From Antedon bifida (Eukaryota > Echinodermata > Crinoidea > Comatulida > Antedonidae): DNA of 64,000 nt. Shown piece after piece: positions 1-64,000 of the stretch. Below the pieces are notes generated by a model that saw nothing but the letters and a program-made list of their open reading frames with translations, had not been told where the DNA came from and searched no databases. The stretch's first letter is position 1. Every line of letters begins with the position of its first letter. The DNA is taken from assembly GCA_963402885.1 (NCBI GenBank), contig OY727099.1:20355001-20419000 (forward strand). Direction: 5' to 3'. Position numbers and translations under genes: made by a program.

Positions 1-1698
1 TGATTGACGAAATTAATAATTGATTGGAATAGAAATTGTTAATAATGAATTCCTTATGATTGAAATAATGTTCTTTATTCTTAGTTTCACGACAGACAGT
101 ATATATTTCATAGCAATACATAAAATATTCATGTTTTTCAAGATTACACATTTTTATTAACATTAAAAAAACAGTTTTGTGCATAAAATATGACGTTGAC
201 GATATGACTAGGATTTTTTTGAGTATATTTGTGTGTGCGTGTGTGTGTTTTGAGTATTCTTCCAATTTCGTATTTTCAGAATTTCTGATTGGGTATAATT
301 GATTTTCAAGTGTATTTGTCAGGAAAAAAAATAAAGATATATCCAAATTGATTAACAGCATACTATGCAATAAATGTATGTTCAAAAAGTGAAACATTAA
401 GAAATTAGCAATGTAAAAAATTCTTTTTTTTGTGTACAAACCAAGATTTTTATTTGTTTTAAACATTACCATTATGAATCGAGAAATTGTGGAACGGGCG
501 GCTAAATCCAAAGAAACAATTATTATTATTGTTAGTACTTAAACGGCTTTTGTTTTATTGTTAGGTACAGTATCTATAGATAAAATTGTTACATTTTTAA
601 AAATCTGAAATTAAATGATATTTATCAGACGTATTTTCAAAATAACTTCTTCAAACTATTTACTGTTGCTTAGCAATATTCTTTAAAAATGTTTAATATT
701 CTAGAATCAAACTCAAATTTTAAATCTCGGGCGCACTTTCTGGGAATTCTACATTTTTAGATGTATCAAATTCGTTTTCATTTCCAGTTTCAGTCTGATT
801 TCAGTAAAAAACCGAAAACGATGTTATAGTGAATAAGTATTATTGTAAAAGCATTGATAATAACCTTACAGTTATGAGGGGGAAAAGAATTTGGTATTCA
901 ATTCAGGTAACAGAAACTTCCATCCATTTATCTTCAGAAAAATATTTAATATGAAATTTTATGATATATAATAATAACAGTATTTTCTTGTGTCAAAATC
1001 TCTCGGGTAAAATGAAAAAAATTTTACTTTTAATTATAATAATCGGCTGTGCAATTCGTAGAAGAATTTTGTTCCGATTTTTGAAAAAATGATTTTTAAA
1101 CTGAAATGTTCTTCTTACAATCCTAATTCTACTACTACTACTTCTGTTTATCTTGAATTTCAAAAAGGTAAATATTTATCAAGAAATATCGGTGGGACAG
1201 TAAGTTAATTGGCTATATATGCAATTTATTTCAATTATTATAATTGACAGGATAAAACAAACCTGTTTTAATAAAAAGAAACAAAATTAGAAAATTTACT
1301 ATGTTGGTATTAAATCAAAAAGCCAATATATTTATGGTAGTTGTTTTACATAGTTGTTTTTAAATCAAAATTTGTGATTGAAATGCTTTTAGTTTTTATT
1401 GTTAGATATCCATGTGTTGTGTAATGTCATATTCTCTCATCTCAGGGTTTTAGATGTCAAATTAAGTTTAAAATTATTTTAAAAATTGAATATTAAATTC
1501 TTACGTTTTACTGTCTGAATGGTGTCCCCACCACCAACTTATTAATTGTATGAGTTTGTTGAACATCATACTAACATTAAACTTTGACCTTACTATTGAC
1601 CTTCTCTTGACCTTACTCATCATCAGTTTCATTACCTGTTGCTATGTTCATTCTACATACATCTGTACTAGAATTGATTTGGTCAGATAACACTCTTA

Positions 1699-1816
1699 AT
1701 AAATAGCTAGCATTAATAATAAGCACTACTCAAGTTTAATAAATAGCTAGCAGTAATAATAAGCACTACTCAAGTTTAATAAATAGCTAGCAGTAATAAT
1801 AAGCACTACTCAAGTT
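1699..1816. repeat. 40-bp tandem repeat, three copies
   Basis: The unit begins AATAAATAGCTAGCA and ends CACTACTCAAGTTT. It recurs at 1701, 1741 and 1781, a period of 40 bp. Copies differ by one base (CATTAAT against CAGTAAT). It is non-coding in an AT-rich spacer. Confidence 0.9.
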
Positions 1817-2780
1817 TAGAATCTCATGTGCGCTTCTGGGAATTTCCCAACAAATCTCATTTTTCTGTTTCTATTTCAGTCAGACAGATATTTTAAATCA
1901 TTCTTTTTATTTGCCAAAGCCTCTCATTTGATCTCTACTTTTTTTTCCCAGTAATGTTTACCTAGATTATTAGGGTTCCAGTTTTCTCGCAAAAGTAAAA
2001 TTTTATCCTCATCATATCCATTAAATTTCTAGTATATCACTGCTGTTTAGAATGTTATCCCTGTCAAAATTAAATTATTTTTTTATAGCCTTTAGTTTTT
2101 CCGAAAATGTTTCAAAGAACTAAATATAAAAAAAAAATATTATATATACAGTTATTATTGTCTTATATTGACAACATACTTTTGTTTACTGTAAACCTTT
2201 GATAATTTAGTTATCGTATAGAGCATTCTCACGTAGGCTGCAATCGGTTAGGCTAACGGTTAGCTCCCAATCTGGATTGCAGTCCTCTAGTGTGAACTAG
2301 GCCTTACTCTTTTGTTGTTCAATAAGTGTTTTGTGTAACAAATACTGTAATAATTTACTAAAACAAAAACTGGAACCCTGTTTTTAATATGCCTTACCTT
2401 GAATTTGTCGAAATAGTTATTATTATTATAATCAATTATTATTATTAATTAAAAAGATTATATACTTTTATTAAATATTTTCTTGGTGCTTCTCATTTAA
2501 AATTAAAATTTTTTCAAGCCGCAGCATGTTATTTTGTTAAAATATTTTATTTATTGTGAATCAAAGAAAACGAAAACAGAAGTACAGTTTTGGTAACCAT
2601 TCCAATTTGCAATTATTAGAAAAAAAATTAAGCAAAAATTATCGAATTATTTTATTTTTAAGAATATGAAGAAAAAAAGTTGTTTTTTGGACCTTGTTGT
2701 ATTTTTTTTAATCAAGGTTTTTTTTTTAATGTTGAAAAAGTGGACAGTAAAAAGTGGAAAGCGTCTCCATTTTGGTAGGA

Positions 2781-2971
2781 GACTTTTTGATTGCGCGATG
2801 AAATTCAAAAGGCAATGAAGCGCACATACCTATTGCTATTTTCTGCGCATGTTTCTACAAACTTAACATGAAATCTCTGCAAAAGTTTTGTTTGTTTGTA
2901 AATATGTATAGATGATCGTAAAGATTCGTTGCTCCGTCGTCTTTAGCATCATGTTGCGCAATCAAAAAGTC
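2781..2971. repeat. Inverted repeat, possible small foldback element
   Basis: GACTTTTTGATTGCGC at 2781-2796 is repeated as its reverse complement near 2955-2971, about 190 bp apart. This could be a MITE with short terminal inverted repeats. No target-site duplication was established. Confidence 0.45.
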
Positions 2972-4044
2972 GTGAAAATAGGAGTTGTTTCGGATTGTGA
3001 CGGTAGGACTTGTGACAGAAACATGTATCATCAGACATAACAGATACAATTCATGTTTTAATCGGCACATTCAAAGATAGACACGCCATGCACATAATTC
3101 TATTTGCTAATAGACTTTCTAGGTCGTTTCGCTTCACTGCTCCGATACTACTTGTAGTAATAATCACCAAGTGAACAATTTGCATCATTTATTCGTACTT
3201 ATCTCAAAAGATGAGATCTGACAGTTTATGCAAATGTTTTCTTGGTGTCTTACTTTTAGTTAATGTTATTTAGAACCAGTCTTTTTTTTGTGTTAAAGTT
3301 GAAATACATTTTTTAAATAGTTGTGTATTCATTATTTAATGGCTTCCAAAAATGTTAATAAAATATGCATTATTTCAGGTTACATGACATGCCTTATTTC
3401 TTAACCAGTATATGTTGGAAAATATCTACTGTTTGGTTTAGTCTTTTATTTCAAACTTTACCAAGTTCTGTGTATATTAAGTTTTATTTTTCAGTTTAAT
3501 ATTGAAAAATAATACATGGGTTTGAAGAATTAATATACATAACATTTTTACTGTAGTATTTGTTAGGCAATCAGTAGTCAGTAGTATAATAGTTTATAAT
3601 GCACTATTGACTATAGTATTGACAATAGTATTGACAATGACTTCTTGTTGTTTATTTTTTTAAATAATAGCTAATTAGCATTAACTATTAGGTAATTTTA
3701 ATTAAGTAATTATTCTACAAGCTTATTGGGTCAGTGAAGCGTAAAAATCCTTTCTTGTGAACTGTGCGAGCTATATGTATGGTAGTCTAATAAACAAGTT
3801 AATTAGAATGTTTTGTACAAGTTGTTCATTGAAATATTATGTGAAGATTTTAAATTAGGGAGATTTTAATTGGGACATTGTGACGCAGAAGGCTGTGACT
3901 TGTGTTAGGAGATAGACGATTTGGAGCAGTCTGTTTTATTGAATTAGGTATAAACATCACCCGACTGTTTCGCAGCGTTATTTCATACTCATATTCCTTC
4001 TTCTATCGAGTCCAACAAGCTGAAGATTTTGCAACTAGGAGGCC

Positions 4045-4292
4045 TACTAGAAGTGGCTGTGAGTGACAGTGGCCGAGTGTGGGAACTAGTATACCGAGGT
4101 GACTGCCTACTCGTCTCGAAAGATGTACTATGTTCTTTAAAGTGCACACGAGCCATGTACTGGACCTACGGTTTATAGTCCTTATCCAAGAAGACATGTT
4201 CTATCACCAGAACCATGGACTGAGTGAGCCTTAAACCCTTACCGGTGTTATGTCTATGGAGTACAGTTCCACTGTCTTAACCGCCACTCACT
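4045..4292 (-). mobile_element. tRNA-derived SINE, family 1 copy
   Basis: Shares a body (GTACTGGACCTACGGTTTATA and following bases on the plus strand) with copies at 10066-10322, 11820-12090, 27056-27258 and 56340-56680. The right end, read on the minus strand, resembles a tRNA head with an A-box-like GAGTGGCGGTTAAGAC. The B box is degenerate (GGGTTTAAGGC). Confidence 0.6.
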
Positions 4293-5747
4293 CGATCTGC
4301 ACATCCCACCCACAAGTAACCAAATCACAAAGGGAGCTTATAGGATCACACAGGGTTGTGTAAGTTCTGTTACAATAGGCAATTTTGCCCTAAGCCTGAA
4401 AAAAAAAACAAAGGTAACGCATTCTTGATTTAAAACATTTATTTTAAGTTCCATTTTCAATGGATAACATGTTTACAATTCAAACTACTTCAGCTGTTAA
4501 TATTCTAATTTACACACACATTTGGCAGATAGATATTATATTATATTTGGCTATAAAATATTAATCATAAAAGTTGGTATACAGCACCATTGTATAATAA
4601 CAATTTCATAATTTAAAAAAACAATAATTATAAAATCATGTCAATTAACTTATAATTTGACATTGGTTTATTCTTTACAATAAAAACTTTATTTTGTCAA
4701 TTTCACATAATAATATTAAGTATAATAAAATTATGTCTTTATGCGATAGTTTACAAATAATGAATGTTTGCGAGTTGCAGGCCTAACATTCATTATTTGT
4801 TTAAAATTTCCCCTTCTGTTCTAAAGTAAGCCTCCCATTGGCCAACACTCTCAAAAAGTTGAACAAGCAGTAGAACGAATAGAACTTATATTGTGCAATA
4901 GAATACCAGACAGCACATGAACCAATCAGTATATATACACCGGTATATTTAAATATACCGTTTTTTTTCGAATAAATGTATTTAATCACTCCTTGATATT
5001 AATTGTGTTGTATTTTTCATATCTAGGGGTATTTATTTGATTGTACATGTTACCATATTACACCCAAAAAAAAATATGCCCCCGCAAATAAACACCCCGG
5101 GGCGGTTTGAGTAAATATGGTACGTTATATTTTGTTGCTTACAATGAGCTGTAATTCTAAATTAACTGTAGAATTTCCCAGCATTTAAAATACCAAACGA
5201 TGTATCCTTTTTCACAAAGATTGGAAGCTACCAATGCTGTTTAACTCACAATGCCATTCTCTACTTTTACATTTATTTATTTATTGTAGGCTGCCAGTGC
5301 TGTTAGTTGTCATTATCTCTGCTTATACATTTATTTATTTATTTGTAATACTGTTACCTCCCACTCTTATAAACTCACTTTTTCATTTTTATACTCTTTT
5401 GAATACAACAGTTTTTAATTTGTCACTTGTCTTCTGTATTTGATGTTGTGTTGCCAGACTTCATTAAAGCCTGGTTCCCACTTGGACGTAACGCAACGAT
5501 GTTGGGTCAATACAAGATAGTTGACCAATCACAAGCAGGGAATCAAGTTTTAGACTGAGCTTCACTGCAAAATTATATTATATTTTTCATTCATTGTAAT
5601 ACTAATACAACATATCTGCATGAAGAGCTAAGGTGTAAATGTTTAAAGATAATGTTAAAACAAACTGCCTACATTCTATTCATTTTAAATGGTTTTCGCA
5701 CAAGTTGTAACAACTGCATTTGAAATTAGCGTTATATATTCTTATAA

Positions 5748-6735
5748 TCATCTGTTTTCACTCGTTTTTTGTTTATCGTAGAACGCTTTATGCCGTTCTA
5801 TGTTCATTCCTGAGATGCTCTCTCCAGCTTGCATTCGTTTGCGTCCGATGTAAATCATTACTACACCACCAAGAAGCGCAAAAACACCCATGCCAATATT
5901 TACTATTATTCTGAATTTATTCTTTGTGCTATTGATAATGGTGTCTCTGAAATAAAAGAAAAGACAAATGTTATTAGTGTTTTAAGATCTGTCTACACTA
6001 TCAAAAAAAAAGTGTGATGTGCCCAAATATGGTAGTGATATTCCTTAATATGGTAGTGATATGACATCATCATCCATATATGGGCACATCACATTGTGAT
6101 GTTGAAAAATTGAATCCTACTGATGATATGCATTTTATTTTTGAATATGGAATTAGAATTTTAAAAATATTGAATGTTGAAAAAACCTTACGATACAAAA
6201 TCCGGAATATCTTGATCAGACTTGTAGCGTCCCATAAATACCAATATCCAACGATCCACTTTGTTCGGCCTTGTTGCTCGTAAATGGAAACCTTCTAAAA
6301 CTAACAAAAAAGTTAACGGTTTCAATTTGTAAACGTTAACTGTAGGTAGTGCAATACATTGCTATATGATTATGAATAATGATACTAATAGGATTTTTAA
6401 ATCAATAACAATCCAATGACTGTGCAATTTATTTACCACTTGCAAACATAAAGACAACTTATAGTGTACTTACTCGGGTTCTTACCATCATCAGAGGCAA
6501 CTTCATTTTCCTTTACTTTATCAACATCCTTTTCACTTTTTGTACATAGTTTTCTAGCTGAAGCTAGGCTCATTGTGGGTTGCCTACATCTCGTTGACAA
6601 TCCTGCTGGTGATGACCCGAACGGCAACGCCGCCGGTGATAAACATATGCCTCTTCCACCTTCTAACATGGGCTGACCAATCCTAACAGTTCTGAAGCCT
6701 AATCGGCTAATATTTACTATTCCACGAAACATCAT
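5748..6735 (-). CDS. FAM162: FAM162 / UPF0389 family protein (mitochondrial-type single-pass membrane protein)
   Basis: Three coding exons on the minus strand: 6474-6735, 6192-6291 and 5748-5946, joined in phase 1 then phase 2, giving 186 residues and a TGA stop at 5748-5750. The start is one of two adjacent ATGs (6735 or 6732); the upstream in-frame codons lack ATG. The N-terminus MMFRGIVNISRLGFRTVRI is Arg-rich and free of acidic residues, like a mitochondrial presequence. Residues about 98-120 carry the family block RWILVFMGRYKSDQDIPDFV. Then come TKNKFRI and one hydrophobic helix (about 132-155), followed by the basic motif IGRKRMQAGES. This order matches vertebrate FAM162A (HGTD-P), which is linked to hypoxia-induced apoptosis at mitochondria; that role is family knowledge, not visible here. 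Intron 2 contains a truncated MITE. The gene is head-to-head with TGFBRAP1. Confidence 0.86.
5984..6096. mobile_element. MITE family 1 copy, right end missing
   Basis: Carries the left terminal sequence TCTGTCTACACTATCAAA and the internal palindrome TGTGATGTGCCCAAATATGG ... TATATGGGCACATCACA shared with seven other copies in the window. It lies in intron 2 of the FAM162 gene. Confidence 0.75.
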
Positions 6736-8103
6736 GTTCAAATCAATAATGAGCAACAAATATTTAAGCTTACAAGATATAAACTAATGTACCACTATTA
6801 CCAATACAACATGAAAACATGCACGTAGGCCCCTGGATATCCGTCTCGCGACTAGACTCGACTAGACTCCGGAAACAAATTTTTGTTTAGACTATGGAAC
6901 GCCATCGATGTCTTTTAATTTCTCCTCTCGCACACGTACACGTATCGATACCTTTGTCAATAAAAACCTGAGTGGCATTTTCAACTTCAAGTATAGAGTA
7001 TGGTGGGGATATAAAATAGATAAACATTTATAGGCCTAGAGTTTGATTTAGCATTCCGCAAACTTGCGAAATCGTTAAAATCGACACACCACCATAAATA
7101 ATGGAGAACATTAAGGATTGCAGATTTTGAATAGATTGAAGACACTAATGACGTGCCATACTACTAGATTGATTTGTGTCGAGATTTTTATTTGACGGAC
7201 GGCTAGTATATCTTCTGTGTGGAGAGGTACTGTGGATTGAGTCGACTTTTTTCAATGTTTATTTTGAGGTAATTTTACAGTTCATACTGAATCATATGAT
7301 GAGAATATAGAACCTTTTTAAAACCAGGCTATTAATGTTTATAAAGTCGTATATCATTATACAGTACTTATTTATTATGTGTAGTCTTGGCCCGTAGTAA
7401 TAGCCTAGGCCTAGGCCTAGCTAGGCCTGGTTTTTTTTTATAGGCCCAGCCTAGGTAGTATGGCCCTAGCCACCCTAGTATTGGTTGCGATTGTGGGTAG
7501 CAGGACGATTCGGCCAGGGACTTTTCGGTCCAGTGAGGACGGACGTTTCGGCCCATCCAATCGTGTTGGGTTAATACATCTCATGTGTGCCTTGACCTTA
7601 TAATTTATAGGCCTATCCTACAAATAAATATTTTTTTTTATTGAATTTTAGAATTTATAATAACATTTTGAAATATTTTATTTAGGCCTAGGCCTATTCT
7701 TTATTATTTTTTATCTAAATAAAAGTTGGATGTTTCGACCTGACCAAAGTGGGCTGAATGATTCTATTGGGAAGGTCGACAGAACCAAAATGTTACATTA
7801 TTTTAGACTCCCAGTCAATCGTTGGTGCTATGCAATTTCGCATGCCCGATCTCTCTCGAACTTAACCAATTTAAAATCATGAGTGGCCATGTCTTACTTA
7901 TGTCAAGTAAGTTAGGTGCGAATTCACAGGAAGGAAAAAGGCAGTCCTCCAATGCTTGGCAGCATTAGGGCTGCTCATACTCTGGGGGCCGCTTACTCTC
8001 TGGATAATAATAATGACATACACAGTTGATCATCCATGCTAATTCCATTTTAACCATTATGCCTCTTTATTCTTAATATAGGTGAAAGTAAACTCAACAA
8101 ACA
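6736..8103. promoter_or_regulatory. Shared divergent promoter region of FAM162 and TGFBRAP1
   Basis: The two start codons lie 1.37 kb apart and face away from each other. No other coding sequence is visible between them. The plus-strand gene has a splice acceptor (TTAATATAG) ending at 8081, 22 bases before its ATG, so it has at least one upstream non-coding exon in this interval. Bases 7395-7700 are rich in the motif AGGCCTA. The exact transcription starts cannot be placed by eye. A bidirectional promoter is inferred from the layout only. Confidence 0.45.
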
Positions 8104-11100
8104 ATGAGTGTTAAAGCGTTTGAACTTGTACCAGCGATCGAAAGGTTACAACTGCTGGGAGATAAAGCTAAAACATCGGTATGATTATTGTAGTTTAATA
8201 ATATATTTACTTTTAAATGAAACAAAATTTAAGAAAACCTAAAAAAAATGGTTTTAATGTATTGAATTTTTACCTGTTAAGAAGTTCTTGAAAATTTAAA
8301 TTTTATACGTTTTACCTATTATTAAAATTGATGAAAAAAATGATCTACATTTGAATACTTACTGTAAATCTAGGCCTATGCTTTTTACTGTTATGTAAAA
8401 CTTATGTTTAAATATTTTTATTGCAGATTGAATGTATTGAATGCTGTGGGAAAAATCTTTACATTGGAACAAGTGATTGGTAAGCTAATAATGAGATACT
8501 ATTTTCCAAACTAAATAAAAATGGATAATCTATTTTATTAATTTATCGTGCTTATATACTAAATCTCATTTGAGGCTTAGGGACTGGAGTGAAAAAGAGT
8601 TATGAGTCACAACCCTGCACTAGGTCAAGATTGAACCCTGGACCCTGGGATTGGAAGGCAAGCATGTTAACCACCAAGCTACAACATATAATGTAACACT
8701 ATAAAAAAGGAATGGTTTAACTCAACTCCCTTTTCTTATTTCAAGCTTTGTGGTTCATTTTCTTCTTGAAGAAAAAGTTCAAGCAAATGGCAAGATATCA
8801 TTTACAAGTGAAAAGCAATCCCACAAGTACTTGGCTGTTGTAAGTTATAACTTTATATACTTCAGGTTTTGGAGACATTCTTGTTTACATTAACTGATTG
8901 TTATTTCATATGCATTCAACAGTGACCAACTTACAGAATAGATAAACTATTTTATAATTTATTGTGCTTATAAACTAAGTCTCATTTGGGGCTTAGGGAG
9001 TGGAGTTGAAAGAGTCTCACTTGGACCTTGCACCAAGCTACAGCTCCACTATTTTGGACATATTGCATGCCTATTTTTTAATGAAATATTCCTCCATTTT
9101 AAGTGCATTTGTAATGTGAAGAGAATATGAACATCTTATTATTTTGTTGACTTTTTATGTTTTATATTTAATTTTATTTATTTTATGATTTTTAGAGGAA
9201 GCCTATTTCCCAGTTGAAGGCTGCATCGGCCTTGACTAGGATATTGGTTTTATGCGACAATGTGCTTACACTACTCAACATGTTTAATCTGGAACCAATC
9301 TTATCAGGAGCCAAGATCAAAGGGGTAATTGTCATATTCAAAAAATTAAAACCATAATACTAAAAATGCACTGAATACCATAATAATAATCGTTCTTATA
9401 TCGCGCCTATTGCACAATGCTTCTAAAGGGCTTTAAATTATTATCCCTATCATTTATTTGGATCAAACATGTATGAAAACATACTCCCGTAATGCAGCTA
9501 GTAATCAGCGCAAAGTTGTGTCTTCACCTTACCCATTTGTACACCAAGTAAAATGTCTTGCCTAAGGATACAAGCAATGCAGTGAGAGTTGGATTTGAAT
9601 GCGCAATCAGTATTCCAACGTCCAATAAACTGCGCCACACGGCCGCATCACAATGTTACAGGAGTGAATTTTTAACCCTTACACTACTGACGTTCAATCA
9701 AGCGTATGTATTCTGTCCGCTGAACTAAGTCACGTAAAAATGCGCAAATATTCTTCATTTTGTTTTTAACTTCATAAAGGATTAGGGTAACTTTTGCGGC
9801 TTTATGTATTCTTCGCTGTCTTCTTTTAGGTGACATCATTTACTGTAAATGAGAACCCAACAGGGAGTAACCCATTTGCCATTGAGATTTGTGTAGCAAC
9901 TCGTAAGAAGTCCGTTCAGTTGTACAGTATTACAGAGGATAAGATGAACATGATGAAGGAAGTGACAATACCAGATGTTCCTATTCTTATGGTAAATATG
10001 CTGGACTATGAATGAAAAACAGAACAATTCAATTTAGGGTACTTTATAAAGCGGACCACAAAATAGTGAGTGGCTAAGCGGTTAAGACAGTGGAACCGTA
10101 ATTACGTAGCCATTACACATCAAGCCTCACTCGCTCGCTCTCTGTTATGGTGGTAGAGCGAGTCTTCTGGGATAAGGACTATAAACTGTAGGGCCTGTGT
10201 ACACATCTGCACTTTAAAGAACCTAGTACATTATTTGAGATGAGTGTACTAGTACATCCCAGCCACTGATCATTACTGGCCCTATGGAAGACCAGTCTTT
10301 GACTGAAGAGGTCACCCAGTATAAATATTTAAAAAATTCAATAGAGGGTGCTATATAAGCTAATAAGGCAGAGCCATATATTGAAAGAGTTTTCGAAGAG
10401 TCTCCAAAATATCGCGTGCTCCATGCACGCTCTATGCGTACACGTTTATTTTGTATAGCGATTCTCTGTAATGGATTGTTTTTACATTTTGTTGTTTAAA
10501 ATCATGTTTGCAATAACTTAATCATTGTTATTATTTTAACAAAAACCTTTAAACAAATGGATTGTTTTGATATTAAATTCGATAGTTAAAGCCTTGTGAA
10601 CGTTATACATTTTTATAATAAGAATTCAATTCCGTATGCTTAATAGAAATAGTTTGACATAAATATGGCCGGTAATGTATCACATGACTTTCTAAAATCC
10701 GTGAATGCAATGTTGTAACTCTTTCAATTATGGCTATGTAATAAGGTGTACACAAAATCTTGAAAGTGAATCATCTACGGTATATTTGATGGATTTTAAT
10801 TTCGGAGAGATGGAATCTTTTCTAAAAGTAGGAAAAAGCTGCAAATTTTGAGAAACTTGAAATCTCGGTAAATGATTTTTGTATATCATTAGACTCTAAT
10901 ATATTCTTGATTTCAGAGTATGGATCGATACTGTGTTTGTATCGCTATGGCAACAGAGTACTGTCTCGTAGACACGGACACGTTACAAGTCACTGATCTG
11001 TTTCCATATGAACATGAGACCTCAAAACCTGTTGTAAAGAGAGTAGGCAAGGTAAATCTTAACAACTCCCAAAGTACAGTATAATAATAGATATTAATTA

Positions 11101-12274
11101 AAATGGCAATAAAGCTCTGTCTACACTATCAAACTTGTTTGACAAAAAAATGTGTGATGTGCCCAAATATGGTAGTGATATACCCAAATATGGTAGTGAT
11201 ATGACATCATGCACCCATTTATGGGTACAGTATATCAAATGTTTTGTCACATAATGTTTGATAGTGTAGACAGAGCTTTACATAGTCTTCAATAGTGTAT
11301 TATTATTATTATATATCAAATCTAATTTAATAGAAGTTTACAATGTATACAGTACCCATGGACTGTTTATTACTTCTAAATTACTATCACCACAAATTTC
11401 AAACTGTATATTTTCTAGGAAGAGTTTCTGCTTAGTGGACCAGGTGCGTTGGGAATGTTTGTAACGTCGGCAGGGATGTCACAGCGCCCTCCTTTGAAGT
11501 GGTCTGAATCAGTCTGTGGTGTGTGCTATGCGTTTCCATATATTGTTGCATTAGATGAGGAATTCCTTACAGTACATAGGTATAGAGATTTTTTGCTATG
11601 AAATATGAAATATATCATTAATGGTCTAATAGTACAGTACCTGCATAGTAAGCATAAGATTCCAGATTCAAATCTCCGTCAATTGATTATATTATCAGTG
11701 AACGGTTTACAGTTTTTCTATGCTTTTAAATTGATAATGGTTGGTAATGATATCTGCTAAGTTTTTCCAAGTGTCCTATATATCAAGATAAATATGGGTA
11801 AATAACCTGTGACTTTCAGCCTAACTGGGCTGAATTGCGCACAGCTGTGGACGGCACATGCAATAACTTCCTTCTCCCTTATGGTGTCAAGTGTTACCAC
11901 AAAATGGTGCCCATTTGTCTGTCCATAACAACAGGGGCTGAATGGACCAGTACACCGGGGTAACCACCTACTCTTACGAAAGATGAACTGGGTAATTTAG
12001 AGTACACACAAGTCAGATGTGTACACTGGACCTAAAGTTTTAAGTCCTTTATTTAAGACTTGTTCTAGGTACCACCAGATAATGTAGTAAAAGAAAACCT
12101 TAGCCAGTAGTTTTAAATGTTTAGATTTGTTTTTGTTTCAGTGTTTTAGATCAACAACAGAAACAGACTATTCCATTTTCTGGGGGTAAAATTCTTGGTG
12201 ATTATGATGGTAAACTATACATTGCGTCTAATAAGGAGGTGTACTCGTTAGTACCATTACCAGTAGAAAAACAG
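8104..12274 (+). CDS. TGFBRAP1: TGFBRAP1 exons 1-8: N-terminus and CNH (citron homology) domain
   Basis: Residues 1-314. Conserved pieces are IECIECCGKNLYIGTSDC (exon 2 into 3), LKAASALTRILVLCDN and LNLEP-type motif NMFNLEP with GAKIKG (exon 4), FTVNENP (exon 5), FLLSGPGALGMF (exon 7) and FPYIVALDEEFLTVHS followed by LDQQQKQ (exons 7-8). In the family this propeller-like region mediates tethering and cargo or Rab contacts. Exon 7 ends in phase 2 and exon 8 restores phase 0. Confidence 0.9.
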
Positions 12275-15200
12275 GTAAAAAAAGTCTTTCAATACATTTA
12301 TCTACAAAATCTTTATTGCTATAGACAATGAAAGTTTTGAAAAATCTTTTAGTATTTTACGAGAATCATCATGAAGTACACAAAAAGTAATCTCGTAATA
12401 GGCAGAATGGCAAAGGCCACACAATTCAATCTGTCTGTTTTTGTTTTCCCAGATTACAGCATTGTTAGCAGATAAGAGAGTAGAAGAAGCATTGACACTT
12501 GCAAAAAATGCCAGAAAAACAGGATTAAGTAAAGAAATGTTTAGAAGGGTATGTTTTCAATTGTACAATTCCCAAAATGTCATTTTCAATGGTTACATGA
12601 TTCCAATTAAATGTATAATAATATGATAACTGAAAAAATTAGTGTATAGGGCCGTGTTTCCACACCCAAAACAAAATTATTGGTTAATATTTTAACCAAT
12701 AAAGTGTGTTAAATAAAGTTATTATTAAATAACCAGATGCCCAATCACATTGTAACAATTTGTCCTTCAGGTCAAAGGTTAAAAATTATCGTATCTATCT
12801 GATAATTATCTGATTTGAATAAGATAATTATCGATTAATTTTTCTCGAGTGGAATCAGTTAAACCCTGTTTCCACAGGCAGTTTATCGGTTAATTATTAT
12901 CGGTTAATTACTGGTTAATTTTTATCGGTTACTTATTGGTTAATTTTTGGCTGTAGAAACACTGCCTAAGATTCCCTTTGTTACTGTTAAAATTTACCCA
13001 GTACATAGAAGAAATAACACATTTTTGCTTTTGCCTTCATTAGATGTATATCCGCATCCAGCAACAAGCTGGATTTATCAAATTAGCTCAATATGAATTT
13101 GAAGAAGCATCCCAATTATTTAAGGATGGCAAACTTGATATTAGGGAGGTAAGCGATGTAATATATATTTCCTGAATTAATACTTCTTTTACAATAATAC
13201 CATCATGATGCAGGTATAGCCAAACTCTGATATAGTTTAAAGATATATTATCCACTGAAAAAAACATATTTTTACATTTTTTTGTTGAATTTCATCTCTA
13301 CAATTAAAAAAAAAGCTTTGTTTGCAATTTGTTTGACTTTAAATTCTAGATTTCCTAGACTGTACCTGATATAGATAGCGGCCATTTTGGTTTTATGGAA
13401 ATTACCCTAATTTCTTCAACTACAGATATTTACTACAAAAAATAAATTCTGTTCGAATTTTGTCTAAGTATACCCATTATTTTTGCTACAAAAAAAAAAA
13501 AAAAATGCGTCTTTTTAACATCCAATATAAGCGCCTTCGGTTTCGGTTTAGTTGATTCTGGCGCTATACAAATACCTAAATTATTATTTATTATTATTAC
13601 ATTGACTTGTAGATATTGAATGGTGCACTACATCTGTTTAAGCCCAATCCCAAATTTTTACCAATTGTTGTGTTAATTTGAATGTAGGCGTATCTCTCAA
13701 ATGTAAATTGTATTTATTATTATTTTTTTCAGCTGATAAGCTTGTTCCCAAACCTTCTCCCAAGCAGTACAAAATTCAGTCGTGCACAACCACCCCTCCA
13801 TGATTTTGCCGACATTAGACAGATTGTTCGGAGTGATAAAGCTAGGCTTAATGAATGTAAGCGATTTCTTATTGGCTTGTTGGAAGACATTAGGGGAACC
13901 TCTCTTGCCATTGATATGAAAGAGGTGAGTGCTTTTTCCTTAGTATTGGTCATGTTGTGAGTTATTTATTATTATATAACACCTAAATAAATTCCTGTCA
14001 TTTGATTGGACCATTGTGGGTCACATGGCGTGCAATAGTACATACTATTTAATGATCATTAATTTTTCGTATACAAAAAACAATCTCAGTAAAAATAATC
14101 TGCATTAAATCCAATAGCAGCACCGTGACCTCTCCTTTACAACAACAAGATCAGAACAATAGCAATGACAAGAATCTACTTAGATGTTATATAAAACAAT
14201 AATAAATATTTTTATATTCATGCGATGGTACAAATAATTCCATTCGGTGAAATATGAAATTCTATTTTTAATCTGGCTTCGCCTCGTGAAAATAGAATTT
14301 CATCCTTTACCTCATGAAATTATTTGTACCATCGCACTCATAAACATTCATTATTTGTTTACTAGTCACTTACTCTTCAGTGTTATATTATTAAATAGTA
14401 CAATTTTTTCTGTTTTCTCTTTTTTTCTAACAGTTTTTATATACAAGATTGTATACAAAATTTCCTGATTTCAAATATATTTTTTTCTCACAGGATGTTG
14501 ATACTACGCTTTTGAAACTGTACGCAGAATGCAACTTAGTTAAATTACAAAAGTTAGTATCAACAGAGAATGCGTGTAAACTTGAGGATAGCTTTAAGAT
14601 ATTAGAGAAGAACGACTGTCACCACGCCCTCGCCACACTCAGTCGTTTACACGGCGATAACGAAAGCGCTCTTCAAATTTGGGTCAAGTAAGTAGTTCAC
14701 TGTATTGCCATTGAATGCTTATTTTAAAATGCAGTAGACCCTCTATTAAGGGGACACATTCAGGACCCAACAAAGCGTAGAGGTGTACCCTGAATAAGGT
14801 ATTAGAGAGGTTTCGCAATCTTACGAATACGATAACGAAAACGGATACGTCACGCACACATATTCGTTTTCGTAAGCCATAAAAAAATCTGTTTCGCATG
14901 GCAACGAAATATTGAGGCGCGTCCAAAATATGACTGCGGTAAATTTGAGCGAAGCGCAGGTACGTGTTGCTTGGTGCTTGGCTGCCTAGGCCTAGCGTAA
15001 CATCAAAGCGAGTGATGACTTTAAAAACTGCTATTTATCAAAATTGACTTGGCATTTTAGTAAATTACTTTATTAAATTACTTTCAATAAATCTATAATT
15101 ATATTATAATCATGAATCATTCCTGATTCAAATGCAAAATGTGCGAAATAGATCAAAAACTATACTCGTTTTGTAGTTACGAATATGACTGGTGATATTC

Positions 15201-18200
15201 GTCAACACGAATACGCTTTACGAATATGAAATGGGGATCAGCTCAAAAGTTTCACAAATGTATGACGTATCCGTTTTCGTTATCGTATTCGTAAGGTTGC
15301 GAAACCTCCCTATTGGCTGTTAATACATATATTTCCCCTTTATAAGGGTGTCTCCTAAATAGAGGTTCTAATGTATGTTGGATTGGCTATTTTCTGATGT
15401 TATGAATATATTCATTTGGTGCTATAGAAGGCTGGGGTGTTGTTTTATCCTGTAGATTTATTATAAAAACACAAGTACCCATAGTTTGTGAACATTTTTC
15501 TTGATTGATTAATATTGCTATTTTTAAAATGAGAGAATTATTAAACTAAATAAAAGATTTATTGCAATGATTGTTTGGATTCACATTTTGATAATTTATT
15601 TTCTTTCATATTTTAGGTTGTCTGATGGAGTTTTACAAGATGATAGTTTTCCAGGTTTTGAATTTGTTTTTAATTTTCTGTCTGTGTAAGTTAAAATGTT
15701 AATATCTTCTTTGCCTAATATCATTTCAAAGTTAGTTAGCAAGTTTGTAATAAAAAAAAATAAATACAGACAAATAGATAAATACAGACAAATAGATAAA
15801 TACAGACAAATAGATAAATACAGACAAATAGATAAACAATATGAAAAATAAGTTAGTTACTTTTTTTGGAATTATAAAATCATTTTAACACTGTAATAAG
15901 ACCTGGTAGGGAAGAGAATCATAAAACCTCAAACTTAATTCATAATTTATGAGTATTTGTTAATTTAATTTACTATATAGATTAAGTGAGCATGATTTAC
16001 TTTGGCGGCATATAGACTGGGCGTTACGCAAGGACCAAGAAAAGGCTGTTATGGTAAATTAGAAATCTGATCATTTTTATGTAATGTACTCGTAAGCCTT
16101 GAGGTTGGTGGATGAATGTGTGTCTCTCCCAAAAGCTCTGTCTACACTATCAAACTAGTTTGTGTGATGTGTCCAAATATGGTAGTGATATGACATCATC
16201 ATGTCCATATATGGGCACATCACATGTTGTTGTCACATACAGTTTGATAGTGTAGATAGAGCTTAAGAACTATGTTGGCAGGGAAGAAATCCCTGTAATG
16301 TAACTAAGGGGTAGACTGAATACAACCTAAACTTGGCCTACTTTCAAGAAACAACTAGCATAAAGAGGACAATAAGAGTTTGGGTTTTCCTTCTTGCTGT
16401 ACTCGGGTAATCGAAAGGTCTCTACTTATAAAAGTATTGTTTCAGATCAATCCTATAACAGTATATATAAGTGACAACTAAACAGGACTATTTTCAATGA
16501 AATATTACACTATAAAGAAATGTTCAAGTGTTCTGTCCGAAAGGTCTTATGGCCAATTTTCACAGACGAGTGGTAACGAAAACAAAAATATAAAATCTAT
16601 GTTATTTCTTTAAGGCCAATTTTCACAGACAAGTTGTAACGGTTAGCAGTAACTGTAAGCAGAAAACAAAAATATAGAGTCTATGTTATTTCTAACCATT
16701 TAGACAAAACGGCGAGCGGAAACCTGCTCTGGATAGGTACAGATTCTGTGTTGCCTCTACATGGTTTCCCGTTACTGCTCATCTGTGTAAATTGGTCTTT
16801 ACTTTACCAATATGTAAAAAGAATTAACAAAAGTGAGGTAGTGTTAAGATTGTTTCTAAAAACTGTGTAATGATATTCAGTTTATTCATTTTCTTTGATA
16901 CAGATTTTTACAGAACGGCCAGCAACAGAGACATCAAGTGAGCGTCTTCGTCCAGATGATGTCATAGCATTCCTCAGTTCCTATCCTAAAGCTATCATAA
17001 GATATTTAGAATTTCTAGTCTTCACCAAAAAGTTAGAGGTAAGACGACATAATCAAAATGTCTAATATTGTATATACAGTATTAAGGGGACACTTTTTGA
17101 TGAATTGAATGAGGGAATAATGGAATACTGGACTGGACCAAACAAAGTGATATGTGTCTCCTGAATAGGGGTTGGCTGTGGTGTTAATGCATATATTTCT
17201 CCTCATTCATGTCATAGGATAATGTCCCCATAATAGGGTTGTCTCCTGAATAGAGGTGTCTCAAAGGAGGGTTATACTGTATATATTTTAATAATACAAG
17301 CCTTATTCAGAGGACATCCCTATTAGGGGAGACTTTGGTGGGGCCTGAAAGGGGTGGTTATGGGTATTATTATAGTGGATACTTATTGTTGTTTTGTTGT
17401 GTGTGTAATGTCTTTTGTAAGTGCACCATTTTGTGTGTCACTGTTATAAAATAGAAGTTTCAAATAAACACTATATAAATAAAGGAAGAACCAAAAAGAA
17501 CTATTTCCAATTATATATCTCACTATAAAGCACAGTTTTCACAAATGATGTGCCCAAAAGTTCTTGCACATAAATTATTTATTCTGTTTTATATTTCTTG
17601 TGTACCCTTTGCGGTTTACAGTAGTTTCTATTCCGAATCTGATAATAAGGTTTTGTTTAGCTCTGTCTACACTATTAAACTTAATGTGATGTGCCCATAT
17701 ATGGACACGATGATGTCATATTAATACCATATTTGAGCACATTACACTTTTTATTCTCAAACTAGTTTGATAGTGTAGGCAGAGCTTTAGAAATAGAACC
17801 TTAAAATGCATATTGGATCTCCTCCAAAAAATAATTTAATTCTTCATTAAAACACTTTTTAAAGCCTTTAGCACACATAGATGCATTATAGTGCTTTTAA
17901 ATCTTTTTTTCTAATTTGTTTATTATAAAATATAATGCAAGCATCTGGAATACATCGAATTGAAGTATTTTTGTTATACATTTGCTGGTATAATGTTTAT
18001 CACTAATCCTCTTATGGTTAATAACTAACATACATAAATGTCTTGTTTACTACATACAGTAGAACCCTTTAAGGGGACACCTTCGGGACCTAACAAAGTT
18101 TCCCCTTAGTCCCTTATAAGTCTGTCTGCACTATCAAACTAGTGTGATGCACCCAATTATGGTAGTAGACCTAAATATGGTAGTGATATGACATCATCAT

Positions 18201-21200
18201 GTCCATATATTATATGGGGACATCACATTTTCTTGTCACATAAAGTTTGATAGTGTAGACAGAGCTTTATAGAGGTGTTCTTAGAAACTCGAATAAAGGT
18301 TTTAATGTATTCAATCTGAATTATTGAAAGGTGTTTTTATTAATATTTAATTTTTATGATTAATGCTTGATATTGAATGATGAAACATCAACATTACAAT
18401 GGTCATATGTCCTATTGATGGTAAATAGATAAAGTATTATACATTGGGTGTGTTACTGTTAGGTGGCTTAGGTAATTGGTTCAGGAACTGGTTTTTGAAT
18501 ACATACTTTTGACAATTTTCTATCATGTATAACAAACTATAAATGATCAGATATTCATATTGGAATAATTGAGAAAACTCCATGCTGCTATTTTTTGTTT
18601 GTTTTTTGGTTTTATGGTATTTACAATACATACAGAACAAAGTATTCTCAATAATAAAGACTGTTGCCCATTGTTAAAGTTAAGTTGGTTGTTTTTGTAT
18701 TAAAAGTTGGTTGTAATGATTGGCATCGGTATTGTCCAATCAAGTGATTTCCAGTATTTCAACGCATCTGGAGATCCTCTCAATTGGACTGTACCCATCC
18801 AATACCCCAAGGGCCTATTGAATTATAAAGCTCCTCAATTTGATCTTTATTGTTTACTGGCTGGATATGATGAAATCACTAGCAAGAGGGTGACCAGTTT
18901 TGAGTACAGCAGATATGATATGTAACTGCATGTCCTCAATTCTGGACTCCACCTCACTAGTACTCTCTGTAGTATTGTAGTAATAGTAGTAGCCCTCAAT
19001 TCAGAACTCCACCTCAATAGTGTTCTCATATGTTGTTTCATATGTTGTATTATTAGTCTCAATTCAGCAATGTAGTAGCCCTAAATATCATAACTTCACC
19101 TCACTTGTGCTCTCAGTAGTATTGTAGTAGCCCTCAATTTCAGAACTCCACCTCAATAGTGTTATCATATTTTGTTTCATATGTTGTATTGTATTGTACT
19201 AGTTCTCAATTCAGTATTGTAGTAACCCTCAATTCAGTATTGTAGTAGCCCTCAATTCAGTATTGTAGTAACCCTCAATTCAGTATTGTAGTAACCCTCA
19301 ATTCAGTATTGTAGTAACCCTCAATTCAGTAGTGCTCTTATAGTGAGCTCCTTCTCACATTTTGCAGCCTTCTATTCTTGACCTTACCTCTCATTACCCT
19401 TTGGGCATGATGTACTGCAGTTAGCTCTCTATCCCAAGTTAAACATTAATACATCAAACACATTAGTGTTAGTTGTTTCATGTCATGAAGACATTGACCA
19501 ATAAGAAAGCCAAGAAATGTTGTTAGTTATTTCCTTGCCCTCCATATTGGACAATGTCTTGTGACACCCATGTGCTGATTGCTAACCAAGAACAGCATAA
19601 TTTCCTCATTTTTCCCCTTTGTTTCCTTGAGAAAAACTTTAAAACACGCAATTGAAATAACTATGCGTAAATTGTGAAGAATAGAAAATCTGTGATAGAA
19701 AAAACATATTGACTACTATGAAGAAATTCCCCCAAATCATCGTCACGAACGTTGAACATCTTGCGACGTAACGCACATAATAAGACTTCTCCAATTATTG
19801 GCCAAAGCGCATAGACTTATTTATTTTTCTTTTCGTATCATTTTCTATAATTGTTATCCATGTGGTTTTGGGTCGTCCTCTTGGTCTATTGACTTTTCTT
19901 ATAGTTTCTGATTCGGATAGAGCTCTTTGCGCTGGGATATCCTCAAACAAATTTACAAATTTTGCTGATGGTAAATACAAGATCTCTTGAATTTTGAACT
20001 GTTAGCGTCATCAAACAGTTTTTTGTTTTTTTTCATTTATACAAACCTATATATTATATTAATATATTATACAATATAAAGAAAATTAAATACAATGATA
20101 ATAACACAATTTTAAAACCAAAATTAGACTTAATTACAGATACCTTTTATATATAATTGCCAGAATGTGTTTTAAACAAATTAAGTTTCCTTATTATCCA
20201 GGTCATTAAATTTCATAAAATGCATTTTTAAAGTTTTATGGTGAATAGAGTTGCATGTACCTCACATAAAAAGAAGCATAATATTCTTAAAAAGAAACTT
20301 ACTTACCGAACAATAAATTCTTCTCTGTGGTCCCTGATCTTCCAAAGTGAAATTCACCAAAGAAATGTAATTTCAGCTAAAATTTCAGCAGTTTTATTGT
20401 AAATGCAGAACCCAACAAGTTAATAATCAACCAAGGTTGTATGGATGTTTATTACTTTTAACCAGAGGCATACTCTCTGAATATACCCTCATACGTCGTC
20501 AATCCACAAGCCATACTGGCGTTCAAGAGTGCCTGCTACTTTGCTAACCAGATCAACTTGAACATTTTGTATATACACTTGTACAGTAAATGGATACGGC
20601 TAGTTTAATATTAATTATCACATGCTGATATAAAAGACCTATTCTTTTGATATGGTTTTCTTTGTGTATTTTTTATTGCGTTTGTGAACAAAAGATTTTA
20701 AATGTCGATTGTTTTTAATTAGGAATAAATGAATAATGAATAGAAAAAATTGGGATTACAGTATCTTTTAAAACAGAAATATTATATTATATATAATATT
20801 TAGACTATCTTTTTTAAAACAAAAATATATAAAATATGTTTCATATTTGTGTGTTCTATAAATGCAGAATATGGTGTTGCCTTAACAACAGAAAGTGGCA
20901 ACAATAAATTTGTAAGGTTTTATCAACTAAATAAATGTCTGATTTAAACAATAAAGCTAGTCATAATTTCTGAGGATTACAATAACAAATAGTCATAGTA
21001 TAGTATTTTTTTTATTAAAAAAAATTTTTTTCACAGGCTTACACAAGCCTGTATCAAGGGCGAACAAACCCTCCTTTTTGCTTACTTGTGAAAGTAATGG
21101 TAGATAGTATTTTTCCCCTTTGTGGAAAAAAATAAACCACACATACAAACAATTCTGGCTCATGCTTGTTAAAGATGTTTTATCCCAAAAAACATGAAAA

Positions 21201-23724
21201 ATGAAGATTAATAAACTTTAAATAGGCCATTTTGCAGTTTTAATAAAGTTATTCACTTCTGTAATAAAAAAAAAGTTATTATTTCACTTATAAAAAGACA
21301 AATAAAATTTTTAAATTCAACCTATTTGACTATTCTTTGCATTAAATTACAGTTTTTTCAGGTAATTTTTTTTTTTCCATCCAATTTTTGGTCAAATTGA
21401 ATAACTATATGTGACATTAAAATGGTATCTTCAACAAAAACATAGGCGGACAGTATATCTTTTTTTTTGGTAGTTTCAACCTCTTCTTTGTTATTTTATT
21501 TGTACAATGTAGTTATTGAATCATAATACCACACTGGCGTGTATTTGATTGCTTTGTGCAAGTACAGTAGTTGAATTTGATTAGTGGACCTTTTGGTGTT
21601 AATTAACTTTTATGTCCTTGTAAATCAGTGGAAAAGTTTAATTATTTGTAATTTCCTAGGCTAGTAAAACCCATGCAGTTTTCAACTGGTGGTGCTAGCT
21701 AGTATAATAAATCAAGGCATCAAGAACAGCTTGTTTAGGCCCACATGTTAACTGAAATCAGGGTAGCACAACCTGTTATCCTCGTTACAGTTTAACCTGC
21801 CTGAAATTTCTTTTTAATTGGAGTCTTATAATAATGTTTTAGGGCAGTAGTAACCTTTACACTATACACAAAGACTTATTCAGTGTACAGTACATTATTA
21901 GACCTTTTGGAATGAACCCAGCTACAAATTAAGACTAAATAAGAATTAAGCTTTTATAATGTAACATGCTAAAGCCTCAATGTGCTTAACAATATAAATA
22001 AAAATGCTATAAAATTAAGAAAAATACAAGTTGAAAAGGTGAATACGTATTATATATGCGAATAAAGTTGAATGTATGTATGTATAAGTAATTGAAGTTT
22101 CCTGACGTAGATAAAAATAGGCTAACAATTCCATAGGAAGACAGTGAAAAAAGGCAGCGATAAATAAATGTGCATCCTCCATAATTACATGTATAATGTG
22201 TGTTGTGGAAAATAAAGAACAATTTGAATTGAAACAAGCATAATGCATTAACATAGGTTGGAATAAGATGTGCAAGTAGAGACTGAAATAAATAGCAGAG
22301 ACCGCTAAGAATGAATTTAATTCTCAATAATTCTACTTAATACTGGTACTAATAGGTAGATAGGAATAATTACAAGATTAGGATAAACTTCACCTCTAAC
22401 TAATACATTTGTTCACTTACAATTACATACCTGTTAAATTTCAGTTTTGCTGTTCCAAGTACTGTATGTTACTAGTGTTAGGAAAACCATTGAGAAACAT
22501 TCTAACTGCTTTCATCACCCTGCTAAATCTATGTTGTACTTTTATACTGCAAACAACTAGAATACATAAGATAAAAAGACAAGGAAACATAACTTTCATA
22601 TAATATGTTGAGAATATCTATCCTTATCAAGTCATTATTATGAAAGATTGGAAAAATATTACAAAGAAATGGCATTGTTCACTGGATAATAGCTAAATCC
22701 CAGCTTTACAATCTATAGGCATTGCAACCTTGTGCAGTATATAGAATATTGCCTGCCTGTTGTGGTTTCTGATATTACAAATAATAAAGAAATTGTTAAA
22801 CCTGACACAGTGACAGTAGTCTATTATGTTTACCTCTAATTAAGAACCATTTTGTTGGGGACCAGAATTTACTTTAGTTGGCTGGAATTTAATTCAATTT
22901 TAACCAAAGAGAAGAAATGCTTTGTGTTTTGAGTGTTCTATGTAATTGGAAGAAAATCTGTATTTTATCCTACTGCACAATAAATCATAGTAGAGCTGTA
23001 GTGGGTGTGAACCTCAGGTTGGTTACCAATCATTGATTCCTAGGTTCAAATCCTGGCTCAGTCAGAGTACGGGGCAAAACTACCTAAACCTCATACAAGG
23101 ACAATGTCTGTCCATTGGAATAAATGCGCACATGAGTCAAGGTTTCATATTTTTTTTATACTTATTCAACAAAATTGTTAACAAGTAAAGTAAACACAAA
23201 TGTATATAATGATATAAACATAACATACATATATAACGATGAGAGAATTATTATTATTTAAGATGTTTTTATTAATTAATTCATAATTACTATACATTTG
23301 AATTTCAGAAAGAAAAGTACCACACGCATTTGGCTGTTTTATACCTAGATGCTGTACTACAGCTAAGGAAAGAGAGCCAAAGTGAAAAAACTCAGCAGGA
23401 TTTAGCAAGGTCAAAGTTGAGGCACATGCTACAGACGTCTAACCTGTACCGAGTTCAGCTTATACTGGGCAAAGTGAAGGAGACAGACATGTATGCTGAG
23501 TGTGCTATTCTTTATGGCAAGGTATGGTGTACTATAGAGGGAGGGCTGCAGTTGAAATAAATGCTAGATTTGTTGTCAGAATATTATTTTAACATTATAT
23601 TTGCCAACCATTAGACCAATATGTGGTTGAACCTAATATATCATTAACATCCTCATCCTGATTATCTTTTCTTCTTCATCATCATCCTGATTATCTTCTT
23701 CATTATCATCATCATCCTGATTAT

Positions 23725-23758
<34 letters not shown>

Positions 23759-26700
23759 TATTTAATGAGGGTGATCCATCCAGCTATTGCTGATCATTAG
23801 GGACCCTCAGAGGTTCACAAGACAAACATATACACAAGATGCTCTACATAAACAAAGTCTTATTACAAGTCTTTGGGAGTGGAGTAATTTGGTCCTTAGA
23901 AAAAATCCTGACATGTGACGGGACTTGAACCCAGGACCCTTAGAGTGGTAGCCAAGAATCATAACCACCAAGCCACAACTCCACTTCATCATCATCATCA
24001 TCATCATCCTGATTATCTTCATCTTCATCCTGATTATCATCATTATCATCCTGATTATCATCTTCATCATCATCATCCTGATTATCTTCTTCATCCTGAT
24101 TATCTTCTTCATCCTGATTATCATCATCATCCTGATTATCCTCATCATCCTGATTATCTTCTTTATCCTGATTATCTTCTTCATCCTGATTATCTTCATC
24201 ATCATCATCCTGATTATCTTCATCATCATCATCCTGATTATCTTCATCATCCTGATTATCTTCTTCATCATTATCATCCTGATTATCATCTTCATCATCA
24301 TCATCCTGATTATCTTCTTCATCCTGATTATCTTCTTCATCCTGATTATCATCATCATCCTGATTATCCTCATCATCCTGATTATCTTCTTTATCCTGAT
24401 TATCTTCTTCATCCTGATTATCTTCATCATCATCATTATCCTGATTATTTTCATCATCATCATCATCATTATCCTGATTATCTTCTTCATCATCATTATC
24501 CTGCTTATCATCATTATCTTTAAAATCATCATCTCATTCATCTGCAATTAACAAGTACATCAGCAATACTATTTGTTTTATGATATATTTGTGTTATTTA
24601 GTTATTTATTTGATACTCTTATAAACTGTGGTGCAGTCAAATATAAACGAAGAAGTATATAAAACAGAAGTTAATCTCATAGTACAGTATCATTGTGCTC
24701 ATATTATAGAAATACTACAATTATTTATTTTTCAAGTCGTAATCTTTTTACTGCTTTTACACATCAATAAATTCAACTGTCGTCATTTTAGTGTTATGCA
24801 ACATCTTTATCAATGCTGCCGTCATCATTTATCGTCAGAAACCTTTTTATTCTAGCAGTGAATCTTACCAAGTCCGATAATTAATATTCAATTGAGATTA
24901 TTGATCCAGTATATAAGACGGAAAAACAACCATTAATTCATCAATTCATCTGTAAATTCCAAATTAGTTTTTAATGAAAAGAATACACTTAGAATTATTT
25001 ATTAATTTGATCAATAATTACCGTGGAAACAAGTTGTTGTCATGTCCGGTGAAAGGGATACTTTTGTAGTAGCCATACCATTGATTAATTTTATTTGTCT
25101 TGTTTTAATTCCGGTCGTAGAGACACCATGACTCTAATAGATGATTGTGTTAAAACTATTTTGTTTTTAGATATGGAATTCCAATCCGTTTGTCTTATAT
25201 TCCTTTTTCTTTATGTGATCAATAAAATGATATATACCGTATTTATTTGGTTAATGCCTCACTATGAATAAACGCCAACCCATCCCATATAACATAATTT
25301 GGATTTAACTCCCTCGCGATTAAAAGCCTGGTGGCGTTTATTTATTTCCTCAAATAAACGCCGCCTTACATGCATATAAACACGAATTGGCCAAGGTTGG
25401 CATCATGGACCAATTATTGACAACTTTGTTGGGTAGTTTCTTTCTTAAAGATGTATTGTCCCCCAAAAACATGAAAAATTAAGATTAATACAATCAGACT
25501 TTCAATAGGCCATTTTAATAAAGTTTTAAAAAATGAACAAGAATAATGATTTCACTTTATAAACTTTTAACCAAAACCCCATTGCCTGACAGACAATTTG
25601 ACTTGTTTTTTCATTCCATTATTTTGTCAAAGTGGATAACTATTATGTCAAATTTAAATGTCATATTCAACAACAAAATATAAAAAAATGTATTTTTTAG
25701 GGGTACAATATATTGTCCCCCATAAAGAATATTTTAAAACATTTTTTTTGTTTGAATATGCCATTTCAATGTCACATAATAGTTATTCACTTTGACCAAA
25801 AAGTGGATCGAAAAAAAAATTATTTACCCGAAAATAATGTAATTTAAAGCAAAAATGCTTTAATTGTTTGTTTTTTTTTTTACAGAAGTGAATAACTTTA
25901 TTAAACTGCAAAATGGCCTATTTTTTTCGTGTTTTTGAGGGACAATACATCTTGAAGTTCATAATAAAATTATAAATTTTTATGGTGTTACTGTTTTATA
26001 GTTGGAAGAACACGATAAAGCACTACGAATTCTGGTGTATAAACTGCAGGACTACGGATCTGCTGAGAACTACTGCCATGTGAACTCATTGGGGCGTGAC
26101 AGGACATACAGACGAAGACTTTTCCAGATCCTCCTCGGCGTCTACTTAGACCCATTGGAAGGGTAGGTACAAGTAGTACTGTAACTAAACACCAGTGGCC
26201 GTATTCACCATTCACACCTAAGGGAAACACTTACCCTTAAAATTAAAAAAATCTCCTATCTAAGTTAATACAATTTAAGTGAAACACTTAAGTGTGATTG
26301 GTGAATTCGGCCACTGTATTCACCAATCACACTTAAGTGAATTATTTTCCTTTAATATTAGGTATTTCACTTATGTAATAATAATTACAGATTGCTCACT
26401 TTTTAATTGTAAGTTTAATTTTTAAATTCTAAATTCTACTTCTTTATAAAAACTAAAGCTCTGTTTACACTATCGAAAGTGTGCTGTACCCAAATATGGT
26501 AGTGATCATCATGTCCATATATGGCCACATCACATTTTTTTGTCACATAAAGTTTGATAGTGTAGACAGAGCTTTAGTCATTTTTTGAGACTCAGTTGGT
26601 GGTACTGAGCCGCCAAGATTTGAACCATGAGTTAACCACCATTTTCAGTGCAAATTTTTACTTAGCTACAGCAGTATTTATTTGCCAGCACTACCTAACC

Positions 26701-29042
26701 CTAAACCAGATGTTTTATAATAACTCAAACTTTTTCTATTTTCCCCATAAATAGAGTTGGTTCATGTACAGTATTAATTTATTTAAATTCATCCTGAACA
26801 CAAATTCTAGTTTCCAATTGTTAACACTTTTTTAATTTCTTGAATAATTAAGTTCTTAATAATTAAGTTCAACCTGAAGTTGAAACTTATTGATTTATAG
26901 AAAGCAAAAAAATGCAATTACATAATGTGGTAACAAAGATTCACACCTGAATGAATTTGTATTTATTTTATTTTATGTCTTTAGGCAATGTGGCCAAGGA
27001 TTACCACCCACTATCCTATCAGATAGGTGGTAATCCCCCTGATACAGGGGCTATTTTGTGAACCAGTACCACTGGGGTAACTCCCTACTCTTATCGAATA
27101 ATGAACTGGGTTATAACTGTGTACACTGGACCTACGGTTTATAGTCCTTATCCGAGAAGACTTGTTCCACCACCAGAACTAGAAGCGAGTTGGCCTCGAA
27201 CCCTTGCCGATGTTGTTGGCTCTTTAGATGCCTTAACCGCTCGGTTATATAACTTGCGTCTAATATTTGTGAATATAGCCTATGTCTGTCATTGTTGATC
27301 GAAATGTCTGACACTCTTACAACACTCCGGAAGTTGAAACTTATTGATTTATAGAAAGAATGCTATAATCAATACAATTACATAATGTGCTCACAAAGAT
27401 TCACGCCTGGATGAATACATATGAATATAACATGTGTATCATCGTTGATCGATATGTCTAACACTCTTCCTTATTTAGTGAACATTGCACTAGATTCTGG
27501 GATAATTAGAAAAACATTCTTAGAATAACATTGCTAGATCTTTCAATAAATTTAATTAAACTTCATTTGTTATTGAACATCATCAATAATATGCGACTGT
27601 ATTGATCATACCAATGTCAAATTAATGATGCAGCATAGTAAATGACCCCTCTTTAAGTAGAACATATAGTAGAACCTGTAGTAGAACCATTAAAGATGTA
27701 TTGTCCTCCTGAAAAGTAATGTTTTTAATTGTTTTTGTTGAATATGCCATTTTAAATGTCACATAATAGTTATCCAAAAATTGAGTCGAAAAAAAAAATT
27801 ATTTATCTGAAAAAACTGTAATTTTATAAAGCAAAAAATAGTCAAATTGGCTGGCAGCCAATGAGGTTTTGGTTGGAATTGACCATATATTTTGTCATTT
27901 TGTATGAGAAAACATTTTTGTTTTTTTTTACAGAAGGGATTAACTTTATAAAAACTACAAAATAATCTATACAAAGTCTGATTTAATTAATCTTTATTTT
28001 TCATGTTTTTGGGGGACTATACATCTTTAAGGGGACAAATTTGTTACCAAACAAAGTGTCCCCTTAGAAATGGTGTCCCCTGAATAGGGGTACGCCAAGT
28101 GTTAAAACATGTATTGGCCCTTGTTTGTTTCAGTAAGGGTGTATTTCTAATTGATTTGTACTGTAAGAAGATAGAATTTATAACAAATGAACAATGGCTG
28201 ACTATTATAACTTATTTTTGTTTCATTATTATATTCTTCTGTGTTTAGGAAGCAAGATTCATTGATAGCGCCAGCCATTACCCTTCTGAACAGTGACATT
28301 GCTGACTTTGATAACATCCGGGTAATTTTTTATCAACATTTCATTTTATAAGGACAATACTAATGTAATTGTATCAGTTTTTAATTACCATATAAACAAA
28401 ATTCTATAGATTGTAAATGTTCATTTGGTTTGTAATTAACAATGTGTAAAATATTCTTTTTATCAAACCAATGGTGCGAATTATGAGATTAGATGGTAAA
28501 TATTTTGGCAAAACTGTCAAGAAATAAAGCTATTTACCATCTAATCTTGTAATTTGTACCATTGGTTTGATGAAAAGAATATTTTACATTCTATAGAATT
28601 AATATAACCAATCATTTGTTACTTAACTCATTGTTCTAATATCAGCAGCTAATATCTCACAATTATAAATGTATTTTAATTTTGAATTTAATCTTTAAAT
28701 GTTTAATAGGTGCTACAGATAATTCCTGACAGTTGGTCTGTTGGTCTTGTAACCAAATTCCTAACCCACACGTTGCGTCACAACATGCATTCCTGTCGGA
28801 CCACCAAAGTGCAAAGAATGCTGGCCCGTGGCGAGAACCTAAACTTAAAATCGGTCCTGTGCGCCGAAAATAAACATCCGATATTCGTTGGCGACGATCG
28901 AGTATGTAAAGTGTGCAATCAGGCTTTTGTGGATGCCTCGTTTGTGCGTTATCCGAACGGTACAATCACCCACGTACATTGTGCGAGAAACCGATCCGTG
29001 TGTCCCGTTACAGGAAAGTTATTCAGTACCAAAAAGTCATAA
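8104..29042 (+). CDS. TGFBRAP1: TGF-beta receptor-associated protein 1 / Vps3-like CORVET subunit, complete
   Basis: Nineteen coding exons: 8104-8178, 8427-8479, 8746-8839, 9196-9324, 9830-9991, 10917-11051, 11419-11579, 12142-12274, 12453-12548, 13044-13148, 13733-13924, 14494-14687, 15617-15685, 15981-16053, 16904-17038, 23309-23521, 26002-26162, 28249-28321, 28710-29042. All introns are GT-AG. The frame stays open over 2586 bases, giving 861 residues, close to the roughly 860 of vertebrate TGFBRAP1. The start MSVKAFELVPAIERLQLLGD aligns with the family N-terminus. Order: CNH beta-propeller region (about 26-314), Vps39-type helical solenoid (about 315-751), C-terminal zinc-binding segment. 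Vertebrate TGFBRAP1 is the Vps3-like subunit of the CORVET tether on early endosomes and binds TGF-beta receptors and SMAD4. No frameshift or missing domain is seen. Confidence 0.95.
8519..8692 (-). mobile_element. tRNA-derived SINE, family 2 copy
   Basis: Read on the minus strand, the right end is a tRNA-like head: A box TAGCTTGGTGG and B box GGTTCAATC spaced as in a tRNA. The body (plus strand CTCATTTGAGGCTTAGGGA) is shared with 8937-9052. It lies in the intron after TGFBRAP1 exon 2. Confidence 0.7.
8937..9052 (-). mobile_element. tRNA-derived SINE, family 2, internally shortened copy
   Basis: Shares TTTATTGTGCTTATAAACTA and CTTAGGGAGTGGAGTTGAAA with the copy at 8519-8692. Most of the tRNA-like head between the two boxes is deleted, leaving CACCAAGCTACAGCTCCAC at the right edge. 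It lies in TGFBRAP1 intron 3. Confidence 0.6.
10066..10322 (+). mobile_element. tRNA-derived SINE, family 1 copy in plus orientation
   Basis: The head has an A box TGGCTAAGCGG at about 10071-10081, of tRNA-Leu/Ser type. The body repeats the family sequence (GATAAGGACTATAAACTGTA) and ends near GACTGAAGAGGTCACC. It lies in TGFBRAP1 intron 5. Confidence 0.65.
11111..11279. mobile_element. MITE family 1, complete foldback copy
   Basis: Ends are AAAGCTCTGTCTACACTATC and its reverse complement. Inside is a second palindrome (TGTGCCCAAATATGG ... ). TA at both flanks is consistent with a TA target duplication, as for Tc1/mariner-type MITEs. No coding capacity. It is in TGFBRAP1 intron 6. Confidence 0.85.
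11820..12090 (-). mobile_element. tRNA-derived SINE, family 1 copy
   Basis: Starts with the tail sequence GCCTAACTGGGCTGAATTGC, also present at 56350, and continues through GTACACTGGACCTAAAG. The tRNA head at the right is truncated. It lies in TGFBRAP1 intron 7. Confidence 0.6.
12453..28321 (+). CDS. TGFBRAP1: TGFBRAP1 exons 9-18: Vps39-type alpha-solenoid
   Basis: Residues 315-751. Recognisable blocks are RVEEALTLAKNAR (exon 9), QQAGFIKLAQYEFEEASQLF (exon 10), the LISLFPNLLPSSTKFSR and PPLHDFAD stretches (exon 11), DVDTTLLKLYAECN (exon 12), YPKAIIRYLEFLV (exon 15), KEKYHTHLAVLYLDAVLQ (exon 16) and HDKALRILVYKLQDY (exon 17). These match the Vps39/TGFBRAP1 domain 1 region. The intron between exons 15 and 16 is 6.3 kb, much the longest, and is built largely of repeats. 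Confidence 0.9.
12649..12967. repeat. Dispersed repeat with internal TTGGTTAAT-type repeats
   Basis: Left GCCGTGTTTCCACACCC and right GGCTGTAGAAACACTGCC look like imperfect inverted ends. The interior has repeated ATCGGTTAATT units and the sequence CCTGTTTCCACAGGCAGTTT. Probably one or two old MITE insertions. It fills the TGFBRAP1 intron between exons 9 and 10. Confidence 0.45.
14222..14336. repeat. Foldback element (long hairpin)
   Basis: GCGATGGTACAAATAATT at the left pairs with AATTATTTGTACCATCGC at the right, and inner arms around GAAATTCTATTTT also pair. The arms take up almost the whole 115 bp, typical of a MITE that folds back on itself. It lies in TGFBRAP1 intron 11. Confidence 0.8.
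14733..15370. mobile_element. Nested pair: GGGGACAC-type repeat split by a foldback element
   Basis: The outer repeat runs from TATTAAGGGGACACATTCAG to GGTGTCTCCTAAATAGAGG. It is one of several copies in the window (17080-17350, 18058-18300, 28020-28150, 29160-29300, 43600-43760). It is interrupted at 14805-15310 by an element whose ends are GAGGTTTCGCAA and its reverse complement, with subterminal GATAACGAAAACGGATACGT also inverted. The insertion is younger than the outer repeat. Confidence 0.75.
15760..15836. repeat. 18-bp tandem repeat, about four copies
   Basis: Unit TAAATACAGACAAATAGA repeats head to tail without change. It is a simple minisatellite in TGFBRAP1 intron 13. Confidence 0.9.
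16132..16265. mobile_element. MITE family 1 copy
   Basis: Ends AAAGCTCTGTCTACACTATC and reverse complement (one mismatch, TAGATAGAGCTT). Internal CCATATATGGGCACATCACA is shared with the other copies. It lies in the intron after TGFBRAP1 exon 14. Confidence 0.85.
16548..16797. repeat. Foldback-like dispersed repeat
   Basis: Left GGCCAATTTTCACAGACGAG is matched by right CATCTGTGTAAATTGGTC in inverse order. The left half is itself duplicated near 16615. Probably a degenerate non-autonomous DNA element. Confidence 0.5.
17657..17789. mobile_element. MITE family 1 copy
   Basis: Left TAGCTCTGTCTACACTAT and right GATAGTGTAGGCAGAGCTTTA form the inverted ends. The internal palindrome is in the opposite order from the copy at 16132. 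Confidence 0.8.
18117..18269. mobile_element. MITE family 1 copy nested in a GGGGACAC-type repeat
   Basis: Inverted ends around TCTGTCTGCACTATCAAACT and its complement. The flanks (TTTCCCCTTAGTCCCTTA on the left, TAGAGGTGTTC on the right) join into the older repeat seen at 14733, so the MITE landed inside it, with TA at both ends. Confidence 0.8.
18920..19345. repeat. Minisatellite tract based on CCCTCAATTCAG
   Basis: The 23-bp unit CAGTATTGTAGTAACCCTCA plus ATT repeats about six times at 19210-19335. To its left are longer, diverged units with TAGTAGCCCTCAATT, CAGAACTCCACCTCAATAGT and TTTCATATGTTGTATT. Confidence 0.8.
19795..19980 (-). mobile_element. LINE reverse-transcriptase C-terminal remnant
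   Basis: A 62-codon minus-strand frame includes RPRGRPKTTWITIIENDTKR, close to the Arg-Gly-Arg-Pro ... Trp motif near the C-terminus of many RTE-like LINE ORFs. No catalytic domain or upstream frame was found, so this is a short dead fragment in an intron. Family assignment is tentative. Confidence 0.5.
21168..21440. mobile_element. TTAA-type MITE, degraded copy
   Basis: Begins TTAAAGATGTTTTATCCC and AAAAACATGAAAAATGAAG, then TAGGCCATTTTGCAGTTTTA and AAAGTTATTCACTTCTGTA as in the other copies. The far end has decayed. It lies in the long TGFBRAP1 intron. Confidence 0.65.
22990..23130 (+). mobile_element. tRNA-like SINE fragment
   Basis: Contains a B-box-like AGGTTCAAATCCTGGCTC at 23041-23060 and, before it, AGCTGTAGTGGGTGTGAAC in place of an A box. 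It does not fold as a full tRNA, so I call it SINE-derived and not a tRNA gene. Confidence 0.45.
23640..24535. repeat. Compound microsatellite of CATCAT and CTGATTATC units
   Basis: Nearly pure repeats of TCCTGATTATC spaced by CAT/CTT triplets, interrupted by a SINE at 23726-23985. A block at about 24064-24200 is repeated at about 24300-24430, a larger internal duplication. It is open on both strands (His-Pro-Asp-Tyr repeats on plus, Ile-Arg-Met-Met on minus), but this follows from the 3-base periodicity. It lies inside a TGFBRAP1 intron. Confidence 0.9.
23726..23985 (-). mobile_element. Full-length tRNA-derived SINE, family 2, inserted in a microsatellite
   Basis: On the minus strand it starts with a tRNA head having A box TGGCTTGGTGG (complement of 23966-23976) and B box GGTTCAAGTCC (complement of 23921-23931). 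It ends in a 28-base poly(A), seen as poly(T) at 23726-23753. Both flanks are the same CATCAT/CTGATTATC microsatellite, so boundaries are sharp. No protein is encoded; such SINEs use LINE machinery in trans. Confidence 0.85.
25446..25957. mobile_element. Inverted dimer of the TTAA-type MITE
   Basis: Left half begins CTTAAAGATGTATTGTCCCC; right half ends in GAGGGACAATACATCTT. The centre holds a second pair of ends around GTACAATATATTGTCCCCC. Each half has the family sequences for 'CACATAATAGTTATTCACTT' and 'AGTGAATAACTTTATTAAA'. It sits just before TGFBRAP1 exon 17. Confidence 0.75.
26192..26315. mobile_element. Foldback MITE, family 4
   Basis: AGTGGCCGTATTCACCATTC and its near reverse complement GGTGAATTCGGCCACT bound the element. 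A related copy is at about 41845-41965 in the receptor gene (GTCGTATTCAACAATCACAC ... GGTGAATACGGCCAC). It follows TGFBRAP1 exon 17. Confidence 0.75.
26455..26575. mobile_element. MITE family 1 copy
   Basis: Ends TAAAGCTCTGTTTACACTAT and GTGTAGACAGAGCTTTA, with the standard internal palindrome shortened by about 20 bp. It lies in TGFBRAP1 intron 17. Confidence 0.85.
27056..27258 (-). mobile_element. tRNA-derived SINE, family 1, best-preserved head
   Basis: On the minus strand the head reads TAACCGAGCGGTTAAGGC (A box) and GGTTCGAGGCC (B box, complement of 27192-27202), like tRNA-Leu/Ser. The body continues with AAGTCTTCTCGGATAAGGAC and TAAACCGTAGGTCCAGTGTA. It lies in TGFBRAP1 intron 17. Confidence 0.75.
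27690..28030. mobile_element. TTAA-type MITE, full length, inserted in a GGGGACAC-type repeat
   Basis: Ends are TTAAAGATGTATTGTCC and GGGGGACTATACATCTTTAA. The flanks GTAGAACCA and GGGGACAAATTTG are the two halves of an older repeat whose intact copies read with a single TTAAGGGGACA. The insertion therefore duplicated TTAA, the piggyBac-superfamily target. The element is about 340 bp and has no coding frame. Confidence 0.8.
28445..28588. repeat. Long near-perfect palindrome (foldback element)
   Basis: TGTAAAATATTCTTTTTATC at the left is complementary to the right end (GATGAAAAGAATATTTTACA), and arms of about 57 bases pair almost throughout with a loop of about 30. It lies between TGFBRAP1 exons 18 and 19, 120 bp before the last exon. 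Confidence 0.85.
28710..29042 (+). CDS. TGFBRAP1: TGFBRAP1 last exon: C-terminal Vps39-type zinc-binding segment
   Basis: Residues 752-861. It begins VLQIIPDSWSVGLVTKFL. Potential zinc ligands follow in the order CKVC ... HVHC, around the conserved FVRYPNGTITHVHC. The stop TAA is at 29040-29042. In CORVET/HOPS subunits such C-terminal fingers contact the complex core. The nearest clear AATAAA signal is at 29568-29573, so the 3' untranslated region may be about 0.5 kb. Confidence 0.9.
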   Translation: MLQIIPDSWSVGLVTKFLTHTLRHNMHSCRTTKVQRMLARGENLNLKSVLCAENKHPIFVGDDRVCKVCNQAFVDASFVRYPNGTITHVHCARNRSVCPVTGKLFSTKKS

Positions 29043-31425
29043 TATTGAACTATAATATATTGAAAGAACACATATATTTATTAAATATTAAAACATAATA
29101 GCAGTTCATACAAGCAGTACCAATATATGTTGTTAGTTTTGTTAATATTATTTTTACTAACTGCAGTAGGACCCCTCCTTGAGGAAACCCTTATTTAGGG
29201 GACACCCTTGTTCAGGGGACACCCCTATTAAAGGGATATTTTCTGTGAAATCAACCTATTTATTAGGTCCAAAACGTGTACACTTAATAGGGTATTACTG
29301 TATGTCTGATATAGAATTGTAATGCATAAATATATATGTATGTATATATCCAATCTGCACATAGTACTGTTTCAATCTTATTAGATCTCGTCAGTGCAGA
29401 TCAGGTTTTGAAATGATATGTACGTATGTATATATATATATAAATATATTTGTTTTATTTGAATTTTAAATTTGTTAAGAAGTTATGTTTTAATCTTCAC
29501 AACTAATATTTCATTGGAATATGACCACCTACTTATATTAAATATTTTATTTAGATTATTTTTATTCAATAAAAAAAAGGAAAATGGTACAAACGCATTA
29601 AAATAAGAAAATAAAATCCTAGTGCAAATGCTTACCTTAAGCAAGGACTAACCAAGGCAAAGGGCATGACAAAGCACAGAAAAGTATATATAAATAAAAT
29701 ATAATATAAAAAATTATATCCAACAGAATTGTATTATCTATGGCTTATATTAAAACCAACGTCTAAACATCTCATCCAATGAATGTTTATTTCTACTCGT
29801 CGGCTGCAACATAATCTGAACATGCACATTTAAAATGATTGTGTGAAAGAAAGTTCCCGCTTTTTGAGAAATCTTTAATATTTTGCTCTGTGGTCAAATG
29901 GTATGACACTCTCCCTAGCATCAAGAGGTTGTGGGTCCAAATCCTTTACAATTCTTATCCGTTTCGATGTACAATCTATTGATTTTGGGGAAAATTATTT
30001 TTTATGAATGCAGACTATATTTTTGTCAATTTATAGAAATATTTCTGTAATTTGGTGAATAAAATTATGTACTTAGATAAACATTATATTCCTAATACAT
30101 ATTATGACGGTGATAAATTTCTACTGTAAATTAATTTTGTGTATTTAATTGTTTATTTTCATTGTCGTAATCATCTTCATAATCATTTAAATCATCATGT
30201 GTTTGCCACCATCATCTTTAATAACTATCATAGTCTTGATTACCCAAGCATGTGGCCAGAATTTTTTACAAAAACGATATTTTTTCCACAAAAGAGGCAA
30301 AAATCCTTGCTATTGCTGCTGGTTTCTAGTTTGGCATTTAATGGAAATGAATGAATTTTGATTTTTTTTTAATATGCCATTTTAATGTCACATAATAGTT
30401 ATTCACTTTGACCAAAAACTGGATTGAATAAAAATTGATTTACTTGAAAAAATGTAATTTAAAGCAAAAAATACTTATATTAATGATTTTGTTGTTAAAT
30501 TAAGGTTGTTTTGTCTGTTTACAAGTGAAATGTTTTTTTTTCTACAGAAGTGAATAACTTTACTAATTGCAAAAATGGCCTATTAAAAGTCTGATTTGAT
30601 TAATCTTAGTTTTTATGTTTTTGGGGGACAATATCTTTAAGCTTGGACGCAACGCAAGTGAGTTGACCAATCACAAGTAACAGTTCAGATGTTCCATCGT
30701 GGCGTGATTGGTCAATTTACTTCCGGCGCACTTTTTGCGTCCTTTGTGATTAATATTCATTCGTCATTGGTTACGTACATTACACCTACGTACTTGCGTT
30801 GTATCCTAGCGAGTACCAAGCTTAACAATTGATTACCGGAAGAACAATAAAGATTGATGTACCGCACAGGTTGATAAAGCTACAAATTACATAACTGCCG
30901 CCTTGTCTGCAGCGGTATTTTCTCCCACCTCCAAACTAGGCCTATCTCGTAAAGCACTATTTCACCACAACTCATCGATCTCGAATTATACCCCCCAGCG
31001 TCGAATACGCCGCCGTTTGTAAAGCGGCATTTCCGAATTATTTACGGTGGTTGGCCTACACTTGCTATCAAAACACGTGTTTGTGTCTTGAACATCGATT
31101 TATCGAAGCCTATTTTTTCACTTAAAACAATATTTTAACTAACTTCTCTCCACAATTTAAACGGTAAACTCAGTTTCAAAGCTAAATTCCAACAGTATAT
31201 TACTATAGTGAAATATGTTATTGTCTTCCATCTTTCATTAAATACTGTTGTGTCTTAGTTTCAAAAGTAGGCCATATACATTTGTTCATAAAAGCGAAAC
31301 AAATATAATCGATTGATATTCTTCGGAATGCTTGTTATTAATCAAATCGTTAAGTTGGGTGGAAAAGTCTACATTCTACTAAACGGTTTATATCTTGGAA
31401 ACCAACCGGTGCTCTCGAAAATAAG
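29043..31425. other. Intergenic region between TGFBRAP1 and the adhesion GPCR
   Basis: Contains the TGFBRAP1 3' flank with AATAAA at 29568-29573, a GGGGACAC-type repeat (29160-29300), a tRNA-like fragment (29886-29955; A-box-like TGGTCAAATGG and B-box-like GGTCCAAATCC), a left-truncated TTAA-type MITE (30360-30641) and a MITE family 3 copy (30646-30829). Bases 30880-31100 are richer in CG dinucleotides than the surroundings and are the likeliest place for the receptor promoter. I see no gene here. Confidence 0.55.
30646..30829. mobile_element. MITE family 3 copy
   Basis: AAGCTTGGACGCAACGCAAG at the left and TACCAAGCTT at the right, with internal GACCAATCACAAG and its inverse. Relatives are at 5465-5560, 37090-37202, 55890-56010 and 61578-61950, where the outer end reads CTTGGTTCCCACTAG. 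Confidence 0.7.
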
Positions 31426-31809
31426 ATGGAGTTAATTATTTTTATTATGGTAAGTATTTAGTTTTCTACAACATAAATTAATACGTGGACCGTTTAGGCC
31501 TATACCAATATCACATTACCATTTGCTAAGAACATAATTCATGATTGTTGTAATTAATTAAAACCATAGTTAATCTACTTCCACAATCCAACCAGCATCA
31601 GCGTTGGTGCAAATTTTGGGATATTTTAGATTGTTTTTGTGGAAGATGCTATTTTTAATTTGTTTTATTTGTTTTGTATATGGCTGTACTATTCGAAATA
31701 AAAGAAATTAATGAATTAATTAATATCTTAATTTTATATATTGTGAATTTTATTTTACAGATGAATGTATTTCTGAGGATAGATCCAACCAATGCTACGG
31801 ACGCTACAG
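31426..31809 (+). CDS. Receptor leader exons 1-2
   Basis: Exons 31426-31449 (8 codons, MELIIFIM) and 31761-31809 (16 codons plus one base). Together they read MELIIFIMMNVFLRIDPTN and onward. The stretch LIIFIMMNVFL is hydrophobic and could act as a weak signal peptide. The start is chosen because exon phases then fit the first HYR exon (phase 1) and there is a purine before the ATG. This is the least certain part of the model: a different first exon upstream is possible. Confidence 0.6.
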
Positions 31810-34800
31810 GTACGAGCGAGTTTTTATATTTAAGAATATGGGGGTTAATCTCTACTAATTTTCCATTGTATATGTTTGGTACTATAATTTGTTGATGACG
31901 TATTGTATGTAATGAAGATTAATTAAATCAGACTTTATAGGTTATTTTGTAAAGTTAATCACTTCCGTAGAAAAAAAACGGGAAAAAACCTTTTCACTTA
32001 TAAATTAACACAATAAATGGTTAAATTCAACCAAAAATTCATTGACTGGCAGCCAATTTGACTTTTTTTTGCTTTAAATTACATTTTTTTTCAAGTAAAT
32101 AAATTATGTTTAGATCCAATTTTTGTTATCCTATTATGTGACATTAAAATGGCATATTAAAAAAAATGTTTAAATATTTTTCAGGGGAACAATACATCTT
32201 TAAATACCATTTTGCAAAATGTTCTCTGCGTGTAATATTAGGGGAGATATAAAAGTTGTATCTTTTTGTCCACTGCGACGGTTAGCCTATACATACGAAT
32301 TTGATTAACCAAATCATCCATAAATAAATCTCGCTGCTTTTCAAATGTGTTTCATAATATGAAATGAAATATTTTGTTCAGTTAATTCAAATTATTATTA
32401 TATATTATTTATTTGTAGCTGGCCCTGTTGTGTTTACTGATTGCCCAAATCAAATAACTTTAGAAATACGGGGCAACCAAGCAACGATAGACGCTCACTG
32501 GGACGAACCCGTAGTGGAAAACGCAGTTGAAATGCAGAATAACTACGAGTCAGGTCACGAATTTCCAATCGGTACCAGGACGGTTAATTACACGGCGATT
32601 GGAGTGAATGAAACGGCAGAATGTCTGTTTAATGTGGTCGTTAAAGGTATTTTAAAATTGGAATTTCACTATATAGGCCTAGGTTAAAAATAAAACGTGA
32701 TGGTGAATCTTTGACGGTTAAAAATGATCGGAGGAACCAACCCATGTCAATATCATCACTAGATGAGAGGTGCATCTTAAAGACTCTTCGATCGTGCGCC
32801 TATCCCTAAATGCATCTGGCTAATAAAACTTTTACATAGGCAAGAGAGAATGAAAATAATTATAATTATTTTACATTTCCCTGCATAGACCTACTTTATT
32901 TTAAATTCTAAATAACAACAAACATTAAACACTACATGACGTCATTCACTTTTTAGATAAAGAACCACCCCTTTTCGTGAATTGTGACAAGACAATCAAC
33001 ATAGAAATACCAAACGGGCAACAATCGGCAGCCGTTAGCTGGATGCTGCCAGCAGCAATCGACAACGCTGATGTAAGCGTTAATATGACGCCGACGGCGC
33101 TCCGTTCACCAGGAGATGTCTTCAAGTATGGCCCGACAAAGTTGAAGTATTATGCAACCGATAGTTTCTGCAATGAAGGCTCATGTGACCTCATTATAAA
33201 CCTGTACTGGGCCAATTGTAAGTTGTTGATTCTAGATTCTATATATAGAAAAAAAACTGTACTGTATGTTATGGAGACTCGAAAGGCAAACTATAGTAAA
33301 CTGCCTTATTTGAGTAGTGGAAACCTTAAGTGCCGTTCCGCATACCATACTGTACGTTGCTAGTTTTACCCATTCTTTATTTACAGTCTAATCGATCTTT
33401 TAATATAGTTGACGTTTCAAGTATTTAATAGAAATATTTCTCAGCATTGTGTTTAATTCCGCTAGATGAATAAGTACAGTATATCGCGGCATCAAATAAC
33501 GACTAAAGTTATGCGAGCGTCACTTCATCATCAATTTTTGTCATCATTTAACATCGTTATCAAATTCAATATAATAACATAATACATAACACGTTCTTCA
33601 GTTAAAATAGATAATCATATTTATTTGTTGATCAATTATATATTATTTGAAATAGCATACATTTTAAAGCAATATTAATTTAGATTCTTCTTGAAATAAA
33701 AAAATTCGAATTCAATGTGATTAATTAAGTCTTTGATGGCTGGTCTTTGGTTTGGTCTGGAATGAAGGCAGGGTCCACTGATATCTATTAGCGGCATTAA
33801 TGCTTTGTTGGCGGCAATGCCTTCAATTATGACACCAAGACTGTAGATGTCTGAGGCAAAGGTCGGTGGTGTGTTGGTGTTATACAGCTCTGGTGCATTT
33901 TCCGGGTGCTCTTGCATGAGGTCGAAGACATCGGCTTTGTCGGTATTGTTCAATTGGAAGACATCAAACGGTGCTTCTGCGGTGCAAACTGAGCCAAAGT
34001 CGACAATTTTTGCAGAGATACGAGGACCCTTGTTGTAAATAAGAACATTCCGAGTCGCCAGGTCATTGTGAATCAAGCCATTCATCTGAAGTACCTCAAC
34101 TCCTTTTGCGATGTCAAAAACAATGCGAAAACAATCAATCGTGGTAATATGTGGTGAACCAGATGCTAAAGCTTTCATCAATGATGTTGATTTGAATGAT
34201 GTTGAGTCGCCAACAAATTCCATAACAATGGCCCATTGTGTGTCGGAGGTAACTGCTTCACAAACACCATACACCCGTGGAAACACGTCGCTTTCTTGGG
34301 ATAACACCTTAATTATTCTAGCTTCAAGGGAAACTGCCAGCTTGTCGGCGAACCGATTGAATTTTCTAGACTTATTGGTTGTTGAGATGATAGTCTTAAC
34401 AGCCACAAGTTTGCCATTACAATCTCCAAGGCGATTAAGCAAAACTCTGCCATAGGAACCAGTGCCAAGTACGATCTATAAAGTAAACACGTATACAATC
34501 ATTTATAATGTTTCTTTCTGTCATAAAAACATTTAAAGATTATCTGTCAAAAGCTTTGATTGGCGTGTTGAACCTTTCAAATTCAATTCAACCTACCTGG
34601 TGACTATCCTTCGTTGCTGGAAACAGACGATCAGATGCTAAATATTGAACATGGTTTTTAAAGTTTCCATCCATTATCCGGATTTCAAGTGACATGCGTT
34701 TTATCCAGTGTTCCGAAGTTGGAGAAGTTTTGAAGTCTTGTTTGCTCCAAGTGTTACTGAACAATGATTCGTCGTTCTGGTGATTCCTACATATTGGTGA

Positions 34801-37800
34801 TGAGGTCAGTGGGCTATACAGACTTGAGCAATATCCATTGGTTGTGTGGATGTTACTGTCACTTCCATCTGGTGTGTATCCAATTGCCGGTACATTATTG
34901 ATAACGTCCAGGAGGCACCATTTTCTTATCCAGTTAAGAGCTAGCATTGAGTCAGGTTCGTCGTTTCTACGTCCAAAGACGCGTCCATCTAGAATAAGAA
35001 GATCTCTTGCAAATCCACTTATTATACCATTATCAATACTAAATGGCAATTCTTGGTTGTATCCGATGGCCGATGTTTGGGGTAGTGTGAGAATAGCAAT
35101 TCCATAAATGATTTGGATAATTGCTATTCTCAATGCAGGTGGTACGCTCAACCAGGCTTGAAATGATGTTTGATCATTGTCATCATCGTTAGCATTGTAG
35201 AAACAACACAGGACATATTTCTTGAAAAAGCCTGAAATGGCTGACCGGCTGAAAATTAAAAAAATATTTCGTTATTGTATTTTTGGGTTTTTTTTAATTA
35301 TCGGAATAATCATTATACTTCGTCATACGTTTTCTATTTCTACTATTTTTTCTCTGCTAAAAAAAAAAGAATTGACTGTATGTAACATACCTGTTCTTAA
35401 AGCATTTTTTGGGTTTCCAAGTTTTAAAGGGGTTTCTCCAGGACCTTCCAGGCATCTCTGAAACAAAAAGGACACATGGTACAGTAATGTCAGTAGGCTT
35501 AAATTCAAGTTACGATAGACTGGTATGGTTCGTGTTACTTCGACCGCTGCCCCATATACAAATGCAAAATGCCCTATTAACTACACTTACGCTTACACGT
35601 TATGTTTGATGGAATTAGTTCAGGCATACCTCCATGGTCCAGGCTAGTGCCTATTTGCTTCCATGTCTAGTCTTAACAATGTCAAGTCTCGACTTAAATG
35701 TATTGACTGAGGGGGATTGAATAACTGACTAGGGCCGGGCATTAACTGAGGGGGATTGAATAACTGACTAGGGCCGGGCATTAACTGAGGGGGATTGAAT
35801 AACTGACTAGGGCCGGGCATTAACTGAGGGGGATTGAATAACTGACTAGGGCCGGGCATTAACTGAGTGGGATTGAATAACTGACTAGGGCCGGGCATTA
35901 ACTGAGGGGGATTGAATAACTGACTAGGGCCGGGCATTCCAATGTTTAATTATTCTGATAGAAAAAAAGTTATTTCTGCACTAAACTAATTCTCTATTTA
36001 TGAATAAAACAGTGTAATATTTGTTAATACAATCTCTGTGCCATATACAAAAAAATGCCCTATAAATAATGAATTTTATTTAAAATATTGCTTACCTCTA
36101 GAAGGTTTAAATAGAAAAAGAATTCTAACAGAAAGTATTCAATCTAAAATACAAAACAAAAACATGTTTTAAACAATATCAACTCCAGTTGATGCTTGAT
36201 TCTTTAAATCGAATATACCAGGAGAAGTGAAACGTTTTCCTAAGTGTGCCTAAAAAGTCAGACGGGGTTTTGATTCTTTATTTAGTAGTAGGGGTCTCGG
36301 TTGTTATAAGCTTTAAAATTATTCATCTAAACGAATTGAAGTATTTAAAATTTAAATTAAGTATACATTATATTGTAGTATATAATACACAATAAGTAGA
36401 AACTTACTGAGCTTTGTAGATTCCGTGTTCACTCTTGAAAATTCATCCAAGTTATGTTTTGTTTAGTTGTCATGCAGTTCCTCATGGAAACGTCGTTACC
36501 TTGGCACAAGCGCGCGCGTAAGGAAGTGTGCAAAAATAAAGCGGAAATGCGTTACGCTTACAGCTAGCAACACACGTTGATGGTTGGATTGAATCTATAC
36601 ACACTATGCTGTTTTAAAATAATATAAATGCCCGACCGTATACATTCCAATTGATATTTGTTTGTTGTTTAATAGTGTATGCTGGGCTTAGAAGTTGCAC
36701 ATTAGTGCTTTTTATTATATCCGTTGCGAATCGCAACCGAACTATTCCAACTCAAGTTTTATATTATGATATTTAAAATAAACAATCTGGCATTTTTTAT
36801 TAAATTTATTTATTATTTATAATATTGTTTTTATTGTTTAAATAAAAAATGAAGTAAGAATATGAATGAAGAAAAATGTGTGTAAATTTATAAAGTATAC
36901 TCCTGCACAAAATGTAGGCCTTAGTAACACATACAATGTGAATGCATTTGTCGCTCTTATTCGTTCCAGTAAAATCATCGTACGTCACAGTACGTACACA
37001 ATTTATGTTTATGGTAAAGTCGTCACATGTGGTAGGCCTATATATTTCACCCTGTGTATCAAGATTTTTCCTATAACACTGTATACATTATAAACTGTTC
37101 AGCGCAAATTGACAAATCACAATTTCAAACGATAGAATATTCAAACTGTCGCTTGTCATTGGTCAACTCACTTGCGTCACGACCTAGTGGGAACCAAGCT
37201 TTAGGGATGGTATCAAATTGAAAAAAAGTATAAAGACCACGATTACAACAATTTTAAATTTTAATGTTATTTTTTTATTTATGTTCAAAAGTCAGTGAAG
37301 ACCAGCCACGGATCCATGATTGTCCAGATGATGTGGAATTCCTTATCACCAACTCTTCATCGACAGCCAATATTACATGGACACCTCCTACGACCGACAT
37401 GGAGTTTTCAAGTCTTCACCCCGAACCAGACATAGCGTCAACAATTGAACCCGGCTTCTCGTTTCCACTGGGTATAACCATTGTAGAGTACGTAGCATCA
37501 GTTAACAGTGGCGGAATAATGCGTTACAATCTGTGTACGTTTACTGTACGGATATTAGGTAAGTATGTCAATTTGCGTTACATTGTGTGTACTTTTACTG
37601 TACGGGGTATTAGGTATCTATGTCACTTTCCATTTCAAACTCTGTACATTTACTGTACGGGGTATTAGGTATCTATGTCACTTTCCGTTACAATCAATGT
37701 ACATTAACTGTACGGGGTATTAGGTATCTATGTCACTTTCCGTTACAATCAATGTACGTTTACTGTACGGGGTATTAGGTATCTATGTCACTTTCCGTTA

Positions 37801-40800
37801 CAATCTGTTTACATTAACTGTACGGGTATTAGGTATCTATGTCACTTTCCGTTACAATCTCTGTACATTTACTGTACGGGTATTAGGTATCTATGTCACT
37901 TTCCGTTTCAATCTGTTTACATTTACTGTACGGGGTATTAGGTATCTATGTCACTTTCCGTTACAATCGGTTTACATTTACTGTGCGGGTATTAGGTATC
38001 TATGTCACTTTCCGTTACAATCTCTGTACGTTTATTGTACGGATATTAGGTATCTATGTCACTTTCTGTTACAATCTGTTTACGTTTACTGTACGGGGTA
38101 TTAGGTATCTATGTCACTTTCCGTTACAATCAATGTACTTTTACTGTACGGCGTATTAGATATCTATGTCACTTTCCGTTACAATCAATGTACGTTTACT
38201 GTACGGGGTATTAGGTATCTATGTCACTTTCCGTTACAATCTGTTTACATTAACTGTACGGGTATTAGGTATCTATGTCACTTTCCGTTACAATCTCTGT
38301 ACATTTACTGTACGGGTATTAGGTATCTATGTCACTTTCCGTTACAATCTGTTTACATTTACTGTACGGGGTATTAGGTATCTATGTCACTTTCCGTTAC
38401 AATCTGTTTACATTTACTGTACGGGTATTAGGTATCTATGTCACTTTCCGATACAATCTCTGTACGTTTATTGTACGGGTATTAGGTATCTATGTCACTT
38501 TCTGTTACAATCAATGTACGTTTACTGTACGGCGTATTAGGTATCTATGTCACTTTCCGTTACAATCAATGTACTTTTACTGTACGGCGTATTAGGTATC
38601 TATGTCACTTTCCGTTACAATCAATGTACATTAACTGTACGGGGTATTAGGTATCTATGTCACTTTCCGTTACAATCAATGTACGTTTACTGTACGGGGT
38701 ATTAGGTATCTATGTCACTTTCCGTTACAATCTGTTTACATTAACTGTACGGGTATTAGGTATCTATGTCACTTTCCGTTACAATCTCTGTACATTTACT
38801 GTACGGGTATTAGGTATCTATGTCACTTTCCGTTACAATCTGTTTACATTTACTGTACGGGGTTATCTATGTCACTTTCCGTTACAATCTGTTTACATTT
38901 ACTGTACGGCGTATTAGGTATCTATGTCACTTTCCGTTACAATCTCTGTACGTTTATTGTACGGGTATTAGGTATCTATGTCACTTTCTGTTACAATCTG
39001 TTTACGTTTACTGTACGGGGTATTAGGTATCTATGTCACTTTCCGTTACAATCAATGTACGTTTACTGTACGGGGTATTAGGTATCTATGTCACTTTCCG
39101 TTACAATCTGTTTACATTAACTGTACGGGTATTAGGTATCTATGTCACTTTCCGTTACAATCTCTGTACATTTACTGTACGGGTATTAGGTATCTATGTC
39201 ACTTTCCGTTACAATCTGTTTACATTTACTGTACGGGGTTATCTATGTCACTTTCCGTTACAATCTGTTTACATTTACTGTACGGGTATTAGGTATCTAT
39301 GTCACTTTCCGTTACAATCTCTGTACGTTTATTGTACGGGTATTAGGTATCTATGTCACTTTCTGTTACAATCTGTTTACGTTTACTGTACGGGGTATTA
39401 GGTATCTATGTCACTTTCCGTTACAATCAATGTACGTTTACTGTACGGCGTATTAGGTATCTATGTCACTTTCCGTTACAATCAATGTACTTTTACTGTA
39501 CGGCGTATTAGGTATCTATGTCACTTTCCGTTACAATCAATGTACATTAACTGTACGGGGTATTATGTATCTATGTCAATTTCCGTTACAATCAATGTAC
39601 GTTTACTGTACGGCGTATTAGGTATCTATGTCACTTTCCGTTACAATCAATGTACTTTTACTGTACGGCGTATTAGGTATCTATGTCACTTTCCGTTACA
39701 ATCTATGTACATTTACTGTACGGCGTATTAGGTATCTATGTCAATTTCCGTTACAATCTATGTACATTTCTGTCCTGTCTTGCCGCTGTTGTCGTCATCA
39801 TTTTCTTTGTTGTCGCCATCATTTTTCCTGTTGTCGCCATCATTTATCCTGTTGTCGACGTCATGTCACTTCAATATTGTAGTCGACACTATCGTCTTTA
39901 TTTGCGTTTTGGTCCTTGTTCTCGTCGTTGTCATTTTTGTTTTCATCATCATGTCTGTAATTTGTTACCATAAATTGATTTCATCATCGTTGTTCCCGTC
40001 GTGGTTTATTGCGTCGTGACATTTATCGACGTTATCGCGTTGCATGGTGTTCTCATCATATATTATCGTTATGAATGAACGACGATGACGCAAGAGTTAG
40101 GCTTACCGTACCTCCTTATTGTAAAATGCGATTATTGTGATTAGTAATGTTTAAAAAGTCAGTTATTACATTTTATTTAGACCGATACCCCACGCAGGTC
40201 ATTGAAAAAATAAACCCAGACCCCGAACCGACGATACAAGGTCTACCAACTGCGACGGTGATGTGGCAAGCCCCTGTATTCGAGGACCAGCGGCCGTTTA
40301 CAGTAAGTGCGTCCAACTCAGCTCTTAGTGGAGTATTCAATATCGGTACAAGTTACATTAAATACAGTACTGATGATGGAGACTGCAACACTGATGATGC
40401 CTCTGCGACCATTGTCATAACTGTATACGGTAAGCATACATGTTTTATTTTATTCGTTACGAATCTAAAAAATACTAAAGATACTATATGTTCAATAGAA
40501 CATAAACCCAGTCATATGAATTGTGTTGCCTTTAGACACTGCACTTTCAACACTCCATGAATTCTACTCCCCGTGTACTCCCCTCCAACGCTGGAGGCCT
40601 CAGGTGTTTTTAGCCTTTTCGACATATTTTACTGCCTGTTTTTCCTTTGGACACTGCTCAGGGACCCCCATAAGAACCGGGGCCCCTTGGATTAGCCAGT
40701 GAGCGCTCAAAGCCGTCGTTACGCCACTGATAATACTATTGATCTATGGTTTCGGAGAAAACATTTTGAAATTTTACCTTGACCATGACGACCTAACTCA

Positions 40801-43800
40801 GTTTTTCTTATACCGAGTTGCACCCACTAACCAAGTTTGAATACTTTACCTAATTTTCAAGTCGATCGGAGCAATTTTAAATGTGTCACATTTACACTTT
40901 TTTAACTCTTGTCTGCTTTTGTCTCTGCTTCAACTTATATTTTAAACTGTCATCACTCATACCATATTTTCTTATGTCATTTTAGATTGGGAGGATCCAA
41001 TCATCTCAGAATGCCCATCAAATCAGACAACAGAAACAAACATGGGACTCAATAACAAACGAGTATATTATTCCGAACCATCTATCTTTGACAACAGTGG
41101 TCATTATTCAGTTTCATGGACTAGGAACTCTGGCCAACGGTTCTATATTGGATTGACTCAAGTAACCCTTACGGCTTCTGATCCGTCTGGTAACCAAGAC
41201 GAATGTTATTTCTATGTCAAGGTATATGGTAAGTTAATCAGAACATTTAAGTCAAAAGATTTCAGAACATCTTCGAAATTGTTGTGCAAAACCTTTTGTA
41301 CAGTCATGTCAGTCATTACTACATGGGATAAATGGCAAATGGCTTCCTGCTTTCTAAGAGTTTATGGGGTTAAGTTATCAGATAGTCTATAATGTTTTGA
41401 CAACTCTTAAATTCCTTTGTAACATTATTACCACAGTGCTGGTTTTGCCATTTCCCCCTAACTAATGTGTTGTTTGTATATTTCTGATTGGTAAATACGA
41501 TTACCTCACATATTGGTAGTATAATACATTGATTTGTGGTAACCGTCACAACACATCATCTCATTTCAATCATTTAGATTATGAGCCGCCTACAATGGTA
41601 TGCGCTGATGTAACTGTGCCGACATCTCCCGGCCTAGCAACTGGAGTGGCAACGTATGGTATTAACAGTCTAGGCATAACTGATAATAGTCAACAGCCAG
41701 TGGATCACGTGACCTCGATTGCATCAGGAAGCGTATTCGATTTAGGAGCAACTTCAGTTGACGTTAACGCAACAGATCTTTATGGAAACTCTAACGACTG
41801 CACGTTTGATGTAATCGTAGAAGGTAAGATCGTCCAGTAAACAATGGTCGTATTCAACAATCACACTAAACGAAACATTAAAATGAAGAAAATAAATCTC
41901 TCTGAACACCAATGAAGTGAAATCTTTAAATATTGATTATTGAAGAAAAATATGGGTGAATACGGCCACATTTCTCTCAAATAAAAGACTGCTCTAATCA
42001 AATATTCTTTACAATATAATAGTATTTATGAATAAATAAGACATGGTTGTTACTAGGTCATGGGTTTCTCCAGTGATATACCAATTAGAAATCTGTTATG
42101 TAAAATAACAACAGGACATTATTTTTAAAACACCACTTAATAGAACATTCTTCAAAGTGTTTGTTTTATGTTATGCTTTATATAGACAGAGAAGCACCAG
42201 TATTTGCAGGCTGTCCGTCAAATTTGGAAGCAGTAGCGGATGACGGACTACCAACGCATAGTATTGGCTGGACAGAACCCACTGCTACCGACAACACTGA
42301 TCCTAACCCAAGTATCGAGAGTGACGTAAATTCTGGAATATTATTCTATATAGGCAGTACACTAGTTACGTACACGGCTACAGATACCTACAGTAACGTT
42401 GCATTGTGCACATTTTCTGTAGTTATAATCGGTAAGAATTGCTGTGTAATGTAGGCCTAGATTTGAAGTGCCGGCCCCATGGCTTAAGAGGCCCCCAGAG
42501 CATAAGCAGCCCCAATGCAACTACCCAACGTTGGAGGGCCCTTTAGGAGTGCTAAACCAGGGGCCTTTTCCCCTTACATTACGCCACTTATGACATAACT
42601 ATTACGTATTCAGCTAGAGATCAAGTTATATTCTAAATCATAAATCAAGTGTCAAGTTTTATCCGTATCAGCAACAGCAAAACAATATATGTTTGTATGC
42701 GTTCTTCTCCCATAAGTACTGATTCTCAGTAAAATACATGACACGTTGGATACACTTTAACCGTATGCCTTCTTGATGATTTTCTAATATGCCTACTCTT
42801 TATCATATTTTCCCCAGATGATCAGCCACCAATTATAACGAATTGTCCTGGTGACCAAACGATATCAACAGACCCTGGGATGCCTACAGGAGCGACGACT
42901 TGGAGTGATGCTACACTTTTCGATAACAGTCTTGGACAAATTGACGTTTCGTGGAGTACTGCGAAAAATTCTGCGTTTGTGATCGGTTCGACGACTGTTA
43001 CATTGACAGCAACTGACGAATCGGATAACGAAGCATCGTGTGATTTTACAATCCATGTTTATGGTATTTATTGACTTGCATAATAATATCTTATATATAA
43101 TATCTTATATAATATTGTATTCATAATACAAACACCAACATGTAGTAAGTAGTAAGTTAACCTTATATTATTTTATAATTCGTACGGTTTGCATTCAATT
43201 ATCATTATTTCCAACACTTATTTCAGTGTACTCCTGTCTAAACATTTAATATAAATAATTAAACATCTAAGAACCATTCATTTCACAATAATAAAACATT
43301 TTCCAATTTCAAAAACGTATTTTCTTATTTGATCGACAGATAATGAACCGCCAGTCCTGACATGTCCCGATGTTACCGCACCAAACGATTTTCGTTTACC
43401 GTCTGCCGTCGTCACGTGGATAGATCCTGGTGCGACTGACAACAGTGGTCTTGACGTCACGTTAACCTCTTCTATTCCATCTGGTTCAAACTTTGTTCTT
43501 GGAAATGCTGTAATTGAGTATAATGGAACTGACCCATTTGGTAATATGGAAACATACACGTTTACAGTAACAGTGGAAGGTTAGTTCAACTTCAGTAAAA
43601 CACCTATTAAGGGGACACTTTCAGGACCCAACGACGCAACCCCTGAGGTTGACCGAGGTGTAATGAAAACAGATATTGCTCCTTATTCGCTTCACAACAA
43701 AGTATCCCCACAATATAATGGAATGTCCCCTCAATAGTTAGTTCTAATTTGGGCTCTACTGTTTTCATTTTTGTATTATTTGTTTGAGTAAGTCGAATAG

Positions 43801-46800
43801 CTGAGTACCTCAGACAAGTGGGTCATAGTCATGGAATGTTTGTGGCTGATTCTGATGGTAGAAGGACTTTTTGAGAAGCACTACTGTATAAACATGTGTA
43901 ATCCTTTATTGCAAGACTCAATTTCTGTTAACATCTTTAAGAAAAGATGGAATGTGTATTAACTTCTGAATATTTGATTTACTAAACATTTATTATTATA
44001 AATGTTGATGTATTACCTCTTAATTATCGTTCCAATTTTGCTTACTGTGTCACTTATTTGTTCTGTAATTACTCATTCATTATAATATTATTATTTTGGA
44101 TTTGAATCTGAAATATTTGATTTATACTTGGCGACCTCTTCAGTCAAAGACTGGTCTCCCAGAAGGCCCAATTATGATCAGTGGCTGTGATGTACTAGTA
44201 CACCGGGTAACCCCCAGTATGAAAAAACGATGACTAAAGTGTTATTATTATTATTCATATGTCCTTTAATACTCAAGTACATTTTTAAAGTGTGTTCACA
44301 GATTGACCAGAGTTTTATTTAAATACCAAATGTTTCTATGATTTTAACATATACTTTTTTAAAATCAATTTAATATTTAGATACAGAGTCACCGTATTTT
44401 ACATTTTGCCCTGACGATATTTCAAACAGTGCCGATCCAGGCGTATGGAATAACGCTGTTGACTGGACGGATCCAGTGGCCAGCGACAACAGTGGTAACG
44501 AACCCCATGTTGTGTCCAACTTTAATTCTGGTGATGTGTTTAACATTGGAAATACGACAGTGGAGTATAAGGCGACAGACGATGACAAGAATCCAAACAC
44601 AACATGCTCATTTAACATCCAAGTTATTGGTATGTATCTTGATTGAATATAGATGATTTGAAATGTTTTGTTATATTCAATTCAATCAACCTTATAATTT
44701 ACCACATATTGCTAGTAATTTATTTTATGCAATTTTTAGGTGATCATTTACAAGTTGTCACCTATTGTTATTGTATGAAATCTTTATTCTTATTCTTCTT
44801 TATTTCTTTCTGTACAGATTTTGTGTGTCAATTATCTTTTATTTTGATCCTGTTTTCTCTATTTTCAGAAATAATATACGTTCTAGTTTAATCTTATTTA
44901 ATTCAAAGGCCAAACTCGATGAGCGAAAAGGGAGTGGGGGTGGTGGGTGTATTTTGTCTAAAGTTAAGATCTATTATTTTTCAAGAGTGCTTATCAGCTT
45001 AAATCTTAAAGGATGCATCCTCCATGTACATATTTGTGGTTGATGTATGTGAACAATAAATTGAAATTGAATTGAATTTGAGAAAGAAAGACAATAAATA
45101 GTATTATTAGTATATTGTACTTTCTTATAATACAGTAATGTCCTTTCTTTCTCTAGATTATGAAGCTCCAATTATAATCAATTGTCCGGCAAACCAGACC
45201 ATTCCAACTGACCATCGCATGCCCACAGGGGCAACCACATGGACCGATGCGACACTCAACGACAACAGTCTTGGTGAAATTGACTTTTGGTGGAGCATTC
45301 CAAAAAATACCGATTTTCAGATTGGATTAACTACTGTAACGTTAACAGCAAGCGATGAGTCGGGAAATGAAGAAACATGCAACTTTTACATCAATGTTTA
45401 TGGTAATTAAAGGACAATCTATTGTATTATATATTTTAGGCAATATACACATTAGTACACATAGGGCTAGACTTGCCCCAAGTCTGTATTTATTGTCTTT
45501 TTTATGTTAGTCCACCAGTCGATGTTTCGACTTTTGTCTGAAAATAGTTTAAAGTTTAAAAGGAGCTCAAGTAGTATACGTATGAAACGCCATATGTGCA
45601 AACATATTTATATTTTAAGTCAAAACTTCGTCTGGAACCCTTATGACTTTTTTTTGTGTTAAAAGTGATCATTGAGGTGTAGGCTACACCACATCTTTTG
45701 TTGCAGTACTAATTCGCATCCTTGGTAATTAAGGTTATGTTATGAGTCTTTCCTGGGAAGAGTTAATTTTCTAAGAATGTTCATAAACTTATATTCCTTC
45801 AACTCTATCATTGATACACATCGAGATATACCTCCATGATATATATACCGGTAATCAATAACTACATTCTCCAACTCTCACCCCATTGCTTGTAGGCCCT
45901 ATCCTTGGCAATTACGTTTGCCTCTCTCCATCTAGGTGTATAAAATGGGTACCGATTAGATCAAGACACAATTGCGCTGATTACTAGCTGTATTATTATG
46001 GAAGTATATTTCCATACGTGACGTGTTTGATCCAATGAACGGAGTAATAATGTGCAGTGCATTGAGAACTTGCTTATATGCACTAGGCCTATATAAGAAT
46101 GAACTGTTATTATTATGATTCTTTTTCTTGCAGATATTGAATCTCCAGTATTAACATGTACAGATGTAACTGTACAAAATGCGTACCGTTTACCGTCTGC
46201 CGTCGTCACGTGGGCAGATCCTTCAGCGACTGACAACAGTGGTCTTGACGTCACGTTAACATTCTCTATTCCTTCCGGTTCAAACTTTGCTCTTGGACAG
46301 AGGGTAGTAGAGTATAACGGGACGGATCCCTTTGGTAACGTCGGTAACTGTTCCTTTGTTGTAACAGTTGAAGGCGAGTCATTCAAATTATTGAACTAAT
46401 TTAAGCATTGTAATATTATAGACATTAGTTCTTTTAAGTCTCAAATCAAAGAAATACCCACTAACTTGCAAAGATTATTTGATACATTTCAGATACGGAA
46501 TCACCATATTTCACCTTGTGTCCAGAAGATATTTCTAACAGCTCAGATCCAGGGTTACGAACACATTCTGTCGTCTGGCCAAACCCAATAGCTCAAGACA
46601 ACAGCGGCAACCAGCCTCACGTTGTGTCCAACTATAATCCTGGCGATACATTTAGTCTTGGTGTCACAGTGGTAGTATACAAGGCAACAGACAATGACAA
46701 CAACCCAAATACAACTTGCTCATTTCAAATTGAAATTATCGGTAATTTAAAGCACTGTATTTCTAAAGATTTACTACTAACGTATGTCATTTACTGGGTT

Positions 46801-49800
46801 GAATTTTAATAAAACATTTTTCTAATTCATTTACAGATTATGAAATTCCAGTTATAACAAATTGTCCGGGAAATCAGACCATTCCAACTGACCATCGCAT
46901 GCCCACAGCGGTAGCCACCTGGGTCGATGCGACACTCAACGACAACAGTCTTGGGGAAATTGACTTTTGGTGGAGTATTCCTAAACATTTCGAATTTCAG
47001 ATTGGATTAACGGTTGTGAATTTAACAGCTAGAGATGAATCGGGAAATGAAGAAACATGCGAATTTTACATCAACGTTTATGGTAGGCCTATTTTGCAGT
47101 AGTTATTCTACAATGAATCTAAACCGATCATTTATTGTTTTTTAGATAACCATTAACCATTTTCAATGCCATTAAACGCACATTCTTTTTCATACAGATA
47201 ATGAATCTCCCGTATTGACATGTACAGATGTAACTGTACAAAATGCGTACCGTTTACCGTCTGCCGTCGTCACGTGGACAGATCCTGTTGCGACTGACAA
47301 CAGTGGTCTTGATATAACATTGTCATTCTCTATTTCTTCTGGTTCAAACTTTACTCTTGGACAGACGGTAGTGGAGTATGACGGGACGGATCCGTTTGGT
47401 AACGTCGGTAACTGCTCCTTTGTAGTGACAGTTGAAGGTGATTTATGAAAATTAATTTTAAATATATATTGTTAGTTAGGCCTATACAGTGATGATATAT
47501 TACACATTTGTAGATAGTAACACTGATTTTGGGTCCAAAAGACAAATAAAGCAAAACTTATAACGATGTTTAACATATTTCAGATACGGAATCACCATAT
47601 TTTACATACTGTCCTGGAAACATCACAAACAGTACAGATCTACGATTACAAACTCATTCTGTCGTCTGGCCAAACCCAATAGCTCAAGACAACAGCGGCA
47701 ACCAGCCTCACGTTGTGTCCAACTATAATCCTGGCGATATATTTATTCTTGGTGTCACAGTGGTAGTATACAAGGCAACAGACAATGACAACAACCCGAA
47801 TGATACATGCTCGTTTGAAGTTGAAATTATCGGTGTGTTGGTTTAATTCATTTTTAAAAGATGTAAACATTATGATTAACATCAGATGTAATGTTTTTAT
47901 GATTTATAAGATAAGATGTTAGTTATTATAAACAGTTGTTGACGCCACTAACTAACATAGCGTAATCTACTTAACTTATCCATCCAATAATAAGATTCAG
48001 TAACTGAATTCAAAGTACTTATATTATCCTTTATTTATCAAACTAGTCTTTTTATCTTATAAAATGGAAAGCTTCGTTATCTAACAGTTGATTGACTTAT
48101 AACAAAATTAAGATGATCTTTTTGCTAAGAATGTTAGACGAATCTGACCTAGTATCCAAATTTAATTACAGTATTCTTTTTCTTAATTTCTACTTGAAGA
48201 TGTTGAGCCTCCAGTTATCTCAAACTTTCCAGCTAACACATCACTGCCAACAGACTATCGGCTACCAACCAGAGAAACGACATGGAATGATGTTGTATTG
48301 TTTGATAACAGTCTCGGAGATATAGCTTCTTGGTGGAATATTGCCAACGGTTCTGTACTCGCTATTGGTCCGACACACGTATTCCTGACAGCAAGAGACG
48401 AATCGGGAAACGAAGCTATTTGCAAATTTTACATCTCAATAATTGGTATAAATTGCTTTATGCTGCAATCATTGTCAGTGTTAATTAATTAAACAACATT
48501 GTACTGTTTATTTCTTTCCCCTTGAGCGACAAATTATAGTAGAGTTTTAGACGAACGAGAGCATAGTTGTTGTGTTTGAGAGCTTGAGTATTTATTTTTT
48601 AACAATTTCAGTTTCTGTTTTTATTCGTTATTTACAGACGATGAGTTACCGGTCCTTACCTGTCCACAAGTATCGTCTGTTGAAAACACATACAGGTTAC
48701 CGTCTGGTATTATAGAATTTCCAGATCCAGTAGTAACCGACAACAGTGGTCTGTACGTAAATTTAACAGCCTCAATTACGACGGGCTCGGCATTCCATAT
48801 TGGAGATACCGTGGTTCACTACAATGGAACTGATCCATTTGGCAACATTGGAAATTGCTCCTTTATTGTAACAGTATTAGGCAAGTTATCGTTTTTTTGT
48901 CTTAATTTTAAATCTTACAGTAGCCTAAACGTACAGTATGTAAAAATCACTTCCTTTTTAAAAACAAATTTCTTTACTTTTTTAATGTAGACACTGAATC
49001 TCCATATTTTACGTACTGCCCTGGAAACATCACAAACAGTACAGATCTACGATTACAAACACATTCTGTCGTCTGGCCAAACCCAATAGCTCAAGACAAC
49101 AGCGGCAACCAGCCTCACGTTGTGTCCAACTATAATCCTGGTGATATATTTAGTCTTGGTGTCACAGTGGTAGTATACAAGGCAACAGACGACGACAATA
49201 ACCAGAATGGTACATGCTCGTTCGAAGTTGAAATTATCGGTAAGTTTTGAATGTCTTATCTTTCTAAAATCTTGTCTTCCTTAGAACTTGTTTCCTTTCT
49301 TTCATTTCATTCTTTCTTTCTTTTTCTTTACTTTCTTTCTTTCTCTTTACTTTCTTTCTTTTCATTTTCTTTCTTTCCTTTTATACTTTTTCTTTCTTTC
49401 CTTCCTTTCTTTTTCCTTCTTTTCTTTCTTTCTTTTCGATAAGTTTTGAATGTCTTATCTTTCTAAAATCTTGTCTTCTTTAGAACTTGTTTCTTTTCTT
49501 TCATTTCCTTCTTTCTTTCTCTTTCCCCATTTTTTCCTTTCTTTATTTTCCTTTTCTTTCTTTCTTCCTTTTTTTCCTTTCTTTCTTTCCTTTTTTATTA
49601 TGTTTCTGTTTTTCCTTTCTTTTTTTCTTTTTCATGTATTTCTTTTCCTTCCCTTTCCCCATTTTTTCCTTTCTTTATTTTCGTTTTCTTTCATTCTTCC
49701 TTTTTTTCCTTTCTTTTTTTTTCTTTCTTTCTTTCCTTTTTTATAATTTTTCTGTTTTTCCTTCCTTTTTTTCTTTTTCATGTATTTCTTTTTCTTCCCT

Positions 49801-52800
49801 TTCTTTCATTTTTTCTTTTGTTATATCTTTCCATTTCTTTCTGTATGCTTGACAATAAACATCTTATAATTGCTTTTTAGTTAAACCAAGTATACTATAT
49901 CACTTTTATACACAAAGTTTATAAACGTTTCCTTTTAATTCCATTTGTTACCTAAAATAGATACCGAACCTCCATTAATTTCAAATTGTCCTTCTGACAT
50001 ATCACTACCAATGAACTATCGAAAGCCAACTCGAAATACAACTTGGAACGACGTTGTGTTATTTGATAATAGTCTCGGTAACATAGACTCTTGGTGGAAT
50101 CGTGACAACGGATCAGCCTTTGAGGTTGGATCAACGCGGGTATTTTTAACCGCAAGAGATGAGTCTGGAAATGAAGCCATCTGCGAGTTCCATATTTCTA
50201 TATACGGTATGTCTACTCTAATTTTGTTTTGAGTTTCTCTCTAACCTTTAAAAAAAGGGCATTGTTTTAAAAATCGCTAGGCACTAGACTAGATTGTATA
50301 TGATTCACATGAGTGCACTTTGACCGACTCATACAGGCGTATTCAAAACTACTTTATTTATTACACTGTTTTTACTTTTCTTTAATTTATATTTCTTTAG
50401 ACGATGAACTACCTCAATTTACATATTGCCCAGGTGATATTTACTTGAGCACAAGAGAAAATGAACATGACGAAATAGCAGTGTGGAACGTATCTACAGC
50501 CATTGATAATTCTGGTATTGCACCGATTGTCAGAGGTACAAGTCAACCTGGAGACCTTTTTAGTATTGGTATTTCCACCGTAACATATACAGCTACAGAC
50601 AGTTTCTTGAACAATAACACGTGTTCGTTTAAAATATATGTGTTTGGTAAGTTATTATTAAATGACTGATTAAAAGGGTAATTCATAATATAATGCACTG
50701 TTCTTAAAGATGTGTGCCCAAAGGTTTAACGGCACGCGATGAATGTGTAAACAATTATCAGTCGGCAATTATTATTTTAAATACAGATAACGAAAATCCA
50801 CAATTCATCACGTGTGCACCTGATGTAATCATTGCCAATGAGTTCCGGCGGGACGGTGCAGTTGTTGAGTGGACAGAGCCTATCGTCTGGGACAACTCGT
50901 TAGCCGACATGATTGTGACGTCATCATTTGTATCTGGACATTATTTTACATTAGGGCTGACAACGGTTGAATACATGGCTATTGATAACCACAACAATAC
51001 TGCGTCTTGCTCATTTAATGTTACCGTAAATGGTAAGTTAAAATTACGTAGGCATTTCTAATGTCCACATTTTATAATTTATAAGAATTGTAAGAAGACT
51101 TATTGATATTACTTCACTAATAAATATGCATATTTAATGCACATACTTTTAACCGAATAAACTATGTATTACAAAACTAAAACTGCCTTTGTGTTTTATG
51201 CAGATACTGAAAAACCAACATTTCAAAATTGTCCGGGAAACTTTAGTCATCCTACTGATTATCGATTACCGTCTGCTGTCGTCACGTGGTCTGCGCTAGT
51301 TTCCGAAGACAACTCGGGTCATGATCCGAATGTAACTTCAAATTACGATCCGGGTGATATATTTTTAATTGGAGTATACGAAATAAACTATTGGTCTGAA
51401 GATTTGACTGGTAACAAAGAATTATGCAGTTTCCATCTCCACGTGTTTGGTAAGTATTCGTTGATAATGAAGATGATAATAAAGATGACCTTGAGAACAA
51501 TAACATGATAATGACAACATATAATATGTTGTTTTTTTTAATTTTTCTTAGATAATGAATCGCCGGTGTTTACATTTTGCCCGTCGAACATCCCGCTCAA
51601 CCCCATGTTCTTCCGTCCATCGGCCGTAGCCAATTGGTCTGAACCAACTGTGGAGGATAACTCGAATACGGTTAAACTCGTAACATCGAACTACAACTCC
51701 TTTGACGTGTTTCCGATTGGGATGACCTGGGTCATCTATCAAGCATTTGATAGGGCAAACAACTTTGAGAATTGCTCATTTAGTGTAACAGTCGTAGGTA
51801 CTGTAACGTTTTTGTTTGTTTTCTGAACTGGAGAAAGTTACCACTTTGAAGAAACCTTTCAAATAGAAAGTAGAAATACGAACATTTCAATCTAAAGTTC
51901 ACCCCAAGGCAATGCAACAACAGAATTCTGAGGTGGCCTTGCCAAAATAGGACTTTGTCCCTTGATCTGCAACACATTCTGTACACTATTCTCCGGTTTT
52001 TGATAACCAAACATTGTGGAAGCCAATTGGCCAATCGATTAGGGAAGCGTGGAACTGATCTTTTTGCAACCACACATAACATCTTTGATCTAACTAAGCT
52101 CAGTATCTTGCCTTGTTCAAACCAATGTATAAACTTTAAAGTTCTTCTTTTCGTTTAGATATAGCACCTCCTGTATGGCACAATTGTTCCGATGACGTCA
52201 TTGTAACTACTGACTATCGGAGACCAGATGTAAATATTTCATGGCATGTACCTACAGCAATTGATGATTCTGGATATAGCCCAACTGTAGTATCAAACTA
52301 CAAACCAGGAGACATTCTACTTTTAGGCCTCACTGGCGTCTCATACATGGCTACAGATAATTTTCAAAATAAGGCAGAATGTAATTTCACAGTTGTAGTT
52401 CTTGGTAAGTACTAGATCAAGGTTAGAACAAGTTCACTATGATCCTGGAGATAGTTTATACCTCAACGTCGTCAAACATGACAAACAACCTTTTGAAATG
52501 TTATTAATTCCATTACTAAAATATGTATCATATTCCAGATGAGGAACCTCCGTATTTCATCGATTGTCCAGTGGACTTTATATACTTTGTTGATGACACG
52601 GTGGATTACGGCAACCCAAGTTGGGTTGTACCCAATACGACAGACAACTCGGGAGTTCGTCCATTGGTTACTGCGTCACATCAGCCTTATGACGCGTTTC
52701 CCGTCAACACAACTCTAGTTAACTACACGTCAATTGATGACGACTACAACGTTGGGACATGTCAGTTTTATATTACGCTTTTACACACGTTCAACTACCT

Positions 52801-55800
52801 TCTAACTTTAGTAAGTATAATTGATACAATGGCACAATGCAGTATATTTAGTTGTAGTCTTTATTCAAAAGTCTATAGAAAACCAAAGAAGAAAATCAAT
52901 TAATACAAATAGTAAACATTTACGTAAGGTATTGTATATATTATGAAGTAAAATGAACTAAAAAGATGTTGTTTTATATAACATGTGACCATCTTGTGGC
53001 ATTAAATAATTATATCTGTTAATCTAGAGACATTTCCAACCTTCTTCTTTTTTTGAAATACGACGTACCGCAAAACTTATTTAACTACTAATATTTCTGT
53101 TATTTTGAAGAATTTTGAAAATATAACTTGTGATGAAGTGGATCTTATTGTCGAAATAAGTATGATAGCCGTGGAGAATCTAGATGGACGAAAACTGGAC
53201 AAAGAGGAGGAAACGACTTTACTTTTAACTTTAGATGTTCTGTTGGAAGATAATTCAGAAACAAGTGATCAGGAATCCTCACAGAGCCAAGTTGTTGTAA
53301 GTTTCCAAAGATAGCTTAAGGTTGTCACAAAACTCACCAAAACTCAATAAACTTAAATCAAGACAATCTAACAACAGGACGCTGAACTTGCCGTGCCGGG
53401 ATAGGAGGAACTCTGATCTTTTGTTCAGTCCTTTGATCTTATGTCTGGTTGCGACAAATACCAATGCACATCTCCGCGATGTGGTGTCTGTTATCATACT
53501 TTCATTTTTAACTTATGGAATGAAATATTTGTTTATGTTTCTGACTTTTCCTCAAGTGTCAATATATTGAAGTTCTCCATTGATGACTGTGGTGTACATT
53601 TCCATGGACTAATCTAGACCTGGACTAAGCTAGACCTGGATTAAGTTAAGTCTGGACTAAGCTAAGCCCGGTTTCAGCTAGTTCCTTTTTTGTGACTACC
53701 CACCGGATTTACGATTTGCTTTTATTACTTACAGGGCGCCACCTTGATATCAGAAGCTCTCATTCAACCGATACAGAAAAAGGTTGGAATAATTTGTTGT
53801 GAAATTCGTTTGATTAGTTTCACCTTAACTTTTCAGAATAATAATGTGTTTTTTATATTTCAAAATATAATTTGTTGAACCAAAAAATTCTTTCAATAAC
53901 TTTCAAAAAGTGTGCCACTGTTCCTAAAGTGTGACAATGTTTTGAAAGTGTGCCACTGTTCCAAAAGTGTGTCACTGTTCCAAAAGTGTGCCAATGTTCC
54001 AAAATTGTGCCAATGTTCCAAAAGTGTGTCACTGTTCCAAAAGTGTGCCACTGTTAAAAAAATTGCCACTGTTCAAAAAGTGTGCCATTTTTTCAAAAGT
54101 GTAGCTTCCAAATATTATCATATTTTACATTTTTAAGGCTCTGGCAGCACAGCTTGAAATTATTTCCAATGTCGAGGAAATCTTTCTGGATAGAACACCA
54201 GACGTTATAGTTAACGCCTCATTTACGTATGAATCTGCTGACGTTGGTAAGTAGATTGTTTATGTTGGTGAATTCTTAAGCTGTTTTTACACTATCAAAC
54301 TGTATGTGACAAAATATGATGTGCCCATATATGGACACGATGTCGTCATATCACTACCATATTTGGGCACATCACACTTTTTTTGGTCAAACTAGTTTGA
54401 TAGCGTAGACATAGCTTTAGGGTGACTGTATTGGCACATTGTGTTCTTCAAAGTGACTTATTTATTTGAGACGGATTGCACTAATGTTTTAGGACTTAGA
54501 CTTTTACCTTACTTTAGTGGAAAACATATAACTACTTTTATTCTTAGGCCTGTTATAGAAGTATTTATTGATATTTCTTAACTGAACTGGGCTGGATTAG
54601 TACGGAATTTATCTATTGATTTTCAAATTCTGTATTGTCTTTGCGTTAACATAATGTATATTATACAAATTATAAAGTAGTTATATTGGGCCTAAACTAC
54701 GTAACGTACGGAATAAACCATTTGGACAAACATTAACCTTCCTAGTTTGGGTGGGTTTACTTTTCAATCTGTCGCCTCAACTTAAGTTACAATGCTCTAT
54801 TATATTTTACTTTTCAGCCGTTAGTATGCATCCTCTAGAACCTGGTGACCGTCGATGGTTTCATTTCTACAAAGAAGATAGTAAAGTGCATAGTAAGGAT
54901 AGTGATTCGAAACGAATTGTGGACAATGGTAAAGCGTTTGTCCGATTAAAATCTGATGGAATTGGAGAAGACGGTAAGGATACGAAAAATAGTCTTTTAA
55001 GAAGAGTGTGACTATTGAGCCACGTTTATTCCCAATACCACAAGAAGCGGGTGCTTGTCAGTTTGGTAACCATTAAAATGTACAGTACATACATGCCAGA
55101 CTAGACAACATTCATAAAAAATAATTCCAAAATTCCAAAAGAAAATAAAAAACAACATGGGTCGTCCACGACCCGTCAGCACCTTCGGTGGGGCACTCCC
55201 CTATGAGAACACTCGAATTAACTATTAAAAAAACTGACAGAAACAAATGCAATATTATATAAGGTAAAATAAATTACATAATATAGTTTCTTCTTTCTAG
55301 AGTCTATTGGTTTAATGATGTCATATTTCGATCGGTCTGTGTTTAAATCGAGTAGTGCTGATGAAATAGTTAATTATATACAGCCGAAAAGGTAATTATT
55401 ATATATTGACTGTATACAAATTTGTAATTAGAATAATTACGATCAAGGCATCATATTTATAAAAAGAGATAATGCGAATATATTGATTTTTAGTTTTGTA
55501 ACGGTTACTGGAAGTACTAATACTTATCTGTATCAGTAGCATTGGAACTGCCTTTTAATAATAACATCTACAATGTGTTTCAAGAAATTAATACCAATCT
55601 TTAGGCTACATTAAAAGACTAGACCTGTCACAATTATAAGAAGATTGCTCCTTAATATCATCCTTAAGCCCCCATAAGATCACATTTATTAAGCATAGTA
55701 GTGATATTTAAAAAAATTGTTTTTTAGCGGCGACACGACAGAATATCAATTACAAAGTGGAGTGTTGGTATGCAAGGTGATGGGTAATACGAATAGATAC

Positions 55801-58800
55801 TCAACGGAAGTAGAGTTCGCTATGGTAGTAGATGTAAAGGTAAAAGTATTGCTTGCTCTAGAATAATCTATATCCAGTTGATCATTACATCTTAGTTCCC
55901 ACTAGACAGGCAACACAAAGACGTAAGCGCAACGTAAGTTATTTGACCAATCACAAGTGATGGATTATGTCCACTCGCACGGTTGCGTTGCGTATACGTC
56001 CTTGTTTTAGTCTAGTTTTAGATATACAATTTAAATTGCACCTTTTATTTATTTGACAAGTTATTATTATATTATATATAATATTATTATTTTTATACCA
56101 TTGTTTGTTTAGGATGAATTGATTAAACTGGTAGAAAGAGCTATTTGTGTATCCTGGAACGAACAAACAGAGTAGGTTATATTTATTTAATCAATAAACT
56201 TAATTACACTGCACGAGATAGGAGCTTGAACTTAGTTCCGACATTACGTCATCAATGACAGATCCACATATTATAAATAAAACGTAATGTCGTTTCTCCG
56301 ACATATCACTTGTAGACCTAGTATTGTAAATGGAATAACCCGTTGCTTACAGCCTAACTGGGCTGAATTGCGGACACGTGTGGACTTTCTTTCTGTGCAA
56401 TAACTTCCTTCTCCCCTAAGGGTTCCTTCGTGTCGAGTGCTGCCACCAAACGGCGCTCGTTCGTCTGTCCATAACCCCCTATTCTGAAAGATTAACTACG
56501 TTTTTCAGAGTGTACACAAGCCAAATGTGTACACTGGACCTCAAGTTGTAAGTCCTTATCCGAGATGACCATCAGAACAATGGTCAAAGAGTGGCTTGAT
56601 TGTATGATTGCTGATGTATAGATACATGGTTTGCGGCGCCCCTGTCTTTACCGCTTGGCCACTCTACTCGATCGGTAATTGGTAAAAGAGGAAACGACGG
56701 GAATTCTATTGTATTTAGATCATCACGATACTTGTAAATTCCGTTTTTTTTGTTAATTAAGTTAATTTCATATGCTGTCGATTTCATCATATTTAATGCG
56801 CGCGTTAGGCTATATAGGTTTTTTTTTTTAAACATGAGACGTCTCCCACGATCTCGCCAATCAAGAATATCATATCGATCGCTACTGAAATTAAGATGAG
56901 ATTATTAATAATACGTTTTTGCTAATAGCATAACCCACTGAAATAAACGTAGGAAGTCTATAGAATTAGCAAAGAAATCAATACGAAAAGACCAAACATA
57001 AAACAGACACAATGCAGTTGAGAATTGCCAATGTATGTGTGTACTCATTATCGTGGTTTAATCTATAGTATAATAAACATATACTTTTTATGGTAATGCA
57101 TGTAAGTAAACATGTTTTGTATGAATTGCATTGTGCGTATTGAGAAACGATAATTTATGTTACACAGGAGATGGAGTGAAGACGGTTGTCGGCTTGTTTC
57201 TAGCGGGCTTTCAGAACTCGTCGAATGTTACTGTTCGCACACCAGTATATTTGGTATTCTTTTACCTACTGAACTAGAAGATGTAAGTAAAGGAAACTTT
57301 GTAGTTTTTTTAAAGATAGAAAATTATTTATAATGTTGACGAACGTGATAAGATAGGTTAAATCAAGAACTGTCGTTTTTAGTACGCATAGAGTTTAGTA
57401 CTAGTGAGAGAGTTAAATCAATTAACATTTTACTTGTTAAAGATGTATTGTCTTCCTGAAAAAAAAATGTCTTATTTTTTTTTAATATGCCATTTTAGTG
57501 TCACTTAACAGTTATCCACTTTGACCTAACATTGGGTAGAAAAAAAGTATTTACTTAAAAAACTAATTTAAAGCAAAAAAATAATCAAATTGGCTGACAG
57601 ACAATAGGTTTTTGGTTTAATTTAACCATTTATTTTGTAATTTTATAAGTGGAAACATTAATTTGTTTCGGTTTTTTCCCACGGATTGATTGACTTTATT
57701 AAAACTACAAAAATAATCTATTCAAAGTCTGATTTTTTTAATCTTTATTGTTTATGTTTTTGGGGGACAATACACCTTTAATATGTTAGTTATTTAGTTG
57801 TGACGTCATTCTTGTTATCTAATCACTTTTATAGGATAATGAGCTATTCTCAATCATGATACGTGTAGTGACATATTGTACGGGAATTGCATCAATTGTG
57901 TCGCTGATCGTGGTTGCAATCATAATGTTGCGGCTGTAAGTATAAATATGTTACCCCACCCACACCATCTCCAAACACAACACATATATATTGAATTGAA
58001 TTGATCTCTTTATTTCAGAATAAATATTCCATATATACAACAAATACAAAACGGAAAATCCCACTAAAATAGAATTTTTTCCCACTTAGTGAAGAGATTT
58101 GAATATCGTAACAGATACATATATACACATTTCTCACAGACAAGGACTTAGACTATTTTGCTCGTTCGGCCTAACTATTACCAGCAGGCTGTTCATAATG
58201 ACGTATATATCAAAAGTGGACGTTTAATCATGAAAGCTTCATTTCCAACTTTGGAATATAATAATCCTTGATATTAAATGTGTAGAAGGTTGCTTGATTA
58301 TTATCTATTGAAATAACTGTTCTAAAATATATTTTTAACTTACCAGACAAAAACATAAACTTCCATTCGACACGGAGCGAGTTTTCGTGATGGCAAATCT
58401 TATTATTAGCACACTGTTGATGATGCTTTTGTACGTATGCACTCTGGAGTTAAGTGATGACAATGTAAGTATTGTTTAAAACAAAAATCATGATTTCATG
58501 AAAGAGGAAACTGGACTTAACTTGATAAAACAGAGAGTGTTTGCTTTTATATTGTACACTAATAAATGATACAATTTTCTCCATGTTAAATTAGCATTTA
58601 TAGCAAACAATAAATAACAACAACAACAATTGATGTTTTCCATGACAGATGTCTTCCTTCTTAATATTAAGATGGTTTTCTAAATACATTCAAGTTCTTA
58701 AAGATGTATTGTCCCTTGAAACACAAAAAAATGAAGGTCAAAATATTCTAAATTTAAATTGGCCATATCAAAGTAATATTAAAGTTATTCACTTTAAGTC

Positions 58801-61800
58801 GAAAATTCGAGCCAAAAGCAACAAGTTTACGTAATTAACAGGTAAATTATTTGGATTACATTTCGTCAAGAAAATCGTCGCGAGCGAAAGTAAACAAAGA
58901 TTTCAAACCAAGAGTACGCATTATGCATATGCTAATTAGGATTGTTTACAACTCGTCACCGTTGAGAAGGTATTTTCACACAGATCGCGAGGAAGTTTTA
59001 TGATTATGCATACAGAGAGTAGCCAAACAAGTTTCATTATGGGATATGTTTTGATCGAAAACTTTGACTGGAAGTCAAAGTTATTTTTTTAACAAAAAAA
59101 CGTCTGTATTTCAGTTATATGATTTTTTTTTCGACAAATTTTTGGTGATAGTTAATAACTATTATGATACTTCAAAATGACCTACCTTTTTTCGAAATCT
59201 GTTATTTTTTATTTTTTTGGAATTAGTCAAAGGGACAATACATCTTTAACTGAAAAAGACACAGTATAAGCAAAGATTGATAATGCCAATTATAACAGTA
59301 TAAAACTTTTCTACAGCATAAATGATTGGATATGTTCATAATAGATTAAACAGAAATTAAAACATTTTTAAAATATTATTTTACGTTTCAGATTACTTGT
59401 ATTGTAGTAGGAGTAATATTGCAGTGTTTGTACATATCAATGGTGATGTGGATATTTGTCGATGTGTTTAACTTGTTCACTAAACTGTATAATATGAAGG
59501 GTAAACACGCGGCAAAGTACCATTTTGCTCTAGCCTGGGGCGTGTCAGGCTTCTTCACATTTTTGTTCTTTGGAACGTACCGCGGATACGAAGATACAGA
59601 AGGGTGAGTCGTTGGTCCTTATCTTCTGGGAAACTTTTGATTTAATTTTACTTTACTTCAACAAAAAGAGATTGGAGGAACCTATGAAAAAACACAGCTT
59701 GTAGTTAATAATATATGCTCCTAAAAAAAACAAAATGCAAAAAAAAAAAGTGTGAACCATATCACAACAGCATCGTCACGAATGTGATATTAGAGAACTT
59801 TTGATTTACGACGATCTGTACGTACGTCAGGTCAATCGATATTCCGTCGGTCGTCGCCTGACCTAGAAACCATCGAAACTGTCATGGTTGAGGGGTGGGG
59901 GAGTGAGGGCAGACGTCCCAATACCCCGCATGCGCACTATGAATTAACATGACGTAGTTAGGTCATGGGTTGTCGGAAATCGAAAGCTCCCTAATGACGA
60001 CACTACTGTATGTTAATTTCCAAATCACTATTAATTTACAGTATAATGCATTTTGTGACATTTATGAATAAATAAATTGCTCTGTAAAGGATAAAAAGAT
60101 CAGGATGATAGTATTATCCTCTTTAGTGTGAAATATATGATTTAAAAAGATTATAATAAGAAGATAGTACTATTAGTTAGGCCTAACTATTTTAACTCGT
60201 TTTTGTTTCAAGGTGCTGGACAGACATGGAAATGGGTGTCATTGCAGCATTTGCAACACCCACTCTCCTTATCTTACTTGTAAGTTAAGAATTGTTTTTT
60301 ATTTCGATCAAAAATCCGCCAAAAGTGTCAATCAGCATTAAATATAAAAATGACGTAACTACTTATAGATCGTGAGCGAACGAAAGCTTCCTAAAGCTAT
60401 GTCTACACTATCAAAGTTTATGTGAGAAAGTGATGTGTCCATTTTTGGACATGATGATGTCATATCACTACTATATTTTGGGGCATATCACTACCATATT
60501 TGGTTAAATCACACTTCTAGTTTGATAGTGTAGACAGAGGAAAAGGAATGTCCATCAGATGTATTGTCTCATTATAGTAAATTAACAACATATAAATTGT
60601 TTCCAATAAAACACATTTCCATTCAATAAAGAATGATTAGGAATATAATTTTACCGTTTGATTGATGATATGAATCAGACATTACTGAGGATTTTAATTT
60701 ATTTGTTTTTATTATCTGCAGACGTCAACAATCATGACATTAGTGTGTCTAACTTGTAAAACTAAACTTCGTGGGAAACGAAAAGAAAATTGCGTAATGC
60801 AATGCAGGTAGGTCTAAGTATCAATTATCGTCATCGTCATCATCGCCATCGTCATCATCGTCATTTCAAAAATATTGAAATAGAAAAATATATTGCTTTT
60901 GAAAATGATAATATGCATGCATATAACCTAAAATTGAAACATTTAGCAGTATAGTCTGCCAATTAACTACTCATGATTTGTATAATTTGTTGCTTGATTG
61001 TTTTTGGTTTCTTGTTGAGAACCATTTTTTGTTTGTTTTTGTCTTGTTGCCACAGCTGGTGGCGCGTTGTGTTTTTGGAAATGAAATAATATTTTAAAAA
61101 AAATCCAAAAAAAATCATCGTCATCGCCATCGTCATCATCATCATCCTTTGTAGTATAGAGCCATAATGTTGTGCTCTATGCTTTCCTGTGTTTTCTATT
61201 GTTAAAGATCAATTCAATACAGCAATTTACTTCTTGGGCTATTCTAACGTGTAAATCAAAAGAAAAAAAAATCCACCTTCAATTGAACTGTTGTCATCTG
61301 GATTGGAGGTCAAATAAGATTTGTATTATTAATGAAGTATACAATTTTTAACGATTTGTTTTTACAGGGGAATTATGATATGCATATCTTTATTTTTACC
61401 GTTGTTTCTGACAATATGGGCTATATCAATACAAGTGTCAGAGGGCGATATTTATCAAATGCTGTTCTTCGGTGGATTCGGTTTACACGGTGTCTTTATT
61501 TCTGGTTATGTTTATTACAACTTCAGATACGTAAGTATGGGGTGCCATTTGGGCACGACACGTTATGTTCGTTTACATGATGCTTGGTTCCCACTAGAGA
61601 TGCAACACAACACTTCACAATTGTTTAATTTTTATATCTTTGTAATTTTATTGTTTACTTATATGTTCAAGTGCAGTATATGGAGAGCCATCTCGATAGT
61701 GCTTTGCACTCATGGCAATCCTCAGGGTGCTGCACCGCTGTCTCGTTGTTATGTATTTTTGTGCCTGAAAATTGAATAAAATAAAATAAATTAAAAAACA

Positions 61801-63401
61801 AAGACTTAACGCAACGTAAGTGATTTGACCAATCACAAGCGATGGATTATTCGAACACTCACTTATAATTGGTCAACTCGCTTGCGTTGCGTCTACGTCA
61901 TTGCGTTGTGTCTACGTCATTGCGTTGTGTCTCTAGTGGGAACCAAGTTTATTGGACGAGTTTTATCAATTTATTATTATCGTATGAATCAACATAACAA
62001 GAAGTATGTTGCGGGTATAAACTAAGTTTGTCAATATACTCATTGTGTTTGCTGTATTGATTATTGGAATAAGTATATTCATTTCATATAAACAAAAAGA
62101 ATTTACCATCGCATGGTAATGCGCGACTTCCTCTCTTTTATTTATATTAATCAAATAAAAAAAACCGCCACGTGAATTCATACTACAATTATATTGTGTG
62201 TATTATTGATTACTACGTACAATTGAGTGGAAAATTCAATTTCAATTTTTCAATTCATTCACATTTATTTAGTTATAATTTAGTTTATAATTACAATTTC
62301 AGTATATAATTAATGGCAAAAATCCTGCATAAAGAAGTTAAAATAAAACATAGAACACGATTAAAGTAAGAAAGATACGACACCTCCTATATACATTTTA
62401 GTGTTGTTCATCAGCATAACGCGATAAAGATGTTTATTTATACATTTATTTTTTGCTTGAACATAGCGTGTTTTAACGCGTAATTAAGAGTCTAATTTGA
62501 GTGTTTTTATTATCTTTACTCATCATAGTATAATTATAGGGCTATCTGATTGAATTTGCAGGTTGAGAGAGCGAGGACATCATCAATGAATGTTCATATG
62601 GTAGAAGATGATCATAAAGAAGATGCCAATGATGATGTTAACGCTGCGGATAATGAAGCTATTATGGTTAGTTTAGGTGTACTCACTTTTACCGGCAAAG
62701 TAGTAGCTTCCTGCCTAGGACCACCTACGCATATTGTATTGTTGATCGTCGCCTGCAGTGGCGTAACGCAGAGACCTGTAACCGTAAGAGGCCTCGGTTC
62801 GCTGGAGGCCTCGGGTTTTCAGCTCCTATAAGCTCCAGTACCCCTGGGTTTAACCAGTGAGCGTTGATAGCTGTTACGCCACTGATTCGCCTGTATCCAG
62901 AATCAACCAAAATTGTCGAGGAATCTAATTGAGAAGACCAAATGTCCCCGCAATGTTGAATGAAGATAATGTTTCTTATGTAAAGCTAATTAAAATAACA
63001 TCAATTAACGAATGGCAATTTATTGAAATAGAGGTTCCAGTTGTTTCTGCTTATGTACATTCTTTTAATACCATCTTTACTGAGAGGGGTCTATCCAGTC
63101 CCAGTGAAGGAACTGATCATTAAGGGCCCAAATGAGAATCTTAATTTATGGTAGAATTGAAAAGCGTAACGTTTGAGATGTGTTTTCGGTACCCATTGAC
63201 CTTGGTGCGCTAATATCTTAATTACTACGGCTAGGTCCTTTATTTAGTATTCGTTGATTTGTCAGAAATTATGTAATTTCAAAGAACTTGATTTAAAGTA
63301 AACGTTATTATCTTATTTCATTACTGCAGAAATCCGCCAGTCTAACGACAGAAGATGGATATGACGAAATTGATAGGGCGATTGAAAACCAATTAACACT
63401 G
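31426..63401 (+). CDS. Giant adhesion GPCR with 26 HYR domains, 3' end beyond the window
   Basis: Forty-four coding exons join with one open frame of 8304 bases, at least 2768 residues; exon coordinates are in the block entries below. Order: short hydrophobic leader, 26 HYR domains (residues about 25-2168), GAIN domain with GPS (2169-2460), seven-helix domain (2461-2709), cytoplasmic tail (2710 onward, cut by the window edge). Adhesion GPCRs sit at the plasma membrane, are usually self-cleaved at the GPS, and signal when the tethered agonist is exposed. HYR is an Ig-like fold used in adhesion and matrix proteins, so cell or matrix sensing is the likely role; ligand and G protein are unknown. 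Another protein-kinase gene lies antisense in the intron after HYR2. All introns are GT-AG except two GC-AG. No close named orthologue is recognised. Confidence 0.92.
32419..33217 (+). CDS. HYR domains 1 and 2 (32419-32646, 32957-33217)
   Basis: Each exon is one HYR domain of 76 and 87 codons, entered and left in phase 1. HYR1 starts VVFTDCPNQITLEIRG and ends ECLFNVVVK. HYR2 starts PPLFVNCDKTINIEI and ends SCDLIINLYWAN with an extra Cys pair (FCNEGSC). The first and last Cys give the usual HYR disulfide. The next intron is 4.1 kb and holds the antisense kinase gene. Confidence 0.9.
33675..35455 (-). CDS. Protein kinase nested antisense in the receptor intron
   Basis: Three coding exons on the minus strand: 35391-35455, 34597-35248 and 33675-34475, giving 505 residues; frames fit at both junctions. 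Start MPGRSWRNPF at 35455; stop followed by AATAAA on the minus strand at 33620-33625. Kinase domain about 240-490: glycine loop GTGSYG (243-248), VAVK with Lys266, a probable helix-C Glu290, catalytic loop HNDLATRN (375-382; Asp377, Asn382), DFG 398-400, APE 433-435, DIYSLG and the late RP motif. Only the HRD Arg is changed, to Asn, so activity is plausible. LATRN is typical of tyrosine kinases. Residues 22-239 contain a hydrophobic stretch (IAIIQIIYGIAILTL) and no domain I recognise. Family and substrate are unknown. Confidence 0.87.
35705..35940. repeat. 39-bp minisatellite, six copies
   Basis: Unit begins ACTGAGGGGGATTGAATAAC and contains AGGGCCGGGCATTA. Thirteen codons per unit keeps a minus-strand frame open (MPGPSQLFNPPQL repeated). 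It lies 5' of the kinase's first coding exon, so it could be an intron, a 5' untranslated exon or upstream DNA. I do not call it coding. Confidence 0.85.
36400..36560 (-). promoter_or_regulatory. Possible promoter and 5' untranslated exon of the antisense kinase gene
   Basis: A good minus-strand splice donor (AGCTCAGTAAGT, complement of about 36404-36415) lies 0.95 kb before the first coding exon. Just upstream is a CG-rich stretch (AAGCGCGCGCGTAAGG near 36508-36523) unlike the AT-rich surroundings. Both fit a non-coding first exon and promoter. This is inference only. Confidence 0.3.
37292..37558 (+). CDS. HYR domain 3, source of the adjacent minisatellite
   Basis: Eighty-nine codons, phase 1-1. 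Starts SEDQPRIHDCPDDVEFLI and ends RYNLCTFTVRIL at the donor GTAAGT (37559). Both disulfide Cys are present. The last 36 bases plus the first 18 intron bases are the founder unit of the long tandem array that follows. The acceptor (TTCAAAAG) is weak, with a short pyrimidine tract, but is fixed by the frame. Confidence 0.85.
37520..39768 (+). repeat. 54/55-bp minisatellite, about 40 copies, made of a coding exon end and its splice donor
   Basis: Each unit reads GTTACAATCTGTGTACGTTT, then ACTGTACGGGTATTAG, then GTATCTATGTCACTTTCC, with small changes. The first two parts match the end of HYR exon 3 and the third matches the start of its intron. Units with GGGG are 55 bp, so the frame shifts and all three plus frames have open stretches (such as FTFTVRVLGIYVTFRYN). 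Blocks of 7-9 units are themselves repeated. It sits in the intron and is not counted as coding. Confidence 0.92.
40181..42431 (+). CDS. HYR domains 4-7 (40181-40429, 40986-41228, 41578-41823, 42186-42431)
   Basis: Four exons of 81-83 codons, all phase 1-1. HYR4 (RYPTQVIEKINPDPEP...) lacks both standard Cys positions and has one Cys in a different place (DGDCNTDD). HYR5 starts WEDPIISECPSNQTTE; HYR6 starts YEPPTMVCADVTVP; HYR7 starts REAPVFAGCPSNLEAV. The typical D-N-S/T turn after the central Trp strand (FDNSGHYSVSW, TDNTDPNPS) is present in 5 and 7. They are diverged from each other, unlike the cassette that follows. Confidence 0.9.
42818..49239 (+). CDS. HYR domains 8-19: three-domain cassette repeated four times
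   Basis: Exons: A 42818-43063, B 43340-43579, C 44381-44629; A 45157-45402, B 46134-46373, C 46493-46741; A 46837-47082, B 47198-47437, C 47584-47832; A 48200-48445, B 48638-48880, C 48991-49239. All are phase 1-1. A types share LFDNSLG or LNDNSLGEIDFWW and DESGNEETC. B types share RLPSAVVTW, ATDNSGLD and TDPFGN. C types share TESPYFT, QDNSGNQPHVVSNYNPGD and CSF. HYR9 lacks the second Cys (ETYTF) and HYR17 the first (SNFPAN). The introns after HYR12 and HYR18 start with GC. High identity within each type points to recent duplication or gene conversion. Confidence 0.92.
43580..44380. other. Receptor intron after HYR9: repeats and low-complexity DNA
   Basis: Holds a GGGGACAC-type repeat (43600-43760), a part of SINE family 1 (about 44131-44225, with AGACTGGTCTCCCAGAAGG) and AT-rich DNA. 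A frame ending SISVNIFKKRWNVY at about 43970 resembles a LINE tail but is too short to claim. No host exon is visible. Confidence 0.45.
49260..49850. repeat. Pyrimidine-only tract with TTTC repeats
   Basis: Almost 600 bases of C and T on the plus strand (CTTTCTTT-type units) in the intron after HYR19. The intron start is duplicated: GTTTTGAATGTCTTATCTTT and what follows occurs at 49243 and again at 49443, the second time with GATAAG in place of the donor GGTAAG. Such tracts can form triplex DNA. Confidence 0.9.
49961..52810 (+). CDS. HYR domains 20-26 (49961-50206, 50401-50646, 50787-51032, 51204-51449, 51552-51797, 52159-52404, 52539-52810)
   Basis: Seven phase-1 exons. HYR20 is a fifth A-type domain (LFDNSLGNIDSWW, DESGNEAIC). 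HYR21-25 are more diverged, with starts such as DELPQFTYCPGD, NENPQFITCAPD, TEKPTFQNCPGN, NESPVFTFCPSN and IAPPVWHNCSDD. HYR23 shares RLPSAVVTW with B types. The last exon carries HYR26 (EEPPYFIDCPVD...CQFYITLL) plus a linker, HTFNYLLTL, and leaves in phase 0, so it marks the end of the array. Confidence 0.9.
51895..52080. repeat. Dispersed repeat shared by two receptor introns
   Basis: Resembles 53335-53500: both have a CAACAACAG start, a purine-rich middle around ATAGGA, TTTGATCT or CTTGATCTGC, and end in CACA or GCACATC. The similarity is partial, so these may be two old copies of one non-autonomous element. Confidence 0.4.
53111..57282 (+). CDS. GAIN domain and GPS cleavage site (8 exons)
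   Basis: Exons 53111-53296, 53735-53782, 54138-54246, 54818-54973, 55301-55391, 55728-55839, 56113-56171 and 57168-57282; residues 2169-2460. The first part is helical and acidic (GAIN-A). The later part is beta-rich. The GPS spans the last two exons with the full framework: CVSW, ERWSEDGC, then ECYCSHTSIFGIL. The four Cys and both Trp match the family. The cleavage triplet is H-T-S (2446-2448), which keeps the His and a Ser nucleophile, so self-cleavage between Thr2447 and Ser2448 is plausible. SIFGILL would then be the start of the tethered agonist. Confidence 0.9.
53902..54105. repeat. 18-bp minisatellite, about eleven copies
   Basis: Unit AAAGTGTGCCACTGTTCC with small changes, ending about 30 bp before the exon at 54138. 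With 18 bp it keeps an open frame, but there is no splice support for coding. Confidence 0.85.
54277..54419. mobile_element. MITE family 1 copy in a GAIN intron
   Basis: Inverted ends TTAAGCTGTTTTTACACTAT and GCGTAGACATAGCTTTA, more diverged than other copies, with the internal palindrome ATATGGACACGATG ... CCATATTTGGGCACATCACA. Confidence 0.8.
56340..56680 (-). mobile_element. tRNA-derived SINE, family 1, longest copy
   Basis: The minus-strand head has A box TGGCCAAGCGG (complement of about 56650-56661). The plus strand then runs back through TGTACACTGGACCTCAAG to GCCTAACTGGGCTGAATTGC. It lies between the two GPS-encoding exons, a 1-kb intron. Confidence 0.65.
57441..57781. mobile_element. 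TTAA-type MITE copy
   Basis: Starts TTAAAGATGTATTGTCTTCC and ends GGGGGACAATACACCTTTAA, with TTAA at both ends and the shared interior (GCCATTTTAGTGTCACTTAA, GTTATCCACTTTGACC). It lies in the intron before the first transmembrane exon. Confidence 0.8.
57835..61530 (+). CDS. Seven-transmembrane domain of the adhesion GPCR (6 exons)
   Basis: Exons 57835-57935 (TM1: TYCTGIASIVSLIVVAIIML), 58347-58464 (TM2: VMANLIISTLLMMLLYVC), 59392-59603 (TM3: ITCIVVGVILQCLYISMVMW; TM4: YHFALAWGVSGFFTFLFFG), 60213-60279 and 60722-60807 (extracellular loop 2 and TM5: GCWTDMEMG, AAFATPTLLILL), 61368-61530 (TM6: GIMICISLFLPLFLTIW; TM7: GGFGLHGVFISGYVYY). The TM3 Cys and the Cys-Trp of loop 2 form the usual class B2 disulfide. 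Phases run 0-2-0-2-0-2-0. Residues 2461-2709. Confidence 0.93.
57985..58260 (-). mobile_element. Possible LINE 3'-end fragment
   Basis: The junction TTGAATTGAATTGATCTCTT followed by TATTTCAGAATAAATATTCC is typical of LINE tails with short GAATT repeats; a plus-oriented counterpart ends at about 45090 (ATTGAAATTGAATTGAATTT). No coding frame is left, so this is tentative. Confidence 0.4.
58688..59250. mobile_element. TTAA-type MITE, long variant
   Basis: Ends CTTAAAGATGTATTGTCCC and GGGACAATACATCTTTAA. At about 560 bp it is longer than the 340-bp copies, with unrelated sequence in the middle (58850-59060). It lies in the intron between TM2 and TM3. Confidence 0.75.
60393..60540. mobile_element. 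MITE family 1 copy
   Basis: Left AAAGCTATGTCTACACTATC and right TTTGATAGTGTAGACAGAG; a 25-bp internal piece (CATATCACTACCATATTTTGG) is duplicated. It lies between loop 2 and TM5 exons. Confidence 0.8.
61578..61950. mobile_element. MITE family 3 copy carrying a nested insertion
   Basis: Outer ends GCTTGGTTCCCACTAGAG and CTCTAGTGGGAACCAAG are inverted. The centre holds the GACCAATCAC palindrome. About 61610-61800 is foreign: it ends in an A-rich tail (AATAAAATAAAATAAATT), like a retrotransposon 3' end, and splits the MITE. It lies after the last transmembrane exon. Confidence 0.7.
62562..63401 (+). CDS. Cytoplasmic tail exons of the adhesion GPCR, incomplete (62562-62666, 63330-63401)
   Basis: Exon 43 starts VERARTSSMNVHMVEDDHKE and is rich in Asp and Asn; exon 44 reads KSASLTTEDGYDEIDRAI and ends at a GTATGT donor at 63402. 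Both are phase 0. The tail has Ser/Thr clusters next to acidic residues, candidate phosphorylation sites. The gene's last exon or exons lie beyond base 64000. Confidence 0.85.
62757..62886. mobile_element. Short non-autonomous DNA element with CAGTGGCGTAAC ends
   Basis: CAGTGGCGTAACGC at the left and GTTACGCCACTG at the right are perfect inverted ends of about 12 bp. Related right-hand ends occur at 40713-40732 (GTCGTTACGCCACTGATA) and near 42580 (ACATTACGCCACTTATG). It has no coding frame. Confidence 0.7.
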
Positions 63402-63491
63402 GTATGTACCACGTGATTTCATTAAGATAATTTCATATTTCTATACAACATTATATACATAAATAACGATAACATTTGCGAAAATGATAAA

Positions 63492-64000
63492 ATATCGCAA
63501 CTGTGACTACTCGAACACTGGACGAATACAAAACCGTACAACTGTGACTACTCGAACACTGCACGAATAAATCGCACAACTGTGACTACTCGAACACTGG
63601 ATGAATACAAAACCGTACAACTGTGACTACTCGAACACTGCACGAATAAAAAATCGCACAACTGTGACTACTCGAACACTGCACGAATAGAAAACCGCAC
63701 AACTGTGACTACTCGAACACTGCACGAATAGAAAACCGTACAACTGTGACTACTCGAACACTGCACGAATAAAAAAACCGTAAAACTGTGACTACTCGAA
63801 CACTGCACGAATAAAAAACCGCACAAATGTGACTACTCGAACACTGGACGAATACAAAACCGTACAACTGTAACTACTCGAACACTACACTGTACGAATA
63901 AAAAATCGCACAACTACTCGAAAACTGCACGAATAAAATATTGTAAAACTGTAACTACTCGAACACTGCTCGAATAAAAAATTGCACGACTGTGACTACT
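63492..64000. repeat. 41-bp minisatellite, about twelve copies, cut by the window edge
   Basis: Unit AACTGTGACTACTCGAACAC followed by TGCACGAATAGAAAACCGCAC, period 41, with single-base changes and indels in the A-run. It lies in the intron after exon 44 and continues past base 64000. Confidence 0.92.

Follow-up and report, generated by a model that had tools for sequence, protein, structure and literature searches.

A probable mirage-type minisatellite with weakened copies of a splice donor in a hyalin-domain gene of the crinoid Antedon bifida

Background

Tandem repeats whose units span an exon-intron boundary have been described in amphioxus under the name of mirages, with examples in Adh3 and the globin genes BflGb6 and BflGb9, and with PGBD5 and troponin C also named (PMC3087553, PMC3902484). 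In the excerpts of these papers that we draw on, the intronic copies carry AG/GT signals, copies at the edges are set apart, regular splicing is seemingly left undisturbed though many copies hold AG/GT, and copy number varies by haplotype, with 6 and 3 units in BflGb6 (PMC3087553, PMC3902484). Repeats at exon-intron boundaries have also been reported in human (PMC2812944, in excerpt), and the ABCA7 gene contains an intronic VNTR that alters splicing (PMC5954066, in excerpt). Within the open-licence PMC literature that we consulted, the comparable cases are from amphioxus and human, and further cases may exist elsewhere.

Here, we describe an array of this type in a 64,000-nucleotide window of the Antedon bifida genome (contig OY727099.1), to whose full length all unprefixed coordinates refer. 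Going by the excerpted amphioxus account (PMC3087553), the two share three properties: a tandem repeat of minisatellite size (here 40 units of 49-55 bp), a unit that spans an exon-intron boundary (placed here from domain, phase and donor), and copies that carry AG/GT signals (TAG/GT being kept here in 36 of 40). They differ in that the present host belongs to the echinoderm lineage and not to the cephalochordates, in copy number (40, compared with 6 and 3 in the excerpted BflGb6 haplotypes), and in the weakening change that the copied donors here have in common. The host's mitochondrial contig (15,844 bp) accords with this lineage: COX1 contains 6 TGA codons when read with table 11, the frames are open under the echinoderm code (code 9), and the strand bias would point to a crinoid. 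Haplotypes were compared in the excerpted amphioxus work, whereas here a single haplotype is available, in which exact repeats of up to 276 bp are a sign that several units were duplicated at a time.

Tandem duplication across AG/GT proto-splice sites is also described as a route to new introns, in work by Rogers in 1989 and by Zhuo in 2007 (as cited in PMC3087553). Like that process and the excerpted human boundary repeats (PMC2812944), the duplication described here takes in AG/GT, so that each copy is a potential acceptor plus donor; unlike in intron gain, the array lies in an existing intron and its acceptor scores are poor. Judged by scores alone against the new acceptor and donor that intron gain calls for, the copies offer -3.3 to 2.5 bits as acceptors and 5.9 bits as donors. 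The resemblance to the ABCA7 VNTR (PMC5954066, in excerpt) lies in a long tandem repeat within an intron of a coding gene, where length could affect splicing, but in the present array, known from one haplotype, we saw no link between length and splicing.

Results

The host is a gene encoding a row of hyalin-type (HYR) domains, visible as 26 successive HYR domain matches on the plus strand, each in a separate open stretch, between about 32.4 and 52.8 kb of the window. The exon from which the repeat unit appears to derive (Table 1) also matches an HYR profile built here (E 2.3e-23); its ends, including the exon-intron boundary, were placed from domain, phase and splice signals, and its acceptor (AAAAG) is weak, with a score of 3.7 bits that lies close to the 5th percentile (3.4) among 187 acceptors. 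The intron that follows is 2622 bp long, with the array occupying 84% of it, and is exceeded by one alone among the 25 introns listed for the gene, whose ends are approximate, being taken from domain positions.

Several other features were seen in the course of this work. An HYR-gene intron of about 4.1 kb holds, nested on the strand opposite to the gene, an open reading frame of 266 amino acids with a protein kinase domain (33675-34475, minus strand; PF07714, 74.8 bits). The same intron holds a 39-bp repeat (35702-35938, 6.1 copies, 98% match), at which an open frame on the minus strand (35644-35949) contains PSQLFNPPQLMPG repeats; a Pfam search of this frame gave zero matches. A 41-bp tandem array at 63498-64000 continues past the end of the window. 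In the genome as a whole, the HYR set is very large, with 1376 first-look candidates (150 of them scored) on several contigs, above all the one we label C9, and the SRCR set is likewise large, with 409 first-look candidates (150 of them scored).

TRF placed the array at 37522-39773 (period 55, 41.5 copies, 91% matches, score 3482), with a higher-order period of 436 bp. When phased on the donor, it opens with the exon end and continues through 40 complete units, of which 23 measure 55 bp, 15 measure 54 bp and 2 measure 49 bp, before it breaks off in an incomplete one; a unit corresponds to the last 36-37 exon bases plus the first 18 intron bases. The original prediction had held that a minisatellite with a 54-bp unit was born from this exon end and its donor and that some 40 copies follow the exon, and would have been contradicted by a failure of the unit to align to the 3' end of the exon. 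Such an alignment does give a match, in which the last 36 exon and first 18 intron bases coincide with the array's 54-bp consensus at all but six positions (48 of 54 identical), and the copy number agrees, whereas the unit length applies to 15 of the 40 copies, the commonest length being 55 bp (23 of 40). The best single copies match the exon end at 47 of 54 positions, and the exon-end 55-mer reaches 48 matches against a 600-base piece of the array, far above the maximum of 31 obtained in 500 shuffles.

Compared pairwise, the 40 copies have a mean identity of 0.91. Exact direct repeats within the array extend up to 276 bp, so it would appear to have grown by blocks of several units. Searching the genome (315.6 Mb, 27 contigs) with a 479-bp DNA query, a search that can miss common words, returned 5 matches, each of them in this array. 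We also looked for codon-like constraint in the exon-derived part of the units, but the distribution of variable columns over codon positions 1, 2 and 3 (3, 6 and 7) was of no use as a signal.

Table 1. Features of the array, its probable source exon and the two other donor duplications. Coordinates are those of the window unless a locus is named.
Feature	Position	Strand	Evidence
HYR exon (exon 3), likely source of the repeat unit; phase-1 end	37292..37558	+	Pfam HYR 39.1 bits (cut-off 21.7)
Exon-derived portion of the unit (final 37 bases), coding for RYNLCTFTVRIL plus the first base of G	37522..37558	+	Alignment to 40 copies
True donor, TAG/GTAAGTATG	37559..37567	+	12.2 bits (97th percentile among 177 HYR donors)
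Intronic array: 40 full units, then an incomplete one	37559..39773	+	TRF, phasing on donor
Decoy donors: 36 TAG/GTATCT (first 37614, last 39732) plus 4 altered	37614..39737	+	5.9 bits
Following exon, divergent HYR	40181..40429	+	Pfam 18.9 bits, under cut-off 21.7
True donor TCG/GTAAGT at a different HYR exon in this gene	49240..49245	+	
Copied donor 199 bp further downstream, without the GT: TCG/ATAAGT	49439..49444	+	
Two-copy 65-bp duplication over an HYR exon end, about 40 exon plus 25 intron bases	L018 1399-1534	minus	

With the exon end, the donor was copied as well. TAG/GTATCT is kept in 36 of the 40 copies, as expected from the proposal that the array is one of decoy exon ends and 5' splice sites; the altered copies comprise one TAG/ATATCT, one TAT/GTATCT and two with a 6-base deletion over the site. 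The proposed difference between a true donor GTAAGT and copies reading GTATCT is likewise borne out by the listing of donors, with GTAAGT in none of the 40 array copies. Under a weight matrix built from 177 of 178 HYR donors (the array's own being left out), the 36 copies score 5.9 bits, which is the 3rd percentile of real donors, compared with 12.2 for the true donor; dropping one doubtful donor (n = 176) brings the copies to 5.6 bits and the 2nd percentile. Among all 3922 plus-strand GTs in the window, decoys included, 5.9 bits is the 95th percentile.

This fall to the lowest 2-3% of real donors comes from the joint change at +4 and +5, where A and G of the true donor read TC in the copies (a change attributed to all 40, four of which have lost or altered the site). 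GTATCT occurs in none of 176 real HYR donors. The suggestion that the missing G at +5 keeps the decoys silent fared less well, since 72 of the 176 real HYR donors also lack it and its absence alone would thus be insufficient for silence; 22 of 176 lack both A at +4 and G at +5. HYR donors at large are tolerant at +5 (G 104, T 49, A 19, C 5; n = 177).

Pairing energies with the 5' end of U1, calculated on what we take to be its sequence, are -13.3 kcal/mol for the true donor and -6.6 kcal/mol for the decoy, the decoy value being weaker than the median of 178 HYR donors (-7.7) but stronger than their 75th percentile (-5.9). The decoys would therefore be weak rather than dead, with U1 pairing in the ordinary range of HYR donors. 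As acceptors, the copied AGs score from -3.3 to 2.5 bits, and scores as low as these are found in no more than 4.8% of 187 real acceptors. We further considered the copied AG/GT as strong acceptors or recursive-splice-like sites, an idea left unsupported by acceptor scores of at most 2.5 bits.

To place the array among its kind, 186 HYR exon ends (178 with a GT in phase 1) were surveyed for local donor-spanning duplicates in 291 kb of DNA, with loci partly overlapping and identical ends counted once. A local donor duplication was found at 3 of the 186: the present array, one in locus L018, and one at the donor at 49240 in the array's own gene. Both non-array duplications carry a GT to AT change in the copied donor. 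The L018 donor lies at 1496 and its copy at 1431 (minus strand), reading ATATGT where the donor reads GTATGT, and the third case (49237-49630) is a 199-bp tandem duplicate of the intron start that carries just 3-6 exon bases. Exon ends in L021, L024 and L046 were dropped before counting, the copy itself being the end of an HYR exon 580-1345 bp upstream with an intact donor (the L046 copy is the box 4870-5098; the L021 and L024 exons are cut by the locus edge and were judged by position and tail only), and 11 further matches at boxed HYR exons were also set aside. At exon starts, there were three tandem matches (two for one L046 exon, one in L012).

When the observed number of substitutions was placed at random, the chance of a donor at or below 5.9 bits was 0.33 for the array, 0.12 for L018 (2 substitutions, not counting an edge difference and one indel) and 0.15 for 49240 (4 substitutions in 83 bases). 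Their product, 0.006, is post hoc in that the three events were chosen after looking, and the sample is small; with that reservation, the pattern suggests that a copied donor can last only once it is disarmed. Arrays with a period of at least 20 and a score of at least 60 cover 55 of 2848 intron positions from +1 to +18 (1.9%, 5 exon ends) beside HYR exon ends, compared with 4.9% outside HYR boxes, and because coverage at the boundaries is the lower of the two, we rejected the idea that boundaries are hot spots of duplication.

Discussion

We consider it probable that the array is a mirage-type exon-boundary minisatellite, born by duplication of the boundary and spliced out with its intron, strong copies perhaps having been selected away. 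In an event of slippage or unequal exchange, some 54 bp spanning the end of one HYR exon and the start of its intron would have been duplicated; the likeness is visible in the alignment, and the event itself is a reconstruction. The coding end is the likely source because the exon at 37292-37558 is HYR, and the direction is likely from exon to array because the HYR tail is common to the gene's other exons. With polarity read from the consensus, A at +4 and G at +5 of the true donor would be the older state, and the common change to TC in the copies would therefore mean either that a founder was weakened before amplification or that the change was spread by later homogenisation. Local and multi-unit duplications would then have brought the array to about 40 units. 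The true donor, which is close to consensus, upstream of all the decoys and about 6 bits stronger than they are, is most likely the one used in splicing, and the array would be removed with the intron. Boundary duplications with a strong copied donor may be purged by selection, so that the survivors are the disarmed ones. The two duplications with two copies, in which the copied GT is already gone, fit such selection, though three events are too few to prove it. As far as is visible from the sequence, the array most likely does nothing useful.

A stricter rule, by which a duplicated donor is tolerated and can expand only once the copy has lost splicing strength, strikes us as doubtful, as homogenisation could equally make the copies alike and the U1 pairing of the decoys is ordinary. 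If it held, each mirage would preserve a natural trace of decoy splice sites having been selected against, outside cephalochordates too.

The selection step is also the sole point on which our preferred reading differs from a plain neutral one, in which tandem duplication strikes anywhere in introns, sometimes includes a boundary, and leaves donor differences to chance. This neutral account is quite possible, if somewhat short of probable: it agrees with the low array coverage at boundaries (1.9% vs. 4.9%), with the chance of 0.33 that the founder differences of the array weaken the donor this much, and with the ordinary U1 pairing, while the weakening or loss of the copied donor in three of three duplications (post hoc product 0.006) speaks against it.

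It seems rather improbable that the decoys work, forming a distributed intronic enhancer in which a row of weak U1-binding sites just downstream helps an exon whose acceptor is weak to be recognised. A precedent is PAH exon 11, whose inclusion is promoted by U1 binding at a position downstream from the 5' splice site (PMC5933811, in excerpt), and the acceptor score of 3.7 bits, near the 5th percentile, and the computed pairing of -6.6 kcal/mol fit the idea. Variation is also lower in the 18 intron-like bases of the unit (3 of 18 columns variable) than in the exon-like part (17 of 38, with two 6-base deletions taken as one column), but this bias is non-significant (Fisher p = 0.07), and help from the decoys would hardly be needed since the true donor is already near-perfect.

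The reverse order, in which an existing array would have overwritten the end of the exon through gene conversion, is very unlikely: the 54-bp likeness is symmetrical and as such favours neither direction, but the exon end encodes an ordinary HYR tail with its cysteine, in the same phase as the gene's other exons, and the genome search with the 479-bp query gave no second source of the unit.

Equally remote, and largely refuted, is protein diversification, the earlier proposal that alternative decoy donors add FTFTVR-type beta strands in frame until a 55-bp unit intervenes; a 54-bp unit does equal 18 codons and stretches of the array are open as GIYVTFRYNLFTFTVRVL in the exon's phase, but the first four units are each 55 bp, joining to the exon at 40181 is both in frame and stop-free for none of the 40 decoys, the only decoy that precedes a stop (the first) shifts the frame, and the array's AGs score poorly as acceptors. 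The exon's own frame stops at 37666-37668, and on this and the absence of in-frame decoys we also rejected the array as coding sequence. Use of a decoy would accordingly truncate the protein, and nonsense-mediated decay would be expected for such transcripts.

Read from its sequence, the array is probably a large further example of a known structure, the mirage, with copied splice signals weaker than the original. It would extend mirages beyond amphioxus and at high copy number, and it offers a natural experiment in which one strong donor stands ahead of 36 weaker donors that are all alike. A tally of damaged donors among the boundary duplications of annotated genomes could give the strength of selection against decoy splice sites, and that strength in turn may indicate which conditions permit intron gain by tandem duplication.
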